64,000 nucleotides of DNA from Marinobacter lipolyticus SM19 (GTDB lineage: Bacteria; Pseudomonadota; Gammaproteobacteria; Pseudomonadales; Oleiphilaceae): NCBI RefSeq assembly GCF_000397065.2, contig NZ_KE007326.1:459689-523688 (forward strand), given 5' to 3'. Position 1 is the stretch's first letter; each line of letters opens with the position of its first letter. The translations under genes and the position numbers were made by a program. Below are positions 1-64,000 of this stretch, one piece after another. The notes under the pieces are model-generated. The model did not search any database and had not been told where the DNA came from. It worked only from the letters and a program-made list of their open reading frames with translations.

Positions 1-237
1 TTCCTGCGCGCTCAGGTAACGGACAAACTCGTCAGAACCACCGATGTAGTGCTCACCCGCCAGGATCTGGGGCACCGTGTGCACTGGCCTGCCAATCTTG
101 TCGGCAATGTCCGCCTTGGACATGCCTTGCTCGACCATGTCTATATAGGTGAAAGGGATGCCCTTCGCCTCACACAACCGCTTTGCACGAACACAGAAAC
201 CGCAGGACGAGCGGCCGTAAATGGTCACATGCTCCAT
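1..237 (-). CDS. grxC: Glutaredoxin 3 (partial, C-terminus beyond window)
   Basis: Small cytoplasmic thiol-disulfide oxidoreductase that uses glutathione to reduce protein and mixed disulfides. The 79 codons present begin MEHVTIYGRSSCGFC, so the dithiol active site CGFC lies at residues 12-15. The cis-Pro segment TVPQI and a later IGGSDEF complete the glutaredoxin fold. The family is usually about 85 residues, so only a few C-terminal residues are cut off by the window edge. The ATG is preceded by a good ribosome site, AAGGAG, about seven bases upstream. A dyad at 292-313 lies upstream and may be an operator. The next gene in the same direction is a chemotaxis receptor, with no evident functional link. 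Confidence 0.93.
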   Translation of the reverse strand, partial: MEHVTIYGRSSCGFCVRAKRLCEAKGIPFTYIDMVEQGMSKADIADKIGRPVHTVPQILAGEHYIGGSDEFVRYLSAQE

Positions 238-291
238 ATTTTGCTCCTTAAACAAAAAAACCAGGCGGGGGTCACGCCTTCAACAAATATT

Positions 292-313
292 GGCGACATG
301 ATGTCATGTCACC
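292..313. promoter_or_regulatory. Inverted repeat upstream of grxC, possible operator
   Basis: Two 10-base half-sites, GGCGACATGA and TCATGTCACC, flank a 2-base centre and match at 9 of 10 positions. The inner seven pairs (GACATGA/TCATGTC) are perfect. The site lies about 55 bases upstream of the grxC start, where a transcription factor could bind. No known regulator motif was recognised. Confidence 0.35.
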
Positions 314-350
314 ATAGAAAATAAAATTGATGCTTTGAATGGCCGTCATA

Positions 351-377
351 GCACTAACCGATACACAGGGTTAGTGC
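351..377. terminator. Perfect 9-bp hairpin between the chemotaxis receptor and grxC
   Basis: GCACTAACC and GGTTAGTGC pair perfectly around a 9-base loop. It lies about 30 bases past the stop of the receptor gene in its transcription direction. There is no clear U-tract, so it may be a weak or factor-assisted terminator, or an mRNA 3'-end stabiliser. Confidence 0.4.
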
Positions 378-408
378 CTGAATCCACACACAAATTCCGA
401 AGGAACCC

Positions 409-2535
409 TCAGGTTTTCAGGCGCCCCAGCTCAGCATCCAGCACCTCTACCTGATCATCCAGCGCCTCACCGCTGCCGCGAACCCGCTGGGCGAGAAGCC
501 GCAGGTCGCTGGCCGCGTCCCCGATTTTCGTCAGATTCCGGTTGATCTCTTCACTGACAGAACTCTGTTCCTCAGCCGCCGTTGCCACCTGAGTCACGTG
601 CTCCACAATGGTCCCGATACGCTCGACCACCGCCGCCAGGGAATGGTCCGCCTCACGGGTACCATCCACTGCCGTGGTTGCACGGTCCACACCGGAACGA
701 ATCACCGACACCGCACCGTGCACGTCGCTCTGCAGGCCGTCGATCATCTCACTGATTTCGTCTGTCGATTCGCGGGTACGGGACGCCAGAGTGCGTACCT
801 CATCGGCCACCACCGCGAAGCCACGCCCTTGCTCACCTGCACGGGCGGCCTCTATCGCCGCATTCAGCGCCAACAGGTTGGTCTGCTCGGCAACGCCGCG
901 AATCACTTCCAGAATCCGGTTAATGTCATCACTGCGTGTTGCCACCTGCGTGATGGCGGTACTGGCTTCGCCCATATCCGCCGACAAAGCACTCACACCG
1001 TTGACCGCAGCGGTGAGCGTATCCTGAGTAAACCTGACGCCATCCTGAGCCTGCCGGGCGTTCTCGGCCGCTTCTCCGGCAAACCCTGCCACCTCACCGG
1101 CGGCCGCCGACATTTCGTTCATGGCAGTGACAACGCTGTCGATGTCCTGATGCTGACGTTCAGTCTGCTCATCCGTCTCCCGCGCGATGTCGCCAACATC
1201 CGTTGCCTGCTGGCGCACCTTGCCGTTCACGTGTTTGAGATCGTTGATCATGTCCCTCAAGCGAGCAAGAAACGCATTGAACCCACCTGCCAGTTCAATC
1301 AGTTCCGCATGGGTATCAATGGACAGCTCACTGGTAAGGTCCCCGTCAGCACTGGCGAGATTCTTCATGCGGTCACGGATTTCGTTCAGGGGCCGGGTCA
1401 CCGAGCGAACGAGCACCACCAGGATCAGAATGGCAATAACCGATACCGCAATGCCTACCATGGCCTGACGCGCTGCCGTGGTACCGACTTCATCAGACAA
1501 CAGTGCCGTAATCTCAGACACGTCAGCCAAAGCGATATCCCGCGGCAACTCAATCAGCAGTGACCATTGCGTTCCCGGCAAATCAATCTCCACCGGATAA
1601 GACACGGCAAGGGTCTCGCCATCATCGTAGCTCTGATTGCCCTGGTGCAGATCCACAAATTCACTTGCCAGCTCAGGTAAAGCTTCGTTCAATGGCCGTC
1701 CCAGGTGATTATCGTAATGGCTGGATGCGGCAATCAGCCCCTTGTCACTCAATAACGTGACCCGGGATTTGCCATCGTACAGCTCGTTGCTGACGTTCCC
1801 GATGGTTTGCTGCAGCGTCGAGAGATTGATATCAACACCCACCACCCCGGCAAACTTGCCATCATCAAGAATGGGAACCACAAGGCTGGTCATCAACTCG
1901 GAATAGCCTTCTGCGATCTCGTATTCGTAGGGCTCCATGATGCATGGCTGTTTGCTGTCCCGTGAGCACAGATACCATTCGGCTTCTCGAATACCGAACT
2001 CATTGCGGCTATCCAGGTATTTGACGGCCGGGTCCTCGGTACGACTGAAAACCACCTCTCCTTCCGGTGAACGGTAAAAATAGATTTCCAGGGTCCCCTC
2101 ATCGCTACTGTGCTCCTCCACTCCACCGGTGAAGTAGCGATCCTGCCCGTCGTAGGCGTCCGGCTCAAACTGTGCATACACCGAGCTGAGGCTCTTTTGC
2201 TCCTCCAGCACTCTGCCAATGGTCTCCTGCAACGCAATTCGGCTGATCCTGCCGGAGCTGTCAGCCTGGGTGTTGCGAATAATCACGTTGCGAACCACTT
2301 CCGGAGTGCGATAGGCCGTCGCGAACTGACCGCTGACCAGTTCGCCATACTTGCCGGCGGTTGCACTGAGCCGTTCCATCACAATACCCTGCACAGTATC
2401 CCGGGTTGTCGTGGTGATCCGCTCTTCCATATCACCCAGCGACAACTGGGCAGTCACCACGATACTGCCGCCCATCACCAGCAGCAGCGTAATGACCAGG
2501 GCATAGAGTTTAAAACGTAGCGAAAGCTCTTTCAT
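409..2535 (-). CDS. Methyl-accepting chemotaxis protein with periplasmic Cache-type sensor
   Basis: Inner-membrane chemoreceptor of 708 residues that signals through CheW/CheA to the flagellar motor. TM1 is at about residues 10-30. A large periplasmic domain (about 35-350) contains a pattern typical of double-Cache sensors, ending [11 protein letters not shown]2 is at about 358-378, then HAMP to about 432 and a long coiled-coil signalling domain. The invariant hairpin tip (about 545-585) reads [20 protein letters not shown]. There is no C-terminal NWETF-like pentapeptide, so methylation enzymes would not be tethered there. A longer open frame exists upstream, but the start MKELSLRFK places a short cytoplasmic N-terminus before TM1, as usual. 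The ligand cannot be told. Confidence 0.93.
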
Positions 2536-2581
2536 TGCGATGGAACCTGTTCGATTTCGGTGTTTATAGCGAGGTAACAAC

Positions 2582-3034
2582 TTGGCATACCTGACCCTGT
2601 TCCTGACAGCCTTTGCCGCAGCCACCCTGCTTCCGGCGTATTCCGAAGTCATGCTGGGCGCGATGGTCACCCAGGACTATTCCCTGTGGTGGCTCTGGTT
2701 CTGGGCAACAGCGGGAAACACACTGGGCTCTGTTGTTAATGGGGTTATCGGCCGGCAGGTGGATCGCTTTAAGGAAAAACGCTGGTTTCCGGTGACCGAG
2801 GAGCAACTGGAGAAAGCACGAAACAGGTTTAACCGATACGGTCAGTGGTCGTTGTTATTAGGCTGGATGCCCCTGGGGGGCGACGCGCTCACACTCATCG
2901 GAGGCGTGATGCGCGTGCCCTGGCTGAACTTTGTAGTTCTGGTTGCCATTGGCAAGGGCGTACGTTACGGCTTTGTACTCTGGTTGGTCCTCAATACCGC
3001 CGGGGTGCCCTCGGAATCGGTGCCATCACCGTAA
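2582..3034 (+). CDS. yqaA: YqaA-family small membrane protein (VTT/SNARE-associated type)
   Basis: Predicted inner-membrane protein of 150 residues related to E. coli YqaA and the DedA/VTT group. The family is linked to membrane homeostasis, but its biochemical role is not settled. The N-terminus [21 protein letters not shown] is the family signature, followed by [14 protein letters not shown], then [17 protein letters not shown] and a last hydrophobic segment. The likely start is TTG at 2582, because GAGGT lies six bases before it and no ATG is near. It diverges from the chemoreceptor, leaving only 46 bases between the starts. Its last 70 bases overlap the end of the convergent ABC1 kinase gene. 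Confidence 0.85.
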
Positions 3035-4419
3035 AGGTAGGCACGAAGCAGATCTTCACCATTAAACTCAGCGTTGAGTACCGCGATAAAGGTGTATACC
3101 CCAATCAGTTTCCGGTTGAGGAACACAAACTCTTTTGGGGGCACCCTGAAATAACGGCTGATAGCCGACCTTGCCGCCTGGCGGGCCACCCTTGAGGGCA
3201 AATCGCTCTGTTTCCAGCGGTACTCGCCCTTGGCATTGACGGCGTAATCCGGCCACTGGCTCCGGTCCCGGACAAGCGGTTCCAGCACTGACATGCAAAC
3301 TGCCCCAAACTTGTCGAGCACCTCATCCGGCCAGTCACGGCTCATGAAGCGCAACTCCATGCCACCCTCGATGACCGCTGGCAAATCCCCTTCATAGGAC
3401 GCACGAATCATCTGAATAACCGGATCGAGGAAAGCGGGCGAGTAGGCCTGTACGGCGCCAAAATCGAGCAACACGATCTGATCATAGTCCCGGTCGGAGC
3501 CCTGCTCTCCGGCAATGCGGATACGGTAGTTGCCAAAGTTCGGATCGGTCTGGATTTCGCCCCAGACGAACAGCTCCCGGAAGAACAATTCCAGGGCCGC
3601 CAGTCCCAGTTCCGAACGCCGTTCCAGGGGCAGTTCCCGCACAGCCACAGAACTGACCGAATGGCCATGCTCGTAGGTGGAGGCAATCACATGAGCGGTG
3701 GAGAACTCCTGCAACACTCTGGGCACCACAAACCTGGGATCGGCCACCAGCATCTTGCGGAACTTTTCGGTAGTACGGGCTTCCAGCCGGTAGTCCACTT
3801 CCCGGTGCATCATCTCCCGCACCTCTTCCAACCAGTCGTTAAACTCCGGCCCGAAAGACACCAGACGTGCAATTTTCAGAAGATGGGCCACCGCATTCAG
3901 ATCACTGTCTACTGCATCCGCTACACCCGGGTACTGAACCTTCAGAACCAGTTCAAGTCCGTCGCTTTTTCGACGTGCCCGATGCACCTGCCCCAGTGAC
4001 GCAGCTCCGATCGGTTCGGGATCAACATCCAGCTCGGCCAGCCTCTGAGTCCCCAACTCGTCCTTCAACACCCGCTCAATGGCGGTCCATTCGAGAGAGG
4101 TGGTCTGGTCTTCAAGGGTATGCAATGCTTCGGTCACTTCCTCCGGCAGGAAGTGCTCCCCATAAAGGGCCATAACCTGACCGATCTTGACCACACTCCC
4201 CTTGAGTTTGCCCAACTCATCCACCAGAAACTCAGCCTGGCTGGACAGCATGGCGCGGTGTCGCTGATCCCGCTTTTCCCGGCTACTGAACCAGTTCGTC
4301 GCCATATGGGATGCCATCCGCGTGCCTGCAAACAGCCCGGCCCTGGTCAGCGTCAAACGGCGTTCGAAGCTTCCGGTTTTGATACGTGAAACGGAGGTTC
4401 CTCGCTTTTTGGACACCAT
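2965..4419 (-). CDS. ABC1/UbiB-family atypical protein kinase-like protein
   Basis: A 484-residue member of the ABC1 (UbiB/AarF/COQ8) family, whose members are ATPases or atypical kinases that support ubiquinone and lipid metabolism. The family KxGQ motif is at residues 78-81 (KIGQ). The Ala-rich nucleotide loop AASLGQVHRA is at 139-148, the ATP-binding Lys is in LKVQYPG near 160, and the metal-binding DFG is present in VLLDFGAVQ. No C-terminal membrane anchor like that of UbiB is evident, and no ubiE/ubiJ neighbours are present, so this is probably a paralogue rather than ubiB itself. The ATG at 4417-4419 gives the expected basic N-terminus. The 3' end overlaps yqaA by 70 bases. Confidence 0.88.
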   Translation of the reverse strand: MVSKKRGTSVSRIKTGSFERRLTLTRAGLFAGTRMASHMATNWFSSREKRDQRHRAMLSSQAEFLVDELGKLKGSVVKIGQVMALYGEHFLPEEVTEALHTLEDQTTSLEWTAIERVLKDELGTQRLAELDVDPEPIGAASLGQVHRARRKSDGLELVLKVQYPGVADAVDSDLNAVAHLLKIARLVSFGPEFNDWLEEVREMMHREVDYRLEARTTEKFRKMLVADPRFVVPRVLQEFSTAHVIASTYEHGHSVSSVAVRELPLERRSELGLAALELFFRELFVWGEIQTDPNFGNYRIRIAGEQGSDRDYDQIVLLDFGAVQAYSPAFLDPVIQMIRASYEGDLPAVIEGGMELRFMSRDWPDEVLDKFGAVCMSVLEPLVRDRSQWPDYAVNAKGEYRWKQSDLPSRVARQAARSAISRYFRVPPKEFVFLNRKLIGVYTFIAVLNAEFNGEDLLRAYLYGDGTDSEGTPAVLRTNQSTKP

Positions 4420-4681
4420 GAATTATCCGTCCGGTTCAGTACATTTAAGCCCTGGGGCTACTTTCGCCATTATACGTACAGGAGTCGCATCAACCCTCAC
4501 TGAGTCGCCAATCATTTGTCGGCCTCCGGGCCAATGCAACTTCACTCCTTGGCGTATAGCAATGAATCTATTGCAACTCTTTACGTTTCTAAACACTCTA
4601 ACGCGCGGAACCCGTCTAGTATTGAACTGCAGACTCAGCAATACAGACTCAACAATAACATCAGAACAACAAGACCTTAAA

Positions 4682-5773
4682 ATGACCCAAGTCGCCGAAT
4701 ACAAGGCAGATACCGATCTGTCCCAATACCGGGTGAAGGGAGAAATTCCTGTCCCCACCCTGATCGGATGGTTGACGCTCGCTGCCGTTCCTTTGATTGT
4801 TTTTTTTGCGTATCGCTCCTCTCTGCGCGGAGATCCCACCGCCCCGGTTTTTCTGGTGGTTTTCGCGGGCCTGCTGGCCATCAATGGAGTTGCTTACCTG
4901 ATCAGTCACAACAGTACTCTGCAGCGCAGGGGCTTTATTACGGTTATCACTGCACTGTTTACCTATCTGGCGATACAGGCCGTGGAGGACGGTTCTGCCA
5001 TCATCTGGCTGTTTGCTTACCCCCCGGTTGTGTTCTATATCAGCCAGTCCCGGGTCGGGGTTATTGCCTGTAGCGGTGGTCTCGTTGGAGTGGCCATGCT
5101 TTTCAGCCCGATTGGAGACCAACTGTTTGATACACCGTACACGGCCAGTTTCCGCCTCACCATGCTCGTCGTATTCGCTTTTGAAATATCCACCTGTTAT
5201 GTCCTGGACCAGAGCCGACGGCGCAGCAAACTGGGGCTTCTGAAACTGGCCCAGGAATTCGAGTATGCCGCCAAACACGACACGCTTACCGGTCTCGCCA
5301 ATCGCCGTGAAGTGCTAGCGCAGCTTGAAAACGAGTATCAGCGTTACCTGCGCAACTCTCGGACGTTTTCGGTCCTGCTGATGGACATCGACCTGTTCAA
5401 GAGCGTCAACGATAAGCATGGCCATCACATTGGCGATGAGATGATCAAGCTGGTCGCTTCGACCCTGAGGGAGCAATGCCGAAAAGTCGATACCCTGGCA
5501 CGCTGGGGCGGAGAGGAGTATCTGGTATTACTGCCGGAAACCAATACCGAAGAAGCGGTCAAGACGGCCAACCGGATACGCGAGGCGGTCAGCCGCAAAT
5601 CCGTGAATGCAGACGGCCAGGATGTCGCAGCAACCATCAGTGTCGGTGCGGCGACCATCCGCAACGCCGAGTCCGTGGACCGGCTGCTGCAAAGGGCCGA
5701 TGAAGGCCTCTATCGGGCCAAAACCCTGGGGCGCAATACCGTCTGCGATTTCGAAGGCACGTTCACTGACTAG
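4682..5773 (+). CDS. Membrane diguanylate cyclase (GGDEF)
   Basis: Makes cyclic di-GMP from two GTP; 363 residues. The first half holds about six transmembrane helices with no recognised extracytoplasmic sensor domain. The catalytic domain begins at AAKHDTLTGLANRRE and carries an intact GGEEY signature at residues 276-280, so activity is expected. An RxxD inhibitory site (R267-D270) lies five residues before it, predicting product feedback inhibition. The start MTQVAEYKAD was chosen because upstream codons read through sequence opposite the ABC1 gene. The ribosome site is weak. About 260 bases separate it from the divergent ABC1 gene. It converges on lipB with only 15 bases between stops. Confidence 0.92.
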   Translation: MTQVAEYKADTDLSQYRVKGEIPVPTLIGWLTLAAVPLIVFFAYRSSLRGDPTAPVFLVVFAGLLAINGVAYLISHNSTLQRRGFITVITALFTYLAIQAVEDGSAIIWLFAYPPVVFYISQSRVGVIACSGGLVGVAMLFSPIGDQLFDTPYTASFRLTMLVVFAFEISTCYVLDQSRRRSKLGLLKLAQEFEYAAKHDTLTGLANRREVLAQLENEYQRYLRNSRTFSVLLMDIDLFKSVNDKHGHHIGDEMIKLVASTLREQCRKVDTLARWGGEEYLVLLPETNTEEAVKTANRIREAVSRKSVNADGQDVAATISVGAATIRNAESVDRLLQRADEGLYRAKTLGRNTVCDFEGTFTD

Positions 5774-5788
5774 ACTGGCGGTGCCGCG

Positions 5789-6427
5789 CTACCAACCAGA
5801 ACGATACTCAACCTGGTCATGGCCAAGCCCGATGACCAGCTCTTCGGCCAGCCCGGTGGAAAAGTCCGCTACGGTGGCGCCGGGAACAAAATCACTGACC
5901 TGGCACATAGCCATACCCGCATAGCCACAGGGATTGATGCGGCGAAACGGCTCCATATCCATGTTCACGTTCAGTGCCAGACCATGAAATGAACAGCCAC
6001 GGCGGACGCGCAACCCCAGTGAGGCTATTTTGGCTTCCCCTACATAAACCCCGGGAGCATCCGGCCTCGGGGCTGCCGAAATGCCAGAGTGCGCCAACAC
6101 CCTCACAATGGCCTGCTCAATCTGATCCACCAATGTGCGCACACCCAGCTTGGCCCGCGGCAGATTGATCAACAGATAAATCACCACCTGGCCAGGACCG
6201 TGGTAGGTCACTTGCCCACCCCGGTCCACCAGGATCACAGGAATATCCCCCGGCGCCAGGATATGTTCAGCCTTGCCCGCCTGCCCCTGGGTATAGACCC
6301 GTGGGTGTTCCAGACACCACAGCTCATCCGCGACGGTGTCATCACGATCCGCAGTGAAAGCTTTCATCGCCTCCCAGGTTTCCAGGTACGGCTGCTCTCC
6401 CAATGAACGTACAATCAGCGGCGGCAT
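5789..6427 (-). CDS. lipB: Octanoyl-[acyl-carrier-protein]:protein N-octanoyltransferase
   Basis: Transfers octanoyl groups from acyl carrier protein to lipoyl domains, the first step of de novo lipoate attachment, in the cytoplasm. The protein has 212 residues. It contains [12 protein letters not shown] (69-80), the catalytic Lys in KIASLG at 133 and the catalytic Cys in NPCGYAG at 167. The 34-residue spacing between them matches E. coli LipB. The start [10 protein letters not shown] was chosen because it follows the DUF493 stop by four bases. An earlier in-frame codon would overlap that gene. lipA, which often follows lipB, is not here: the next gene downstream is the convergent diguanylate cyclase. 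Confidence 0.96.
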
Positions 6428-6431
6428 AGGC

Positions 6432-6701
6432 TCAAAGCACCATATGCACCCGGCCACTGGCCTTCAGCTCTTCAAACAATGCCTTGAGCTGGGGCTCGCC
6501 TGTCGCAACGATCTTTAACTGCACCGAGGAAAAACGACCACCGCTGCTCTCATTGACAGAAATATCGGCCTCGGTGATACCCGGCGCATGCTGCTCCACG
6601 ACCTCGACCACGAATTCGGTAAAGTCCGGCGCCGCGTTACCAATCACTTTGATGACATAGTCACAGGGAAATTCAATTTTAGGTGCTTTCGGCTCACTCA
6701 T
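6432..6701 (-). CDS. ybeD: DUF493 / YbeD-family protein
   Basis: Cytoplasmic 89-residue protein of the UPF0250/DUF493 family, with an ACT-like fold known from YbeD of E. coli. The molecular role is not established. The sequence has the family opening [11 protein letters not shown] near residue 11 and ends in SGRVHMVL. It sits between dacA and lipB, the same position it takes in E. coli and Pseudomonas, and is probably cotranscribed with both (34 bases after dacA, 4 bases before lipB). Confidence 0.92.
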
Positions 6702-6735
6702 GCCGGCTTACTCCCGAAGACGTCATTGGTCTTCT

Positions 6736-7911
6736 CTAGAATAACTGAACAAAAAAGAGCTTGATGGCATCCCACAGGCGCTTGAACAGACCGCCCTCGG
6801 GCACATCGCTGAGCGCCAGGACCGGCTGGTCCACGATCACGTCATCGCCCAGTTTGACCTGCACACGGCCAAGCTCATCCCCCACCTTGATGGGTGCTTT
6901 AATGACAGAATCAAGGTCCACGGTTGATTCCAGTGAGTCGCGGGAACCGCGGGGAATGGTGACATTGACCTCTTCTGTGACCCCAACAGACAGCTCATCA
7001 TCACGACCGCCCCAGATCCGGGCCTTGATCAGTTCCTGACCAGCGCCAAACAATTTCTCGCTTTCATAGTACCGGAAACCATAGTTCAGCATCTTCTGGA
7101 CTTCCTGGGCCCGGGCTCCGGTACTGTCCGTCCCCATAACCACAGCAATCAGCCGGGTGCCATTGCGCTTGGCTGAAGCCACCAGGCAGTATCCGGCCTC
7201 TTCAGTGTGGCCGGTTTTAAGGCCATCGACGCTGTCATCACGCCAAAGCAGGCTATTGCGATTAGGTTGGCGGATATTGTTGTAAGTGAAGTGTTTCTCA
7301 GCATACAACGGGTAGTTCTCGGGGTAATCGTTGATGATCGCCATCGCCAGTCGCGCCAGGTCGTGAGCGGTGGAGAAATGGTCTGGCGACGGCAGGCCGG
7401 TAGCATTCTCGAAGTGGGTATCGTTCATGCCGAGCAGCTGAGCCTGCTGATTCATGATATCGACGAAAGCCCCTTCACTGCCGGCAACGAACTCCGCCAG
7501 CGCAACCGATGCATCATTTCCCGACTGGATAATGACGCCTTTGAGCAGATCTTCAACGGAGACTTCCGTTCCTTCCTGAACAAAGGTACGAGAGCCTTCG
7601 GTGCGCCAGGCATTGACACTGATCGGCACCATGTCTGACATGGAAAGACGACCCTCATCCAGCTCTCGCTCAACAATATACGCCGTCATCATCTTTGTCA
7701 GGCTAGCCGGTGGCAGCCGTTCATTGCTGTTCTCATCCATGAGCACCCGGCCACTGAGGGGGTCCATCAGGATATAGGAACTCGCCGCCACTTGCGGAGG
7801 CGAAGGAATCAGTACCGTCTGGGCATTGGCCGATCCCAGGGGGATCAAAACCAGAAGCAGTAGAACTGTTAAAGCGCGGAAAACAGGATTAGTCGCCATG
7901 GGTCCATTCAT
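6736..7911 (-). CDS. dacA: D-alanyl-D-alanine carboxypeptidase (PBP5/6 type)
   Basis: Removes the terminal D-Ala from murein pentapeptides in the periplasm, limiting cross-linking. All three penicillin-binding motifs are present: SLTK at 70-73, SGN at 130-132 and KTG at 232-234. A signal peptide ending near SANAQ (about residue 31) precedes the enzyme domain. A C-terminal PBP5-type domain ends in an amphipathic anchor, LFKRLWDAIKLFFVQLF. It has 391 residues from the first ATG, or 387 if the fifth codon (ATG, MATNP) is used; neither has a decisive ribosome site. It lies 26 bases after rlpA in the murein-remodelling series. Confidence 0.96.
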   Translation of the reverse strand: MNGPMATNPVFRALTVLLLLVLIPLGSANAQTVLIPSPPQVAASSYILMDPLSGRVLMDENSNERLPPASLTKMMTAYIVERELDEGRLSMSDMVPISVNAWRTEGSRTFVQEGTEVSVEDLLKGVIIQSGNDASVALAEFVAGSEGAFVDIMNQQAQLLGMNDTHFENATGLPSPDHFSTAHDLARLAMAIINDYPENYPLYAEKHFTYNNIRQPNRNSLLWRDDSVDGLKTGHTEEAGYCLVASAKRNGTRLIAVVMGTDSTGARAQEVQKMLNYGFRYYESEKLFGAGQELIKARIWGGRDDELSVGVTEEVNVTIPRGSRDSLESTVDLDSVIKAPIKVGDELGRVQVKLGDDVIVDQPVLALSDVPEGGLFKRLWDAIKLFFVQLF

Positions 7912-7937
7912 TCGTCGTTATGTGTGTTGATTCTTTT

Positions 7938-8834
7938 TTAATGGGAATCGGTCAGCAGTATAGTCTGGCCAAATCCCCGGCTTTCAAGCCTCGCCTGGGC
8001 TTTTCGAGCTTCATCCGGATTGCTGAAGGGGCCAACCTGCACCCGATGGAAACGTCCGGATGCCGTGTCCACCGCCCTTACCCGCATTGGGTTCTCAATC
8101 ACGTCCCTGGCCTTGTCCAACAACACTTCCGCCGGATTGCGGCTACTGAACGAGCCCAATTGCACAAACAGCGATGTGGCCCCGCCTTTTTCCTCAGCCA
8201 GATCCGCCACCTTTTCAACTGGTACCGGTTCCCCATCGCCAGAAAACGGCTGACCAGCCAGGGTCATGGTGCCATCTTGCTTCACCGTTATGGCAGCAAC
8301 TTCTACCCGGGCGGTCCCCTTACCCTGATATCCCAGCTTCTTGGCCGCTGCGTAGGACAGGTCAATCAGCCGGTCACCGTGAAAGGGCCCCCGATCATTC
8401 ACCCGGACAATCACTGAACGGCCGTTGTCGAGGTTGGTCACCCGGGCATAACCCGGAATTCTCAGGCTCTTGTGGGCCGCCGACATTTCATACATATCAA
8501 AAACCTCGCCATTGGAGGTTTTATGACCATGGAATTTTTCGCCGTACCAGCTTGCGGTGCCCCGCTCAACATAGCCATCATTGCTGGCCATCACCGAGTA
8601 TTGCTTGCCCCAGACAGTATAAGGGGACTTGTTTCCGGCAGACCGGGGCGCTTCATATCGCGGCTGTGCATTCCCTAGCCCCGACACATCAAAATCACCG
8701 TCGGGAGCGCGATCCTGTGAAATCGTATACCGGGAAGAATGATCCTTCTCAGGTGTCGGCGAAGAGGCACAGCCGGATATAACGAAAGCTGTAACGATTA
8801 TTACCAACAACGAGAATGGAGATTGGGTCACCAC
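7938..8834 (-). CDS. rlpA: RlpA-like septal lytic transglycosylase lipoprotein
   Basis: Outer-membrane lipoprotein of 298 residues. In Pseudomonas, RlpA cleaves peptidoglycan strands lacking stem peptides. A lipobox VISGC places the lipidated Cys at 22. A double-psi beta-barrel domain (about 85-180) begins GTASWYGEKFHGHKTSNGE and includes VRVNDRGPFHGDRLIDLS. A C-terminal SPOR domain (about 218-295, FVQLGSFSSR) binds denuded glycan at the septum. The reading frame overlaps mltB by seven bases, so translation is probably coupled, and dacA follows closely. Confidence 0.95.
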   Translation of the reverse strand: MVTQSPFSLLVIIVTAFVISGCASSPTPEKDHSSRYTISQDRAPDGDFDVSGLGNAQPRYEAPRSAGNKSPYTVWGKQYSVMASNDGYVERGTASWYGEKFHGHKTSNGEVFDMYEMSAAHKSLRIPGYARVTNLDNGRSVIVRVNDRGPFHGDRLIDLSYAAAKKLGYQGKGTARVEVAAITVKQDGTMTLAGQPFSGDGEPVPVEKVADLAEEKGGATSLFVQLGSFSSRNPAEVLLDKARDVIENPMRVRAVDTASGRFHRVQVGPFSNPDEARKAQARLESRGFGQTILLTDSH

Positions 8835-9835
8835 CGGTCAGGATTCCTGTGTTTGTTCAACTCATCAGCCAGCTGAAAAACCGCCATGGCGTATAGATGG
8901 CTATGATTGTAACGGGTTATCACGTAAAAGTTATGGTAAGTCAGCCATAATTCCGGACCGTCACTGCCTTGCAGCATGATTGCCCGGGCCAGCGCATCGT
9001 CCCCTCGCGCCAACATCGGCCCCAACCCGGCCGCGCGATAATCAGCGACTGTCAGCTTCGGCTTGAGCTCCCGCGTCAACAGGGGGCTATCCATCGGCAG
9101 GTGATCTTCCAGGCGCTCAGCCACCGGCTCGCCCTCACGCCAGTGATGGGCACTGAAATAGTTGGCGACACTGCCAATGGCGTCCACGGGATTACTCAGA
9201 ATATCAGCGACACCGTCATCGTCGAAGTCGATTGCAAAGTTCCGGTAACTGCTGGCGATAAACTGGCCGTAGCCCATAGCCCCGGCATAGGACCCTTTGA
9301 TATGCAGTGGATCAAAGCCCTGCTCACGGGTCATCAGCAGATACTGGACCAGCTCACTGCGAAAGAAACGGCTGCGGGGTGGGTAGTCAAAGGCCAGGGT
9401 TGCCAAGGCATCCATCACACGATAATTGCCGGTGTAGTTACCGTACCAGGTTTCCACGCCTATGATTGCGGCAATAACGGTGGCAGGAACACCAAATTCT
9501 GACTCCGCTCGGGCAAATGCCTCATCGTATTCTTTGAGAAACGCCACGCCGCGCTCAACCCGTTCAGGCTTGATAAAGATCTTTCGATACTCGTGCCAGG
9601 TCAGGGTTTTCTCGGCTGGGCGGCTGATGGACTCCAGTATCCTGTCGATGCGAGTCGCCTGCGACAGCAAGACTTCCACCTTGCCCTGATCATATCCGTA
9701 CTTGGTAACCATTTCCTTGATCAGCGCCTGACCTTCCGGAGTGGCATCGTAACCCTGAGCCTGGGTGACAGAGGCAAGTACCACGAATAGGAAAGGTGCA
9801 ATGCGAGTAAAACCTGAAAAACAGACAGCTGTCAT
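8828..9835 (-). CDS. mltB: Lytic murein transglycosylase B
   Basis: Periplasmic enzyme that cleaves the MurNAc-GlcNAc bond to give anhydro-muropeptides. The 335-residue protein has a signal sequence ending near VTQAQG, then the MltB/SLT fold. The catalytic Glu is E128 in IGVETWYGN, followed by LKIK-type substrate-groove segments and GSYAGAMGYGQF. No lipobox Cys is seen at the signal end, so it may be a soluble (SltB-like) form. AGGTAAGTA directly before the ATG makes a good ribosome site. It lies 135 bases after rodA, the widest gap in this gene series. Confidence 0.93.
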   Translation of the reverse strand: MTAVCFSGFTRIAPFLFVVLASVTQAQGYDATPEGQALIKEMVTKYGYDQGKVEVLLSQATRIDRILESISRPAEKTLTWHEYRKIFIKPERVERGVAFLKEYDEAFARAESEFGVPATVIAAIIGVETWYGNYTGNYRVMDALATLAFDYPPRSRFFRSELVQYLLMTREQGFDPLHIKGSYAGAMGYGQFIASSYRNFAIDFDDDGVADILSNPVDAIGSVANYFSAHHWREGEPVAERLEDHLPMDSPLLTRELKPKLTVADYRAAGLGPMLARGDDALARAIMLQGSDGPELWLTYHNFYVITRYNHSHLYAMAVFQLADELNKHRNPDRW

Positions 9836-9970
9836 TACTTACCTGTTAATTGATGACCGGGTGGTAATGAGATTCCGCAACGCCGGACTTTGATTCTTCG
9901 CCGGCTCACTCAAAACCGGTGCTACATTATCATGGAGCATAAGCGGTCAACCATTACCCGCTGTCCATGG

Positions 9971-11110
9971 TCAGGCGCTGATCATCCGCCGATGGGTATG
10001 AATGGACATCAGCACGCCAAAGGCTGCCATCAAGGTGACACTCGATGTGCCCCCGTAGCTGATAAGCGGCAGCGGTACCCCAACCACCGGCAATAGTCCG
10101 CTGACCATCCCCACGTTCACGAAGATATAGATAAAGAACGTCATCGTCAGCGCTCCGGCAAGCAACCGACTGAAGGAATCCTGAGCAGTGGCGGCAATAT
10201 AGAGACACCGAAGAATGATGAGCAGGTAGACCGCCATCAGAACCAGCATGCCAATGAAACCGAACTCCTCAGCCAGGACCGCCACAATAAAATCCGTGTG
10301 GCTTTCCGGCAGGAATTCAAGATGGGACTGAGTGCCCTGGAGCCAACCTTTGCCCTCCAGGCCACCCGAGCCAATAGCGGTTTTCGACTGGATAATGTTC
10401 CAGCCAGCGCCAAGGGGATCGCTTTGCGGGTCCAGTAGCGTCAGCACCCGTTGCTTCTGGTAATCCCGCATGACAAAGAACCACATCAGTGGCGCTGACA
10501 CCGAGACCAGGGCGGCAAATGCGGCAATCAGGCGCCAACTCATACCTGCAAAGAAAACAACGAAAATACCTGCTGCGCCTACCAGAAGGGAGGTCCCCAA
10601 ATCAGGCTGAAGGATAATCATCGCCATCGGAGCGAGCACAATCACCAACGCAACAGCGATACGGGACAATGTCGGAGGCAGAAAATGACGGGACAGATAC
10701 CAGGCTGTCATCATCGGCATCACCAGCTTCATCAGCTCCGACGGCTGGAACCGCGGCAGTCCCGGGATGGCGAGCCAGCGCTGAGCGCCCTTGGCACCAA
10801 CCCCGACCAGCAACACTGCGGCCAGGCCCGCCACTCCGGCCAGATAGAGCCAGGGGGCCCAACGCCGGAAAACGGCGGGATCCAGCTGGGCAAACACCAG
10901 CATGACCACCAAAGCCACCCCCATGCGTATTCCCTGCGCCTTGACCACTTCGATGTTACGGTCCGCACCACTAAAAAGAACCACCAGGCCACCGCCAATT
11001 AACAGCAGAAGCAAAGCCAGCAGGATCGGATCAATATGGAATACAGACCACAGGCTACGAGGCCTGGAAAGAGGATGGTCGGATGTGCTCAGGCTTTTAC
11101 TCAGCATCAA
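9971..11110 (-). CDS. rodA: Rod-shape peptidoglycan glycosyltransferase RodA (SEDS)
   Basis: SEDS-family inner-membrane glycosyltransferase that polymerises lipid II during elongation, in partnership with PBP2. The 379-residue protein has about ten transmembrane helices. The conserved extracytoplasmic loop reads ESHTDFIVAVLAEEFG, and the final helices carry VVGVPLPLISYGGTS. It overlaps mrdA by 14 bases, as expected for a coupled RodA-PBP2 pair. FtsW, its division paralogue, is encoded at 53154-54356. Confidence 0.97.
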   Translation of the reverse strand: MMLSKSLSTSDHPLSRPRSLWSVFHIDPILLALLLLLIGGGLVVLFSGADRNIEVVKAQGIRMGVALVVMLVFAQLDPAVFRRWAPWLYLAGVAGLAAVLLVGVGAKGAQRWLAIPGLPRFQPSELMKLVMPMMTAWYLSRHFLPPTLSRIAVALVIVLAPMAMIILQPDLGTSLLVGAAGIFVVFFAGMSWRLIAAFAALVSVSAPLMWFFVMRDYQKQRVLTLLDPQSDPLGAGWNIIQSKTAIGSGGLEGKGWLQGTQSHLEFLPESHTDFIVAVLAEEFGFIGMLVLMAVYLLIILRCLYIAATAQDSFSRLLAGALTMTFFIYIFVNVGMVSGLLPVVGVPLPLISYGGTSSVTLMAAFGVLMSIHTHRRMISA

Positions 11111-12998
11111 TCGCCCCCCCGGACCCGGTCCCGCTCACCAGTGCTTTCTCCTCGCCCGGAAAGTCCTGCAACCACGCGTCAAACATCGCCCTTGCCACCG
11201 GTGCTGCAGTGCTGCTGCCACCGCCACCGTTCTCGACAATGATGGCAACAGCAATCTGTGGATCATCAACCGGAGCGAAGCCCACGAACAGAGCGTGGTC
11301 CCGCAACCGCTCACGGACGTCTTCTTCTTCGTACTCTTCATCTTCCGCGAGACTGAACACTTGCGCCGTACCAGTTTTTCCAGCCATACGGTAGGACGCC
11401 CCACGGGCCGCTCCTCGAGCCGTACCTTTGGTTCCATGCATGACTTCGGCCATGGCATCGACCACAAATTCCCAGTCGTCCGGATTCTTCAGCTCCAGGG
11501 GAGAATGACCTCCCGGGGGAAGGAATTCTTCAGTGGAACGATCCCCCTTGATACTTTTGAGCAGTCTCGGCTCGACCCAGTGACCACGGTTGGCAATCAG
11601 AGACGTTGCCGTCGCCAGTTGCAACGGGGTCGCCAGCATAAAGCCCTGCCCGATCCCCAGATTGACGGAATCTCCCGGATACCAGGGTTCGCTTCGTACC
11701 GCCCTCTTCCAGTCACGGGAAGGCAACAAGCCGCTCAATGCACCGGAGACATCCAGCGCAGCGTCTTCGCCAAAACCGAACTTGGACAGGTAGTCGTACA
11801 TGGTGTCTACACCCATTTCCACCGCAATTTCATAGAAATAGATGTCACAGGACTGGGCCACGGCATCGGTAAGGTCCACCCAGCCGTGACCGCCACGTTT
11901 CCAGTCGCGGTAACGTCGTCCACCGGTGTTCAACTGGAAATACCCGGGATCCCAGATGGTTTTGTCTCTCGTCGTCGCCCCGCTGTCCAGCGCAGCCACA
12001 GCCAGCATCGGCTTCATGGTAGACCCCGGGGGATATTGTCCACGGAGCGCCCGGTTGAACAGGGGCTTGTCTATATCGGTACTCAGGGCCCGATAGTCGG
12101 CAACGCTGATGCCCGTTACAAACTGATTGGCATCAAAACCGGGCACACTGGCGAGTGCCAGCAAGCCCCCGGTATCCGGTTCAATCGCGACAATAGCGCC
12201 ACGCCGGCCGTCAAGCAGTTCATGGGCCAGGCGCTGCAACCTCAGATCAAGGTGCAACTGGATGTCTTCCCCGGGAACCGGGTTCTGTCGCTCCAGCACT
12301 CTCAGGGTTCTCCCACGGGCGTTTGTTTCCACGTGCTGGTATCCCACCTGGCCGTGCAACAGATCCTCATAGAAACGCTCAATACCGGACTTGCCAATAT
12401 AGTTCGTACCCGCATAGTTCACCGGATCAATACGCTGCAGCTCTTCCCGGTTGATTCGGCCAACGAATCCCAGGGCATGGGCCGTCAGCTCGCTGTGTGG
12501 GTAATAACGAACAAGTTCCGCCGACACCTCGACGCCGGGCAACTCATGGCGATGAACCGCAAGGCTGGCGATTTCTTCTTCATTCAGGTCATAGCGGAGA
12601 GGAATTGGCTGGAACGGCCGACGAGGTTCCCGCAGGCGACGCTGGAAGCGCTCCATGTCTTCTTCGGGTATATCAAGAAGGGCCTCAAGTTGCGCCAGCG
12701 TCTCCTCCATACCATCGACTCGTTCAGGGACGAGGGTAACACCGAACACTGGCCGGTTTTCCGCCAGCAATTCATCATTGCGGTCGTAGACAAGGCCCCG
12801 GGGCGGGGCAACCGACTGAACCTGTACCCGGTTCTTGTCGGAGAGCGTGGTGTATATGTCATGCTCAACGACTTGCAGCTGATACATCCTGGCGACCAAA
12901 AGCCCCAACATGACCAACACGACGCATACCATGACCATCGTCCGCCTTTGGAAAAGGCGACGCTCGGCGGCCACGTCTTTGAATTCTCCCCAGGGCAT
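11097..12998 (-). CDS. mrdA: Penicillin-binding protein 2 (elongation transpeptidase)
   Basis: Class B transpeptidase of the elongasome, 633 residues. A single N-terminal membrane anchor (about 20-42) is followed by the pedestal domain and then the transpeptidase domain. The catalytic serine is S326 in PPGSTMKP, the second motif is SCD in AQSCDIYFYE, and KTG occurs in MAGKTGTAQV. An acidic stretch EDEEYEEEDV in the C-terminal lobe is unusual in its density but lies in a variable loop. It sits eight bases after rlmH and overlaps rodA. Confidence 0.97.
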   Translation of the reverse strand: MPWGEFKDVAAERRLFQRRTMVMVCVVLVMLGLLVARMYQLQVVEHDIYTTLSDKNRVQVQSVAPPRGLVYDRNDELLAENRPVFGVTLVPERVDGMEETLAQLEALLDIPEEDMERFQRRLREPRRPFQPIPLRYDLNEEEIASLAVHRHELPGVEVSAELVRYYPHSELTAHALGFVGRINREELQRIDPVNYAGTNYIGKSGIERFYEDLLHGQVGYQHVETNARGRTLRVLERQNPVPGEDIQLHLDLRLQRLAHELLDGRRGAIVAIEPDTGGLLALASVPGFDANQFVTGISVADYRALSTDIDKPLFNRALRGQYPPGSTMKPMLAVAALDSGATTRDKTIWDPGYFQLNTGGRRYRDWKRGGHGWVDLTDAVAQSCDIYFYEIAVEMGVDTMYDYLSKFGFGEDAALDVSGALSGLLPSRDWKRAVRSEPWYPGDSVNLGIGQGFMLATPLQLATATSLIANRGHWVEPRLLKSIKGDRSTEEFLPPGGHSPLELKNPDDWEFVVDAMAEVMHGTKGTARGAARGASYRMAGKTGTAQVFSLAEDEEYEEEDVRERLRDHALFVGFAPVDDPQIAVAIIVENGGGGSSTAAPVARAMFDAWLQDFPGEEKALVSGTGSGGAIDAE

Positions 12999-13006
12999 GA
13001 TGCGTC

Positions 13007-13477
13007 CTAAGCCCGATGGTACGGATGATTACGGGTAATTGACCAGGCACGATACAGCTGCTCGGCCAACAGTATCCTCACCAGCGGATGAGGGAGTGTC
13101 AGGGGGGAAAGCGACCAGAGTTGGTCGGCCCGCTGTCGGCATGTATCCGCAAGACCGTCCGGTCCTCCGACCAGAAAGCTGACATCGCGACCGTCCTGCT
13201 GCCAGTTCTCCAGTTGACTGGCAAGCTTCTCCGTCGACCAGGGGCACCCGCCTACTTCCAGGGCGACCACACGATCCCTCGGACCTGTCGCTGACAGAAT
13301 CGAATCGCTTTCTTTTTGCATCAGCCGGGCAATGTCCGGATTCTTGCCCCGATGAGCCATTGGAATCTCTACCAATTCCAGGGGCAGTTCCGGCGGCATT
13401 CGGCGGGCGTAATCAGTATATCCCTGGCTGACCCAGTCGGGCATCTTCTGCCCCACACAGATCAGACGTAATCGCAT
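13007..13477 (-). CDS. rlmH: 23S rRNA (pseudouridine-1915-N3)-methyltransferase
   Basis: SPOUT methyltransferase that modifies pseudouridine 1915 in helix 69 of 23S rRNA in assembled 70S ribosomes. At 156 residues it matches the family length. Visible features are [16 protein letters not shown] at the N-terminus, the knot segment [11 protein letters not shown], and [23 protein letters not shown] at the C-terminus (split by the SAM-binding knot). It lies two bases after rsfS and eight before mrdA, the usual order in gammaproteobacteria. Confidence 0.96.
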
Positions 13478-13479
13478 GG

Positions 13480-13830
13480 TTATTCGCTACCCGCAACACC
13501 CAGATCCGGAGCATCGCGCCACAGGCGCTCAAGATCATAGAATTCGCGGGTTGCCGGCATCATCACGTGAACAACAACATCCCCCAGATCAACGAGGATC
13601 CAGTCACTGACATGACTCCCTTCCACGTTACTGGCACGAACCCCCTGCTCTTTGGCTTCCACGATTACGGAGTCCGCCAGCGATTTCAAATGACGGTTGG
13701 ATGTCCCCGAAGCCAGCACCATGTAATCAGTCACGCTGGTACGGTCCCTGACATCGATCACACTCACGTCCTGTGCCTTTACGTCCTCAAGTGCACTTAT
13801 CACCAGATCTTTCAGTTGCTCTGCCTGCAT
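13480..13830 (-). CDS. rsfS: Ribosomal silencing factor RsfS
   Basis: Binds ribosomal protein uL14 and blocks subunit joining when nutrients are scarce. The protein has 116 residues, with the family patterns [29 protein letters not shown] and [14 protein letters not shown]. The start MQAEQLKDL was chosen because AGGGTGATT sits just upstream. A longer frame would run into untranslated sequence. It is flanked by nadD and rlmH, an order conserved in E. coli and Pseudomonas. Confidence 0.95.
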
Positions 13831-13899
13831 AATCACCCTGCTGGACGGATGGCGGCGAAGGCGGCCATCCAAAAATGTTGTTCAGTTGCGATTGTAGCA

Positions 13900-14550
13900 C
13901 TAAATGTTCCCGTCAGGGCAGGCGCCATAGAGCCCCAAACTACGAATTTCCCGCCAAACCGGATCCGGCATGAGATAGCGGGGCGATCTTCCGGACAGGA
14001 TACGGTCACGAATTCCCGTGGCGGAAATGTCCAGAAGTGGCGGATCCAGCTCAAGAAAGTATCCCCCAGGAGCGCTGTGGAGCTGATCCGCATCTGAGAT
14101 CCCATGGTCCTGAAGCAACTTTGCCGGCACGCCTTGCGGATCCAGCCCCGGTCCGGGGCGCCTCACAACCACCACATGGGCCAGTTGTGGAATCCGCTCC
14201 CACTCACGCCAACGGTCAAAACCCGCGAAGGCGTCCGTTCCCACCACCATAACCAGGGGTTCCTGCGCCCCCAACTGCTCACGCAACTGTCGCAATGTAT
14301 CCGCGGTATAGGAGGCTCCCTTTCGGGTCAGCTCCCGAGCATCCACAACCAGTCCTGCCTCGTCAGCAACCGCTAGCTGGAGCAGCTTAAGGCGCTGCGC
14401 GGCGCTGGCATCGGTTGACCCCCGATGCGGCGGGATATGACAGGGCACCAGCGCAACTTCCGACACACCCAGACGCTCTTTCAGCTCGATGGCGAGCCTG
14501 AGATGCCCATGGTGTACCGGATCAAACGTACCGCCGTAGATAACATGCAT
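13900..14550 (-). CDS. nadD: Nicotinate-nucleotide adenylyltransferase
   Basis: Joins ATP and nicotinate mononucleotide to form deamido-NAD in the cytoplasm. The nucleotidyltransferase signature GGTFDPVHHGH is at the N-terminus and the ISATGIR motif near the C-terminus. The protein has 216 residues from ATG at 14550 (MHVIYGG). A TTG two codons earlier is possible but would abut the proA stop without a better ribosome site. Only six bases separate it from proA, so the two are probably cotranscribed. Confidence 0.95.
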   Translation of the reverse strand: MHVIYGGTFDPVHHGHLRLAIELKERLGVSEVALVPCHIPPHRGSTDASAAQRLKLLQLAVADEAGLVVDARELTRKGASYTADTLRQLREQLGAQEPLVMVVGTDAFAGFDRWREWERIPQLAHVVVVRRPGPGLDPQGVPAKLLQDHGISDADQLHSAPGGYFLELDPPLLDISATGIRDRILSGRSPRYLMPDPVWREIRSLGLYGACPDGNI

Positions 14551-14556
14551 AGGCAA

Positions 14557-15813
14557 TCAGTTCCGAACGTGGCCGTCGCCGAACACCACATACTTCTGCG
14601 ACGTCAGTCCCTCCAGCCCCACTGGTCCACGTGCATGAATCTTGTCGGTGGAAATACCAATCTCGGCGCCCAGACCATATTCAAAGCCGTCGGCAAAGCG
14701 GGTCGAGGCGTTGACCATGACCGAACTTGAATCCACCTCGGTGATGAAACGACGCGCCCGGGTGTAGTTTTCCGTGATGATGCTGTCGGTATGCTGCGAA
14801 CTGTACCGATTGATGTGGGCAATGGCGCTGTCCAGACCGTCTACCACCCTGATCGCGAGGATCGGGGCAAGGTACTCTTCCTCCCAGTCGGCTTCAGTCG
14901 CCGCTTTTACGGAGGGCAGAACGGCTCTGGTGCGCTCGCAACCACGAAGCTCCACACTCTTCTCGACAAAGGCATCCGCCAACAACGGCAGAATATCGTC
15001 GGCGATCTCGGCATCCACCAGTAAGGTTTCCATGGTGTTGCAGGTACCATAGCGATGGGTTTTTGCATTCACCGCCACCTTCAGAGCCTTTTCAGGATCT
15101 GCGTGGCTGTCAATGTAGACATGGCAGACACCGTCCAGGTGTTTGATCACCGGGACCCGGGCATCACGACTGATCCGCTCGATCAGCCCCTTGCCGCCCC
15201 GGGGCACAATGACATCCACATAGGCAGGCATGGTGATCAGTTCACCCACCGCCGCCCGGTCGGTGGTTTTGATGACCTGAACAGATGTTTCAGGCAAACC
15301 GGCTGCAGCCAGCCCCTTGGCCAGACAAAGTGCAATGGCCTGGTTGGAATGGATTGATTCGGAACCACCACGGAGAATAGTGGCGTTTCCCGATTTCAGA
15401 CACAGGCTCGCAGCTTCCACAGTCACGTTGGGCCGGGATTCGTAGATTATACCGATCACCCCCAACGGCACCCGCATTTTACCAACCTGGATACCCGAAG
15501 GGCGGTAGGTCATATCGGTAATTGCGCCAATCGGGTCCGGTAACGAAGCAACCTGCCGGAGCCCCTCAATCATGGTGTCGATCCGATGCGGGGTCAGCTC
15601 CAGGCGATCCAGCATCGCTGCGTCCAGCCCACTATCACGCCCTTGGGCCAGGTCCCGTGCATTGGCTTCAACCAGTTCGCTACGGGAAGCATCCAGAGCC
15701 TCTGCAGTTGCCAACAGGGCCTGATTCCGTACTGCCGTGGTCGAACGTGCCACCGCCGTGGCTGCGGAACGCGCCTGCTGTCCCACTTCAGCCATGTAAG
15801 CTGCAATATCCAT
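14557..15813 (-). CDS. proA: Gamma-glutamyl phosphate reductase
   Basis: Second enzyme of proline synthesis, reducing gamma-glutamyl phosphate to glutamate semialdehyde with NADPH. The 418-residue protein has the aldehyde-dehydrogenase-like fold. The catalytic Cys lies in [13 protein letters not shown], and VPRGGKGLI and the terminal [12 protein letters not shown] are typical. The start [11 protein letters not shown] was chosen because AAAGGTAATCG lies just before the ATG. Earlier in-frame codons fall in AT-rich leader sequence. It heads the long minus-strand series down to lipB. proB is not in the window. Confidence 0.96.
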
Positions 15814-16002
15814 TCGATTACCTTTGGTTTTAATAGCTGATTTCAAAAAATAAGACGGTAACTTTACCTTTCCCGATTCAAGTACGCATCCCAAACGATT
15901 ATTATACCGCTGCCGAACGCCCTGTTCGGCATTGAATGACAGACGATGGACGCAACCTGCGTTATGCTGACACAAACGGATGTCCGGGAGAGGATGGATA
16001 CT

Positions 16003-17022
16003 ATGGCCCAGATGGCCGAAAAATTCCTGTTGAGTCGCCTGTCGAGAGCTGGCTTTATTGTACTGGTTGCCATCGCCTTACTCTCCACCATTTACGGCGC
16101 TCACCTCACGACCGTTACTGCCCTTGTAGCTGCGGCTCTGATCTTTACCGGGAGGGGCTTTCATCCCCAACGGTCCCGGGCCCCCTGGCCGACAATCAAC
16201 CGTCTGATTCTGGGCGCATTTCTGATCCTTTTGATCGGTAGTCTGTGGTCTGGCCCATGGAGCCTGGTGCACTGGCTATACACGGCACCATTGCTGGCAT
16301 TCGCCCTGCTACCGATCGCCTGGGCCATTGTAACAACCCTGGCTTGCGCTTTTCTGGCAATGGCATCAACGTACTGGTCGACCGGGCTGGCAGAACGTCA
16401 CCAGATGATCAGCGCCTTCCTGCTGACCATCATGCTGTCGGCGGTTCTGGTGCTCCTGCGCGAATACAAGTCCCGTCAACTGGCCCCGTTGCGTCGCACA
16501 GACGAGCTCACCCAGGCCGCCAGCCGGGAATACCTGTCCGCCGACCTGCACAAGGAAATCCAGCGCAGTGAACGGGAAGGCACGGACATGTCCATTATCA
16601 TGCTGGGCCTGGACACCCATTTAAGCGATACCGATCCTGACGCGGACATTCGCTCCATCCTGCCCCGAATCGGCCGCTACCTGCATTCACAATTGCGGGA
16701 CTTCGACACCTATTATCGGGTCGCTGACCTGCAATTCCTGATCATCCTGCCCGGCATATCCACCTCTGACGCCGCCAGCCGCGCAGAAACCATTCGCAAG
16801 GGTCTTCGGGGTTTGCTGGCTTCCCACGGACTGGAATTAACGGTCAGCGCGGGTATCGCCGGGCTCAATATCGGGGACGACGCAGACAGCCTCCAGCAGT
16901 CTGCTGCGAATGCCTTGCGCAGGGCACAGCAACAGGGGGGCAACCGCACCCAATCCTACAGCGCCTGGTCGCATTCTTCACCACCTGCGAGGGAAGCCGA
17001 TGCCGAGGGCCCTATGACATGA
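16003..17022 (+). CDS. Membrane protein with degenerate GGDEF domain (first of pair)
   Basis: A 339-residue membrane protein. About five hydrophobic segments occupy residues 15-160, followed by a GGDEF-like domain starting [15 protein letters not shown]. Where active cyclases have GGDEF, this protein has A241-D-L-Q-F245, so both glycines and the metal-binding acids are lost and cyclase activity is not expected. The surrounding fold is kept ([27 protein letters not shown]), suggesting a binding or scaffolding role. The start ATG at 16003 has GAGG nine bases upstream. Its stop overlaps the start of the next gene by four bases. Its specific function is unknown. Confidence 0.85.
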
Positions 17023-18017
17023 CTGAAACACGCCTGAGAACCTACACCCATCTGGCCGGTTATTGTCTGGCGGCTCTGTTTATTGCCAGCCTTGCCCTCC
17101 AGAACCTGCGCTATGGGTTCTATGGCCTGTTCTATCTGGCCACCGGCATGACCCTGCTGACCCTGGCCGGCGCAGCCTATACCTTTGTGTGTCGCCGCCG
17201 CCAGCTATCGGCGCCAGGACACATGATGATACTGACCGCTCTGAACATCGGGCTGATCGTCGCCATGTACACGATGAACACCGCAGGCATCAGTCACTGG
17301 AGCATGCCCCTTATCCTGCTCAACCTCCTTATCTTGCCGCTACGCCAGGGGCTCATTCTGTCGTTGTTCCTGTTCCTGGCATTAGCGGTCTTCCTGCTGT
17401 TTCGCCAGCCGCTTCAGGAAACCCTGACCATACTGACAGGCGCCATGGCGCTGATCGCAATCGGTGCTCTTTATATCTGGCACTACAATCATATGGCGCA
17501 ATCGGCAGAGGATCTGGCAATAACCGATCCCGTGACCGGTGCCCATAACGCGCGCTTCCTGGATGAGACGTTGCAAAAGGAAATCAGCCGCGCCATTGCT
17601 ACAGGTCACTCGCTGTCGGTGATTACGCTGGCGATTGATTACGCCGATGAGGCGGAAGATCTACATGGCAAGAATGGCATACAGACGCTGTTTCGGGAGA
17701 TCACCCAACACCTCTTCGGGGTCATTCGCGCAGGGGACACCCTCTATACCCTGAAGGAATCCGAGTTTTTCCTGATCCTGCCCTTTACCCCTGAAGAAGG
17801 CGTACGGGTCATTGCCGAGCGCATTCGCAGGACCATCGCCGAGCACAACTGGGCCGTGGTCGGGAAAGCGACTGTGAGTCTGGGCTGTACCACTCGTGGC
17901 TCTGGTGATACACGCACGGATGCGCTTCGCAAACGCGCCCATCTTGCTCTGGAGGAGGCTCGTAAACACGGGGCAGATTCCACCTGGTTCCTACCGGGAG
18001 ACGCCACCGGGTCATGA
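17019..18017 (+). CDS. Membrane protein with degenerate GGDEF domain (second of pair)
   Basis: A 332-residue relative of the preceding protein with about five or six transmembrane segments (to about residue 165) and a GGDEF-like domain starting ITDPVTGAHNARFLDETL. The signature is K246-E-S-E-F250 in place of GGDEF, so it too should lack cyclase activity, while FFLILPFTPEEGV and ATVSLGCTTRG keep the fold. Both junctions are 4-base ATGA-type overlaps, so the two GGDEF-like genes and the DedA-PAP2 gene are probably translated as one coupled unit. The proteins may work together on the membrane, but this is inference. Confidence 0.85.
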   Translation: MTETRLRTYTHLAGYCLAALFIASLALQNLRYGFYGLFYLATGMTLLTLAGAAYTFVCRRRQLSAPGHMMILTALNIGLIVAMYTMNTAGISHWSMPLILLNLLILPLRQGLILSLFLFLALAVFLLFRQPLQETLTILTGAMALIAIGALYIWHYNHMAQSAEDLAITDPVTGAHNARFLDETLQKEISRAIATGHSLSVITLAIDYADEAEDLHGKNGIQTLFREITQHLFGVIRAGDTLYTLKESEFFLILPFTPEEGVRVIAERIRRTIAEHNWAVVGKATVSLGCTTRGSGDTRTDALRKRAHLALEEARKHGADSTWFLPGDATGS

Positions 18018-19468
18018 GCAGTGACTGGCTTGTCTCCCTCTCCGCCTGGCTGACCAACCACTCCGAGTGGCTTGCCATTGCGGTTTTCGCAACCGCGTTT
18101 GCCGAATCCCTGGCCATTGCAGGCATCCTGATCCCCGGCGTGGCTATTATATTCGCTATCTCCGCCCTGGCTGGCCAAATTGCCATGCCCCTGGCAGAGG
18201 TACTGCTCTGGGCGGCATTGGGCGCCATTCTCGGTGACGGCATAAGTTTCGCACTGGGACGACTCTGCCAGGGCAAGCTGGACCGGATCTGGCCCCTGAG
18301 CCGGTACCCTAAAGCGATCTACAAGGGCGAATACTTTTTCCACCGGTACGGCGGTGTCAGCGTGGTGATCGGGCGCTTCGTGGGACCGATACGACCAGTG
18401 ATTCCGCTGGTTGCTGGCGCTCTGATGATGCCCTGGCGCCGGTTTCTCCTGTTCAATGTCACCTCAGCGGTGGGCTGGGCCCCCGCGTACGTGATTCCCG
18501 GTTACCTGGTGGGAAGCGCACTGGCCAGCGACATTCGACCGCCCGCACATTTTTACCCGGTTGTCGCGATCAGCATGGGCACACTGTTCGTCATCTACCT
18601 GACTGTTTTCCGCTTTCAACTGGGCCTGGGTTACAGCAGCCGACTCTATCAATGGCTGGCCAGAAAAATGGAACAGTACGACGCCACTCACCGGTTCTGG
18701 CGCCTGTATTCGAGTGAACGCCCGGCACAGGCCGGAGAATTTCCCTTGCCCTCACTGACTCTCGCCATCACTACAACAGCACTGTTCCTGATATGGAGCC
18801 AGCTTGTGACGGGCACTACCCTGCTCCAGCCACTCGACAACGCGGCGGCGACATGGTTCTCACAATTGCGACAACCGCTATTTGATCCGGCCCTGCTACT
18901 GTTCACTCTGGCGGGAAAACCCCTGATCCTCATTATCGCCGGAGCGTGTCTGTCACTTGCTCTTGCGTTTCGGGGCTATTACGGCGCGGCACTGCATACT
19001 GTTGCTGCAGTAGCCCTCACCAGCCTGCTCGTATACCTGTTCAAGTCATTCACCGCCATTTCGAGACCGGACCTGGTGCTTATCCCACCTGCATCTGGTG
19101 CTTTTCCAAGCGGGCACACTGCGGGTATCACGGTATTTTGCATGCTGATAGCCAATTTTGTGGCAAGGGAAACCCGGCACCGGACACGCTGGCGCACCTA
19201 TCTGGTGTTCAGCCTGCCCATCGTGCTGGTCGCGATAAGTCGTTTATACTTTGGGGTACACTGGTTCACGGATGTGATCGGGGGATTATTGCTGGGATTG
19301 GCGGTTACCGGCTACATTCGCGCCAGCTATAGTCGCTACGACCGGGTGCCGCTGTCTCCGGATCTGTCACTGTTAGCGGCGATCATCGCCTGGGGAGCCT
19401 TTACGGCAGCCTATATCTGGAACCAATGGTCCTACGCACTGACACTCTACACACCTACCAGCCCCTGA
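18014..19468 (+). CDS. DedA (VTT) - PAP2 phosphatase fusion protein
   Basis: A 484-residue inner-membrane fusion. Residues about 1-200 are a DedA/VTT domain with FAESLAIAGILIPG, ALGAILGDGISFALGR, and the DedA signature ending in GRFVGPIRPVIPLVAG. Residues about 240-484 are a PAP2 lipid phosphatase with the three motifs KSFTAISRPD, FPSGHT and SRLYFGVHWFTDVIGG, so the acid-phosphatase residues are intact. Known DedA members include undecaprenyl-phosphate translocases, and PAP2 proteins dephosphorylate undecaprenyl or other lipid pyrophosphates. A combined dephosphorylation and flipping role is a reasonable guess. It converges on the Lon-N gene, 27 bases away. Confidence 0.9.
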   Translation: MSSDWLVSLSAWLTNHSEWLAIAVFATAFAESLAIAGILIPGVAIIFAISALAGQIAMPLAEVLLWAALGAILGDGISFALGRLCQGKLDRIWPLSRYPKAIYKGEYFFHRYGGVSVVIGRFVGPIRPVIPLVAGALMMPWRRFLLFNVTSAVGWAPAYVIPGYLVGSALASDIRPPAHFYPVVAISMGTLFVIYLTVFRFQLGLGYSSRLYQWLARKMEQYDATHRFWRLYSSERPAQAGEFPLPSLTLAITTTALFLIWSQLVTGTTLLQPLDNAAATWFSQLRQPLFDPALLLFTLAGKPLILIIAGACLSLALAFRGYYGAALHTVAAVALTSLLVYLFKSFTAISRPDLVLIPPASGAFPSGHTAGITVFCMLIANFVARETRHRTRWRTYLVFSLPIVLVAISRLYFGVHWFTDVIGGLLLGLAVTGYIRASYSRYDRVPLSPDLSLLAAIIAWGAFTAAYIWNQWSYALTLYTPTSP

Positions 19469-19495
19469 CCGGACTTCCGACACCAGGGATACTGC

Positions 19496-20074
19496 TCACC
19501 CTTCCTCCAGCGCCTCAAGCAGGGCGTGCAGCCGGCTCAGCCTTTCGATAGGATCCTGAAGCTCCACCAACTGCTGCTTTTCCCGGCTGTCCAGGGGCAA
19601 CAGTTCGGTCAGTCTCCAACCCACATCCCGGGCATCGCTGTAGTCGACCTCCATATCCAGATCTCGGATAACAGGATGGCGGAACAAGGCCTTCAACACC
19701 GCAGGCAATTCCAGGTAGCGTTCCGGCACCTCACAGCTGGCTTCGTCCATCAGGCGCTCCACATCGCCCAGGTTCAGTCCATCGGACTCCTGCCAGCTCC
19801 GAACTACAGAAACCTTGCCCTCACCTTCAACGGTAATACCCAGCAAGCCGTTATCCAGCTGCTGAAAATCGATGATCCGCACATAGGTACCGATATCATA
19901 AAATGCCGCCTCTTTGGCGGTCTCCAGCCCCTCACGAAGCATTACCACCACAAAGCCCCGATCTTCCTTCAGGCAACGGGTCAGCATGTCGATGTAGCGT
20001 GGCTCGAACAACTGCAAGGGGATGCGCCCCCCGGGCAGGACAATGGAGTTCAGTGGAAAGAGGGGCACGTTCAT
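19496..20074 (-). CDS. Lon N-terminal (LON substrate-binding) domain protein
   Basis: A stand-alone 192-residue protein resembling the N-terminal domain of Lon protease, without ATPase or peptidase domains. The signature VPLFPLNSIVLPGGRIPLQ is followed by FEPRYIDML and GLLGITVEGEG. The family is widespread in proteobacteria, but its function is unproven; roles in protein or ligand binding have been suggested. The start MNVPLFPLNS has AGGTGA nine bases upstream, and an earlier in-frame codon lacks support. It lies 49 bases after the HDOD gene and may be cotranscribed. Confidence 0.9.
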   Translation of the reverse strand: MNVPLFPLNSIVLPGGRIPLQLFEPRYIDMLTRCLKEDRGFVVVMLREGLETAKEAAFYDIGTYVRIIDFQQLDNGLLGITVEGEGKVSVVRSWQESDGLNLGDVERLMDEASCEVPERYLELPAVLKALFRHPVIRDLDMEVDYSDARDVGWRLTELLPLDSREKQQLVELQDPIERLSRLHALLEALEEG

Positions 20075-20123
20075 CGGAAGGCGGTCACCTGTCAGTTGAA
20101 TCCGAAACAACCATCACACAACC

Positions 20124-21380
20124 TCAGTGAATTGCCAAAAGCTGGTGAACCTCATCCACCCTGGCTCGAGCCTCTGTCAAAAGTTGCAGGCTCCGGGATG
20201 CGTTCAGTTCCAGTTCGCCCAATCGGCGGTAGGCTGGCACTTCATCAAATGACGGAAGCTCTGCATTCTGACTGGAACCAATCATCGAGTGCAACTGGGC
20301 TACAATCACCACATCCACCAATTGCGGTTCCGGATTGCGATCTTCATACCCCCAGTCCTCGGCGTGGCGCACGGCCTCTACAAAGGCTGCGGGGAACGAC
20401 CAGTTCTCCAGAACTGCGGTACCAACGTCACCCCGAAGCTCGGTGATGGCATGGTTCAGATTGGCCTGATCCGCAAACAGGTTGACGTGATGCTCCGCCT
20501 GAACCAGGACCGGCACCACACCGATATCGTGCAACAATCCCGCAAGCATCGCTTCCTCCGGATTCAGCCGGGTTGCGCTATCGGCCAATACCCAACACAG
20601 GGCGGCCACTTCCCTGGAATGCCGCCACAGCCGATCCATTTCCTTCTGCAGGGAGGCCTGGCGGGTATTGAACACTTCCCGCATGGCGAAGACAGTGACC
20701 AGTTGACGGGTCGTCCGCATACCCAATCGAACCACTGCCTCCCGCACATTGCGGACGTCCCTGAATCCACGATACAGAGGGCTGTTACTGGCCCGCACGA
20801 GCTTCGCCGCCATGGCAGGATCGGCGGACACCGCCAGAGCTACCTGTTCGGCACTGGAGTCCTCACGCTCGACAAGCCGCCGCACCTTCCAGGCAACATC
20901 CGGCACGCTCGGCAGGCTCATCTGGTTGGAACGCAACTCAAGGTAGAATTCCATCAGCAGGCGATGTTCCTCGCTTTCGCCACTACCAAAATCCGTACCG
21001 GACTCCATCTCCACCTGCTGGACCGGGGCGGAACGCAACATCTGGTTGAGGACATCCTGCTCCACGGCGAGAAATTCACAAGGTTGAACCGCGGTCACAT
21101 CGTAGATTCGTGGTTGCAGACGGGCAATCGGGTTCTGTGCCTTCTCACTGTCTGCTTCTATCGTAGATGTGCGGCCATCCGCCGACGCCAACTCTACCGT
21201 ACCCGCAACCAGAAACAGATCCATGCCATCGCGTACACCCCGTTCAACCACCCGTTGCCCGGCGCCGTGGACCCGGCGCTCCGCCCGGCTTGCCAGCAGT
21301 ACCAACTGGTCATCAGTCAACCGGTTAAGAGGCTGAAACTGTTTGAGACGACGCAACGACAGGCTTTCCTGTTCGGCCAT
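20124..21380 (-). CDS. Cyclic-nucleotide-binding-like plus HDOD domain signalling protein
   Basis: A 418-residue cytoplasmic signalling protein. Residues about 10-125 resemble a cNMP-binding (Crp-like) beta-barrel (LVAGTVELASADGRTS, AVQPCEFLAVEQDV). After a linker, residues about 150-350 form an HDOD domain starting LPSVPDVAWKVRRLV. The HDOD core retains LLHDIGVVPV, but HDOD proteins generally lack full HD-GYP catalysis. Such proteins act as non-catalytic regulators in chemotaxis, biofilm and second-messenger networks. The start ATG at 21380 has GAGAG seven bases upstream. It is divergent from ilvD across 174 bases. Confidence 0.88.
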   Translation of the reverse strand: MAEQESLSLRRLKQFQPLNRLTDDQLVLLASRAERRVHGAGQRVVERGVRDGMDLFLVAGTVELASADGRTSTIEADSEKAQNPIARLQPRIYDVTAVQPCEFLAVEQDVLNQMLRSAPVQQVEMESGTDFGSGESEEHRLLMEFYLELRSNQMSLPSVPDVAWKVRRLVEREDSSAEQVALAVSADPAMAAKLVRASNSPLYRGFRDVRNVREAVVRLGMRTTRQLVTVFAMREVFNTRQASLQKEMDRLWRHSREVAALCWVLADSATRLNPEEAMLAGLLHDIGVVPVLVQAEHHVNLFADQANLNHAITELRGDVGTAVLENWSFPAAFVEAVRHAEDWGYEDRNPEPQLVDVVIVAQLHSMIGSSQNAELPSFDEVPAYRRLGELELNASRSLQLLTEARARVDEVHQLLAIH

Positions 21381-21554
21381 AGACACACTCTCTCCTTTTA
21401 CACAATCGCTCTGTCCTCAGAGACGACTGGTTCGGCCCTATTGTTACTCATTGTAAACACGGTCCCGTAAAACAACCATGCGATCAGAGTCGAATCTGGT
21501 ATCCTCTGTTCTCCCAACCCCTGTCAAAGGCAACAAAAGAGAGACCAGAACCCC

Positions 21555-23390
21555 ATGCCTCAGTATCGTTCGCGGACATCCACCGCAGGCCGTAACATGG
21601 CCGGTGCCCGTGCGCTCTGGCGCGCCACCGGTATGAAAAACGAAGATTTCGGAAAACCGATCATTGCCGTTGCCAACTCCTTTACCCAGTTCGTGCCAGG
21701 ACATGTCCATCTGAAGGATCTGGGCCAACTGGTCTGTCGGGAAATCGAGGCTGCGGGAGGCGTTGCCAAGGAATTCAACACCATCGCCGTGGACGACGGC
21801 ATCGCCATGGGCCACGACGGCATGCTCTATTCCCTGCCATCCCGGGAAATCATCGCCGATTCGGTAGAATACATGGTCAACGCTCACTGCGCCGACGCCC
21901 TGGTGTGCATCTCCAACTGCGATAAGATCACTCCGGGCATGTTCATGGCCGCCATGCGCCTGAACATTCCCACCATCTTTGTGTCCGGCGGCCCCATGGA
22001 GGCCGGCAAAACCAAGCTGTCCGAGCACAAACTGGATCTGGTGGATGCCATGGTCATCGCTGCGGACCCCACTGCGGATGATGAAAAAGTCGCCGAATAT
22101 GAGCGCAGTGCCTGCCCCACCTGCGGATCCTGCTCCGGCATGTTCACTGCCAACTCAATGAACTGCCTGACCGAAGCCATCGGCCTGGCACTACCGGGCA
22201 ACGGGTCGATGCTGGCCACCCACGCCGACCGCGAACAGCTGTTCCTCAAGGCCGGTCGCCAGATTGTAGAGAATGCCCGACGCTATTACGAAGAAGACGA
22301 CGCCAGCGTCCTGCCGTTGAGCATTGCCTCCATGGCCGCCTTTGAAAACGCCATGGTCATGGATATCGCCATGGGCGGCTCCACCAATACCATCCTGCAC
22401 CTGCTGGCCGCGGCTCAGGAAGGTGGCGTTCCATTCACACTGAATGAGATCGACCAGCTCTCCCGCCGGGTACCACAGCTTTGCAAGGTCGCGCCCAACT
22501 CCCCCAAATACCACATGGAAGACGTCCACCGTGCCGGCGGGATCATGGGCATCCTCGGTGAGCTGGAGCGTGGTGGGCTGATCAACACCGACCTGCCAAC
22601 AGTTCACAGCAAAACCATGCACGAAGCCCTGGAAACCTGGGACATCATGCGTAAGCCGCCAGCGGAAGTGGTGGAATTCTACAAGGCCGGCCCTGCTGGT
22701 ATTCCCACCCAGACCGCCTTCAGCCAGGCTACGCGCTGGCCTTCCCTGGACGGTGACCGGGAAAGCGGCTGCATCCGCGCTGTCGAACACGCATACTCGT
22801 CCGAAGGTGGTCTAGCGGTTCTGTACGGCAACATTGCTCTGGATGGCTGTGTGGTCAAAACCGCCGGTGTGGATGAAAGCATCTATGTATTTGAAGGCAA
22901 GGCCAGGGTTTTCGAAAGCCAGGATTCCGCCGTGGCCGGCATTCTCAGCGACGAGGTCAGACCCGGTGAAGTTGTCATTATCCGCTACGAAGGGCCGCGC
23001 GGCGGACCTGGCATGCAGGAAATGCTTTATCCCACCAGCTACCTGAAATCGAAAGGCCTGGGCAAGGAGTGCGCCCTGCTGACCGACGGTCGTTTCTCCG
23101 GCGGCACCTCTGGACTGTCCATAGGACACGCTTCACCCGAAGCGGCGGCGGGCGGCGCCATCGGCCTGATTGAGAACGGCGACCTGATCCGCATTGACAT
23201 CCCCAACCGGAGCATCAACGTGGAAATCGACCAGAGGGAACTGGACCGTCGGCGCACGGAGCGCGACGACAAGGGCTGGAAACCTGAACTCCCCCGGGAT
23301 CGCAAGGTCTCCGCCGCATTGAAAGCCTATGCCCTGCTGGCCACCAGTGCCGACAAGGGCGCCGTTCGGGATCTCGACAAGCTCGATTAA
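21555..23390 (+). CDS. ilvD: Dihydroxy-acid dehydratase
   Basis: Iron-sulfur enzyme that dehydrates dihydroxy-isovalerate and dihydroxy-methylvalerate in valine, leucine and isoleucine synthesis. The 611-residue length matches the long (E. coli-like) type. Cluster ligands appear in [12 protein letters not shown] and [17 protein letters not shown], and the C-terminal signature [10 protein letters not shown] is present. It stands alone with a strong terminator 14 bases downstream and is divergent from the HDOD gene. No leader peptide or ilv-type attenuator was found upstream. Confidence 0.97.
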
Positions 23391-23403
23391 GTCCGGTCCA
23401 GGC

Positions 23404-23446
23404 AAAAAAAAGCCCGCTCAGGTCACAAGCCTGGCGGGCTTTTTTG
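23404..23446. terminator. Strong bidirectional intrinsic terminator after ilvD
   Basis: A stem of AAAAAGCCCGC...CAGG with CCTGGCGGGCTTTTT, one bulged T, and a seven-base loop. A-tract on the left and T-tract on the right let it end transcription from ilvD and, to a lesser degree, from the opposite side, where the PG-binding-like gene begins its 3' end. Confidence 0.92.
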
Positions 23447-23460
23447 GTACAGCACCGATA

Positions 23461-23871
23461 TCAGAACAGCGACCAGCCGCCGTCCTCATCCTCCTCAACA
23501 GCGTCGTCCTTTTCCGGCTCGGCCCCTGCTTTCACGGAAGCGGTCTCACCGCCCTTCGCGGAAGAATTATTGTCACCGGACGCCTGATTAACCGCCACTT
23601 CCATCGGCACCATACCCAGTGCCGACTTGGTGGCCTCATTCAGCTCACCAGTGGCTTTCAGCCCCTGATCCTGCTGGAAGGCACGAAGCGCGGAACGGGT
23701 ATCACTGTCCATCGTTTTACTGACGTTATCCACGTCATAACCCGCGCCATAGAGCGCGTTTTTGAGGGCTACAGTATTGTTGGCAAACGCCGCGGGCACA
23801 GCACTTATGGCCAATACGGCGGTAATTATGGCTGCGATCACCGGACGACGATTCGGTGTTGTTGCGGGCAT
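23461..23871 (-). CDS. Exported peptidoglycan-binding-domain-like small protein
   Basis: A 136-residue protein with an N-terminal signal sequence ending near AAFANN, then a PG_binding_1-type motif (LKNALYGAGYDVDNVSKTMDS, then SALRAFQQDQGLKATGELNEAT). A disordered acidic tail (EKDDAVEEDEDGGWSLF) closes the protein. It is probably periplasmic and may bind murein. No catalytic domain is attached. AGGAGAATTCC before the ATG at 23871 decides the start, since an earlier in-frame ATG has nothing comparable. The nearby ilvD terminator is shared. Confidence 0.78.
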   Translation of the reverse strand: MPATTPNRRPVIAAIITAVLAISAVPAAFANNTVALKNALYGAGYDVDNVSKTMDSDTRSALRAFQQDQGLKATGELNEATKSALGMVPMEVAVNQASGDNNSSAKGGETASVKAGAEPEKDDAVEEDEDGGWSLF

Positions 23872-24014
23872 GGAATTCTCCTGAGAATCACCTGATATCA
23901 TCACGATATCGACTCTTATTGTTGGATGGAGCCTATCCCCATGAATGGGGTATGTCGCCGGCAGCCTAACATATCTCCCAACCCGCCCGATTCCATACAG
24001 GTCACAGTTTCGCG

Positions 24015-25091
24015 TTACTGATCGGATTCCGGATCCACTGCCTCAACCGGCACTTCACCAAACTCACGAATGAAAATGCCCCAGAACGCCATGAACAGGG
24101 CAGCAACCAAAGGCCCCATCACAAATCCGTTAATGCCAAACATGACGATACCCCCAAGCGTTGAAAGCAAGACGATATAGTCCGGAAGTTTGGTATCACG
24201 GCCAACCAGGATCGGCCGTAGGACATTATCGGCAAGACCGATCACGATAGCGCCAAAGGCCGTCAGCACGATAGCGGAAACGACGTCCCCTGCAGCAGCC
24301 AGATAGATGGCAACAGGCACCCAGACAAGGGAGGCGCCAATTGCCGGAATGAGCGAAACGATGGCCATGACCACGCCCCATAACAAAGCCCCGGTAATAC
24401 CCAGTATCCAGAAGATCAGCCCGCCAAGTGCACCCTGAATAATAGCGATCAGCAGGTTTCCTTTTACGGTAGCCCGGGTGACCTCGGCAAATTTGGCAAA
24501 CAGCAGACGCTCACGCTCATCTCCCAGGGGTAATGCCCGAATCAGTAAATCCACCAGTTTGTTCCCATCCCGTATCAGAAAAAAAGCGAGATACACCATC
24601 AACGCCAGCCCCAGAAAAAACTGGAACGTATTCTGGCCTAGCCCCAGGGCCTGCTTCGCCAGGAACTGACTCCCCCCCAGAAAGGCATTCACAGCACGAT
24701 CCCTGAGCCCCTTGAAATCAATATCGAACTGGGCGAGGAATGCTTCTATCGCCGGGAATGACTGGTTAACCCTGTCAATGTATTCCCCCGGTTGAATCTC
24801 ACCACTCTGGATCTTCTGGTACAGCCCCAGACCTTCTGCAATCAGGGAGGTCACCAGGATAATGACCGGTATTACCACGATCACCATACAAATAGTGAGC
24901 GTGAGCAGGGCAACGATATTTGGACGATCTCCCAGTCGACGCGACAGCGCCTCCCGTACCGGATAGAAAATAAGCGCGATAGCCACTGACCAGAAAATGG
25001 GGCCGAAGAACGGCTTCATCAACAGAATAAATGCCAGGGAAACGCCCACCAGCATGGCCAGAAAAGTCCGTGTTTCCAGTTTTTCGTACAT
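24015..25091 (-). CDS. AI-2E/PerM-family membrane permease
   Basis: Polytopic inner-membrane protein of 358 residues in the AI-2 exporter-like (AI-2E) superfamily. E. coli TqsA exports autoinducer-2, and other members move ions, but substrates vary. The opening MYEKLETRTFLAML, the central FKGLRDRAVNAFLGGSQ region, and the C-terminal re-entrant segment with GLADNVLRPILVGRDTKLPD are typical. An upstream in-frame start would add 17 residues without a better ribosome site. It is divergent from the small unknown gene at 25188. Confidence 0.9.
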   Translation of the reverse strand: MYEKLETRTFLAMLVGVSLAFILLMKPFFGPIFWSVAIALIFYPVREALSRRLGDRPNIVALLTLTICMVIVVIPVIILVTSLIAEGLGLYQKIQSGEIQPGEYIDRVNQSFPAIEAFLAQFDIDFKGLRDRAVNAFLGGSQFLAKQALGLGQNTFQFFLGLALMVYLAFFLIRDGNKLVDLLIRALPLGDERERLLFAKFAEVTRATVKGNLLIAIIQGALGGLIFWILGITGALLWGVVMAIVSLIPAIGASLVWVPVAIYLAAAGDVVSAIVLTAFGAIVIGLADNVLRPILVGRDTKLPDYIVLLSTLGGIVMFGINGFVMGPLVAALFMAFWGIFIREFGEVPVEAVDPESDQ

Positions 25092-25187
25092 CGATTGAGG
25101 ATCTCCCACACTGTTCCCGATAGCTGGGCCATAGCCTAACACGGCCCGTGGCCACTGCAGGCTTTTTCAGGGTATAGTGATCGGTTA

Positions 25188-25559
25188 TTGATCAGTAATA
25201 AAACAGGTCGCCCCTTGGATCACGAAGAGTTCACTGTCGAAACCGCGCTTGATGCCGCCACCGCCCTGAACAAGGTGCTGGCGGCCAGAACCCATCGCCG
25301 AAAGGTGATGGGGCAAGAAGTCTGGGTGCCCGGCCAACTGGGCGAGGCCCTGCAACTCCCGCGCATTATTCGCCGCCTGCAAAGCAAGCAGCAAAAACAG
25401 CGGGAACAGGGCCTGGACGAGTTTCAGGAATTGTGGCCGACCTTATCCCCGGCTACCCGGGACAAGGTTCTGAATCGAATTGGCTGGTACAACCCGAAAG
25501 AGCTGAACTGGGACGACAAACGCTCCAACCGTCGCCCCATTCCGGATACAAACAACTGA
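25188..25559 (+). CDS. Hypothetical protein, about 123 residues
   Basis: Not recognised. The frame is open with coding-like composition and has no overlapping real gene on either strand. It encodes a mainly helical, basic, soluble protein with no signal or membrane segment, ending WYNPKELNWDDKRSNRRPIPD. Translation may begin at TTG 25188 or at TTG 25215 (giving LDHEEFTVETALDAA as the start), the latter preceded by AGGTC. No ATG start is available, so the start is uncertain. It is divergent from the AI-2E permease and followed 123 bases later by the Cys-rich gene. Confidence 0.6.
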   Translation: MISNKTGRPLDHEEFTVETALDAATALNKVLAARTHRRKVMGQEVWVPGQLGEALQLPRIIRRLQSKQQKQREQGLDEFQELWPTLSPATRDKVLNRIGWYNPKELNWDDKRSNRRPIPDTNN

Positions 25560-25632
25560 AATCACCGCAAAAAGTGAACATTAAGGAGTTTGTATACGTA
25601 CTTCTCATCACTGACACAAAGCGCCCCTGTAT

Positions 25633-25660
25633 TTGAAATGTCACATTGGGCTCTTATGTT
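25633..25660 (+). promoter_or_regulatory. Likely sigma-70 promoter of the Cys-rich small gene
   Basis: TTGAAA (-35, 25633-25638) and TATGTT (-10, 25655-25660) are separated by 16 bases. The transcript would begin just before the AGGAGG ribosome site of the gene at 25683. Confidence 0.5.
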
Positions 25661-25682
25661 AGACATACTGAGGAGGTCTATA

Positions 25683-25931
25683 ATGAGTAAACAAGAGCAT
25701 TACCGCGCCGTAGCGGCTGAAGGAAGCGCCGTTCCGACATTACTTTGTGGGCATTGTCATTCCACATTGCCCCGCGCCCGCATTTTTCGCAATGACAATG
25801 AACGCTTCCAGGATTTTCACTGCCAGACCATCGGACTTTGTTCCGCCGACGATTGCGGAGCAGTTAACTGCTGTGACGACGCTCTGACGGCGTTCGATAA
25901 TCCGGAAACGCTGTTCGGCCTTGCGTCCTGA
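25683..25931 (+). CDS. Small cysteine-rich protein, function unknown
   Basis: An 82-residue protein with seven cysteines: CGHC near residues 22-25, then single Cys in FHC, GLC and DDC, and a CC pair in NCCDD. Several histidines accompany them, suggesting a metal- or cluster-binding fold, though no known zinc-ribbon pattern was matched. There is no signal peptide, so it should be cytoplasmic. A textbook AGGAGG lies seven bases before the ATG, which makes expression likely. A longer frame upstream lacks a ribosome site. No homologue is recognised from the sequence alone. Confidence 0.72.
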   Translation: MSKQEHYRAVAAEGSAVPTLLCGHCHSTLPRARIFRNDNERFQDFHCQTIGLCSADDCGAVNCCDDALTAFDNPETLFGLAS

Positions 25932-26055
25932 TTCAATCCGGCAACGCACTGTTACCGAAACCAAACACACAAATTTTCCATCTGCTTTATCCTGATTGAA
26001 GTTAAGGCTGCGACCATTACAGCCACGCAACCACTCAGTCAGGACAGTCGATGGC

Positions 26056-26955
26056 ATGCGTATTCTGAGAACCGATGAGGCACGTTTCCAGAGCCTTCCG
26101 GATTACCCTTTTGCACCTCACTACCTGGACGTGGAACCGGGCCTGAGAATGCATTTCGTTGATGAAGGACCGGTAGCCGCCTCACCCGTGGTTATGCTCC
26201 ATGGGGAGCCATCGTGGTCGTATCTGTATCGCCATATGATTCCGCTCGTCGCATCCGCGGGGCATAGGGTGCTGGCACCGGACCTGATCGGCTTCGGCAA
26301 GTCTGACAAACCCGCCAGCGTGACCGACTACAGTTATCAGCGCCATATCAATTGGCTCACCCATTGGCTGGAATCTCTCGAGCTGACCAATATCACCCTG
26401 GTGTGCCAAAACTGGGGCTCCCTGCTGGGACTGCGTCTGGCAGCGGAAAAGCCCCACTTGTTTCAACGCATTATCGTAGGCAACGGCATGTTACCTACGG
26501 GAGAAACCCGCATCCCCCCGGTCTTCACGATGTGGAAAGCCTTTGCCACTCACAGCCCGTGGTTCCCGGTAGGACGCATTGTGCAGCTGGGTACGGAACG
26601 CGCTCTCAGTCGGGCCGAACTGGCGGCATACGAGGCGCCGTTCCCCAGCCCCGAGTACAAAGCCGGGGCCAGAGCATTTCCAAAACTGGTCCCGATCTCT
26701 CCCGATGATCCGGCCAGCGAGCCCAACAGAGCGGCCTGGAAAGTGCTGGAGAAGTGGCGAAAGCCATTCATTACCTGTTTCAGCAGTGGCGACCCGATTA
26801 CCCGGGGCGGCGACCGATATATGCAACGACGCATCCCCGGCGCCTATGGTCAGCCCCATATTACCCTGCGCGGCGGTCATTTCCTGCAGGAAGACTCCCC
26901 GGAGGATTTTGCCCGCATCATCAACGATGCTTTGAAATCGGTACGAGCGGCCTGA
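26056..26955 (+). CDS. Haloalkane dehalogenase-like alpha/beta hydrolase with Asn at the nucleophile position
   Basis: A 299-residue member of the haloalkane dehalogenase subfamily I group. The oxyanion loop HGEPSWSYLYR, the cap region, the acid-bearing segment FSSGDPITRGG, and the catalytic-base region RGGHFLQED are present. The nucleophile elbow, normally QDWGG or QDWGS with Asp, reads CQNWGS here: codon AAC at 26410-26412 gives Asn119. An unmodified Asn cannot form the ester intermediate, so dehalogenation would need deamidation or would be lost. The start MRILRTDEARF was chosen to fit the family. It converges on the thioesterase gene, 26 bases away. Confidence 0.87.
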   Translation: MRILRTDEARFQSLPDYPFAPHYLDVEPGLRMHFVDEGPVAASPVVMLHGEPSWSYLYRHMIPLVASAGHRVLAPDLIGFGKSDKPASVTDYSYQRHINWLTHWLESLELTNITLVCQNWGSLLGLRLAAEKPHLFQRIIVGNGMLPTGETRIPPVFTMWKAFATHSPWFPVGRIVQLGTERALSRAELAAYEAPFPSPEYKAGARAFPKLVPISPDDPASEPNRAAWKVLEKWRKPFITCFSSGDPITRGGDRYMQRRIPGAYGQPHITLRGGHFLQEDSPEDFARIINDALKSVRAA

Positions 26956-26981
26956 GGGAGCCGCCCATACCTGCGGGCGTA

Positions 26982-27770
26982 TCAGCCAAACACGGTGACC
27001 GTCTGGCGACTCAGCGCCACCAACTCGCCCTTGCTGGTCCAGATGCCGGCCTGGGTATGTCCGTACCCCGCACCAGCCTGATCAATCGTCGCCTTGTATA
27101 GCAACCAATCTCCCGGTGCCATCGCGGGACGCGGGTGCATGATATCCAGAGCCCAACTCAGAGAACTGGCAGGCACACGCTCGCTCAAATGAGGCAGGAG
27201 CGCAGGCGGCCAGGCATCCACCAGGGCAACAATATGGGCATCGGAGATTTCCTCCGGCTGCTCCCGGAACTGCATCCAGCCCCCCATCTCACGACCGCCC
27301 TTGCCACTGAACGGGAAAGAACCGAAAGCCCAGCGCATTTCGATATGCTGGGTGAACTCCGGTGTCATACCCTTGATATAGGGCAAACCCTGGCACGCGC
27401 TTACCGGCGTTGATTCAGGTGCCGGCAGCGGACTAACGGCCACTGACGATTCCCGGTCCCCACCAAAGCTGGCCAGACACACCAGCTTCGTCTCACCCTC
27501 CTGCAGGATTCTACCCTGAACCTGACTGACAGCTTTGCCCTCCCGCAGAATGTCCGCATCGATCTCAACGGGCACCCCCGGAGTAACCGGCCCGACAAAC
27601 GACACTTGCATGGACCGCATGGCGCGCCCTGGCGCCACGACTTTTTCCATTTTGTCGAACACCAGCGCCGCGATAATGCCGCCGAATGTTGCGCGCCCCT
27701 GAGCCCAGTCCGGCGTGAACACCAACTCCCCTCCGGCCCTGCCGGCCGCCAGCACATCATCAAAATTCAT
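26982..27770 (-). CDS. Acyl-CoA thioesterase-like (hotdog) protein
   Basis: A 262-residue protein of the TesB-like thioesterase family (double hotdog). The N-terminal hotdog has QGRATFGGIIAALVFDKME and the motif MQVSFVGPVTPG; the C-terminal one has LSWALDIMHPRP and GYGHTQAGIWTSKGELVALSR near the end. It is expected to hydrolyse acyl-CoA thioesters in the cytoplasm, but the substrate is unknown. AGGAACGACAG before the ATG supports the start. It converges on the dehalogenase-like gene and diverges from the DEAD-box gene. Confidence 0.88.
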   Translation of the reverse strand: MNFDDVLAAGRAGGELVFTPDWAQGRATFGGIIAALVFDKMEKVVAPGRAMRSMQVSFVGPVTPGVPVEIDADILREGKAVSQVQGRILQEGETKLVCLASFGGDRESSVAVSPLPAPESTPVSACQGLPYIKGMTPEFTQHIEMRWAFGSFPFSGKGGREMGGWMQFREQPEEISDAHIVALVDAWPPALLPHLSERVPASSLSWALDIMHPRPAMAPGDWLLYKATIDQAGAGYGHTQAGIWTSKGELVALSRQTVTVFG

Positions 27771-27880
27771 CTGTCGTTCCTGTTAGCTTGCTATCTTAAA
27801 AAAGAGAGATTGCCCAATAAAATCCGGCAGCGCAATGGGCCTCACCGGCAACTACCTACGACTCGTACGGTATTTTGCGT

Positions 27881-27908
27881 ATTAAAGCAGTCATAAACGG
27901 GCTATAAT
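27881..27908 (+). promoter_or_regulatory. Likely promoter of the DEAD-box helicase gene
   Basis: A consensus TATAAT lies at 27903-27908 with a weaker ATTAAA-type -35 at 27881-27886 (16-base spacer). The transcript would have a leader of about 50 bases containing the hairpin at 27922-27938. Confidence 0.55.
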
Positions 27909-27921
27909 GCGATCACATCAT

Positions 27922-27938
27922 GCATTGCCCCGCAATGC
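27922..27938 (+). promoter_or_regulatory. Leader hairpin before the DEAD-box helicase gene
   Basis: GCATTGC and GCAATGC pair perfectly (seven base pairs) around a CCC loop, 27 bases before the start codon. There is no U-tract, so it is not a terminator. It may influence translation or mRNA stability. Confidence 0.4.
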
Positions 27939-27965
27939 TCTACCCTCCGAATTCCGAGTACATTA

Positions 27966-29504
27966 ATGTCAGAATTGTCTTTTGCCGAACTTGGTCTGGA
28001 TTCAGCCGTTCTCGACGCTGTAACCGCCGTCGGTTATGAAACCCCGTCTCCCATACAGGCCCAGGCCATTCCTGCCCTGCTTGCCGGCAACCATCTTCTG
28101 GGTGTTGCCCAGACCGGTACCGGTAAGACTGCAGCGTTTGCACTGCCCCTGCTGAGTCGGATTGACGCTTCCGTGAGCGAGCCCCAGATCCTGGTACTGG
28201 CCCCCACACGGGAGCTGGCGATTCAGGTAGCGGAAGCCTTTACCACTTACGCCAGCAAATTCAGCCGCTTTCACGTACTGCCGATTTACGGTGGCCAGGA
28301 CTTCTATCCACAGCTGAAAGCCCTCAAGCGCGGTGCCCAGGTTATCGTTGGCACCCCGGGTCGTCTGCTGGATCACCTGCGTCGTGGCACCCTGAAGCTG
28401 GACAGCCTGAAAGCCCTGGTGCTGGACGAAGCCGATGAAATGCTTCGCATGGGCTTTATCGACGATGTTGAGGCCATTCTCGCCAAGACACCGGAGAACT
28501 GTCAGCGTGCGCTGTTCTCGGCCACCATGCCGCCGCAGATCAAAAAAGTCGCTCAGACCTATCTGCGCAACGCGACCGAAGTCAAAATCGAGAGCGAAAC
28601 CCGCACCGTTGAGCGGATTTCCCAGTTCGTGCTGCCGGTCTACGCCGAACGAAAACTGGACGCCCTGACCCGCATCCTTGAAGTGGAGCCGTTTGACGCC
28701 TCGATCATTTTCGTGCGCACCAAGGCGGAAACCACACTGCTGGCCGAGAAACTGTCTGCCCGCGGGCATGCTGTAGCTCCCCTGAACGGCGATCTTAACC
28801 AGCGCCAGCGCGAGCAGACAGTCGAAGATCTGAAGCGCGGCAAGAAAGACATCATCGTGGCCACGGATGTGGCGGCCCGGGGACTTGACGTTCCACGGAT
28901 CACCCACGTTATCAACTACGATGTACCTTACGACACCGAAGCCTATATTCACCGGGTTGGCCGTACGGGCCGCGCTGGGCGTGAAGGCAAGGCGATCCTG
29001 CTGGTTACCCCGAGGGAACGCAGCTGGCTGCGCACCCTCGAGCGCGCCACCAACTCGCCCATGGAAGCTTATGAGCTGCCTTCGCCCACGGATCTGAAGA
29101 AGATGCGTGAGCAGCAGTTCGAAGCGCAATTGCTAGGCTTTGCCGAGGACCGCAAGCTGGCCAAGTCCATGGCGCTGCTGGATGAAATTGCCGAGCGCAA
29201 TGATATGGATATGGCGATGGTGGCAGGCGCCCTGGCCTGCTGGATGGAAGCATCCCAGCCGGGCTCCATGCCTCTGGAACAGCCGGAAGCCTTACCAGTA
29301 GTTTCAGCAGCTCCTCCACGCCGGGATCGCAAGGGTGGTGGTCGTCCGGGCGATGGCCGCAAAGGTGGCAAGCCCGGGTTCAAGCCGGGCTTCAAGAAGG
29401 GACCGAAAGGCCGTGGCGGCCCAGGCCCGAAGGGTAAACCTCCTGGCAAGGGCGGCAAGCCCGCTGGCAAGCGCCCTGCCCGTCAGGCTGAAGCCAAGCG
29501 CTGA
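27966..29504 (+). CDS. DEAD-box ATP-dependent RNA helicase
   Basis: A 512-residue cytoplasmic RNA helicase of the DeaD/CsdA-RhlE class, acting in RNA remodelling, decay or ribosome assembly. Walker A GTGKT is at 51-55, PTRELA near 80, DEAD at 154-157, SAT in LFSATMPP, and HRVGRTGRAGR marks motif VI. The DbpA-type RNA-binding domain is not evident. Instead residues about 440-512 form a Gly/Lys/Pro/Arg-rich disordered tail with repeated GKPGFKPG-like units, probably for nonspecific RNA binding. Its last 22 bases overlap the end of convergent folA. Confidence 0.95.
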   Translation: MSELSFAELGLDSAVLDAVTAVGYETPSPIQAQAIPALLAGNHLLGVAQTGTGKTAAFALPLLSRIDASVSEPQILVLAPTRELAIQVAEAFTTYASKFSRFHVLPIYGGQDFYPQLKALKRGAQVIVGTPGRLLDHLRRGTLKLDSLKALVLDEADEMLRMGFIDDVEAILAKTPENCQRALFSATMPPQIKKVAQTYLRNATEVKIESETRTVERISQFVLPVYAERKLDALTRILEVEPFDASIIFVRTKAETTLLAEKLSARGHAVAPLNGDLNQRQREQTVEDLKRGKKDIIVATDVAARGLDVPRITHVINYDVPYDTEAYIHRVGRTGRAGREGKAILLVTPRERSWLRTLERATNSPMEAYELPSPTDLKKMREQQFEAQLLGFAEDRKLAKSMALLDEIAERNDMDMAMVAGALACWMEASQPGSMPLEQPEALPVVSAAPPRRDRKGGGRPGDGRKGGKPGFKPGFKKGPKGRGGPGPKGKPPGKGGKPAGKRPARQAEAKR

Positions 29505-29998
29505 TATACGACGAAACTGTAGTCGTAAGGGTTGTTATCGGACGCGGAGAAATCCTCCCGTCCGATTTCTTCCCACTCATCCCAGTTCACTTCGGGAAAG
29601 AATGCATCTCCCTCAACCTCTGCGTGCACCTGGGTGATGTAGATTCGATCCACCATCGGCAGGGCTTCAGCGTAGATCTGCCCGCCCCCGATAATCATCA
29701 CTTCGTCCCCACCCTCGATTTCAGCCTGAGCTTCGGTCTTGACCAGTGCTTCTTCCAATGATTTTGCCGCTACCGTTCCGGCGGGTGCTTCCCATTCCGG
29801 GTTCCTGGAAATAACCACATTCATCCGCCCGGGCAATGGCCGCCCAATGGAATCCCAGGTTTTCCGCCCCATGATGATCGGTTTCCCCATGGTGGCCTGC
29901 TTGAAGTAACGCAGATCGCCCGGCAGGTACCACGGCAGCTTGTTGTTCCGGCCGATGACCCGGTTCCGGGACATGGCGACTATCAGGGCTTTTCTCAT
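29483..29998 (-). CDS. folA: Dihydrofolate reductase
   Basis: Reduces dihydrofolate with NADPH, regenerating the cofactor consumed by ThyA. The protein has 171 residues, with the opening ALIVAMSRNRVIGRNNKLPW, substrate-site Asp in LPGDLRYFKQ, the NADPH segment GKPIIMGRKTWDSIG, and MIIGGGQIYAEALP. It shares direction with thyA upstream but is separated by 428 bases that hold the two palindromic elements. The stop overlaps the end of the DEAD-box gene on the other strand. Confidence 0.96.
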   Translation of the reverse strand: MRKALIVAMSRNRVIGRNNKLPWYLPGDLRYFKQATMGKPIIMGRKTWDSIGRPLPGRMNVVISRNPEWEAPAGTVAAKSLEEALVKTEAQAEIEGGDEVMIIGGGQIYAEALPMVDRIYITQVHAEVEGDAFFPEVNWDEWEEIGREDFSASDNNPYDYSFVVYQRLASA

Positions 29999-30042
29999 GT
30001 TTTGATCTCTTGGCTGGGAGTTGCTTTTTTGACTTGGGGGCT

Positions 30043-30154
30043 GCGAGAGGGCGGGAAGGGGTGTTCAAAAAGCGCCTCAAGACGTCCCTGTGCGGCTTCG
30101 GCTCCGCCATCCATGGCTCCGCAGATTTTTGAACACCCCTTCCCGCCCTCTCGC
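30043..30154 (-). repeat. Long palindromic element, copy 1 (29-bp arms, 54-nt core)
   Basis: Perfect 29-bp inverted arms at 30043-30071 and 30126-30154 enclose a 54-nt core. Read on the minus strand, the core starts TCTGCGGAGCCATGGATGGC. It lies 44 bases before folA and would fold in the folA leader if thyA transcripts read through. Within the core, GCCATGGATGGC is itself an inverted repeat and GGAGCC occurs twice. No known IS or riboswitch family was recognised. Confidence 0.9.
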
Positions 30155-30278
30155 GACTCGACTACACAGTTAGCTGACCCGATCCCCAATAAACTAGTGT
30201 AATTATTTCAACTGAGAATTGAGTAAATGTCCCAACCCTGGCTGAATTTTCCCGATCTTCTAGCTCTGTCGTTTGATC
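30155..30278. other. Spacer between the two palindromic elements
   Basis: 124 bases, relatively AT-rich, with no supported gene. On the minus strand a folA promoter could lie here, but no convincing pair of hexamers was identified. Confidence 0.4.
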
Positions 30279-30390
30279 GCAGGGTAGCGGGTGGGGCTTT
30301 CCGAAAATCTGCGGAGCCATGGATGGCGGAGCCGAAGCCGCGCATGGATGCCTTGAGGCGTTTTTCGGAAAGCCCCACCCGCTACCCTGC
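30279..30390 (+). repeat. Long palindromic element, copy 2 (29-bp arms, 54-nt core)
   Basis: Perfect 29-bp arms at 30279-30307 and 30362-30390 around a 54-nt core on the plus strand. The core matches copy 1 at 49 of 54 positions. The arms match those of copy 1 at only 18 of 29, yet all 11 differences are paired within each copy. It starts 36 bases past the thyA stop, so it could also end or stabilise thyA transcripts. Its orientation is opposite to copy 1. Confidence 0.9.
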
Positions 30391-30426
30391 CGCCCCCACA
30401 CTAATCGGACTGGACCCAAGACGAGG

Positions 30427-31266
30427 TCAAATAGCAATGGGAGCCTTAATAACAGGATGCGGCTCATACCCCTCAAACGAGAAGTCTTCCAGCTCGTACT
30501 CGAAGATCGACTCAGGCTTCCGCTTAATAACCAGTTTAGGCAGAGCCCGCGGTTCCCGCTTCAGTTGCTCGAACACGATGTCGTCAGTCAGGTGATTCTG
30601 GTACAGATGGCAATCACCAAAGGTGTGAACGAACTCCCCCACCCCCAGATCACATTGCTGGGCGATCATGTGGGTCAGCAGCGCGTATGACGCGATGTTG
30701 AACGGCACGCCCAGGAACAGGTCGGCGCTGCGCTGGTATAGCTGGCAGGAGAGCTTGCCGTCGGCGACGTAGAACTGGAACAGGCAATGGCACGGCGCCA
30801 GCGCCATGCGGCCCTGGCGGACGTTGTCCTGGGGACCGATGGATTCGTCCGGGAGCTCTGCCGGGTTCCAGGCGGAGACGATCAGCCGGCGGGAGTTGGG
30901 TTTGTTGCGGATCTGGTCGATTAGATCGCTGATCTGGTCAACGGTGCTGCCGTCCGGGCAGTGCCAGCTGCGCCACTGCTTGCCATAGATCGGACCCAGG
31001 TCGCCGTTTTCCAGGGCCCATTCGTTCCAGATAGAAACATTGCGCTCTTTCAGCCAGTTGTTATCGGTGGAACCCTGCAGGAACCACAGCAGTTCCTGGA
31101 TGATGCTGCGTAAGTGGACTTTCTTGGTGGTGACCAGCGGGAAGCCTTGTTCCAGGTCGAAACGGATCTGGCGGCCAAAGACGGAGCGGGTACCAACACC
31201 GGTGCGGTCGCCACGGTCCAGACCGTTGTCCACCACGTCTTTCATCAGGTCGAGATAGGCTTTCAT
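30427..31266 (-). CDS. thyA: Thymidylate synthase
   Basis: Converts dUMP to dTMP using methylene-tetrahydrofolate; FolA regenerates its product. The 279-residue protein carries the catalytic Cys159 in [13 protein letters not shown], the dUMP-phosphate arginines in [15 protein letters not shown], and [18 protein letters not shown] slightly long middle segment (DDESIG region, about residues 138-152) accounts for the excess over the 264 residues of E. coli ThyA. Its start overlaps the lgt stop by a few bases (ATGA), the E. coli gene pair order. Confidence 0.97.
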
Positions 31267-32054
31267 TCAGTACCTCTGCGATAAGCAATCAACATCAGGC
31301 CGGCACCGGCCACGATCATCGGGAACGACAGCACCTGCCCCATGGTGAGCCAGTCAAAGGCAAGGTAGCCGATCTGGGCGTCGGGCTGGCGCACGAATTC
31401 CACCAGGAAGCGGAACACGCCATAGCAAGCCAGGAACAGGCCGGATACCGCCATGCGTGGGCGGGGCTTGGAGGAAAACCACCAGAGGATGATGAAGAAC
31501 ACCACCCCCTCCAGGGCAAACTGGTACAGCTGGGACGGATGACGTGCCAGCGCGTCCGGCGCCTGGGGAAACACCATGCCCCAAGGGACGTCCGTGGGCT
31601 TACCCCAGAGCTCACCATTAATGAAGTTACCCATGCGACCGGCACCAAGGCCGATGGGGACCAGCGGTGCCACAAAGTCCGCCATTTTCCAGAAACCGCT
31701 CCCCACCTTACGGCCGTACCACCACATGGCAAACATGACGCCCAGCAGGCCACCATGAAAAGACATACCGCCTTCCCAGACCCGTAGCAGCCAGAGAGGG
31801 TCGGCGATGAAGGTATCAAAGTTGTAGAACACCACGTAACCGAAGCGGCCACCGAGAATGACCCCGAGAGCGATATAGAACAGCAGGTCGCCCACCTGCT
31901 CTTCATTCAGGGGCGACCAGGGTTTGCGGGCGCGGATCCGGCCCAGCCACCAGCCAGCAATAAAGCCAACCAGGTACGTCAGTCCGTACCAGTGAATTTT
32001 CAGGGGCCCCAGGGAAATGGCCACGGGATCAAACTGCGGATGCTGCAGCATCAA
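31263..32054 (-). CDS. lgt: Prolipoprotein diacylglyceryl transferase
   Basis: Inner-membrane enzyme that transfers diacylglycerol from phosphatidylglycerol to the lipobox Cys of prolipoproteins such as the RlpA encoded at 7938-8834. The 263-residue protein has about seven transmembrane helices. The essential region around HGGLLGVM (with GGMSFHGG before it) and the Lgt signature [17 protein letters not shown] are present. It is translationally coupled to thyA and lies seven bases after the TSUP permease gene. Confidence 0.97.
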
Positions 32055-32061
32055 AAACCTC

Positions 32062-32859
32062 TCAGCTCAGAAGAAAGCGGATGCCGACCAGGATCAGCAC
32101 GATGGCAAATATGCGTTTCAATAGCCGGGCATTCAAACGGTGTGCGAGATTTGCGCCGACCCGGGCAAATAATACGCTGGTGAGAATAATACCGAACAAT
32201 GCCGGCAGGTAGATGAAGCCAAAGCTCAGCTCCGGCAACTCAGCGCTCCCCCACCCGGTCCAGATATTGCCCAGGGCTCCGGCCATGGCGATCGGCAGGC
32301 CACAGGCTGCGGACGTACCGACAGCCTGCTGCATGTTCACGTTACACCAGCTCAGGTAAGGCACCGTCAGGGTGCCACCACCAATGCCGAATATTGCGGA
32401 GGCCCACCCGATACCACCGCCGGCGGCTCCAAGCCCAGCGGAGCCTGGCACGACACGCCCCGGCTTCGGATTCACCTCAAGAATCATCTTCACAGCCACC
32501 AGAATGACAAAGATACCGATGATCAGTTCCAGCGCCGGCCCGCTTAGCAGGGAGGCAGTCCAGGCGCCCACCAGAGCGCCGACCACAATACCTGCAGTCA
32601 TCGGTTTGAATATATCCCAGCGCACGGCGCCGTGCAGGTGGTGAGAGCGTATGGAACTCAGCGACGTGAACACGATGGTTGCCAGCGATGTGCCGACGGC
32701 CATGTGTGCGGCGATCTCAGTGCTGATACCCTGTAGTCCAAAGCTGAAGATAAGCACGGGCACAATAACCAGCCCGCCACCTATTCCGAACAGCCCGGCC
32801 AGCGTCCCGGCAAAGGCGCCGAGTGCAAGGTAGAGGGCGAATACGCTTAACAGGGTCAT
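32062..32859 (-). CDS. TSUP (TauE/SafE) family sulfite/sulfonate permease
   Basis: A 265-residue polytopic membrane protein of the TSUP family, whose members export sulfite or sulfoacetate or handle other organosulfur compounds. Typical glycine-rich helices appear: [18 protein letters not shown] near the N-terminus and the repeated unit [16 protein letters not shown] in the second half. The substrate is unknown. It is the first gene of the probable TSUP-lgt-thyA series and diverges from the NRDE gene. Confidence 0.92.
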
Positions 32860-32944
32860 AGCACAGCCACACGCAGTCAGAAAACAAGGCTGGTATGATA
32901 CACACCGACGTCGCCGAGTTCATTATGAGAGCATCGATACCACC

Positions 32945-33721
32945 ATGTGCCTGATTGCCTTTTCCCTGGGACAGAATCCCGATTACCCTCTTGTGGTTGC
33001 CGCCAATCGCGATGAATTTTTCCGCAGGCCCACGGCAGCCATGGATTGGTGGCAGGAGGGAGATCAGCCTCCGGTTCTGGCTGGCCGCGACCTGATGTCC
33101 GGCGGAACCTGGCTGGCAGTCAACCGGGACGGCCAGGTTGCTGCGGTAACCAACGTTCGTGAAGGCAGTGCCGAACCCGGGAGAATCAGCCGCGGGGAGC
33201 TGCCATTACACGCACTTGGCCTCTCCGGCGCCGAACTCGAACAGCGATTGTCGCAACATCAGGACGAGTACTCCGGCTTCAACCTGATTCACCTGGACGG
33301 GCAATCGGGTTGGTATTTCAGTAACCGCGACGCCCACCCCGGACGCAAGGTTCATCGGGGCACATATGGACTCAGCAACCACCTGCTCCAGACTCCCTGG
33401 CCGAAACTTCTGAAGCTTCGCCACGCCATGTCCCGTACGCTGGCAGACACGCCGGCAGGGTCATCTGAGCCACTTCATAATGCCTTGATCAAATTACTGC
33501 AGGACACCACACCCGCGCCGGACAGGGATCTGCCCGACACCGGCGTCGGGCTGGAAACCGAGCGCTTCCTGTCGTCGCCCTTTATCGTCGGCAGTGATTA
33601 CGGGACCCGCGCCACCACGATCGTGTCCGTTAGCCGTGCCGGGGAAATCCGGGTAACCGAACAGGGCTGGCGCCCCATGGGCCAAACTGGCGAACGTCGG
33701 GAGTTCTGCTGGCAGCGATAG
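32945..33721 (+). CDS. NRDE-family (TANGO2-like) protein
   Basis: A 258-residue protein of the NRDE/TANGO2 family. It begins MCLIAFSL and carries the defining NRDE motif at residues about 21-24 in AANRDEFFRRPT; the initial Cys could become an N-terminal nucleophile. Family members are linked to metabolism and, in animals and some bacteria, to heme handling, but the bacterial activity is not settled. It precedes xseB by 55 bases. GAGAGC lies upstream of the ATG. Confidence 0.9.
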   Translation: MCLIAFSLGQNPDYPLVVAANRDEFFRRPTAAMDWWQEGDQPPVLAGRDLMSGGTWLAVNRDGQVAAVTNVREGSAEPGRISRGELPLHALGLSGAELEQRLSQHQDEYSGFNLIHLDGQSGWYFSNRDAHPGRKVHRGTYGLSNHLLQTPWPKLLKLRHAMSRTLADTPAGSSEPLHNALIKLLQDTTPAPDRDLPDTGVGLETERFLSSPFIVGSDYGTRATTIVSVSRAGEIRVTEQGWRPMGQTGERREFCWQR

Positions 33722-33776
33722 GACGCAACCTTTGATATAATCCGCCAAAACCCGCGAAGCAACCGGAGGGCCTACC

Positions 33777-34031
33777 ATGGCCGGTGAACAAGGCGCATCA
33801 TCCATCGCCGACTTTGAAAAATCCCTTGATGAGCTGGAAAAGCTGGTTCGAGACCTCGAACAGGGCGAACTGTCCCTGGAACAGTCACTGACCGCCTTTG
33901 AGCGGGGGGTCAAGTTGACCCGCGAGTGCCAACAAGCCCTGAAAACGGCGGAACAGCGTGTTGAACAGCTGGTACAGAGCAACGATGGCGCCCTGGAAAC
34001 CCGCCCCTTCACACCGGATGAGTCCGCCTGA
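33777..34031 (+). CDS. xseB: Exodeoxyribonuclease VII small subunit
   Basis: Small subunit (84 residues) of the single-strand-specific nuclease ExoVII. Its two-helix form is plain: [23 protein letters not shown] followed by the second helix with [20 protein letters not shown] (split for the typical LEQSL turn). The large subunit xseA is not in this window, as in many gammaproteobacteria. GGAGGG lies six bases upstream of the ATG. The stop TGA shares its last base with the start of ispA, so the two are coupled. Confidence 0.95.
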
Positions 34032-34930
34032 TGACCGCACAGCCCCTGATTGCGGAAAGTTTTCTCGAAACTGCACGGGCCCGAGTCGATGCCGCTCTGG
34101 ACAAACGCATAGAAGCCGGAGGCCAGGCCTCCGATCGCCTGCAGGAGGCCATGCGCTACAGCGTACTGGGTGGCGGCAAGCGCATCCGACCGGCTCTCTG
34201 CCTGGCGGCCGCTCGTGCCGTAGGCCAGGATTCAGAGCGGGCGCTGGTCCCGGCGTGCACCCTGGAGTTGATCCACGCCTACTCGTTGATCCACGATGAC
34301 CTTCCCGCCATGGACAACGATGAATTACGCAGGGGGCGCCCGACGGCTCACATCGCCTTCGACGAGGCCACCGCCATCCTTGCCGGTGATGCTCTTCAGA
34401 CGCTGGCCTTTGGTTGGTTGACAGAAGCCCCCGACCTGACCGATGCCACGCGGCTGGCCATGGTTCGCGAACTGGCTGCGGCCAGTGGCCATCGAGGCAT
34501 GGTCGGCGGCCAGGCCATTGACCTGGCGTCCGTGGGCAAAAAACTGAGCATTGGCGAACTGGAAAACATGCATCGCCACAAGACTGGCGCATTGATCGAA
34601 GCCAGCGTTCGCATCGGTGCCTTGACCGCAGAATCATTATCGGACCAGCATTTTACGGCGCTATCAGACTACGCACGGGCTCTCGGGCTGGCATTCCAGG
34701 TCCAGGATGACCTGCTGGACATTGAGGGTGACACGTCCGTTATCGGAAAACCCCAGGGCTCCGACCTCGCGAGGGGCAAACCCACGTTCCCGGCCCTGCT
34801 TGGCAATAACGGCGCCAGGGAGTTCCTGTCGCAGTTGCTGAAGACCGCACTCGACCATCTGGCGGATTTCGGCCCGGAAGCTGACCCGCTGAGAGCCATG
34901 GCGGATTACGTGGTCGCCCGAAGTCATTGA
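34031..34930 (+). CDS. ispA: Farnesyl diphosphate synthase
   Basis: Condenses IPP with DMAPP and GPP to farnesyl diphosphate, the precursor of undecaprenyl phosphate and quinone tails. The 299-residue protein has the first aspartate-rich motif DDLPAMDND from residue 89, the second motif QDDLLDIEGD, and GGGKRIRPAL. It is coupled to xseB upstream and followed by dxs, the xseB-ispA-dxs order common in gammaproteobacteria. Confidence 0.97.
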   Translation: MTAQPLIAESFLETARARVDAALDKRIEAGGQASDRLQEAMRYSVLGGGKRIRPALCLAAARAVGQDSERALVPACTLELIHAYSLIHDDLPAMDNDELRRGRPTAHIAFDEATAILAGDALQTLAFGWLTEAPDLTDATRLAMVRELAAASGHRGMVGGQAIDLASVGKKLSIGELENMHRHKTGALIEASVRIGALTAESLSDQHFTALSDYARALGLAFQVQDDLLDIEGDTSVIGKPQGSDLARGKPTFPALLGNNGAREFLSQLLKTALDHLADFGPEADPLRAMADYVVARSH

Positions 34931-34965
34931 TTGATCCGGGACTGGAAGCGCACACTATCATTACC

Positions 34966-35000
34966 CCGTAGGTCGGATTAGCCACCAGCGTAATCCGACA
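34966..35000. repeat. Short palindromic (REP-like) repeat between ispA and dxs
   Basis: GTCGGATTA (34972-34980) pairs perfectly with TAATCCGAC (34991-34999) around a 10-base loop. This sequence resembles a palindromic repeat I recall from intergenic regions of many gammaproteobacteria; only one copy was seen here. It could stabilise ispA mRNA or act as a weak terminator. Confidence 0.6.
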
Positions 35001-35040
35001 ACAAATGATTCGCCAAACAGATCGAGAAAGACCCTAACAG

Positions 35041-36972
35041 ATGCAGGACACATATATTTTCAAGGAAATCCCGCCGCAGCGGCCCAATACGCCGCTACTG
35101 GACAGGATTGAAACTCCGGACCAGTTACGCGAACTGCCGGAAGAGCAGCTGACGCAACTGGCCCGCGAGTTGCGCGCGTTCCTGCTATGGTCTGTTGGAC
35201 AGACCGGCGGCCATTTCGGCGCAGGGTTGGGGGTACTCGAACTGACCATCGCCCTGCACTTCGTCTTTAACACCCCGAAGGACCGCTTGGTCTGGGATGT
35301 GGGTCACCAGGCCTACCCCCATAAAATCCTGACCGGTCGCCGCGAACAGATGGGCACCATTCGCCGCAAAGGTGGGCTCGCGGGCTTTCCCAAGCGCGCT
35401 GAAAGTGAATACGATACGTTTGGTGTAGGGCATTCCAGCACGTCCATCAGCGCAGCTCTGGGCATGGCCATGGCCGCCCGCATGCAGAACACCGGACGCA
35501 AGAGCATCGCGGTGATCGGCGACGGTGCGATGACTGCAGGCATGGCTTTCGAGGCACTGAACCACGCCGGTCACCTGCATGCCGACATGCTGGTCGTGTT
35601 GAATGATAACGACATGTCCATTTCCCGCAACGTTGGCGGGCTATCCAATTACTTTGCCAAACTACTGGCCAGCCGAACCTATAACCAGGTGCGCGACAGC
35701 AGCAAAAAGGTACTTCAAGGCGCTCCCAATCTGATGGCGCTGGCGAAGAAGACCGAAGAGCACTTCAAGGGCATGATCGCTCCGGGCACCCTGTTCGAGG
35801 AACTGGGTTTCAACTACATCGGCCCGATTGATGGGCATGATCTGCCGCTGCTGGTGGAAACCCTGGAGAACATTCGCGAGCTCGACGGCCCGCAGTTCCT
35901 TCACGTTGTCACCACCAAGGGCAAGGGCTTTGCCCCGGCCGAGGCGGACCCTATCGGTTACCACGCCATCAACAAGATTGAGCCAGTACCCGCCAGCAAG
36001 CCAGAACCGGTGAAACCCAAACCTTCCAAGCCCAAATACGCTAATGTTTTTGGTCAATGGCTGTGCGATGCAGCGGAGCAGGATGAGCGGGTCGTCGGCA
36101 TTACTCCAGCGATGTGCGAGGGATCGGACCTGCTGGCGTTCTCCGAGCGCTTTCCTGACCGATACCACGATGTAGCCATTGCCGAACAGCACTCCGTGAC
36201 TCTGGCCGCGGGGCTGGCCTGCGACGGCGCCAAACCGGTCGTAGCTATTTATTCGACATTCCTGCAACGGGCTTATGATCAGCTGATTCACGATGTCGCC
36301 ATCCAGAACCTGGATGTACTGTTTGCCATTGATAGGGCCGGCCTGGTTGGCGAAGACGGCCCGACCCACGCAGGCGCTTTCGATATCAGCTACCTGCGCT
36401 GCATTCCAAATATGGTAGTCATGACGCCTTCCGATGAGAATGAAACCCGTCAGTTGCTCCACACTGGACTGATGTTCGAAGGCCCGGCTGCCGTGCGCTA
36501 TCCCAGGGGAACCGGGCCCGGAGCGGAAATCGTCAAGGCGCTCACGCCCTTGCCGATTGGCAAAGGGCGCCTGGTGATGGAAGGAAGTGGCGTCGCCATT
36601 CTCAACTTTGGCACCTTGCTGACACCGGCTCTGGACGTCGCAGAGGCCCTGGGGGTAACCGTAGCGGATATGCGATTCGTGAAACCACTGGATGAAGAGC
36701 TGATCCTGTCACTGGCAGAACGCCACGACCTGCTGGTTACCCTGGAAGAAAACACCATCGCCGGTGGGGCAGGCAGTGCCGTCACTGAGTTTCTCAACAC
36801 ACGTGACGTCAGCCTGCCCGTACTGCAACTAGGCTTACCCGACACCTTTATCGATCACGGTAAACACGGGGAACTGCTCAGCGATTGCGGACTGGATGCT
36901 GACGGTATTCGCCGCTCAATTGAAAGACGCCTGGAACGGCTACGTCACCAGACCCTCAAAGCGGTCAGATAA
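35041..36972 (+). CDS. dxs: 1-deoxy-D-xylulose-5-phosphate synthase
   Basis: Thiamine-diphosphate enzyme that makes DXP from pyruvate and glyceraldehyde 3-phosphate, the first step of the MEP isoprenoid pathway. The 643-residue protein has the N-terminal [16 protein letters not shown] segment, the ThDP motif [18 protein letters not shown], and in the second domain [17 protein letters not shown] with AIAEQHSV. A Lys/Pro-rich linker ([16 protein letters not shown]) joins the domains. It is converged upon by ribA. Confidence 0.97.
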
Positions 36973-36983
36973 TCAAAGACCTG

Positions 36984-37015
36984 ACCGGCGCCCTGCCATA
37001 AGCAGGCGCTCCGGT
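36984..37015. terminator. Hairpin between convergent dxs and ribA
   Basis: ACCG-GCGCC-CTGC pairs with GCAG-GCGC-CGGT around CATAA, with small bulges. It lies just past the dxs stop and just past the ribA stop on the other strand. No clear U-tract follows on either side, so termination is probable rather than sure. Confidence 0.45.
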
Positions 37016-37028
37016 TGGGCAAAGCCGG

Positions 37029-37646
37029 TCATGATTCTTGCGGATCATCGTCCTGGTGGGTCTCAAGCCAGTGTCCCAGCTTGCTTTGCTTGGTATCCAG
37101 GTAATGCTCGTTGTGGGGGTTTCGACCGACGTGAAGCGGGACGCGCTCAGTAATATTGATTCCATAGGACATCAGAGCGTCCACTTTACGCGGGTTATTG
37201 GTCATCAGCCTGAGGCTCGCGATGCCCAGGTGCTCCAGCATATCCTTGCACATGCTGTAATCGCGCAAGTCTGCCGCAAAGCCTAACTTCTCATTAGCCT
37301 CTACCGTATCAGCGCCCTGGTCCTGAAGGTGATAGGCACGAATCTTGTTCAACAGACCAATGCCCCGACCTTCCTGACGCAGGTACATCAGGATGCCCCG
37401 GCCCTCGCGGGCAATGCTGCGCAATGCCTCTTCCAGTTGATACCCACAGTCACAGCGCATGCTATAGAGCGCATCGCCAGTCAGGCACTCGGAATGGGTA
37501 CGGGCCAGCATCGGCTCGCTGCTGTTCAGATCACCCAATGTAAGGGCCACGTGCTCCTTTCCCGTGTCCGGCTCTTCGAAGCCGTGCATGTCGAAGACCC
37601 CGAACGGTGTAGGCAATCGGCAGGTCTGGATGTAACGAACAGCCAC
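37029..37646 (-). CDS. ribA: GTP cyclohydrolase II
   Basis: Opens GTP in the first step of riboflavin synthesis. The 205-residue protein has zinc ligands C54, C65 and C67 ([15 protein letters not shown]), and the [16 protein letters not shown] motif. The start is probably GTG at 37646 (giving [16 protein letters not shown]), because GAGGA lies six bases before it. An in-frame TTG further upstream has no ribosome site. No FMN riboswitch is seen. It is a stand-alone ribA without the ribB domain. Confidence 0.95.
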
Positions 37647-37755
37647 AGTCTTTCCTCGTGGTTCAATCAATCAAGCCGCGCATTCTATCACGTGGCTGCC
37701 CTCTTGGCGTAGTCTCTGCAATACCGCCGCACCCGTCGGACAGGTTGAGACAGCC

Positions 37756-38244
37756 CTACAATGTGGTGGGCGATGCAGACCAGTGACCGCTGCGGCCGCC
37801 CTTCTTCTCCAGCAGGCGGACCTGATCAATAACCATGCCGCGATCAACAGCCTTACACATATCATAGAGCGTCAAAGCGGCAACACTGGCGGCCGTCAGT
37901 GCTTCCATCTCGACTCCCGTCTGACCCGCGAGTTTGCAGAACGTTGCGATATGTACGGATGCCCCGTCTTCACCGGGTGTCAGCTCCACTTTCACCGATG
38001 AGAGATTCAGCGAATGACAAAGCGGGATCAGGTCATGGGTCTTTTTAGCGGCCATAATGCCCGCAATGCGGGCCACGGCCAACACATCGCCCTTGGGATG
38101 CTGCCCATCCACAATCATATCGAGCGTCCTGGGAGACATCCGTATTTGCGCTTCGGCTCGCGCTTCCCGCTCGGTCACATCTTTGGCGGACACATCCACC
38201 ATCCGGGCTTCGCCTTTCTCATCCAGGTGGGTCAGCTTGCTCAC
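37756..38244 (-). CDS. moaC: Cyclic pyranopterin monophosphate synthase
   Basis: Converts the MoaA product to cyclic pyranopterin phosphate in molybdenum cofactor synthesis. The 162-residue protein opens with [16 protein letters not shown] and carries [29 protein letters not shown] and [12 protein letters not shown]. No other moa gene lies nearby. It is about 110 bases upstream of ribA, in the same direction. Confidence 0.96.
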
Positions 38245-38343
38245 ACTCTCTCCTGCGGCCGGTTATCCGGCGTTGCGACGATTGGAATGAATACCTGAGA
38301 CTCTATGGTAACAGAAGCCGATATCCCGGCGACCTGACTATCA

Positions 38344-39300
38344 TCAGAGCCGGGGCCACCAGAGACTGATACCGGCCACACCCTGAGCGCCCCGGCTCAT
38401 CGCGGCGCCACTATCTTCAGCTGTGAGTCCGCCAAGGGCGTAAACCGGCACGGTGGCTACGGCTACCAGTCGACGAAAAGACTCCCAACCCATCGCAGGG
38501 GCACCTGGGTGGGAAGGCGTCGGCAACACGGGCCCGAGAGTAATATAATCCGCACCAAGGGCCTCAGCATGGATGATTTCAGCCTGATTATGGCACGACA
38601 CTCCCAGCCATTTGGTTTCCAGAACAGGGCGATGTTGGAACGCCCTCGCCTCACGCCACGGCAGGTGCACACCCGCAGCGTCAGGCACCCTGACCAACTG
38701 GTCGACGGCCCCGTGAAGCATGACCTCTACGCCCTGGTCACGCCCCTGCATCACGAGGTCACGGGCCAACGACTGGTATTCATCAGCGTTGAGCTTTGGA
38801 GCGCGCAGGATTACAAGCTCCGGCCGGGTCATCCGGATGCCCTCCTGACACTGATCCAGTATATCCGCGGGCGCCCGGTATTCCCCGGTAATCGCCAGCC
38901 ATGACGGCAGCTTGAGAGCGCGGATAATTGGTCGGTTAGCGGCCGGAAACTCGTCATCCCTGAGCTCGCCAACCGCCAGCCATTTTACAGGCTGGCCCTC
39001 CCGTCCTTCTGCGTCGCCCATGGCCGCGTCGGTGCGCCAGACGTCAAGAAAGACCCGCTTGTCACCATAGTCATGACGAATACCGATAACCGGCTTCAGC
39101 GAGGTCACAGGGACCTGAAGACCGGTTTCTTCCTGAATCTCCCGAACCAGGGCCTGCTGTACGGTTTCGCCGGGCTCAACCTTGCCACCAGGAAACTCCA
39201 GCAGCCCTCCTTGATGGACATGATCCGGTCGACGCGCGATCAATACCCGGTTCTCGCGGCAAATCACCGCGACAGCGACATGAATCTCGGTAAGGGCCAT
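38344..39300 (-). CDS. MutT-type Nudix hydrolase fused to a ThiE-like domain
   Basis: A 318-residue two-domain protein. Residues about 1-130 are a MutT Nudix domain with a complete Nudix box, including GGKVEPGETV and REIQEETGL, expected to hydrolyse 8-oxo-dGTP and related nucleotides. Residues about 160-318 resemble thiamine-phosphate synthase/TenI (GVHLPWRE, ADYITLGPVLPTPSHPG, VYALGGL). Whether the second domain is active is unclear. This fusion is known in Pseudomonas and relatives near argJ and secA, as here. It is three bases from the argJ stop. Confidence 0.93.
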   Translation of the reverse strand: MALTEIHVAVAVICRENRVLIARRPDHVHQGGLLEFPGGKVEPGETVQQALVREIQEETGLQVPVTSLKPVIGIRHDYGDKRVFLDVWRTDAAMGDAEGREGQPVKWLAVGELRDDEFPAANRPIIRALKLPSWLAITGEYRAPADILDQCQEGIRMTRPELVILRAPKLNADEYQSLARDLVMQGRDQGVEVMLHGAVDQLVRVPDAAGVHLPWREARAFQHRPVLETKWLGVSCHNQAEIIHAEALGADYITLGPVLPTPSHPGAPAMGWESFRRLVAVATVPVYALGGLTAEDSGAAMSRGAQGVAGISLWWPRL

Positions 39301-39303
39301 GAT

Positions 39304-40521
39304 TCAGGTACGGTATTCTGCGTTAATGGTGACGTAATCGTGAGAAAAATCGCAGGTCCAGACCCGCTCCATGACCGCGCCCCGCTTGAGATCGATGGCA
39401 ATGGTGATTTCTTCACGATCCATCACGGCTTGTCCGCGCTCTTCGGAATAATCGTCGGCGCGCCCCCCGTTGCGAACAAGACAGACGTCCCCGAGGTAGA
39501 TTTCCAGAGCATTGAGATCCAGTCCCGCTACTCCGGCGCGACCAACCGCTGCAAGAATGCGTCCCCAGTTGGGATCGGAGGCAAACAGCGCGGTCTTGAC
39601 CAGCGGCGAGTGAGCGACAGTGTAAGCGACATCCAGAGCCTCTTGCTGACTGGCCGCCTGACTTACCTCGATGGTAACGAACTTGGTGGCACCTTCACCG
39701 TCACGCACAATGGCGTGGGCCAGATCCAGGTATACCTGCTTCAACGCCGCACGCAACGTCGGCAGCAACGGGCTGTCCGATGTGATTTCCGGACCGCTGT
39801 ATTGGCCGCTGGCAATCAGCATACAGGCGTCGTTCGTGGAGGTATCACCATCAATGGTGATGCGGTTGAAGGACTCCTCCCCCAATTCCGAAGCCAGGGC
39901 CGTCAGCACATCCGGTGCAATATTGGCATCGGTGGCAATAAAGCCCAGCATGGTGGCCATATTAGGGCGAATCATCCCGGCCCCCTTACTGATGCCGGAG
40001 ATCGATACCGTGTGACCGTCCAGATTTACCTGACAGGAAGCCCCCTTGGGACGCGTGTCGGTGGTCATGATGCCGGATGCCGCCTCCGCCCAGCGCCCCA
40101 TATCGGTGTCGGCTACGACAGCAGGCAACGCGGAGACGATCTTGTCCACCGGCAACGGCTCTCCGATGACACCAGTCGAGAATGGCAGCACCTCTGTGGC
40201 ATCAACCCCCGCAGCGCTCGCCAAAGCCTGACAACAGCTCAGTGCGTCTTTCATGCCTTGCTCACCAGTACCGGCGTTGGCATTTCCGGTATTGATCAGC
40301 AGGTATCGTGGCGCACGCTGGGCAAGATGCTGGCGGCTCACGTTGACCGGAGCGGCGCAGAACTGGTTCTGGGTAAATATGCCGGCCACACGACTCTCCG
40401 GGGCCAGCTCAAAGACCACCAGGTCCTTGCGTCCCGGCTTCTTGATGCCTGCGCTGCCAATGCCAAGCCTGACACCGGGGATCGGGAAAAATTCGGGCAA
40501 GGTACCGGGACCTACCGCCAT
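39304..40521 (-). CDS. argJ: Bifunctional ornithine acetyltransferase / N-acetylglutamate synthase
   Basis: Recycles the acetyl group in arginine synthesis, moving it from acetylornithine to glutamate. The 405-residue precursor self-cleaves before the nucleophilic Thr; the conserved site is A189-T190 in RPNMATMLGF. Both halves are present, including LINTGNANAGTGEQG. The start MAVGPGTLPEFF has AGGAGAGG seven bases upstream; a longer frame lacks support. It follows secA across about 100 bases holding a terminator. Confidence 0.96.
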   Translation of the reverse strand: MAVGPGTLPEFFPIPGVRLGIGSAGIKKPGRKDLVVFELAPESRVAGIFTQNQFCAAPVNVSRQHLAQRAPRYLLINTGNANAGTGEQGMKDALSCCQALASAAGVDATEVLPFSTGVIGEPLPVDKIVSALPAVVADTDMGRWAEAASGIMTTDTRPKGASCQVNLDGHTVSISGISKGAGMIRPNMATMLGFIATDANIAPDVLTALASELGEESFNRITIDGDTSTNDACMLIASGQYSGPEITSDSPLLPTLRAALKQVYLDLAHAIVRDGEGATKFVTIEVSQAASQQEALDVAYTVAHSPLVKTALFASDPNWGRILAAVGRAGVAGLDLNALEIYLGDVCLVRNGGRADDYSEERGQAVMDREEITIAIDLKRGAVMERVWTCDFSHDYVTINAEYRT

Positions 40522-40564
40522 GCTGCCTCTCCTTAAACTGATCAGAAATCCATAACTGTTTAAC

Positions 40565-40599
40565 AAAAAACCCGCAGCCTGACAGCGTCAGGTGCGGGT
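40565..40599 (-). terminator. Intrinsic terminator of secA
   Basis: On the minus strand, CCCGCA-CTGAC and GTCAG-GC-TGCGGG form a stem with small asymmetries, then TTTTTT. It lies about 30 bases past the secA stop and before argJ, so argJ likely has its own promoter. Confidence 0.88.
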
Positions 40600-40628
40600 C
40601 ATCTGGTTCACTGTGTTGTTGCCAGGTA

Positions 40629-43367
40629 TTAGCTGACCTTACCGCAACACTGTTTGTACTTCTTACCGGACCCGCAGGGACAGGGCTCGTTTCGCCCCAC
40701 CTTTCGCTCCTGTCGGACGAAGGTTTCCGGTGTTCCCTGCGGGTTGCCCTCCCGGCTTTCTTCGTTCTGTTTCTGCGCAGTGGCGCTGGTCTCATCGTGC
40801 TGCAACTTGGCCCGGGCCAGCTCCTGCTCCAACTCCTGCTTGCGACGACGCTCGACCTCTTCCATCTCCTCACGGCTCTGGACACGCACGTGGCACAATA
40901 CCCGGGTAACATCCCGTTTCATGGTCTCAAGCATGGTCTCAAACAGGTTGAAGGCCTCACGCTTGTATTCCTGCTTTGGATTTTTCTGGGCATAACCGCG
41001 CAGATGGATACCACGGCGCAGGTGATCCATGTTGGACAGGTGCTCTTTCCAGAGTGTATCCAGCACCTGCAGGAAGACCTGCTTCTCGAACTTGCGCATG
41101 GACTCGGCGCCGGCTACCTCTTCCTTGGCCTGGTATTCACCCACGATGGCATCCAGAATCCTCTGGCGCAGACTCTCTTCATAGAGCTTGCTGTCTTCGT
41201 CCAGCCACTTCTGAATTGGCAGGTCGATGGCCATTTCCGACTGTAACTGAGATTCAAGACCCGGCACATCCCACTGCTCCGGCATGCTTTGCGGCGGAAT
41301 GTATTCGCTGACCAATGAATCCACGACGTCTTCACGGATGGTGTTAATCATCTCGGAAATGTCTTCCGAAGACATAACTTCGTTACGCTGTTCATAAATG
41401 ACGGTACGCTGGTCATTGGCAACGTCATCATACTCCAGCAGGGTTTTCCGCATATCAAAGTTGCGGCCTTCTACCTTGCGCTGGGACTTCTCGATAGCGT
41501 TAGTCACCATCCTGTGCTCGATGGCCTCGCCCTTTTTCATCCCCATGGCCTGCATCAGGCTCTTGACCCGATCCGGAGCAAAGATGCGCATCAGGTTATC
41601 TTCCAGGGACAGGAAGAAGCGGGAGGAGCCGGGATCGCCCTGACGGCCGGCACGGCCGCGAAGCTGATTATCAATTCGACGGGATTCGTGGCGCTCGGTA
41701 CCGACAATATGCAAACCGCCAGCATCCAGCACCTGGTTGTGGCGCTCGGTCCATTCCGCCTTGATGCGGGCAACTTCTTCCTCGGTCGGGCTCTCCATAC
41801 CCGCGACCTCAAACTCCCAATTACCACCCAGAACGATGTCCGTACCTCGACCCGCCATGTTAGTGGCGATGGTTACCGCACCCGGGCGACCGGCCTGGGC
41901 AATAATCTGGGCTTCACTCTCATGTTGCTTGGCGTTGAGAATCTTGTGCTCAATTCGTGCCTTCTTGAGCAGCATTGACAGCAACTCGGAGGCTTCGATC
42001 GAAGCGGTGCCTACCAGAATGGGCCGACCTTCCGACGTCACGTCCTTGATTTCATCTATGATCGCGTGGAACTTCTCTTCCTGTGTCAGGTAGATCAGGT
42101 CGTTGTAATCAATACGCTGAATCGGTTTGTTGGGCGGGATGACCACCACGTCCAGGCCATAAATCTGGCGAAATTCGAACGCTTCGGTATCGGCGGTACC
42201 GGTCATGCCGGCAAGTTTCTCATACAACCGGAAATAGTTCTGGAATGTGGTCGAGGCCAGGGTCTGACTCTCGGCCTGAATGCGCACCCCTTCCTTGGCT
42301 TCAATCGCCTGATGCAGGCCTTCGCTCCAGCGACGGCCCGGCATGGTACGGCCGGTGTGTTCATCAACGATAACCACCTGATCACCCTGGACGATGTAGT
42401 CGACATCTTTCTGGAACAGGTGATGGGCACGCAGAGCGGAATGCACGTGATGCAGAAGACTCAGATTGGCGGCGGAATAGAGGCTCTCCCCGTCCTTCAG
42501 CAGGCCACGTTCGAGTAACAGTTCTTCTACTTTTTCATGGCCGACTTCGGTGAGTTCAACCTGACGGGACTTTTCATCAATCGTAAAGTCACCGGTGGGC
42601 TCCCCCTCTTCACTCTCCTCACCTTTTTCCAGGTTCGGGATCAGAGTGTTGATTGCCTGATAAAGCCTGGAACTGTCCTCTGCGGCACCTGAGATGATCA
42701 GCGGAGTGCGCGCCTCGTCGATCAGGATAGAGTCCACTTCATCGACTATCGCATAGTGAAGGCCACGCTGAACCTTATCCTCGGTGCTGAACGCCATGTT
42801 GTCGCGCAGGTAGTCAAAACCGAATTCATTATTGGTGCCGTAGGTGATGTCCGCCTGGTAGGCCGTGCGCTTTTCTTCCGGCGCCTGGCCGGCAACGACG
42901 ACCCCCACCTGAAGACCAAGGAAGCGATACAGCTTGCCCATCCACTCCGCATCACGACGGGCCAGGTAATCGTTCACCGTGACCACATGAACCCCCTTGC
43001 CCGGGAGCGCGTTCAGATATACGGACGCGGTAGCTACCAGGGTTTTACCCTCACCGGTTTTCATTTCCGCTATGTGACCTTCGTGCAGGGTAATACCACC
43101 AATCAACTGGACGTCGTAATGGCGCATACCCATGACTCGGCGACTGGCCTCGCGGACGGTAGCAAAAGCCTCTGGCAGGAGAGCGTCAAGCTTTTCCCCT
43201 TCATCAAGACGGCGACGGAATTCAGCGGTCTTGCCTTGCAACTCGGTATCGGACAAACGGCCAAACTGCTCTTCAAGTTCGTTAACACGCATAACTTCCT
43301 TGCGCATTCTCTTCACTTCTCTGGCGTTTTTACTGCCGAACATCTTCGTTGCAAGCTTTGTGAACAT
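40629..43367 (-). CDS. secA: Preprotein translocase ATPase
   Basis: Motor ATPase that drives unfolded proteins through SecYEG. The 912-residue length is near that of E. coli SecA (901). Walker A GEGKT is at 105-109 in [13 protein letters not shown]. Other helicase-motor motifs include [19 protein letters not shown] and [15 protein letters not shown]. The C-terminal zinc-binding tail [14 protein letters not shown], which contacts SecB, is intact. No secM arrest gene precedes it; an M23 peptidase gene and its terminator lie upstream, as in pseudomonads. Confidence 0.98.
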
Positions 43368-43529
43368 AGACCAATGCTTCTTTGATTAATCGGAGGAAGC
43401 CGGCATTCTAACCTTATTTGCCGACAGTACAAAAGGCAGGGCTCACACCGGCATGAATTGCGGCCGAATTACTCCCCTGCCCGGGGGTAGCGCCCTGATA
43501 TTACGGAAGTGGATCTGAAAGCGAAAGAC

Positions 43530-43553
43530 ACGGGGCCACAAGACAGGCCCCGT
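43530..43553 (-). terminator. Terminator-like hairpin after the M23 peptidase gene
   Basis: A perfect 8-bp GC-rich stem, ACGGGGCC with GGCCCCGT, around an 8-base loop, 10 bases past the stop. The following bases on the minus strand are T-rich but interrupted (GTCTTTCGCTTT), so strength is moderate. It separates this gene from secA. Confidence 0.65.
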
Positions 43554-43562
43554 CGTGAAGAA

Positions 43563-44501
43563 TCAGCGACTGGCGCGCTGGATGTAGGTTTCCGGGTTTT
43601 CGGCTTTACCGTTACGGATAACTTCAAAGTGCACATGAGGACCGGTTGAACGGCCTGTGCTGCCCATTAACGCGACGACCTGCCCCTTCTGCACAACATC
43701 ACCAACATCAACCTTGACGGACTTTGCGTGAGCATAACGGGTAACCAGGCCATCGCCATGATCAACCTCCACCAGGTTGCCATAGCCATAACGCTTGTCG
43801 GCGTAGGTCACGACACCGCCTGCGACCGCAATAATATCGCTACCGTCCTTGCCGGCCAGGTCAACCCCGGAATGCCAGGTGCGCTTACCCGTGAAGGGAT
43901 CCGAACGGTACCCGTAGCGAGAAGACAGCCAGCCCCAGGTAATCGGTCGACCTTCAACAAACAGTTCATCTTCAAGCTTCTTGCGGGAAGCCAGCTGATC
44001 CAGCAAACGAAGCTGTTGTTCCCGATCATCAATGAGCCGCGACAACTGATCAATCATGCTCGTGAGCTCCGGTGCGGTATAGGAATCACCGGAAAGCCCG
44101 TCACCTTCCGGACCACCCACCGCGGCCGGCTGATCAAAATTAAACTCATCGCTGGCCACCAGGCCGGACTCAACGAATCGCTGACCCAAAGCATCCAGCC
44201 GTAGCAGACGGCCCTGCATTTCACCCAACCTCAAAGTCAGCGCATCAATCTGCCGCTGAACATTGTGCTCTATCTGGGCAAGCTCGGTTTTCTGGTGTTT
44301 GAGCTTGGCTTTCCATTCGACCACCAACTCCGAAGGTGAAGGTTTTGCTGCTTCCGCCTGACTGACAGCAACCCGGTAACCGGACCAGCCTGCCAATACC
44401 AACAAAGCAAGAACAACCAACACCAGACCGGCTGCGACCGGGGCATTTATTGCGACCACTCTTGATTTGCCGTGGTGCTTGCCAACGAAAATTATATTCA
44501 T
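43563..44501 (-). CDS. M23-family membrane-anchored peptidase-like protein
   Basis: A 312-residue protein with one N-terminal transmembrane helix (about 20-40), a coiled-coil stretch (about 55-110), and a C-terminal LytM/M23 domain. Zinc-site residues are present in HSGVDLAG and HVHFEV, with RYGYRSDPFTGKRTWH before them, so peptidase activity on murein cross-links is plausible. Similar genes lie beside secA and dciA in Pseudomonas. The start MNIIFVGKHH fits relatives; an upstream ATG six codons earlier is possible. It diverges from dciA. Confidence 0.9.
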   Translation of the reverse strand: MNIIFVGKHHGKSRVVAINAPVAAGLVLVVLALLVLAGWSGYRVAVSQAEAAKPSPSELVVEWKAKLKHQKTELAQIEHNVQRQIDALTLRLGEMQGRLLRLDALGQRFVESGLVASDEFNFDQPAAVGGPEGDGLSGDSYTAPELTSMIDQLSRLIDDREQQLRLLDQLASRKKLEDELFVEGRPITWGWLSSRYGYRSDPFTGKRTWHSGVDLAGKDGSDIIAVAGGVVTYADKRYGYGNLVEVDHGDGLVTRYAHAKSVKVDVGDVVQKGQVVALMGSTGRSTGPHVHFEVIRNGKAENPETYIQRASR

Positions 44502-44731
44502 ATCGTCTTCTGGTTTCATAGAAGAGCCGCAACCTGATCCTGTAGTGTTGCGCCTCAGACGTTCTGGCCGGGCCTGCTATCCTTAGCAACAACTACGCGT
44601 TGAAATACTCGCAGCCGCCCGTGGACATATACACATAAGACAATGTAAAAAGAGTGTAATACAGGCACTGCTTCCAAACCGTGCCGAAGTGTAACCAATC
44701 GTAACCGGAGTCGTCGAGAAAAACTGCGGCC

Positions 44732-45178
44732 ATGAAAAAGAAATCGGACACCAAGATCACCCCGGATAGCTTCCGCAGAGCCCCCGTACTTCGCGAATTG
44801 ATGAACAAGGCCGAACTTCATCAGCAGGCAGAAGCTGTAGTATTGGGAACGCTGCCCATGCACCTGGCGACCGGCACACGATTCGTCAGTTGCCAGGAGG
44901 GCGAGCTCGTGCTGTCAGCTGAAACCGCCGGGACGGCGAGTCAAATCCGTTTCCGCCAACACGAAATTATGGAGAACCTCCGAAAGGAAGAGTTATTCCG
45001 TTTCGTATGGAAACTGAAGGTGAAGGTCGCGCCGCCACGCTTCCGCGAAGAACCCAAAGTGGAAAAAATGCCCCTCAGCAAAGAAAATGCCCGACTTCTT
45101 AAAGAAGAAGCCGGGCACACGAAGGACAAACAATTACGCGAGGTTCTCGAAAAACTCGCAAGCCACGTCCGGGATTAA
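44732..45178 (+). CDS. dciA: DciA-type replicative helicase loader/operator (DUF721)
   Basis: A 148-residue protein of the DUF721/DciA family, the ancestral partner that helps load replicative helicase DnaB in bacteria without DnaC. The N-terminal KH-like domain spans about residues 12-100 (LRELMNKAELHQQAEAVV, VSCQEGELVLSAETA, RFRQHEIMENLRKE). The rest is a basic helical tail. The presence of dciA predicts that this organism lacks dnaC. The final 100 bases contain a strong hairpin that appears to be the lpxC terminator on the other strand. Confidence 0.92.
   Translation: MKKKSDTKITPDSFRRAPVLRELMNKAELHQQAEAVVLGTLPMHLATGTRFVSCQEGELVLSAETAGTASQIRFRQHEIMENLRKEELFRFVWKLKVKVAPPRFREEPKVEKMPLSKENARLLKEEAGHTKDKQLREVLEKLASHVRD
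45088..45117 (-). terminator. lpxC terminator hairpin lying inside the dciA coding sequence
   Basis: TGCCCGACTTCTT (45088-45100) and AAGAAGCCGGGCA (45105-45117) form a 13-bp stem with one G-U-type pair and a 4-base loop. On the minus strand it is followed by TTTTCTTTG, the form of an intrinsic terminator, 72 bases past the lpxC stop. On the plus strand the same bases encode dciA codons. Confidence 0.8.
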
Positions 45179-45189
45179 AGCATCCAGCT

Positions 45190-46107
45190 TTAAACCTGGG
45201 CCGCCAGCACAGGTTTCATATACGAAATCGGGGCAGTGGCCTCGTCGTCGAAGGTCACCACTTCCCACGCATCCTCTTCCGCCCTGAGCTTGCGCAGCAG
45301 CTTGTTATTCAGGTCGTGTCCGGACTTGATGCCACGGAACTCACCAATCAGGCTGTTGCCCAGCAGGTAAAGGTCGCCGATGGCGTCCAGCACCTTGTGC
45401 TTGACGAACTCGTCATCATAACGGAGACCATCCTCGTTAAGAATCTTGTAGTCATCAACCACGATGGCATTATCCACACTGCCACCCAGCGCCAGATTCA
45501 TCGCACGCAGCTTTTCGATATCACGCATGAAACCGAAAGTGCGAGCGCGACTGACTTCCTTCACAAAGGATGTGCTGGAGAAGTCAACAGTAGCCGTCTG
45601 GGCGCGCCCCTTGAAAACAGGGTGATCAAAATCGATCCCGAAGCTGACCTTGAAGCCTTCAAACGGCAGGAAGGTTGCTTTCTTGTCGCCTTCCTCAATG
45701 GTCACTTCGCGCTTAATGCGGATAAAACGCTTGGCGGCTTCCTGCTCGGCAATGCCGGCAGACTGCAACAGGAACACAAAAGGACCAGCAGAGCCGTCCA
45801 TAATGGGTACCTCGGCAGCACTGAGCTCCACAAAGCAGTTATCAATTCCGAGACCAGCCATGGCCGACAGCAGGTGCTCTATTGTTGCCACACGGACACC
45901 GTTTTTCACCAGCGTCGTGGACAGCATGGTCTCACCCACATTCTCCGCACAAGCCCGGATCTCAACCATCGGGTCGAGGTCAGTCCGGCGGAAAATGATC
46001 CCTGAATCCACAGGAGCCGGCTTCAGGGTCAGATAAACTTTCTCACCCGAATGCAAGCCAACACCGGTGGCACGGATGGTGTTTTTAAGTGTCCGTTGTC
46101 TGATCAT
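45190..46107 (-). CDS. lpxC: UDP-3-O-acyl-N-acetylglucosamine deacetylase
   Basis: Zinc deacetylase that commits UDP-acyl-GlcNAc to lipid A synthesis. The 305-residue protein has H78 in [17 protein letters not shown] and the second metal motif [15 protein letters not shown]. The C-terminus ends in MKPVLAAQV, and in E. coli a similar non-polar end is the FtsH degradation signal. It follows ftsZ by 196 bases with its own leader. It ends the dcw cluster. Confidence 0.97.
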
Positions 46108-46134
46108 CGGTACATATTTCCGTCACAATTTTAC

Positions 46135-46168
46135 GGTATTCTGGGCAAATTTCTGCCCGGAAGATACC
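46135..46168 (-). promoter_or_regulatory. Hairpin in the lpxC leader
   Basis: GGTAT/ATACC pair on the outside and GGGCA/TGCCC on the inside of a 34-base stem-loop. It lies 28 bases before the lpxC start, so it would fold in the leader RNA if transcription starts upstream. Function unknown. Confidence 0.35.
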
Positions 46169-46303
46169 AGAAAACAAGACTGAATACCATTTAACCAACC
46201 CGGCATTACCGAATTGTCATCCAGCGTCTCGGCTGAACTGGCACACAGAGCGCGTCAGGCGGCGCAACGAATTGCGTATCCACCCGTTAGTTGCAACAGA
46301 TTA

Positions 46304-47461
46304 TCAGTCAGCCTGACGGCGAAGGAATGCGGGAATATCGAGATAGTCGACACCCTGTTCTTCGCTTTCCTTGCTCTGGTCGATGGCTACATTACCATGA
46401 GCAACCGCACGGCGACGTAGCACTGCGGGCCGATCAAGCTGATTGTAATCTGTGGTTCCGTCCAGGGTACGAGTGTTGTCCACTACCTTGGTCGGCTTCT
46501 CGCGGTCACCACCGAGGCCTGTTGCGACCACGGTAACCTTCAGTTCGTCGGTCATTTCCGGATCGATCACGGTGCCCACAACAACAGTGGCAGAATCCGA
46601 TGCGAATTCGCGCACAATATCGCCAACCTCGGAGAATTCGCCCAGGTTGAGGTCCATGCCGGCGGTGATATTGACCAGGATGCCCTTGGCGCCCTGCAGG
46701 TTGATATCTTCCAGAAGCGGGCTGCGTACCGCGGCTTCGGCCGCTTCACGGGCACGGTTCTCACCGGTGGCACGGGCAGTGCCCATCATCGCCATGCCCA
46801 TCTCGGACATCACAGTTTTCACGTCGGCAAAGTCGACGTTGATCATGCCGTTACGGGTAATCAGGTCGGCAATACCCTGAACCGCACCCAACAACACGTC
46901 GTTGGCTGCTGCGAACGCATCCAGCAGGCTGGTTTTCTTGCCCATGACCGCCAGCAATTTCTCGTTGGGAATGGTGATCAGGGAGTCAACGCTCTCCTCC
47001 AGCTCTTTCAGGCCGGATTCAGCGACACTCATGCGCTTGCCACCCTCAAACTGGAATGGCTTGGTGACTACGGCCACGGTCAGGATACCCAGCTCGCGGG
47101 CAACCTCTGCAACGACCGGCGCTGCACCAGTGCCGGTACCACCGCCCATGCCGGCAGTGATAAAGACCATATCGGCACCCTTGATGGCTTCCGCCACCCG
47201 GTCACGGTCTTCCAGGGCCGACTGACGACCCACTTCAGGGTTGGCTCCGGCGCCCAGACCTTTGGTGATGTTGCCGCCAAGCTGGATGATCTGGCGGGCA
47301 TCCATGTCGGTCAGGGCCTGTGCATCAGTATTGGCGCAGATAAACTCCACACCTTCAATGTCACTGTTAAGCATGTGGCGTACAGCGTTACCGCCGCCTC
47401 CACCTACACCCACTACTTTAATGACAGCGTTTTGCTGGACATTATCGACGAGTTCAAACAT
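46304..47461 (-). CDS. ftsZ: Cell division GTPase FtsZ
   Basis: Tubulin-like GTPase that forms the Z-ring. The 385-residue protein opens [20 protein letters not shown], carries the tubulin signature [10 protein letters not shown] and the T7-loop NVDFADV. The conserved C-terminal peptide [14 protein letters not shown] binds FtsA and ZipA. It follows ftsA by 102 bases and precedes lpxC. Confidence 0.98.
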
Positions 47462-47563
47462 TCCCCTACTCCTTCGTGCTGTTTTCAGCCTTTTCCAGGC
47501 TGTTTGTTCGAGATTGTGTTTTCGAGATACCTTCGTTACTTGCCTTGCTACCAGCCCGGCCCG

Positions 47564-48799
47564 TCAGAACTGACCGGTAAACCAGGCCTTCATGCGCTCA
47601 AACAGCGAGGGTGTGTCTTCACCCTTGAGCACCGGTGTCCGCCCCAGATCCATCTGGCGGAAACCATGGATCAACAACCCCACGCCGGTGGCGTAGATCG
47701 GATTGTTGACCACCTCCGTCATGCCGGAGACTGCCTGCGGACAGGCCAGGCGAACCGGCATGTGGAAGATTTCTTCAGCCAGCTCCACCACCCCTTCCAT
47801 GGTGGAGGAACCGCCTGTAATTACGATGCCTGCGGGGATCAGGTCCTCAAATCCGGACCGACGCAACTCCGACTGCACGAGGGTAAACAGTTCCTCGTAA
47901 CGGGGCTCAACCACCTCGGCCAGCGCCTGGCGTGACAGATCCCGCGGTGCGCGGTCTCCCACGCTGGGCACCTTGATGGTTTCATCCGCACCGGCCAGCT
48001 GGGTCAGCGCGCAGGCATACTTGATCTTGATTTCTTCGGCATTCTGCGTCGGCGTGCGCAGAGCCATGGCAATGTCATTGGTAACCTGATCACCAGCTAT
48101 GGGAATCACTGCCGTATGACGAATCGCACCGCCTGTAAAAACGGCGATGTCGGTGGTTCCGCCACCGATATCGACGACACACACACCCAGTTCCTTTTCG
48201 TCTTCGGTCAGGATCGCGTGGCTCGAAGCCAGCTGCTCAAGGATGATGTCATCCACCTCCAGGCCGCAGCGTTTCACACATTTTTCGATGTTCTGGGCAG
48301 CATTCACCGCACAGGTCACCAGGTGAACCTTGGCTTCCAGGCGCACGCCGGACATGCCCATGGGCTCCTTGATACCTTCCTGGCTGTCGATGACAAATTC
48401 CTGCGGCAGGATGTGCAGGATCTTCTGGTCCGCCGGAATGGCAACGGCCTGAGCGGCGTCAATCACCCGGTCGATGTCCGCCTGAGTGACCTCCCGGTCA
48501 CGGATGGCGACAATGCCGTGGGAGTTCAGACTCTTGATGTGGCTGCCGGCGATGCCGGCATACACCGAATGAATCCGACACCCTGCCATGAGTTCGGCCT
48601 CTTCCACTGCGCGCTGGATGGCCTGCACAGTGGTTTCGATATTGACCACCACACCACGTTTCAGCCCCCGTGACGGATGCGAGCCAATGCCCACTACCTC
48701 AATGGTCCCGTCCATCTTGCGCTTGCCGACAATCGCAACCACCTTTGAGGTTCCGATATCGAGGCCGACAATCATGTTTTCCGTTTCAACCGATGACAT
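47564..48799 (-). CDS. ftsA: Cell division actin-like protein FtsA
   Basis: Actin-family ATPase that tethers FtsZ to the membrane. The 411-residue protein has the phosphate-1 motif VGLDIGTSKVVAIVG, phosphate-2 VVDIGGGTTDIAVF, and adenosine segment GIVITGGSSTMEG. The C-terminal amphipathic helix LFERMKAWFTGQF anchors it to the membrane. The start at MSSVETEN has GGTGG five bases upstream; a longer frame starts with poorer codons. It lies 36 bases after ftsQ. Confidence 0.97.
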   Translation of the reverse strand: MSSVETENMIVGLDIGTSKVVAIVGKRKMDGTIEVVGIGSHPSRGLKRGVVVNIETTVQAIQRAVEEAELMAGCRIHSVYAGIAGSHIKSLNSHGIVAIRDREVTQADIDRVIDAAQAVAIPADQKILHILPQEFVIDSQEGIKEPMGMSGVRLEAKVHLVTCAVNAAQNIEKCVKRCGLEVDDIILEQLASSHAILTEDEKELGVCVVDIGGGTTDIAVFTGGAIRHTAVIPIAGDQVTNDIAMALRTPTQNAEEIKIKYACALTQLAGADETIKVPSVGDRAPRDLSRQALAEVVEPRYEELFTLVQSELRRSGFEDLIPAGIVITGGSSTMEGVVELAEEIFHMPVRLACPQAVSGMTEVVNNPIYATGVGLLIHGFRQMDLGRTPVLKGEDTPSLFERMKAWFTGQF

Positions 48800-48835
48800 G
48801 TGTTCCACCAAACCGTAGGTCTGTATTTGACGTTG

Positions 48836-49678
48836 CTATGATTTTGATCCGGAGCCGGTTAACTTGTCCGACTTCCACTTAACCGCCACACCATTGGTGT
48901 AACGGGCATCCACCTGACTGACCTCGTCCGCACGGGATATCAGCCGGCTTTCATACACCGTGAGAAAGCGCGCAAAGCGCTCCTCCACCTGATCACGACC
49001 CAGAACGACCTCGATGCCGTTTGCCAGGCTCAGTGTCCAGGCTCCCCGCTGTTCCAGGGTCAGGCCGGCAAAGCCAAGCCCATGCCCAGCCAGGGTGTCG
49101 CTCATGGTCCGCGCCATGCTTATCACATCTCTCACCCGCTCATCGGGCCCCGCCAGCCTTGGCAGACGGCCGGCCACTTCCGGGTTATCCGGAGAGAAAA
49201 GCTCTCCAGTGCGACTTACCAGGCGATTGCTGTTCCAGTAAGCCAGCGGTTTCTTCTCACGAATTTCAATCTCGAGTCGATCCGGCCAGAGTCGACGAAC
49301 CGCCGCCGACTCTACCCAGGGACGCCGCTCCAGTTCGTTCTTGATCTCAGACAGATCGGTTGCAAAAAAACTCTTTCCGATCCAGTCACCCGCCTTGCGC
49401 TCAAGGTCGGTGCGGTTTTCGCCCACCAGAGTCCCGGTCACATCAATGGCCAGAATCTGACGATCCATCGCACTCAACACCTGACTGGTACCCCACGGCA
49501 CCATTGCCGCCAGCAGAACAATGGCCGCTCCCATACCAACTTGCAGCCAGGGCACAGCCGCCAGTACAGCCTTCAACAATCCGAACCGTTGCCGCTCTGG
49601 CCCCAGGGTCGTTGCCCCGCGCCGACGAGGGGGGTCGGGCGGTATCGCCCGAGTCCGGATCAGAAGGTTGTCAAGCAT
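48836..49678 (-). CDS. ftsQ: Cell division protein FtsQ
   Basis: Bitopic membrane protein linking early and late division proteins. The 280-residue protein has a cytoplasmic basic Arg/Pro-rich region, one transmembrane helix (about 46-66), a POTRA domain (about 75-145, IDVTGTLVGENRTDLE), and a beta domain with PLAYWNSNRLVSRTGELF. The start at 49678 was chosen because GGAGG is six bases upstream. It overlaps the ddlB end by eight bases. Confidence 0.95.
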   Translation of the reverse strand: MLDNLLIRTRAIPPDPPRRRGATTLGPERQRFGLLKAVLAAVPWLQVGMGAAIVLLAAMVPWGTSQVLSAMDRQILAIDVTGTLVGENRTDLERKAGDWIGKSFFATDLSEIKNELERRPWVESAAVRRLWPDRLEIEIREKKPLAYWNSNRLVSRTGELFSPDNPEVAGRLPRLAGPDERVRDVISMARTMSDTLAGHGLGFAGLTLEQRGAWTLSLANGIEVVLGRDQVEERFARFLTVYESRLISRADEVSQVDARYTNGVAVKWKSDKLTGSGSKS

Positions 49679-50627
49679 GGCCATCCTCCAGTGTGTCCTT
49701 GAGAATCCGTACCACCAGTTCTTCGAAGCTGATACCCGCCGCCCTGGCTGCCATTGGCACCAGGCTGTGGTCCGTCATCCCCGGAACGGTATTCACTTCC
49801 AGCAACCAGAAACCGCCGTCACGATCCTGCATGATGTCCACCCGGCCCCAGGTACGGCAGCCAATGACCCGGAATGCGTCCAGTGCCAGGTGCTGCAACT
49901 CCAGTTCCGTGTCCGGATCCAGACCACAGGGAATGCGGTAATTGGTATCATCCGCCAGATATTTCGCCTCGTAGTCGTAGAACACGTGATCGGTACTCAG
50001 TCCGATGGCCGGCAACGCCTGGTCCTGCAGCAGGCTAACGGTAAATTCCGGACCCTCGATCCACTCCTCCACCAACACCAGCGAATCCAGGGCACTGGCT
50101 TCCTGGTAGGCCTCAACGAGTTCTTCGCGACTGGTCACCTTGCGAATACCTATACTCGATCCTTCACGGGAAGGCTTGACGCTCAGCGGTAGTGACAGGT
50201 CACGGAGTATGTCATCTGCCTCATTCACCGCGCCCATAGCCCGGAATCGGGGCGTGGGCAGACCACAGCCTTCAAACACGTACTTGGTTCGCAGCTTGTC
50301 CATGGCAAGCGCAGACGCCAGCATTTCACTGCCGGTGTACGGAATTCCGGCTTGGGACAGGATCGCCTGGAGTGTCCCGTCCTCGCCTCCACGTCCGTGA
50401 AGCGCAATGAACACCCGGTCGAATTCCGGGTTGTCCACAGTGCGCAACAGACAGCCCTGAACATCCACGCCATAGGCATCCACGCCTGCCGACTGCAACG
50501 CGGCCAATACCGCGTGACCGCTTTTCAGGGAAACCTCACGCTCCGCCGAATCACCACCCATGAACACAGCCACTCGACCGAGCGCCCGGACCGTCTCCGG
50601 TGGCGCCTGATAACCCTGTGTATCCAT
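49671..50627 (-). CDS. ddlB: D-alanine-D-alanine ligase
   Basis: ATP-grasp enzyme that makes the D-Ala-D-Ala dipeptide for MurF. The 318-residue protein opens with RVAVFMGGDSAEREVSLKSG, contains VKPSREGSSIG and YTGSEMLASALAMDK, and near the end WLLEVNTVPGMTDHSLVP. The ATG at 50627 leaves 10 bases after the murC stop. Two in-frame non-ATG starts upstream would overlap murC, so the exact start is uncertain. Confidence 0.96.
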   Translation of the reverse strand: MDTQGYQAPPETVRALGRVAVFMGGDSAEREVSLKSGHAVLAALQSAGVDAYGVDVQGCLLRTVDNPEFDRVFIALHGRGGEDGTLQAILSQAGIPYTGSEMLASALAMDKLRTKYVFEGCGLPTPRFRAMGAVNEADDILRDLSLPLSVKPSREGSSIGIRKVTSREELVEAYQEASALDSLVLVEEWIEGPEFTVSLLQDQALPAIGLSTDHVFYDYEAKYLADDTNYRIPCGLDPDTELELQHLALDAFRVIGCRTWGRVDIMQDRDGGFWLLEVNTVPGMTDHSLVPMAARAAGISFEELVVRILKDTLEDGHA

Positions 50628-50637
50628 GCGCTTTGCA

Positions 50638-52083
50638 TCACTCACTGGCAATCACTCCCGCCGCCGCCAGGCGCGCAGCAACGCCACCAATATCCCCTGC
50701 ACCCTGGGTAATCAGCAGATCCCCATCACGCAGCGTATTGGCCAGCAATCGTTCAATTTCGTTGTTGTCTTCGACAAACACCGGCTCTACATTCCCGCGC
50801 TGACGAATGCTTCGGCACAGAGCCCGCCCATCGGCACCCGGTATGGCTGGCTCGCCAGCCGAGTACACGTCCATCAGCAACAGTCCGTCCACTTCCGAAA
50901 GCACCCGCACGAAGTCTTCATACAGATCCCGCGTACGGGTAAAGCGATGGGGCTGATACAACATGACCAGCCTTCGATCCGGCCAAGCATCGTGTGCCGC
51001 GCGGATGACCGCTTCCACTTCGGTCGGGTGATGACCGTAATCGTCCACCAGGGTGATGGTGCCGTTGGGGGTCTGGTAGTCTCCGTAGACCTGGAAGCGA
51101 CGACCTACGCCGGCAAACCCGGCCAGCCCCCGGCAAATGGCATCGTCGTCGACACCTTCATCGGTGGCCACGGCAATCGCCGCCAACGCGTTGAGTACGT
51201 TGTGACGCCCCGGCATCTTGAGCTCTACCTGCAAGTCCTTGCGGCCACCCGGTCGACGGACCAGGAAATGGGTGCGTAGACCGTCGGAGCTGATCTGTTC
51301 TGCTCGATAATCCGCATCGGGGTTATCAATGCCATAGGTGATAATCGCGCGGGAAATACGTGGAATTACTTCACGCACGTAGCCGTCATCCACGCACATC
51401 ACCGCCACGCCGTAGAAAGGCAGGTTGTGGAGAAAGTCCACAAACGTCTGCTTCAGCCGCTCAACATCACCGCCATAGGTATCCATATGATCGGCTTCAA
51501 TATTGGTCACCACGGAAATGACCGGAGTCAGGTGAAGGAATGAAGCATCGCTTTCATCCGCCTCCGCCACCAGGTACCTGGATCCGCCCAATTGCGCGTT
51601 GGTGCCGGCACTGTTCAGCTTTCCGCCGATCACAAACGTGGGATCAAGCCCGGCCTCACCCAGTACTGATGCGATCAGACTGGTCGTTGTGGTCTTACCG
51701 TGGGTGCCGGCTACGGCTATGCCGTGGCGATAGCGCATGATTTCCGCCAACATCTCGGCCCGGGGAACGATGGGTACCCGTCGGTTACGAGCCGACGCTA
51801 CCTCCGGGTTATCGCCGGAAACGGCGGTGGATACCACCACCACATCGGCCTTGGCACTGTTCTCTTCCCGGTGGCCGATGTGTACTTCTACTCCCATGGC
51901 CTTCAGGCGATCCGTTACCGCACCTTCACGAATGTCGGAGCCGGAGACGTCGTATCCCTGGTTCTTGAGAACTTCGGCAATACCACTCATGCCGGCACCA
52001 CCAATACCCACAAAGTGAATATGGCGAATACGGCGCATTTCCGGCACCTGATAGACCAGCGGCGGATTGGTTGCATCAGCCAT
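50638..52083 (-). CDS. murC: UDP-N-acetylmuramate-L-alanine ligase
   Basis: Adds L-Ala to UDP-MurNAc, the first stem-peptide residue. The 481-residue protein has the N-terminal Rossmann segment [17 protein letters not shown], the P-loop [13 protein letters not shown], and the C-terminal Mur-ligase segment with [13 protein letters not shown]. Its first eight bases overlap the end of murG, a coupling arrangement typical of this cluster. Confidence 0.98.
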
Positions 52084-53161
52084 TGGCGGCCTCCAGACAA
52101 TAATTCACGACTCTCTCCGTTGCATCCGGGCGAGCCAGCGATCTCGCTGCCTTCGCCATGTTCAATACCCGGGACCGGTCTCTGACCATGTCCCGCAGTG
52201 TCTCTGCCAGCGATTCGGGGTTCAGTTTCGATTGCGGTACCAGAACCGCAGCCTGGGCGTTTACCATCTGCTGGCCGTTCATGGTCTGGTGATCATCCAC
52301 GGCATGGGGGAATGGCACGAGGATCGCTCCCAGTCCCGCCACGCAAAGCTCGGATACCGTCAGGGCTCCGGAGCGACACACCACAAGGTCCGCCCAGCTG
52401 TAGGCTTCCGCCATGTCCCTGATAAACGGCTCCACGGATGCCTCTATACCCTGATGCTCGTAGGCATTACGAGCGGCTTCCACATTTTTTTCGCCACACT
52501 GATGGCGCACCACTGGCCGATCGCCTTCCGCGAGTTTCGCCAGCGCTTCAGGAACCTGTTGATTGAAAACCTGAGCCCCAAGGCTGCCGCCGACGACCAG
52601 CAGACGCAGCGGCCCTTCCCGGTCCGCCATGCGCTCTTCCGGTACCGCCAGTTCGGCCAGGTCCTGACGCACCGGATTTCCGGTACAACGAGTCACCACC
52701 CTGGCGCCGAAACTGCCCGGGAAAGCCTCCAGAACCGTTTCCGCAAAACGCACAAGAATCCGGTTGGTCATACCTGCCACGGCATTCTGTTCATGTACCA
52801 CCAACGGGATCCGATTCAGCCAGGCGGCAACACCGCCCGGACCGGTCACGAAGCCTCCCATGCCCACCACACAATCGGGCCGGATTTTGCGGACCACAGA
52901 AAAGGCCTCACCAAGCCCCCGCATCAGGCGGAACGGTGCCAGCAACAAGGCCAACTTGCCTTTACCCCGCAATCCAGAGATATGGATGAGGGAGAGCAGA
53001 ATATCCGTCTCTCCGATCAGGCGCTCTTCCATGCCGCCGGCAGAACCAAGCCAGAACACCTCGTGCCCTTTCTCCTGCAGGGCACGGGCGGTCGCCAGCG
53101 CAGGGAACACATGCCCGCCAGTGCCGCCAGCCATCATCAGAAAACGACGCTTGTCACTCAT
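52076..53161 (-). CDS. murG: UDP-GlcNAc:lipid I N-acetylglucosaminyltransferase
   Basis: Peripheral inner-membrane GT28 enzyme that converts lipid I to lipid II. The 361-residue protein has the G-rich loop [44 protein letters not shown], and the nucleotide-binding [12 protein letters not shown] and [11 protein letters not shown]. It overlaps ftsW and murC by eight bases each. Confidence 0.98.
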
Positions 53162-54356
53162 ACACAGCGCCTCCTCTGACCTTTTTCCCGGTTTTCTCCT
53201 GCTCCAACCGTGCCCGGTCGAGGCGCTCCATTTCCACGCGCGCCAGAATACCGAGGGAAATGCAGGTGATCATCAGGCTTGATCCGCCGTAACTGACCAG
53301 TGGCAGAGTCAGCCCCTTGGTCGGGAGCAAGCCGGTGCTAACGGACATATTGATCCCTGCCTGTAAACCGATGAGTAATGTGATGCCATACGAAAAGCAG
53401 GCAGCAAACGGCATGTTGGCCAACTCAGCGCGACGGGCGATCACAAAGCCGGTTATTACCAGTACCGCAAACATCGCCAGCACGATCAACGAGCCCAGCA
53501 GCCCGAACTCCTCGGCAATAATGGCGAAAATAAAGTCAGTGTGTGCCTCGGGCAGATAGAACAGCTTCTGTATGGAGTTGCCCAATCCGACACCCGCCCA
53601 CTCACCGCGCCCAAAGGCAATCAGGGACTGGGTGAGCTGATAGCCACTGTCGAACTGGTCCTTCCAGGGATCGAGGTAGCTGACAACTCGCTTGAGACGG
53701 TATGGCTGCGTTGTGACCAGTATCACGCCCAGTCCCACCAGAATCCCTATGAGCGGCATAAACCGGGTCAGCTTGACACCACTCAGGAATATCATTCCCG
53801 CAGCCGCCGTCACCAGCACCACGGTTGCACCGAAATCCGGCTGAATCACCAGCAACATGGAAGCAAAACCAAGCACGACCAGTGGCTTGAGAAATCCCGG
53901 CCAGGTGTTGAGCAGCTCCTCACGGCGACGAACCACATACCCCGCCAGGTACGCAATCAGACATAACTTGGCGACTTCCGATACCTGGACATTGAACAAC
54001 CCGAATGGGATCCAGCGAGTAGAGCCGTTAACGGTTCGCCCCAGCGGAGTCAATACCAGTATCAACACCAGCAAACCGACACCGAGCAGCAGCCAACCGC
54101 TTCGCTCCCACCAGGAGACCGGTACGTTCACAGCGACAAGGGCCAGAAAACATCCGATCCCGGCAAATATCAGCTGCCGGATAACATAGTGGTAACTGTT
54201 ACCCACCGTTTCCGCGGCCATGTCCATGGAAGCAGAGGAAATCATGACCACCCCCATGACCAGCAGGGATACCGAGCTGATGATCAGCAACGGCAATGGC
54301 CGCAATTCGCTGAGCAGTTGCTGCTGATTCGGGAGAGTGAGCCTGGCTTGCATCAC
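53154..54356 (-). CDS. ftsW: Septal peptidoglycan glycosyltransferase FtsW (SEDS)
   Basis: SEDS-family polymerase of septal murein that works with FtsI. The 400-residue protein has about ten transmembrane helices. Markers include LPEAHTDFIFAIIAEEFGLLG, GLQAGINMSVSTGLLPTKGLTLP (split at the pore helix) and VSYGGSSLMI. It overlaps murD by four bases and murG by eight. RodA at 9971-11110 is its elongation counterpart. Confidence 0.97.
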   Translation of the reverse strand: MMQARLTLPNQQQLLSELRPLPLLIISSVSLLVMGVVMISSASMDMAAETVGNSYHYVIRQLIFAGIGCFLALVAVNVPVSWWERSGWLLLGVGLLVLILVLTPLGRTVNGSTRWIPFGLFNVQVSEVAKLCLIAYLAGYVVRRREELLNTWPGFLKPLVVLGFASMLLVIQPDFGATVVLVTAAAGMIFLSGVKLTRFMPLIGILVGLGVILVTTQPYRLKRVVSYLDPWKDQFDSGYQLTQSLIAFGRGEWAGVGLGNSIQKLFYLPEAHTDFIFAIIAEEFGLLGSLIVLAMFAVLVITGFVIARRAELANMPFAACFSYGITLLIGLQAGINMSVSTGLLPTKGLTLPLVSYGGSSLMITCISLGILARVEMERLDRARLEQEKTGKKVRGGAVYE

Positions 54357-55693
54357 AACCCCTCCACCTGTTGCCGGAACTGGTCACCGCGGTCACTGTA
54401 ATCACGGAACATGTCAAAACTCGCGCAGGCAGGGGATAACAATACCCGGTCACCGGGCTGCGCCAGGCTTGCCGCCTGAGCGACCGCCTCCGCCATCGTT
54501 TGTGCGTTAGAGACCGGGGCGGCCGTACCAATGTTGTCCGCAATGCGGTTGGCATCCCGGCCGATCAGTACAACTGCGCGGCAATGCAGGGTAACCGGAG
54601 CTTCAAGTGGCGAGAAATCAGCGCCCTTGCTATCGCCGCCCGCAATCAGAACAATCTTGCCGCTGGCCGGGACCAGGCTCTCAATGGCGGCGACGGTTGC
54701 GCCAACGTTGGTGCCCTTGGAGTCATTGATATAATCCACATCGTTGACCCGGCGTATGAATTCGCAGCGATGCGGCAGGCCCCGGAACTCCCTGACAACC
54801 GACAGCATCGTCTCCATCGGCAACCCTGCCGCCTGACCCAGTGCCAGCGCCGCCATGACGTTACTGATGTTGTGGCGGCCAAGAAGTTTGAGATCTTCCG
54901 CCAGCAACAGATTGTCAAATCCGAAAGTAATCCAGGTGCCCTGGTCGTCTTCGCGGGTGCTGAAGGTGTCCGGATTCACGCGGTGAAAGCCAAAACACAG
55001 GAACCGGAGGTTATCCCGCGCCATGGGTGTACTCAGCGCATCATCCAGATTCACAATGGCGTTCTTGCAACCACGGAAAATCCGTTGTTTGGCCTGGAAA
55101 TACTCCATCTTGGACGGATACCGGTCCATATGATCGTCGCTGACATTGAGCACCGTAGCCGCCAGGGCGTTGAGCTCTTCCGTGGTTTCCAGTTGGAAGC
55201 TGGAAAGCTCCAGGACATATAAATCGGCGTCTCGCCCCAGAAGATCGAGAGCCGGCGTGCCAATGTTGCCGCCCACTTCGACCCTGCGACCTGCAGCACG
55301 CGCCATATCACCCACCAGCGTGGTCACTGTGGTTTTACCGTTGGATCCCGTAATCGCAACGATGGGGGCATCTGCCGCTTGCGCGAACAGGTCGATATCC
55401 CCGCGTACCTGCGCACCTTTGGCTACTGCAGCGCGAATGGCGGGTATTTCAACGCTGACGCCCGGGCTGACGATAAGCTCGTTAAAGGTGGCAAAAAGCT
55501 CGCTGTCAAACGGCCCGGTATGTACCGGAACATCCGGCCAGCCGGATTTGAGCTCATCCAGCCCTGGCGGGTTTTCCCGGCTGTCAGCCACGGCGATCTC
55601 CCGCCCCTGGGCGCACAGATAGCGCACGCAGGAAAGCCCGGTCTTACCGAGCCCCACGACCAATGTGCGACGATCTGACACGATGACACTCAT
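54353..55693 (-). CDS. murD: UDP-N-acetylmuramoylalanine-D-glutamate ligase
   Basis: Adds D-Glu to UDP-MurNAc-L-Ala. The 446-residue protein has VVGLGKTGLSCVRYL at the N-terminus, the P-loop GSNGKTTVTTLVGDM, and HRCEFIRRVNDVDYINDSKGTN (split by the Mur-ligase core). The lysine in YPSKMEYFQAKQR is probably the carbamylated residue. It is 15 bases after mraY and overlaps ftsW by four. Confidence 0.97.
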   Translation of the reverse strand: MSVIVSDRRTLVVGLGKTGLSCVRYLCAQGREIAVADSRENPPGLDELKSGWPDVPVHTGPFDSELFATFNELIVSPGVSVEIPAIRAAVAKGAQVRGDIDLFAQAADAPIVAITGSNGKTTVTTLVGDMARAAGRRVEVGGNIGTPALDLLGRDADLYVLELSSFQLETTEELNALAATVLNVSDDHMDRYPSKMEYFQAKQRIFRGCKNAIVNLDDALSTPMARDNLRFLCFGFHRVNPDTFSTREDDQGTWITFGFDNLLLAEDLKLLGRHNISNVMAALALGQAAGLPMETMLSVVREFRGLPHRCEFIRRVNDVDYINDSKGTNVGATVAAIESLVPASGKIVLIAGGDSKGADFSPLEAPVTLHCRAVVLIGRDANRIADNIGTAAPVSNAQTMAEAVAQAASLAQPGDRVLLSPACASFDMFRDYSDRGDQFRQQVEGL

Positions 55694-55708
55694 AGAGACG
55701 CCATTCCC

Positions 55709-56794
55709 CTATCGCAATTTCAGACTGGCAAGGCCAATCAGAACCAGAACCACGGTAACCACCCAGAACCGCACGATGACTCGCGGTTCAGGCCAGCCCT
55801 TCAATTCGAAATGGTGGTGCAACGGTGCCATGCGGAAAATTCTCCGCCCGGTTAACCGGTATGACGCCACTTGCAGGATGACCGAGATGGTTTCCATGAC
55901 GAACACGCCACCCATGATAAACAGGACAATCTCCTGGCGGACGATCACAGCCACAACGCCCAAGGCTGCGCCCAGTGCCAGCGCGCCCACATCCCCCATG
56001 AATACTTGAGCCGGATAGGTGTTGAACCAGAGAAAGCCGAGGCCGGCGCCAACCAGGGCACCACAGAACACAATCAACTCGCCGGTTCCCGGCAGATGGG
56101 GGATGAGCAGGTAATCGGCAAACTGGGCGTGACCAGACAGGTAGGCAAACAAACCGAGCGCACCCGCCACCATCACGGTTGGCATAATCGCCAGCCCATC
56201 CAACCCATCGGTCAGATTGACCGCATTGCTGCTCCCCACGATCACGAAATACGTCAGTAAAATGAAAATCACCGGTCCAAGAGTCAGCGATACATTCTTG
56301 AAGAATGGCAAATACAGCGACGTTTCCTGCGGCAGTGAAGAACTGAAGAACAGCACCATCGCAGCTGCCGCGCCGATCAGGGATTGCCAGAAGTATTTCC
56401 AGCGAGCCGGAAGCCCCCGCGGATTACGCTCAACAACTTTGCGGTAGTCATCCACCCAACCAATCGCGCCAAACAGCAGGGTCACCAGAATTGTCACCCA
56501 TACATAGCGATTGCCGAGATCCGCCCACAGCAACGTACTGACACCAATGGCAACCAGGATCAGCGCGCCCCCCATTGTTGGCGTCCCGGCCTTGCTCAAG
56601 TGCGTCTGCGGACCATCATCACGTACCGATTGACCAATCTGGTACTGACTCAGCTTGCGAATCATCACCGGACCAATAAGCAATGAGATTGCCAGAGCGG
56701 TCAACGTGCCCAGAATCCCACGCAATGTCAGGTACTGAAACACCGTCAGGGCTGTAAAATGTTGCGATAGAATCTCTGTCAGCCAGAGCAGCAT
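55709..56794 (-). CDS. mraY: Phospho-MurNAc-pentapeptide translocase
   Basis: Polytopic enzyme that transfers the phospho-MurNAc-pentapeptide to undecaprenyl phosphate, making lipid I. The 361-residue protein has about ten transmembrane helices with [11 protein letters not shown], the aspartate pair [20 protein letters not shown] and the terminal [17 protein letters not shown]. The start [13 protein letters not shown] matches the family, and it overlaps murF by 16 bases. Confidence 0.98.
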
Positions 56795-58170
56795 GAGTTA
56801 TTCACCTTTTCTTTCATTCCCTCCACCACGCGATCCATGGCGGAACTGCGAGAACCCTTGACCAGAATGGTCATCGGAAACTGCGGGCCGGCTAACAGAC
56901 GGTCCACGGCGTCTTCGTGGGAAGCACACACCTCGGCGGACTGCCCAAAACCTTCTATATAACCTTCACACCCCGGCCCAACGACCAACAGGCGCTCTAC
57001 TCCCTGCTCACGGGCACAAACGCCCACTTCACGATGCAACGCCCGGCTATCGGGCCCGAGTTCTGCCATAGCGCCAAGCACTGCCGCCCGAATCCCGGGC
57101 CTTGCTGCGAGCACACCAATGGCGGCCTTCATGGACGACGGGTTGGCGTTGTAGCTGTCATCAATCAGCACCAGCTCCGCAGACAACTCAATCATCTGCA
57201 AACGACCTTTAACGGCGGCCAGGGCCTGCAAGCCTTGCTGGATGGCCTCATGCGTTGCACCGAGCTCACGGGTAGCCGCAATAGCCAGAAGCGCGTTAGT
57301 GATGTTGTGTTCACCGCTCAACGCCAGCTGGACGCTACACTGCCAGTCATCGGGTCCGTGTGCGATGAAACTTTGTCCATGGATATCAACGCTGACTGCC
57401 GAGGGATAATAATCTGCCGGACCGCCGGCCTTACCGCTGACTGCAGTCACCTTCCGCCCGCCAGCCCGCTGCCGCCAGATGCCAAAAGCAGGGTCGTCAC
57501 CATTAAGGACAACCAGCCCGTTGGCGCCAACGCCATCAATAATCTCGCCTTTGGCCTGGACGATGTTCTCGTAACTGCCAAACCCCTCCAGGTGCGCCTG
57601 GCCTGCATTGGTCAGGATGGCCACGTCCGGCCGGGTAATGGCGACGGTATGGGCGATTTCTCCCAGACCGCTGGCCCCCAGCTCAATGGCGGCAAAGCGG
57701 TGCCCCTTTTCCAGCCGGAACAGGGTCAGTGGAACACCAATGTGATTGTTCAAGTTGCCTTCCGTCGAAAGCGTGGAGCCCATCTGCGTCAGAATGGACG
57801 CGACCATCTCCCGGACCGTGGTTTTACCACTGCTGCCGGTAATAGCCACGAAACGGGCCTGGCTCTCATTCCTGTTGCCAGCAGCGAGTTGTGCCAGCGC
57901 ATCAACAGTGTCGCTGACAACCATCTGGGGAAGGTCCACCGACGTGTCTTCGGTATCCACAATGGCTCCAACGGCTCCCGACTCCCTGGCCTTCGCCAGG
58001 AACTGGTGTCCGTCAAAGTTGTCGCCCCGCAATGCCACAAACAGATCCCCGCGACCGATCTTGCGGGTATCGGTAGACACACCCGAGAAAGTTCGCTGGA
58101 CTGCATCTCCAAAGCGACACTGCCCCCCGGTCCATGCGACAGCGTCAGCCAGCGAGAAGGCGCGCATCAT
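56779..58170 (-). CDS. murF: UDP-MurNAc-tripeptide D-alanyl-D-alanine ligase
   Basis: Adds the D-Ala-D-Ala dipeptide to UDP-MurNAc-tripeptide. The 463-residue protein shows [20 protein letters not shown], the P-loop [26 protein letters not shown] and [15 protein letters not shown]. Its start overlaps the end of murE by four bases, so both ligases are coupled. Its end overlaps mraY. Confidence 0.97.
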
Positions 58171-59651
58171 GCCACACCTCCATTGAGTTGCAGGATGTGC
58201 TGAACCTGCTCTGCATCACTGAAGTGCACGCGCTGGCCTGCCGTTTCCTGATAGGTCTCATGGCCCTTGCCAGCGATCAGCACTATGTCGCCTTCGCCCG
58301 CCTGCCGTATGGTGCGGGCAATCGCCTCGGCACGGTCGTGAATCACCGCGACCTGATCCGGGTTCTCAAATCCACTGCAGATTTCCCTGGCGATCGCGTC
58401 CGGATGCTCGCCCCGGGGGTTGTCGTCAGTCACAACAACGACATCAGCCGCTTTTTCGGCCTCCACGGCCATTTCCGGGCGCTTGCCACTATCACGATCA
58501 CCACCGCAACCGAACACACAAAACAGGCGCCCCGTGACATGGGGCTTCAGCGCCGCCAATGCATTCGCCAGTGCATCCGGAGTGTGAGCATAATCCACCA
58601 CGACCCTTACGCCATTGGCACCAGAAAACGGTTCCAGGCGGCCAGGCGGCGGCTGTAAAGTCTCGACAGCTCTCTGTACGCGCTCAACCGGTACGCCCAG
58701 GCTCAATACAGCGGCCATGGATGCCAGTACGTTGCTGGCATTGAAGCTCCCCATCAACGGTACATTGACGTCGAACGCGCCCCACTCGCCATCCACGGAT
58801 GCGGTAAAGCCGTGAAGGGTCGGTTCGAACCCGGTCAGCCACAGCTCAGTCTGGGCCTCGTGGAGGCTATAGCGTACCCGGTCGCATTTGCCCTCGAGTT
58901 GGTCATACAGCTGACGTCCGAACGGATCATCGAAATTCACAACCGCGTAGTGCAGTTCCTCGCGTTCAAAAAGCCTCGCCTTGGCCGCTCCATAGGATTC
59001 CATTGAGCCGTGGTAATCGAGGTGGTCCCGGGTCAGGTTGGTAAACACCGCTCCCGTCATCGTGAGGCGGTCAATCCTGCCCTGATCCAGCGCATGAGAT
59101 GACACCTCCATCGCCGCTGCGCGCCCACCCTGTTTCAATATCCGTGACAGAACTCGATTGACCTGAACCACATCCGGCGTCGTGTGGGAAGCCACCTGCA
59201 GCGCGCCTGGCATGCCATAGCCCAGGGTACCCAACAACCCGCACGGGGTGCCGGTCTGCTGCAACAGCTGTGCGATATAGTGACTGACCGACGTTTTACC
59301 ATTGGTTCCAGTTACTCCGATCAGTCGCAAGCGCTGAGAGGGATGCTCGAAAAATCGATCAGCGATCTTTCCCAGCTTACTTCGCAGCCCAACAACCGGC
59401 ACAATGAGTGCGCCGCGGTGTTCCCGACATTCCCCGGGCTCATCGGCCTCAAGAATAATGACGGTGGCACCGGCGGCCACCGCCTGATCCACATAGTGGT
59501 CCGCGGTCGTTCGACTGCCCGCCAGAGCGATGAACGCATCCCCCGACGTCACCTGCCGGCTGTCCGTCTGCAAACCGTGTATCGTCACGTCAAAAACGGA
59601 CGGCACCGGCGCTATACCCTGTAACAATGTGCTGAGTGATGTGATACACAT
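58167..59651 (-). CDS. murE: UDP-MurNAc-tripeptide synthetase (meso-DAP adding)
   Basis: Adds the third stem residue. The 494-residue protein has the P-loop GTNGKTSVSHYIAQLL, HTTPDVVQVNRVL, and the meso-diaminopimelate recognition motif DDNPRGE, so this organism uses meso-DAP at position 3 rather than Lys. The start MCITSLSTLLQG has GGGGTAGGG close upstream and lies just past the ftsI stop; an earlier in-frame codon would overlap ftsI. Confidence 0.97.
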   Translation of the reverse strand: MCITSLSTLLQGIAPVPSVFDVTIHGLQTDSRQVTSGDAFIALAGSRTTADHYVDQAVAAGATVIILEADEPGECREHRGALIVPVVGLRSKLGKIADRFFEHPSQRLRLIGVTGTNGKTSVSHYIAQLLQQTGTPCGLLGTLGYGMPGALQVASHTTPDVVQVNRVLSRILKQGGRAAAMEVSSHALDQGRIDRLTMTGAVFTNLTRDHLDYHGSMESYGAAKARLFEREELHYAVVNFDDPFGRQLYDQLEGKCDRVRYSLHEAQTELWLTGFEPTLHGFTASVDGEWGAFDVNVPLMGSFNASNVLASMAAVLSLGVPVERVQRAVETLQPPPGRLEPFSGANGVRVVVDYAHTPDALANALAALKPHVTGRLFCVFGCGGDRDSGKRPEMAVEAEKAADVVVVTDDNPRGEHPDAIAREICSGFENPDQVAVIHDRAEAIARTIRQAGEGDIVLIAGKGHETYQETAGQRVHFSDAEQVQHILQLNGGVA

Positions 59652-59655
59652 AACC

Positions 59656-61404
59656 CTACCCCCGCTCCTCGGGTGTTTTCGGCCCTGCTGGCACTTCACC
59701 GACTTCCAGTTCCGGTTTCACATTCAGCAGCCGCAATGCATCACTCATGACTCTGGCAAATACCGGCGCCGCAACTTCGCCGCCGTAGTATTCGCCGGAT
59801 TGAGGTGCATCCACCGCCACCACTGTTACGATTCTCGGATGATCAATGGGCGCCATTCCGGCAAAAATGGCCTTGTATTGACTGTCTTCGTAACCGCCCT
59901 TACCCACCAGATGTACGGTGCCGGTCTTGCCGCCGGCAGAATAGAATCCAGGCTGCGCACGTTTACCGGTACCGTTCTCGACCACCTCGCGCAGCATTTC
60001 CCGTACTTGAAATGAGACCTTCTCGGAAAGCACACGTTCCCCGACCGGTCGCTCATCCCGCTTCATCAAACTCAATGGATAGCGAATACCGCCATTGGCC
60101 AGCACCATGTACGCCTGGGCCAGTTGCAGTGCATTCACACTCATGCCGTAGCCATAAGACAGTGTCGCTTCTTCAACGGGTCGCCATTTGGGTGGCGCCG
60201 GCAATACGCCCACCGCCTCACCGGGGAAGCCAATTCCTGTGGGCTGCCCGATACCGAGGCGGGAGTACAGGTTGCGGATGACGTCACCGCCCAACTCTGT
60301 CGCAATCTTGCTCATCCCCACATTGCTGGACTTGGCAATGATACCGGTGACCCCAAGGACGCCGTAGTTGTGACTGTCACGGATGGTAAAACGACCAAAG
60401 CGCCGGTAACCCGGCGCTGTATCAATGGTGCTGTTGAGATTGTATTTTCCCGACTCCAGGGCCGCTGCCATGGCGACCGGCTTCATGGTCGATCCCGGCT
60501 CAAACAAGTCCGTAATGGCCCTGTTTCTCAGCTTGTCCGCGCTTAGCTGACTACGATCGTTGGGGTTGTATGACCCTTGATTCACCATCGCCAATACTTC
60601 ACCAGTATCGACATCCAGCATAACCAGGGTTCCACCCCGGGCGCTGTGAGCCTCCACGACCGCCTTGAGCTCACGGTATGCCAGATATTGCAGCCGCAGG
60701 TCGATACTCAACGCCAGATCGCGACCAGGCCGGGCATCGCGGATCAACGTCAGATCTTTGATCACCCGACCGCGATTGTCCTTGAGCACCCGCTTACGGC
60801 CTTTTTCACCACTGAGCCACTGGTTATAAGCCAGCTCAATCCCTTCCTGGCCATTTTCATCAATGTTCGCAAACCCGACCACATGGGAGGTGACCTCGCC
60901 TGCCGGATAATACCGACGGTACTCCTGGCGGCTGTAGATACCCGGGATCTCTAAAGCCAATGCGCGCTCAGCCAGTCCCGGCTGAATCTTGCGACGCAGG
61001 TACATGAACTCACGACCCTCGTAGGTCACCAGCCGCTGCCTCAGTCGCGCCTCACTGATATCGAGCAAACGCGCCAGATGTGACAATTTGGGCTCTTCCG
61101 GATCGAGTTCCGAAGGGTTGGCCCACACCGTCTGCACCGGTGTACTGACGGCCAGGGATTCCCCGTGACGGTCAGTAATGACACCCCGGTGGGCGTCTAT
61201 GGACTCCACGCGAATGGTGCGCACATCCCCCTGCTTCCGCAGGAATTCATTATCAACAATGTGCAGGTCGACCAGACGCCAGCCAATCACCCCAACCACC
61301 AACAGGAAAACACCCAGCACGGAGCCGTAGCGCCAGGCTTTCAGCCCGGCAGCCAGTCGCTGACTCCACGTTGAGTTCTTTCCCTGATCGGACAAAACAG
61401 TCAC
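59656..61404 (-). CDS. ftsI: Penicillin-binding protein 3 (division transpeptidase)
   Basis: Class B transpeptidase of the septum, partner of FtsW. The 582-residue protein has one membrane anchor (about 28-48), a pedestal domain with RGVITDRHGESLAVSTP, and transpeptidase motifs SxxK in FEPGSTMKPVAM, SSN in IIAKSSNVGMSK, and KTG in GGKTGTVHLV. The start may be GTG 61404 or TTG 61395; AGGGTGA overlaps the first and sits five bases before the second, which favours the TTG. It lies 23 bases after ftsL. Confidence 0.96.
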   Translation of the reverse strand: MTVLSDQGKNSTWSQRLAAGLKAWRYGSVLGVFLLVVGVIGWRLVDLHIVDNEFLRKQGDVRTIRVESIDAHRGVITDRHGESLAVSTPVQTVWANPSELDPEEPKLSHLARLLDISEARLRQRLVTYEGREFMYLRRKIQPGLAERALALEIPGIYSRQEYRRYYPAGEVTSHVVGFANIDENGQEGIELAYNQWLSGEKGRKRVLKDNRGRVIKDLTLIRDARPGRDLALSIDLRLQYLAYRELKAVVEAHSARGGTLVMLDVDTGEVLAMVNQGSYNPNDRSQLSADKLRNRAITDLFEPGSTMKPVAMAAALESGKYNLNSTIDTAPGYRRFGRFTIRDSHNYGVLGVTGIIAKSSNVGMSKIATELGGDVIRNLYSRLGIGQPTGIGFPGEAVGVLPAPPKWRPVEEATLSYGYGMSVNALQLAQAYMVLANGGIRYPLSLMKRDERPVGERVLSEKVSFQVREMLREVVENGTGKRAQPGFYSAGGKTGTVHLVGKGGYEDSQYKAIFAGMAPIDHPRIVTVVAVDAPQSGEYYGGEVAAPVFARVMSDALRLLNVKPELEVGEVPAGPKTPEERG

Positions 61405-61427
61405 CCTGAGTTAGTTGTTGTCAGTAT

Positions 61428-61832
61428 TCAAAGGCCTGCTACCGGCGCCATCAGTGGCACCAGCACAATATCCTCTTTGCCAGGCACAACCATGCCGAAG
61501 CGCTGTGCGGCAAGACTTTCAACCCGACTGTGCGCACTCAGCGCACTTTGCTCCAGCAACAGCTGGCTCCATTCGCGCTGGTACTGGTCCCGTTCACCCT
61601 GAAGCTGCGACAAGGTATTGAACAACTCCCGATTCTTGTGAGCGCTCACTACCACGCCAATGGACGACACAACCAAAAGCCCGACCAATGCAACGGATAT
61701 CAACACCTGTTTCTGCTGCAGCGACTCAAACACCTGCTGCGACACACGAACGGCACTCGCCAATCCGTCCTTGACCTTCTGCTTATTCAACCCGGCGGTT
61801 TTAACCGCCGGCTCAATTGCCACGGCGCCCAT
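61428..61832 (-). CDS. ftsL: Cell division protein FtsL
   Basis: Small bitopic divisome protein (134 residues) that pairs with FtsB to recruit FtsQ and FtsI. A cytoplasmic N-terminus of about 50 residues is followed by one transmembrane helix (VLISVALVGLLVVSSIGVVV) and a periplasmic coiled coil (FNTLSQLQGERDQYQREW). The ATG at 61832 sits two bases after the rsmH stop; a GTG two codons earlier is too close to the ribosome site. Codons 8-14 lie in a strong palindrome. Confidence 0.93.
   Translation of the reverse strand: MGAVAIEPAVKTAGLNKQKVKDGLASAVRVSQQVFESLQQKQVLISVALVGLLVVSSIGVVVSAHKNRELFNTLSQLQGERDQYQREWSQLLLEQSALSAHSRVESLAAQRFGMVVPGKEDIVLVPLMAPVAGL
61792..61811. repeat. Perfect palindrome inside the 5' end of ftsL
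   Basis: CCGGCGGTT and AACCGCCGG are exact inverted repeats around a TT centre. In ftsL mRNA this gives a stable 7-bp GC stem with a UUAAAA loop about 20 bases past the start codon. It could slow early translation. No operator is known here. Confidence 0.5.
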
Positions 61833-61834
61833 AG

Positions 61835-62821
61835 TCACGCGCTCCCTTGCAAACCCTGTTTGTTGTGAACACGCTCAAGCACCCGCATAACTGCACTTCG
61901 TGCCCGAACGTTATCGCTTACTTCTTCTGTATTAGCTTTACTGGCCTTACCAATTAAACGAAACTCCGACGCTTCCTGGGCAGCGGTCACCGGCACACCT
62001 TTTGGCAACCTGGGCCCACGCGCCAGATCGCGCATAAACCGTTTGACCAACCGATCTTCCAGCGAGTGGAAACTGATCACCACCAGGCGCCCGCCTGGCG
62101 CGAGCCGCTCTACCGCCGAAGCCAGCCCTACCTCCAGATCTTCCAATTCCCGGTTGATGAAAATCCGGATCGCCTGGAATGTCCGCGTGGCGGGGTGCTT
62201 GTTTTTTTCCTTCTTCGGAACAGCCTGGCTGACCAATTCAGCCAACTCCCGAGTAGTTTGCAGCGGCGCCTCCTGACGACGCTCCACCACCCGGCGAGCG
62301 ATGCGCCGGGAAAAGCGCTCTTCGCCGTACTGGTAGATCACATCCGCAATCTCACGCTCGTCCGCTTCCGCCAACCATTGCGCTGCACTGGGCTCCTGTT
62401 CGGGATTCATGCGCATGTCCAGTGGACCGTCGCGCATAAAGCTGAAGCCCCGGGCGGCATCATCCAGTTGCGGCGATGACACACCAAGATCCAGCAAAAC
62501 GCCGTTGACCGCCTCCCAGCCTTGTTCCCCGATCGCTGCGTCAAGCTCCGCGAAAGAGCCGTGATAACAGCAGAATCGAGCGTCCTCGGAAGCCAGCTCC
62601 CGGGCTACGCGAATCGCCTCCGGGTCCTTGTCGATTCCCAGCAAGCGGCCGTTCTCTCCCAGCTTCCCGAGTACAAGCCGGCTGTGGCCACCTCGACCAA
62701 AGGTGCCATCGACATATAAACCATCGGGGTCATTAACCAGGTAATCGACCGCCGAATCCAGGAGCACGGAGCGATGCGAGTACTTCTGGCCCGCAGTCCC
62801 CCGCTTGCGTTCGGAGGTCAT
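61835..62821 (-). CDS. rsmH: 16S rRNA (cytosine-1402-N4)-methyltransferase
   Basis: SAM-dependent enzyme (formerly MraW) that methylates C1402 of 16S rRNA. The 328-residue protein has [54 protein letters not shown] and [15 protein letters not shown]. Its start overlaps the mraZ stop by four bases, and ftsL follows two bases after its stop, the standard dcw order. Confidence 0.98.
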
Positions 62822-63270
62822 AGGGAAAGGGCCTCCATCTCTGGCGGCATTTCATCGTCATCCGAAGATTCATCCAGCCAGGCGAACCAGCGCTCCTCAC
62901 TCCAGAGCTCAAGTTTTTTACCCTGCCCGATCAGCATCAGCTTTTTCTCCAGGTGCGCATAGCTGCGCAACGTGGGCGGCACCAGGATTCGCCCGGCACC
63001 ATCCAGTTCCATCGGCGCAGCGTTACCGAGAATCAGGCGCTGCAACCGGCGAGCGGCTTTGTTCATGTTGGGAAGTGCTTCAACCTTGGGCCGGAGAATC
63101 TCCCACTCTGGTTCCGGATACACCAACAGGCAGCGCTCCTCGTCAGCATTGGCAGTCAATACAATGCGGCCACCACAGGCTTGCGCAAGCTCTTCGCGCA
63201 CCCTGGCGGGGATCGCAAGGCGACCCTTCGCATCCATATTGATGGCATGACTGCCAAGAAAGTTGCTCAT
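62818..63270 (-). CDS. mraZ: Transcriptional regulator MraZ
   Basis: Represses its own operon in E. coli by binding direct repeats upstream of mraZ. The 150-residue protein has two AbrB-like repeats, [19 protein letters not shown] and [20 protein letters not shown]. It is first in the dcw cluster. The ATG at 63270 was chosen over a GTG two codons earlier. The candidate operator, three 10-bp repeats, lies 30-60 bases upstream at 63301-63330. Confidence 0.96.
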
Positions 63271-63300
63271 TTGCACCGACTCTGGGGTTCAGAAACCAAA

Positions 63301-63330
63301 AAAAACCACTAAAAACCACTTTTTCCCACT
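63301..63330 (-). promoter_or_regulatory. MraZ operator: three 10-bp direct repeats
   Basis: On the minus strand the sequence reads as three tandem AGTGG-type boxes, each exactly 10 bases after the last (AGTGGGAAAA, AGTGGTTTTT, AGTGGTTTTT). E. coli MraZ binds TGGGN-type repeats separated by five bases, the same 10-base period. They lie just downstream of the predicted start of transcription, where bound MraZ would block the promoter. Confidence 0.8.
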
Positions 63331-63337
63331 TGTGCAC

Positions 63338-63366
63338 ACTATAGAAACACGCAATACACAATGCAA
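63338..63366 (-). promoter_or_regulatory. Predicted sigma-70 promoter of the dcw cluster
   Basis: TTGCAT (-35, 63361-63366) and TATAGT (-10, 63338-63343) on the minus strand are separated by the ideal 17 bases. Transcription would start near 63331, immediately before the MraZ boxes. Confidence 0.75.
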
Positions 63367-63370
63367 GCGC

Positions 63371-63580
63371 CGCTAACGGCGTCGCACCTGCAAAAGTTCC
63401 TTTTATGACAAGAGGTTACAGGCGAAGACTCGCCAAGAGGGGCAAATTACGAAAAAGAAAGACAGAAAAATCAGTCACCTGCAAAAAGAACTGCAGATGA
63501 AAAATGAGGTTTAAGATTTTTTGGCTATAAAGGACGCAGTCTGAGAAGGATAAGCATCAGATGGTCAGGGGAAAAAGAAA
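63371..63580. other. Intergenic region between mraZ promoter and rnpB
   Basis: About 210 bases, A-rich, with no supported open frame or RNA. The rnpB 3' end and its T-rich trailer lie at its right edge. Confidence 0.5.
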
Positions 63581-63928
<348 letters not shown>

Positions 63929-63934
63929 GGCACG

Positions 63935-63963
63935 ACAATACTCCTGCGATCAAGAGCGTGCAA
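63935..63963 (-). promoter_or_regulatory. Promoter of rnpB
   Basis: TTGCAC (-35, 63958-63963) and TATTGT (-10, 63935-63940) on the minus strand are 17 bases apart. The predicted start, about seven bases on, coincides with the base of the P1 helix near 63928. Confidence 0.8.
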
Positions 63964-64000
63964 GCGAAACCCTTCCATCGCCCCGATATTGCTATGCGGA

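What the first reader, a model, noticed from the sequence alone, without database searches (positions are those of the whole stretch)
30043..30390. Two long palindromes with a shared core but covarying, copy-specific arms between thyA and folA
Both elements have exactly 29-bp perfect arms and a 54-nt core (112 bp in all). Cores match at 49 of 54 positions. Arms match at only 18 of 29, and all 11 differences are compensated in the partner arm, so pairing is preserved while sequence drifts. The copies lie in opposite orientations 124 bases apart. An ordinary insertion sequence or MITE would have conserved ends and a variable middle; here the middle is conserved and the ends vary. Possible explanations are a structured RNA or ssDNA element, a REP-like mobile unit processed by a host enzyme, or arms repeatedly made perfect by template switching.
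Basis: seen in the sequence. Interest (0 to 1): 0.8.

Follow-up and report, generated by a model that had tools for sequence, protein, structure and literature searches.

The report
Dispersed palindromic CsrA-site RNA hairpins
The two palindromes are copies of a family with about 70 members in this Marinobacter-like genome; each copy would make a long RNA hairpin carrying what look like two docking sites for the global regulator CsrA, and the nearest known relative is an RNA motif (TwoAYGGAY) that has no proven function.

Summary
The pair belongs to a genome-wide family: 71 copies here, 103 in relative G053, with model matches in 33 of 83 genera sampled from the order. Arms are copy-specific, and pairing is supported by 596 double-change cells, reached in 0 of 500 shuffles. 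Most cores present two A-N-GGA-N hexaloops 23-25 nt apart on one strand, almost never on the other: the published CsrA/RsmA site. Arm mispairs are G-U in that strand far more often than A-C (46:3; 21:3 and 33:5), so selection appears to act on that RNA. Arms also change on both sides together more than RNase P helices do, suggesting DNA-level copying between arms. Nearest known family: Rfam TwoAYGGAY (RF01731), already predicted to bind CsrA; no copy here passes its cut-off (best 42.5 against 43), and only 2 of 8 over-cut-off members checked showed two such loops. Copies under 400 bp apart point outward (8 of 8, 14 of 14). CsrA binding, transcription and spread are inferred, not shown.

The parts
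30043..30154 (-). Element copy A (arms 30126-30154 and 30043-30071, core 30072-30125); its GGA strand is the minus strand, sense to thyA-folA transcription
   Evidence: (106.3 bits); RF01731 32.9 bits on the minus strand, below cut-off
30279..30390 (+). Element copy B (arms 30279-30307 and 30362-30390, core 30308-30361); its GGA strand is the plus strand, antisense to thyA-folA
   Evidence: (111.6 bits); RF01731 38.1 bits on the plus strand, below cut-off
30109..30114 (-). Hexaloop 1 of copy A, AUGGAU, 3-bp stem GCC/GGC
   Evidence: sequence; loop statistics
30084..30089 (-). Hexaloop 2 of copy A, AGGGAC; only two Watson-Crick pairs directly beside the loop in this copy
   Evidence: sequence
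30319..30324 (+). Hexaloop 1 of copy B, AUGGAU, 3-bp stem GCC/GGC
   Evidence: sequence; loop statistics
30344..30349 (+). Hexaloop 2 of copy B, AUGGAU; only two Watson-Crick pairs directly beside the loop in this copy
   Evidence: sequence
30155..30278 (.). 124-bp spacer shared by the outward-pointing pair
   Evidence: pair geometry
30028..30042 (-). 3' flank of copy A, resembles the family's 3' flank motif (CCCCCAAG)
   Evidence: sequence; motif; resemblance judged by eye
30427..31266 (-). thyA, thymidylate synthase (upstream neighbour)
   Evidence: Pfam PF00303
29483..29998 (-). folA, dihydrofolate reductase (downstream neighbour)
   Evidence: Pfam PF00186

Best explanation
The two palindromes are members of a multi-copy family of structured RNA elements. 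Transcribed on the GGA strand, each makes a stem of about 28 bp that holds up a core with two small hairpins, each showing an A-N-GGA-N hexaloop, so that one CsrA/RsmA dimer could clamp both. The stem mainly needs to pair, so its sequence is free to drift. It stays paired by two forces: selection for RNA pairing on that strand (supported by the G-U bias), and frequent copying of one arm onto the other at the DNA level, for instance while single-stranded (inferred from two-sided changes at close to the neutral rate). The most likely job is to bind CsrA, either as a distributed sink for CsrA or as a CsrA-sensitive segment of the transcripts that contain it; which of these is not resolved. Shown: family, structure, strand-specific bias, loop motif, copy-specific arms. 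Inferred: CsrA binding, transcription, function, and the arm-copying mechanism.
For: Structure: 97.2% of 2145 cells paired, 32 of 36 pairs with double changes, 0 of 500 shuffles as high on any measure, slid controls 37-46% paired. Strand: in 4129 arm pairs of 152 copies, G-U 46 against A-C 3, plus 26 other mismatches; in fixed 25-bp arms 21:3 in G000 and 33:5 in G053. Loops: 60 of 60 first loops and 59 of 60 second loops fit A-N-GGA, position 2 varying while GGA does not. Hexaloops with 3-bp stems on the GGA strand: two in 61 of 72 records, one in 10, three in 1; none antisense in 72 of 72; spacing 23-25 nt. Matches in other genera of the order: two in 15 and one in 5 of 20, none antisense, with the first stem replaced in several while the loop stays. 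The CsrA review PMC7652899 (passages) gives A-N-GGA-N hexaloops, SELEX consensus RUACARGGAUGU, mostly four or fewer stem pairs, and optimal spacing above 18 nt. The exact SELEX 12-mer occurs in 5 of 72 and 9 of 103 copies; antisense strands come no closer than 3 mismatches, shuffled copies no closer than 2. One CsrA gene is present with the L4 and R44 named in that review. Arm copying: 52 orthologous copies give 180 two-sided Watson-Crick changes against 30 G-U and 53 mismatch one-sided changes; 49 copies anchored on both flanks give 171, 25 and 35. The 25 least diverged give 26:6:6 against RNase P 47:54:24, p=0.0013.
Against: No transcript or binding data. In 17 of 67 classified copies in G000 and 28 of 101 in G053 both neighbours run antisense to the GGA strand, so read-through would not make the GGA RNA; yet those copies still keep two or more hexaloops (35 of 45), with a weaker G-U bias of 14:4. 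In the two window copies the second hairpin has only two Watson-Crick pairs beside the loop. Arms are perfect over 25 bp in only 38 of 63 scored copies in G000 and 62 of 100 in G053. Double changes are not clustered beyond position effects (50 adjacent against 44.5 expected, 31 of 200 as high), so block copying is not shown. RNase P is less diverged than the arms and its 29 comparisons share branches, an imperfect control.
Confidence: 0.67

Rival explanations
1. A REP/BIME-like non-autonomous mobile element: an enzyme recognises the hairpin and its conserved flanks and spreads copies; the RNA features are secondary.
For: 71 and 103 dispersed copies, nearly all intergenic (2 of 72 and 2 of 103 records overlap a called gene). 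Close copies (<400 bp) are outward-pointing in 8 of 8 and 14 of 14 cases (partly the same sites) and in 4 of 4 in loci of other genera. Motifs are conserved just outside both arms. Presence varies at thyA-folA: 8 of 48 gaps read lack an intact copy. One site is empty in G053 and four shared sites hold a copy in the opposite orientation, one of them with an N gap.
Against: No Y1 transposase match in the genome. No two scored copies share more than 21 of 25 positions of one arm, so no sign of recent copy-and-paste. No target duplication (within-copy flank similarity 6.66, between-copy 6.63 with sd 0.04). 59 of 72 records are shared with G053 at the same place and strand. No match in 72,556 plasmid or 50,697 phage records to one window copy, and none in viral contigs to the exact core word.
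Confidence: 0.3
2. Purely a DNA phenomenon: palindromes kept perfect by template switching, with no RNA role.
For: Two-sided changes dominate; mid-arm double-change rates reach 0.17-0.31 per pair, close to flank divergence of 0.24 per site; copies occur inverted at some shared sites.
Against: G-U to A-C asymmetry of 46:3, 21:3 and 33:5 and GGA hexaloops on one strand only point to a strand-specific, RNA-like constraint.
Confidence: 0.1
3. A cis-acting mRNA segment (leader or 3' UTR) that controls the neighbouring gene, as Rfam types RF01731 (Cis-reg).
For: At thyA-folA a sense copy with the exact core word lies in 33 of 48 gaps read, on the folA side by eye. The upstream gene is co-directional in 40 of 67 copies in G000 and 61 of 101 in G053.
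Against: All four orientations to neighbours are common (22, 18, 17, 10 in G000); orientation differs at a few shared sites; the few neighbours identified are unrelated housekeeping genes.
Confidence: 0.25
4. Bidirectional intrinsic terminators.
For: Strong stems; more copies lie between convergent than divergent genes (22 against 10 in G000, 30 against 12 in G053).
Against: Only 6 of 174 copies have TTTT within 15 nt after the stem; the conserved core is unnecessary for a terminator; 35 of 67 classified copies in G000 lie between same-strand neighbours.
Confidence: 0.04

Closest known systems
TwoAYGGAY RNA (Rfam RF01731; listed in Weinberg 2010, PMC2864571; CsrA-binding prediction in PMC4333381)
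   Same: Two A-N-GGA-N hairpins under a long weakly conserved outer stem; a GGA/GGA internal loop in hairpin 1 (54 of 60), compatible with the tandem-GA noted for TwoAYGGAY. 34 matches at E<=1 in this genome, none in 14 control genomes. Over-cut-off members are also multi-copy in several genomes, and the three close pairs (<400 bp) among them point outward (coordinates). L358 scores with both models (55.0 bits RF01731; 72.9 bits R1).
   Different: No copy here passes the Rfam cut-off (best 42.5 against 43), nor does any of 19 loci of the genus and order. R1 misses 6 of 8 over-cut-off loci at E<=1 and gives a seventh 13 bits. Of those 8, two A-N-GGA-N hexaloops were found in 2, one in 5, none in 1. 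One pair of below-cut-off RF01731 matches (G280) is tandem, not outward. At a lax threshold some microRNA models outscore RF01731 on the window copies (mir-3151 44.7 bits, also below its cut-off), showing that the long stem alone earns bits.
CsrB/RsmZ-type CsrA-sequestering sRNAs
   Same: GGA in hairpin loops, several sites per RNA
   Different: A short dispersed unit with two sites instead of one RNA gene with many; no CsrB match at E<=0.1 and no over-cut-off RsmZ match in this genome.
REP/BIME elements with RAYT transposases (PMC2817692, passages)
   Same: Intergenic palindromes in alternating orientation, preserved pairing
   Different: No Y1 transposase, arms not shared between copies, conserved core with CsrA-like loops.

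Membership tests
TwoAYGGAY (RF01731) | Two hairpins with AYGGAY-type terminal loops | tested here: met
   A-N-GGA in 60 of 60 and 59 of 60; strictly AYGGAY in 52 of 60 first loops and 34 of 60 second loops
TwoAYGGAY (RF01731) | Weakly conserved outer stem enclosing both | tested here: met
   28-pair helix, 97.1% of cells paired, 27 pairs with double changes
TwoAYGGAY (RF01731) | Score at or above the curated cut-off of 43 bits | tested here: not met
   0 of 34 matches in the genome; best 42.5; 0 of 19 further loci
TwoAYGGAY (RF01731) | Reciprocal match of over-cut-off members to the model built here | tested here: inconclusive
   1 of 8 clear (L358, 72.9 bits), 1 weak (L357, 13 bits), 6 none at E<=1
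TwoAYGGAY (RF01731) | Binds CsrA (published only as a prediction) | not testable with these tools
   Prediction read in PMC4333381 passages
CsrB/RsmZ sRNA | Match to the curated family model | tested here: not met
   RF00018 none at E<=0.1; RF00166 28.1 bits against 44, and 6 of 14 controls also ring; RsmX, RsmY and CsrC models not tried
CsrB/RsmZ sRNA | A-N-GGA-N sites in hairpin loops | tested here: met
CsrB/RsmZ sRNA | Expressed RNA that titrates CsrA | not testable with these tools
   no expression data
REP/BIME | Cognate RAYT (Y1_Tnp, PF01797) in the genome | tested here: not met
   0 matches
REP/BIME | Alternating orientation of close copies | tested here: met
   8 of 8 and 14 of 14
REP/BIME | Many near-identical copies in one genome | tested here: not met
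   best arm match to another copy 21 of 25, among 63 and 100 scored copies
MITE | Target-site duplication | tested here: not met
   within-copy flank similarity equals between-copy
Intrinsic terminator | U-tract after the stem | tested here: not met
   6 of 174

The most novel reading that the evidence does not exclude
Many bacteria of this order carry a chromosome-wide, distributed CsrA sink: in the two genomes counted, 71 and 103 copies, most with two sites, kept in working order by a cycle in which one arm of the hairpin is rewritten from the other, and laid out in outward-pointing pairs by a dispersal mechanism that uses neither RAYT nor any transposase yet identified.
Probability: 0.25. 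Interest if true: 0.85.

Novelty: new variant of a known kind. Interest (0 to 1): 0.6.

Why it matters
TwoAYGGAY was listed in 2010 without a function, and a 2014 paper predicted that it binds CsrA (PMC2864571 and PMC4333381, passages). This work describes a large related clade that Rfam's model does not annotate at its cut-off, in marine bacteria with named cultured strains, gives strand-specific evolutionary evidence that the RNA is what selection sees, and finds copy numbers that could matter for the CsrA budget of a cell if the copies are transcribed. It also offers a natural system for measuring how inverted-repeat arms are rewritten from one another.

Tried and rejected
REP/RAYT: membership rejected because no Y1 transposase is found. 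MITE with target duplication: not supported. Intrinsic terminator: not supported. Plasmid or phage carriage: no match. Recent duplication: no two scored copies share arms. Block-wise arm replacement, suggested by eye for L016/L287: the clustering test was not significant. Divergent promoters in the spacer: thought unlikely because spacers go down to 14 bp; no promoter scan was run. A 22-base core word also occurs in records titled Planctomycetota or relatives (L043, L061, L074, L082, L098, L115), in one titled Deltaproteobacteria (L083), and in L124 and L151, whose titles I did not see. The seven of these nine with flanks have no arms, and R1 gives the nine 19.9-25.1 bits; they are kept apart from the family.

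Rows dropped; of 181 core hits 11 lacked flank and 18 had arm scores below 15 (the seven above, one copy each with an inserted or decayed half in several loci); of 79 matches 6 were antisense readings of a copy and 1 weak match (E 0.0074) was left out, leaving 72 records; 150 of 1331 candidates were scored; of 107 matches 4 were antisense readings, leaving 103; of 72, 2 overlap a gene and 3 lack a neighbour on one side, leaving 67 classified; of 72, 59 shared, 5 with both flanks but no copy of the same strand, 2 partial, 6 with no hit among the G053 stretches fetched; 52 of 59 scored (5 with N or too short, 2 without measurable arms); three of the 52 rest on one flank only, at least one of them (C19:521351) probably not orthologous, so repeats the count without them; 9 of 72 and 3 of 103 not scored; 2 of 50 loci lacked folA on the stretch; the 50 are the 30 best plus 20 that I chose among 80 matching genomes. 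A1 holds 60 of 134 non-redundant copies; at most 33 candidates per genome were scored, so counts there are lower bounds; 29 relatives with fetched loci out of 59 matching relatives; two further matches had E above 0.1 (L213 13.7 bits, L357 13.0 bits).

Full report
WHAT IS THERE. Both palindromes are exactly as described: 29-bp perfect arms, 54-nt cores, 49 of 54 core and 18 of 29 arm matches, 11 of 11 arm differences compensated, 124 bases apart, opposite orientation, between thyA and folA (Pfam).

A FAMILY. A DNA search of the assembly with one copy gave 39 matches. A covariance model (R1) raised this to 79 matches at E<=0.01; after removing 6 antisense readings and one weak match, 72 records remain, two of which are halves of one copy at a contig break, so 71 copies. 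Only 150 of 1331 candidates were scored, so this may be a lower bound. G053, the genome most similar at thyA-folA among the 80 of the genus sampled (90% identity), has 103. Of the 80 named public loci whose titles were shown, 73 are Marinobacter; the other 7 share a 22-base word only, and those with flanks have no arms. The window's genome is taken to be Marinobacter by inference. In the order, 42 of 115 genomes and 33 of 83 genera have R1 matches at E<=0.001. Twenty such matches in loci of other genera were examined: A-N-GGA-N hexaloops with 3-bp stems number two in 15 and one in 5, and none on the antisense strand.

STRUCTURE. In 60 aligned copies 97.2% of cells form pairs, 32 of 36 pairs show changes on both sides, and 596 cells are double changes; 0 of 500 shuffles reach any of the five measures, and slid controls pair at 37-46%. 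Fixed 25-bp arms are fully Watson-Crick in 38 of 63 scored copies in G000 and 62 of 100 in G053. The core holds two hairpins. First loop: AUGGAU 51, AGGGAU 7, AAGGAU 1, ACGGAU 1; second loop: A-N-GGA in 59 of 60. The second stem covaries (CG 38, UA 18 at its outer pair). In other genera the first stem can be quite different while the loop is kept, and one copy here (L010, 567-674) has CAAAAAC/GUUUUUG around AGGGAU. On the GGA strand 61 of 72 records have two such hexaloops with 3-bp stems, 10 have one and 1 has three; the antisense strand has none in 72. In G053 the figures are 85, 15 and 3 of 103, with one antisense. Loop spacing is 23-25 nt in all but one of the two-loop copies. The two window copies have a weaker second hairpin (two pairs beside the loop).

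WHICH STRAND, WHICH MOLECULE. A pure DNA palindrome should gather G-T and A-C mismatches about equally. Observed, in the GGA-strand reading: 46 G-U, 3 A-C and 26 other mismatches among 4129 arm pairs; in fixed 25-bp arms G-U to A-C is 21:3 (p=0.0003) and 33:5 (p=4e-6). By gene context the ratio is 17:1, 15:1, 6:1 and, where both neighbours are antisense, 14:4. This indicates selection on RNA of the GGA strand, possibly weaker in the last class. A strand-biased mutation process could add to it but is unlikely to explain it all (inference). The two genomes share most sites, so the counts are not independent.

ARM COPYING. Against G053, 59 of 72 records are shared at the same place and strand, 54 with both flanks. 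In 52 of these, 1380 arm pairs include 180 Watson-Crick to Watson-Crick double changes, 30 one-sided G-U changes and 53 one-sided mismatches; 83 of the 180 cannot go through G-U. Divergence is 17.1% in arms, 7.7% in cores and 23.6% in flanks. With the 49 copies anchored on both flanks the counts are 171, 25 and 35 of 1306 pairs, 77 doubles that cannot go through G-U, and 16.2%, 6.4% and 23.1% divergence. RNase P helices in 29 relatives give 47 double, 54 G-U and 24 one-sided mismatch changes, and 196 of 2904 pairs are G-U against 46 of 4129 in the arms. The 25 copies with at most three changed pairs give 26:6:6, still different from RNase P (p=0.0013). RNase P comparisons share branches and are less diverged, so the control is imperfect. 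Mid-arm double changes reach 0.17-0.31 per pair, close to flank divergence, which selection alone would not be expected to allow (inference). Clustering of double changes was not significant. At four shared sites the copy lies in the opposite orientation: in L018/L253 the arms look homologous by eye with the core inverted, in L037/L252 and L237/L291 the arms differ, and L023 has an N gap inside the copy. One site (L010/L268) is empty in G053.

PLACEMENT. Two of 72 and two of 103 records overlap a gene called by my own script. Orientation to neighbours in G000 is 22 (+e>-), 18 (+e>+), 17 (-e>-), 10 (-e>+); in G053 30, 31, 28, 12. Copies within 400 bp of each other are minus then plus, pointing outward, in 8 of 8 and 14 of 14 cases (partly the same sites) and in 4 of 4 in loci of other genera. 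Among RF01731 matches, the three close pairs over the cut-off point outward, and one pair below it (G280) is tandem. Of 48 thyA-folA gaps read, 8 lack an intact copy and 40 have at least one recognisable copy, some interrupted or fused (L173, L188, L205); L198 keeps only part of one arm. Motifs are conserved just outside both arms, so the unit is about 140 bp (estimate). Copies also sit inside gene clusters, for example between trpD- and trpC-like genes in G053.

WHAT IT WORKS LIKE, AND WHETHER IT IS ONE. The loops match the CsrA/RsmA site as summarised in PMC7652899 (passages): A-N-GGA-N hexaloops, ACA and GGA fixed in the SELEX consensus, bridging best above 18 nt. TwoAYGGAY is listed in PMC2864571 (one passage) for human gut, gammaproteobacteria and Clostridiales, and was predicted to bind CsrA in PMC4333381 (passages). 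RF01731 gives 34 matches at E<=1 in this genome, all below its cut-off, and none in 14 control genomes. On the window copies some microRNA models score higher at a lax threshold, also below their cut-offs, because the long stem alone earns bits. Over-cut-off members occur in 13 of 274 gammaproteobacterial genomes, five of them with nine matches at E<=0.001, the number of candidates scored per genome. L358 links the two models, but R1 misses 6 of the 8 over-cut-off loci tried, and two A-N-GGA-N hexaloops were found in only 2 of those 8 (one in 5, none in 1). So the family here works like TwoAYGGAY is thought to work and shares its plan; formal membership is not claimed. Of the eight paper searches, none listed a paper that I could recognise as describing this Marinobacter family, its copy numbers, or the outward pairs; the library holds open-licence papers only, and most listings were not opened.

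VERDICT. Real, abundant and mostly shared with a relative at 90% identity, and best read as a family of RNA elements with CsrA-type sites whose DNA arms are probably also rewritten from one another. CsrA binding and the role remain untested.

Noticed in passing
L188, L205; L253 1501-1650; L233 2260-2412; also L104, L132, L149, L091, L103: Some copies carry other sequence inside a loop of the core or in place of the right half, with further hairpins (some with AUGGAC loops); no Rfam family matches at its cut-off in the seven loci scanned.
   Followed up: partly
L043, L061, L082, L098, L115, L124, L151 (also L074, L083): Records mostly titled Planctomycetota (one Deltaproteobacteria; titles of L124 and L151 not seen) share GCGGAGCCATGGATGGCGGAGC or a near form without long arms, and several have flanks similar to each other by eye: possibly a separate family with the same GGA hairpin.
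   Followed up: partly
G053 loci L309 and L292: Copies sit between genes of one cluster (trpD- and trpC-like genes; an acyl-CoA dehydrogenase cluster), alternating in orientation.
   Followed up: partly
L022, L023 (runs of N); L026 and L029 (ends of contigs C25 and C24): Assembly gaps and a contig break lie inside these palindromes; C24 and C25 end in the two halves of one copy.
   Followed up: no
L361 and L362 (G000:C19:397799-398038): Two weak, overlapping, opposite-strand RsmZ-like matches (28.1 bits, below cut-off); not examined further.
   Followed up: no
window 63578-63928 (-): RNase P RNA, class A; used as control for helix evolution.
   Followed up: yes
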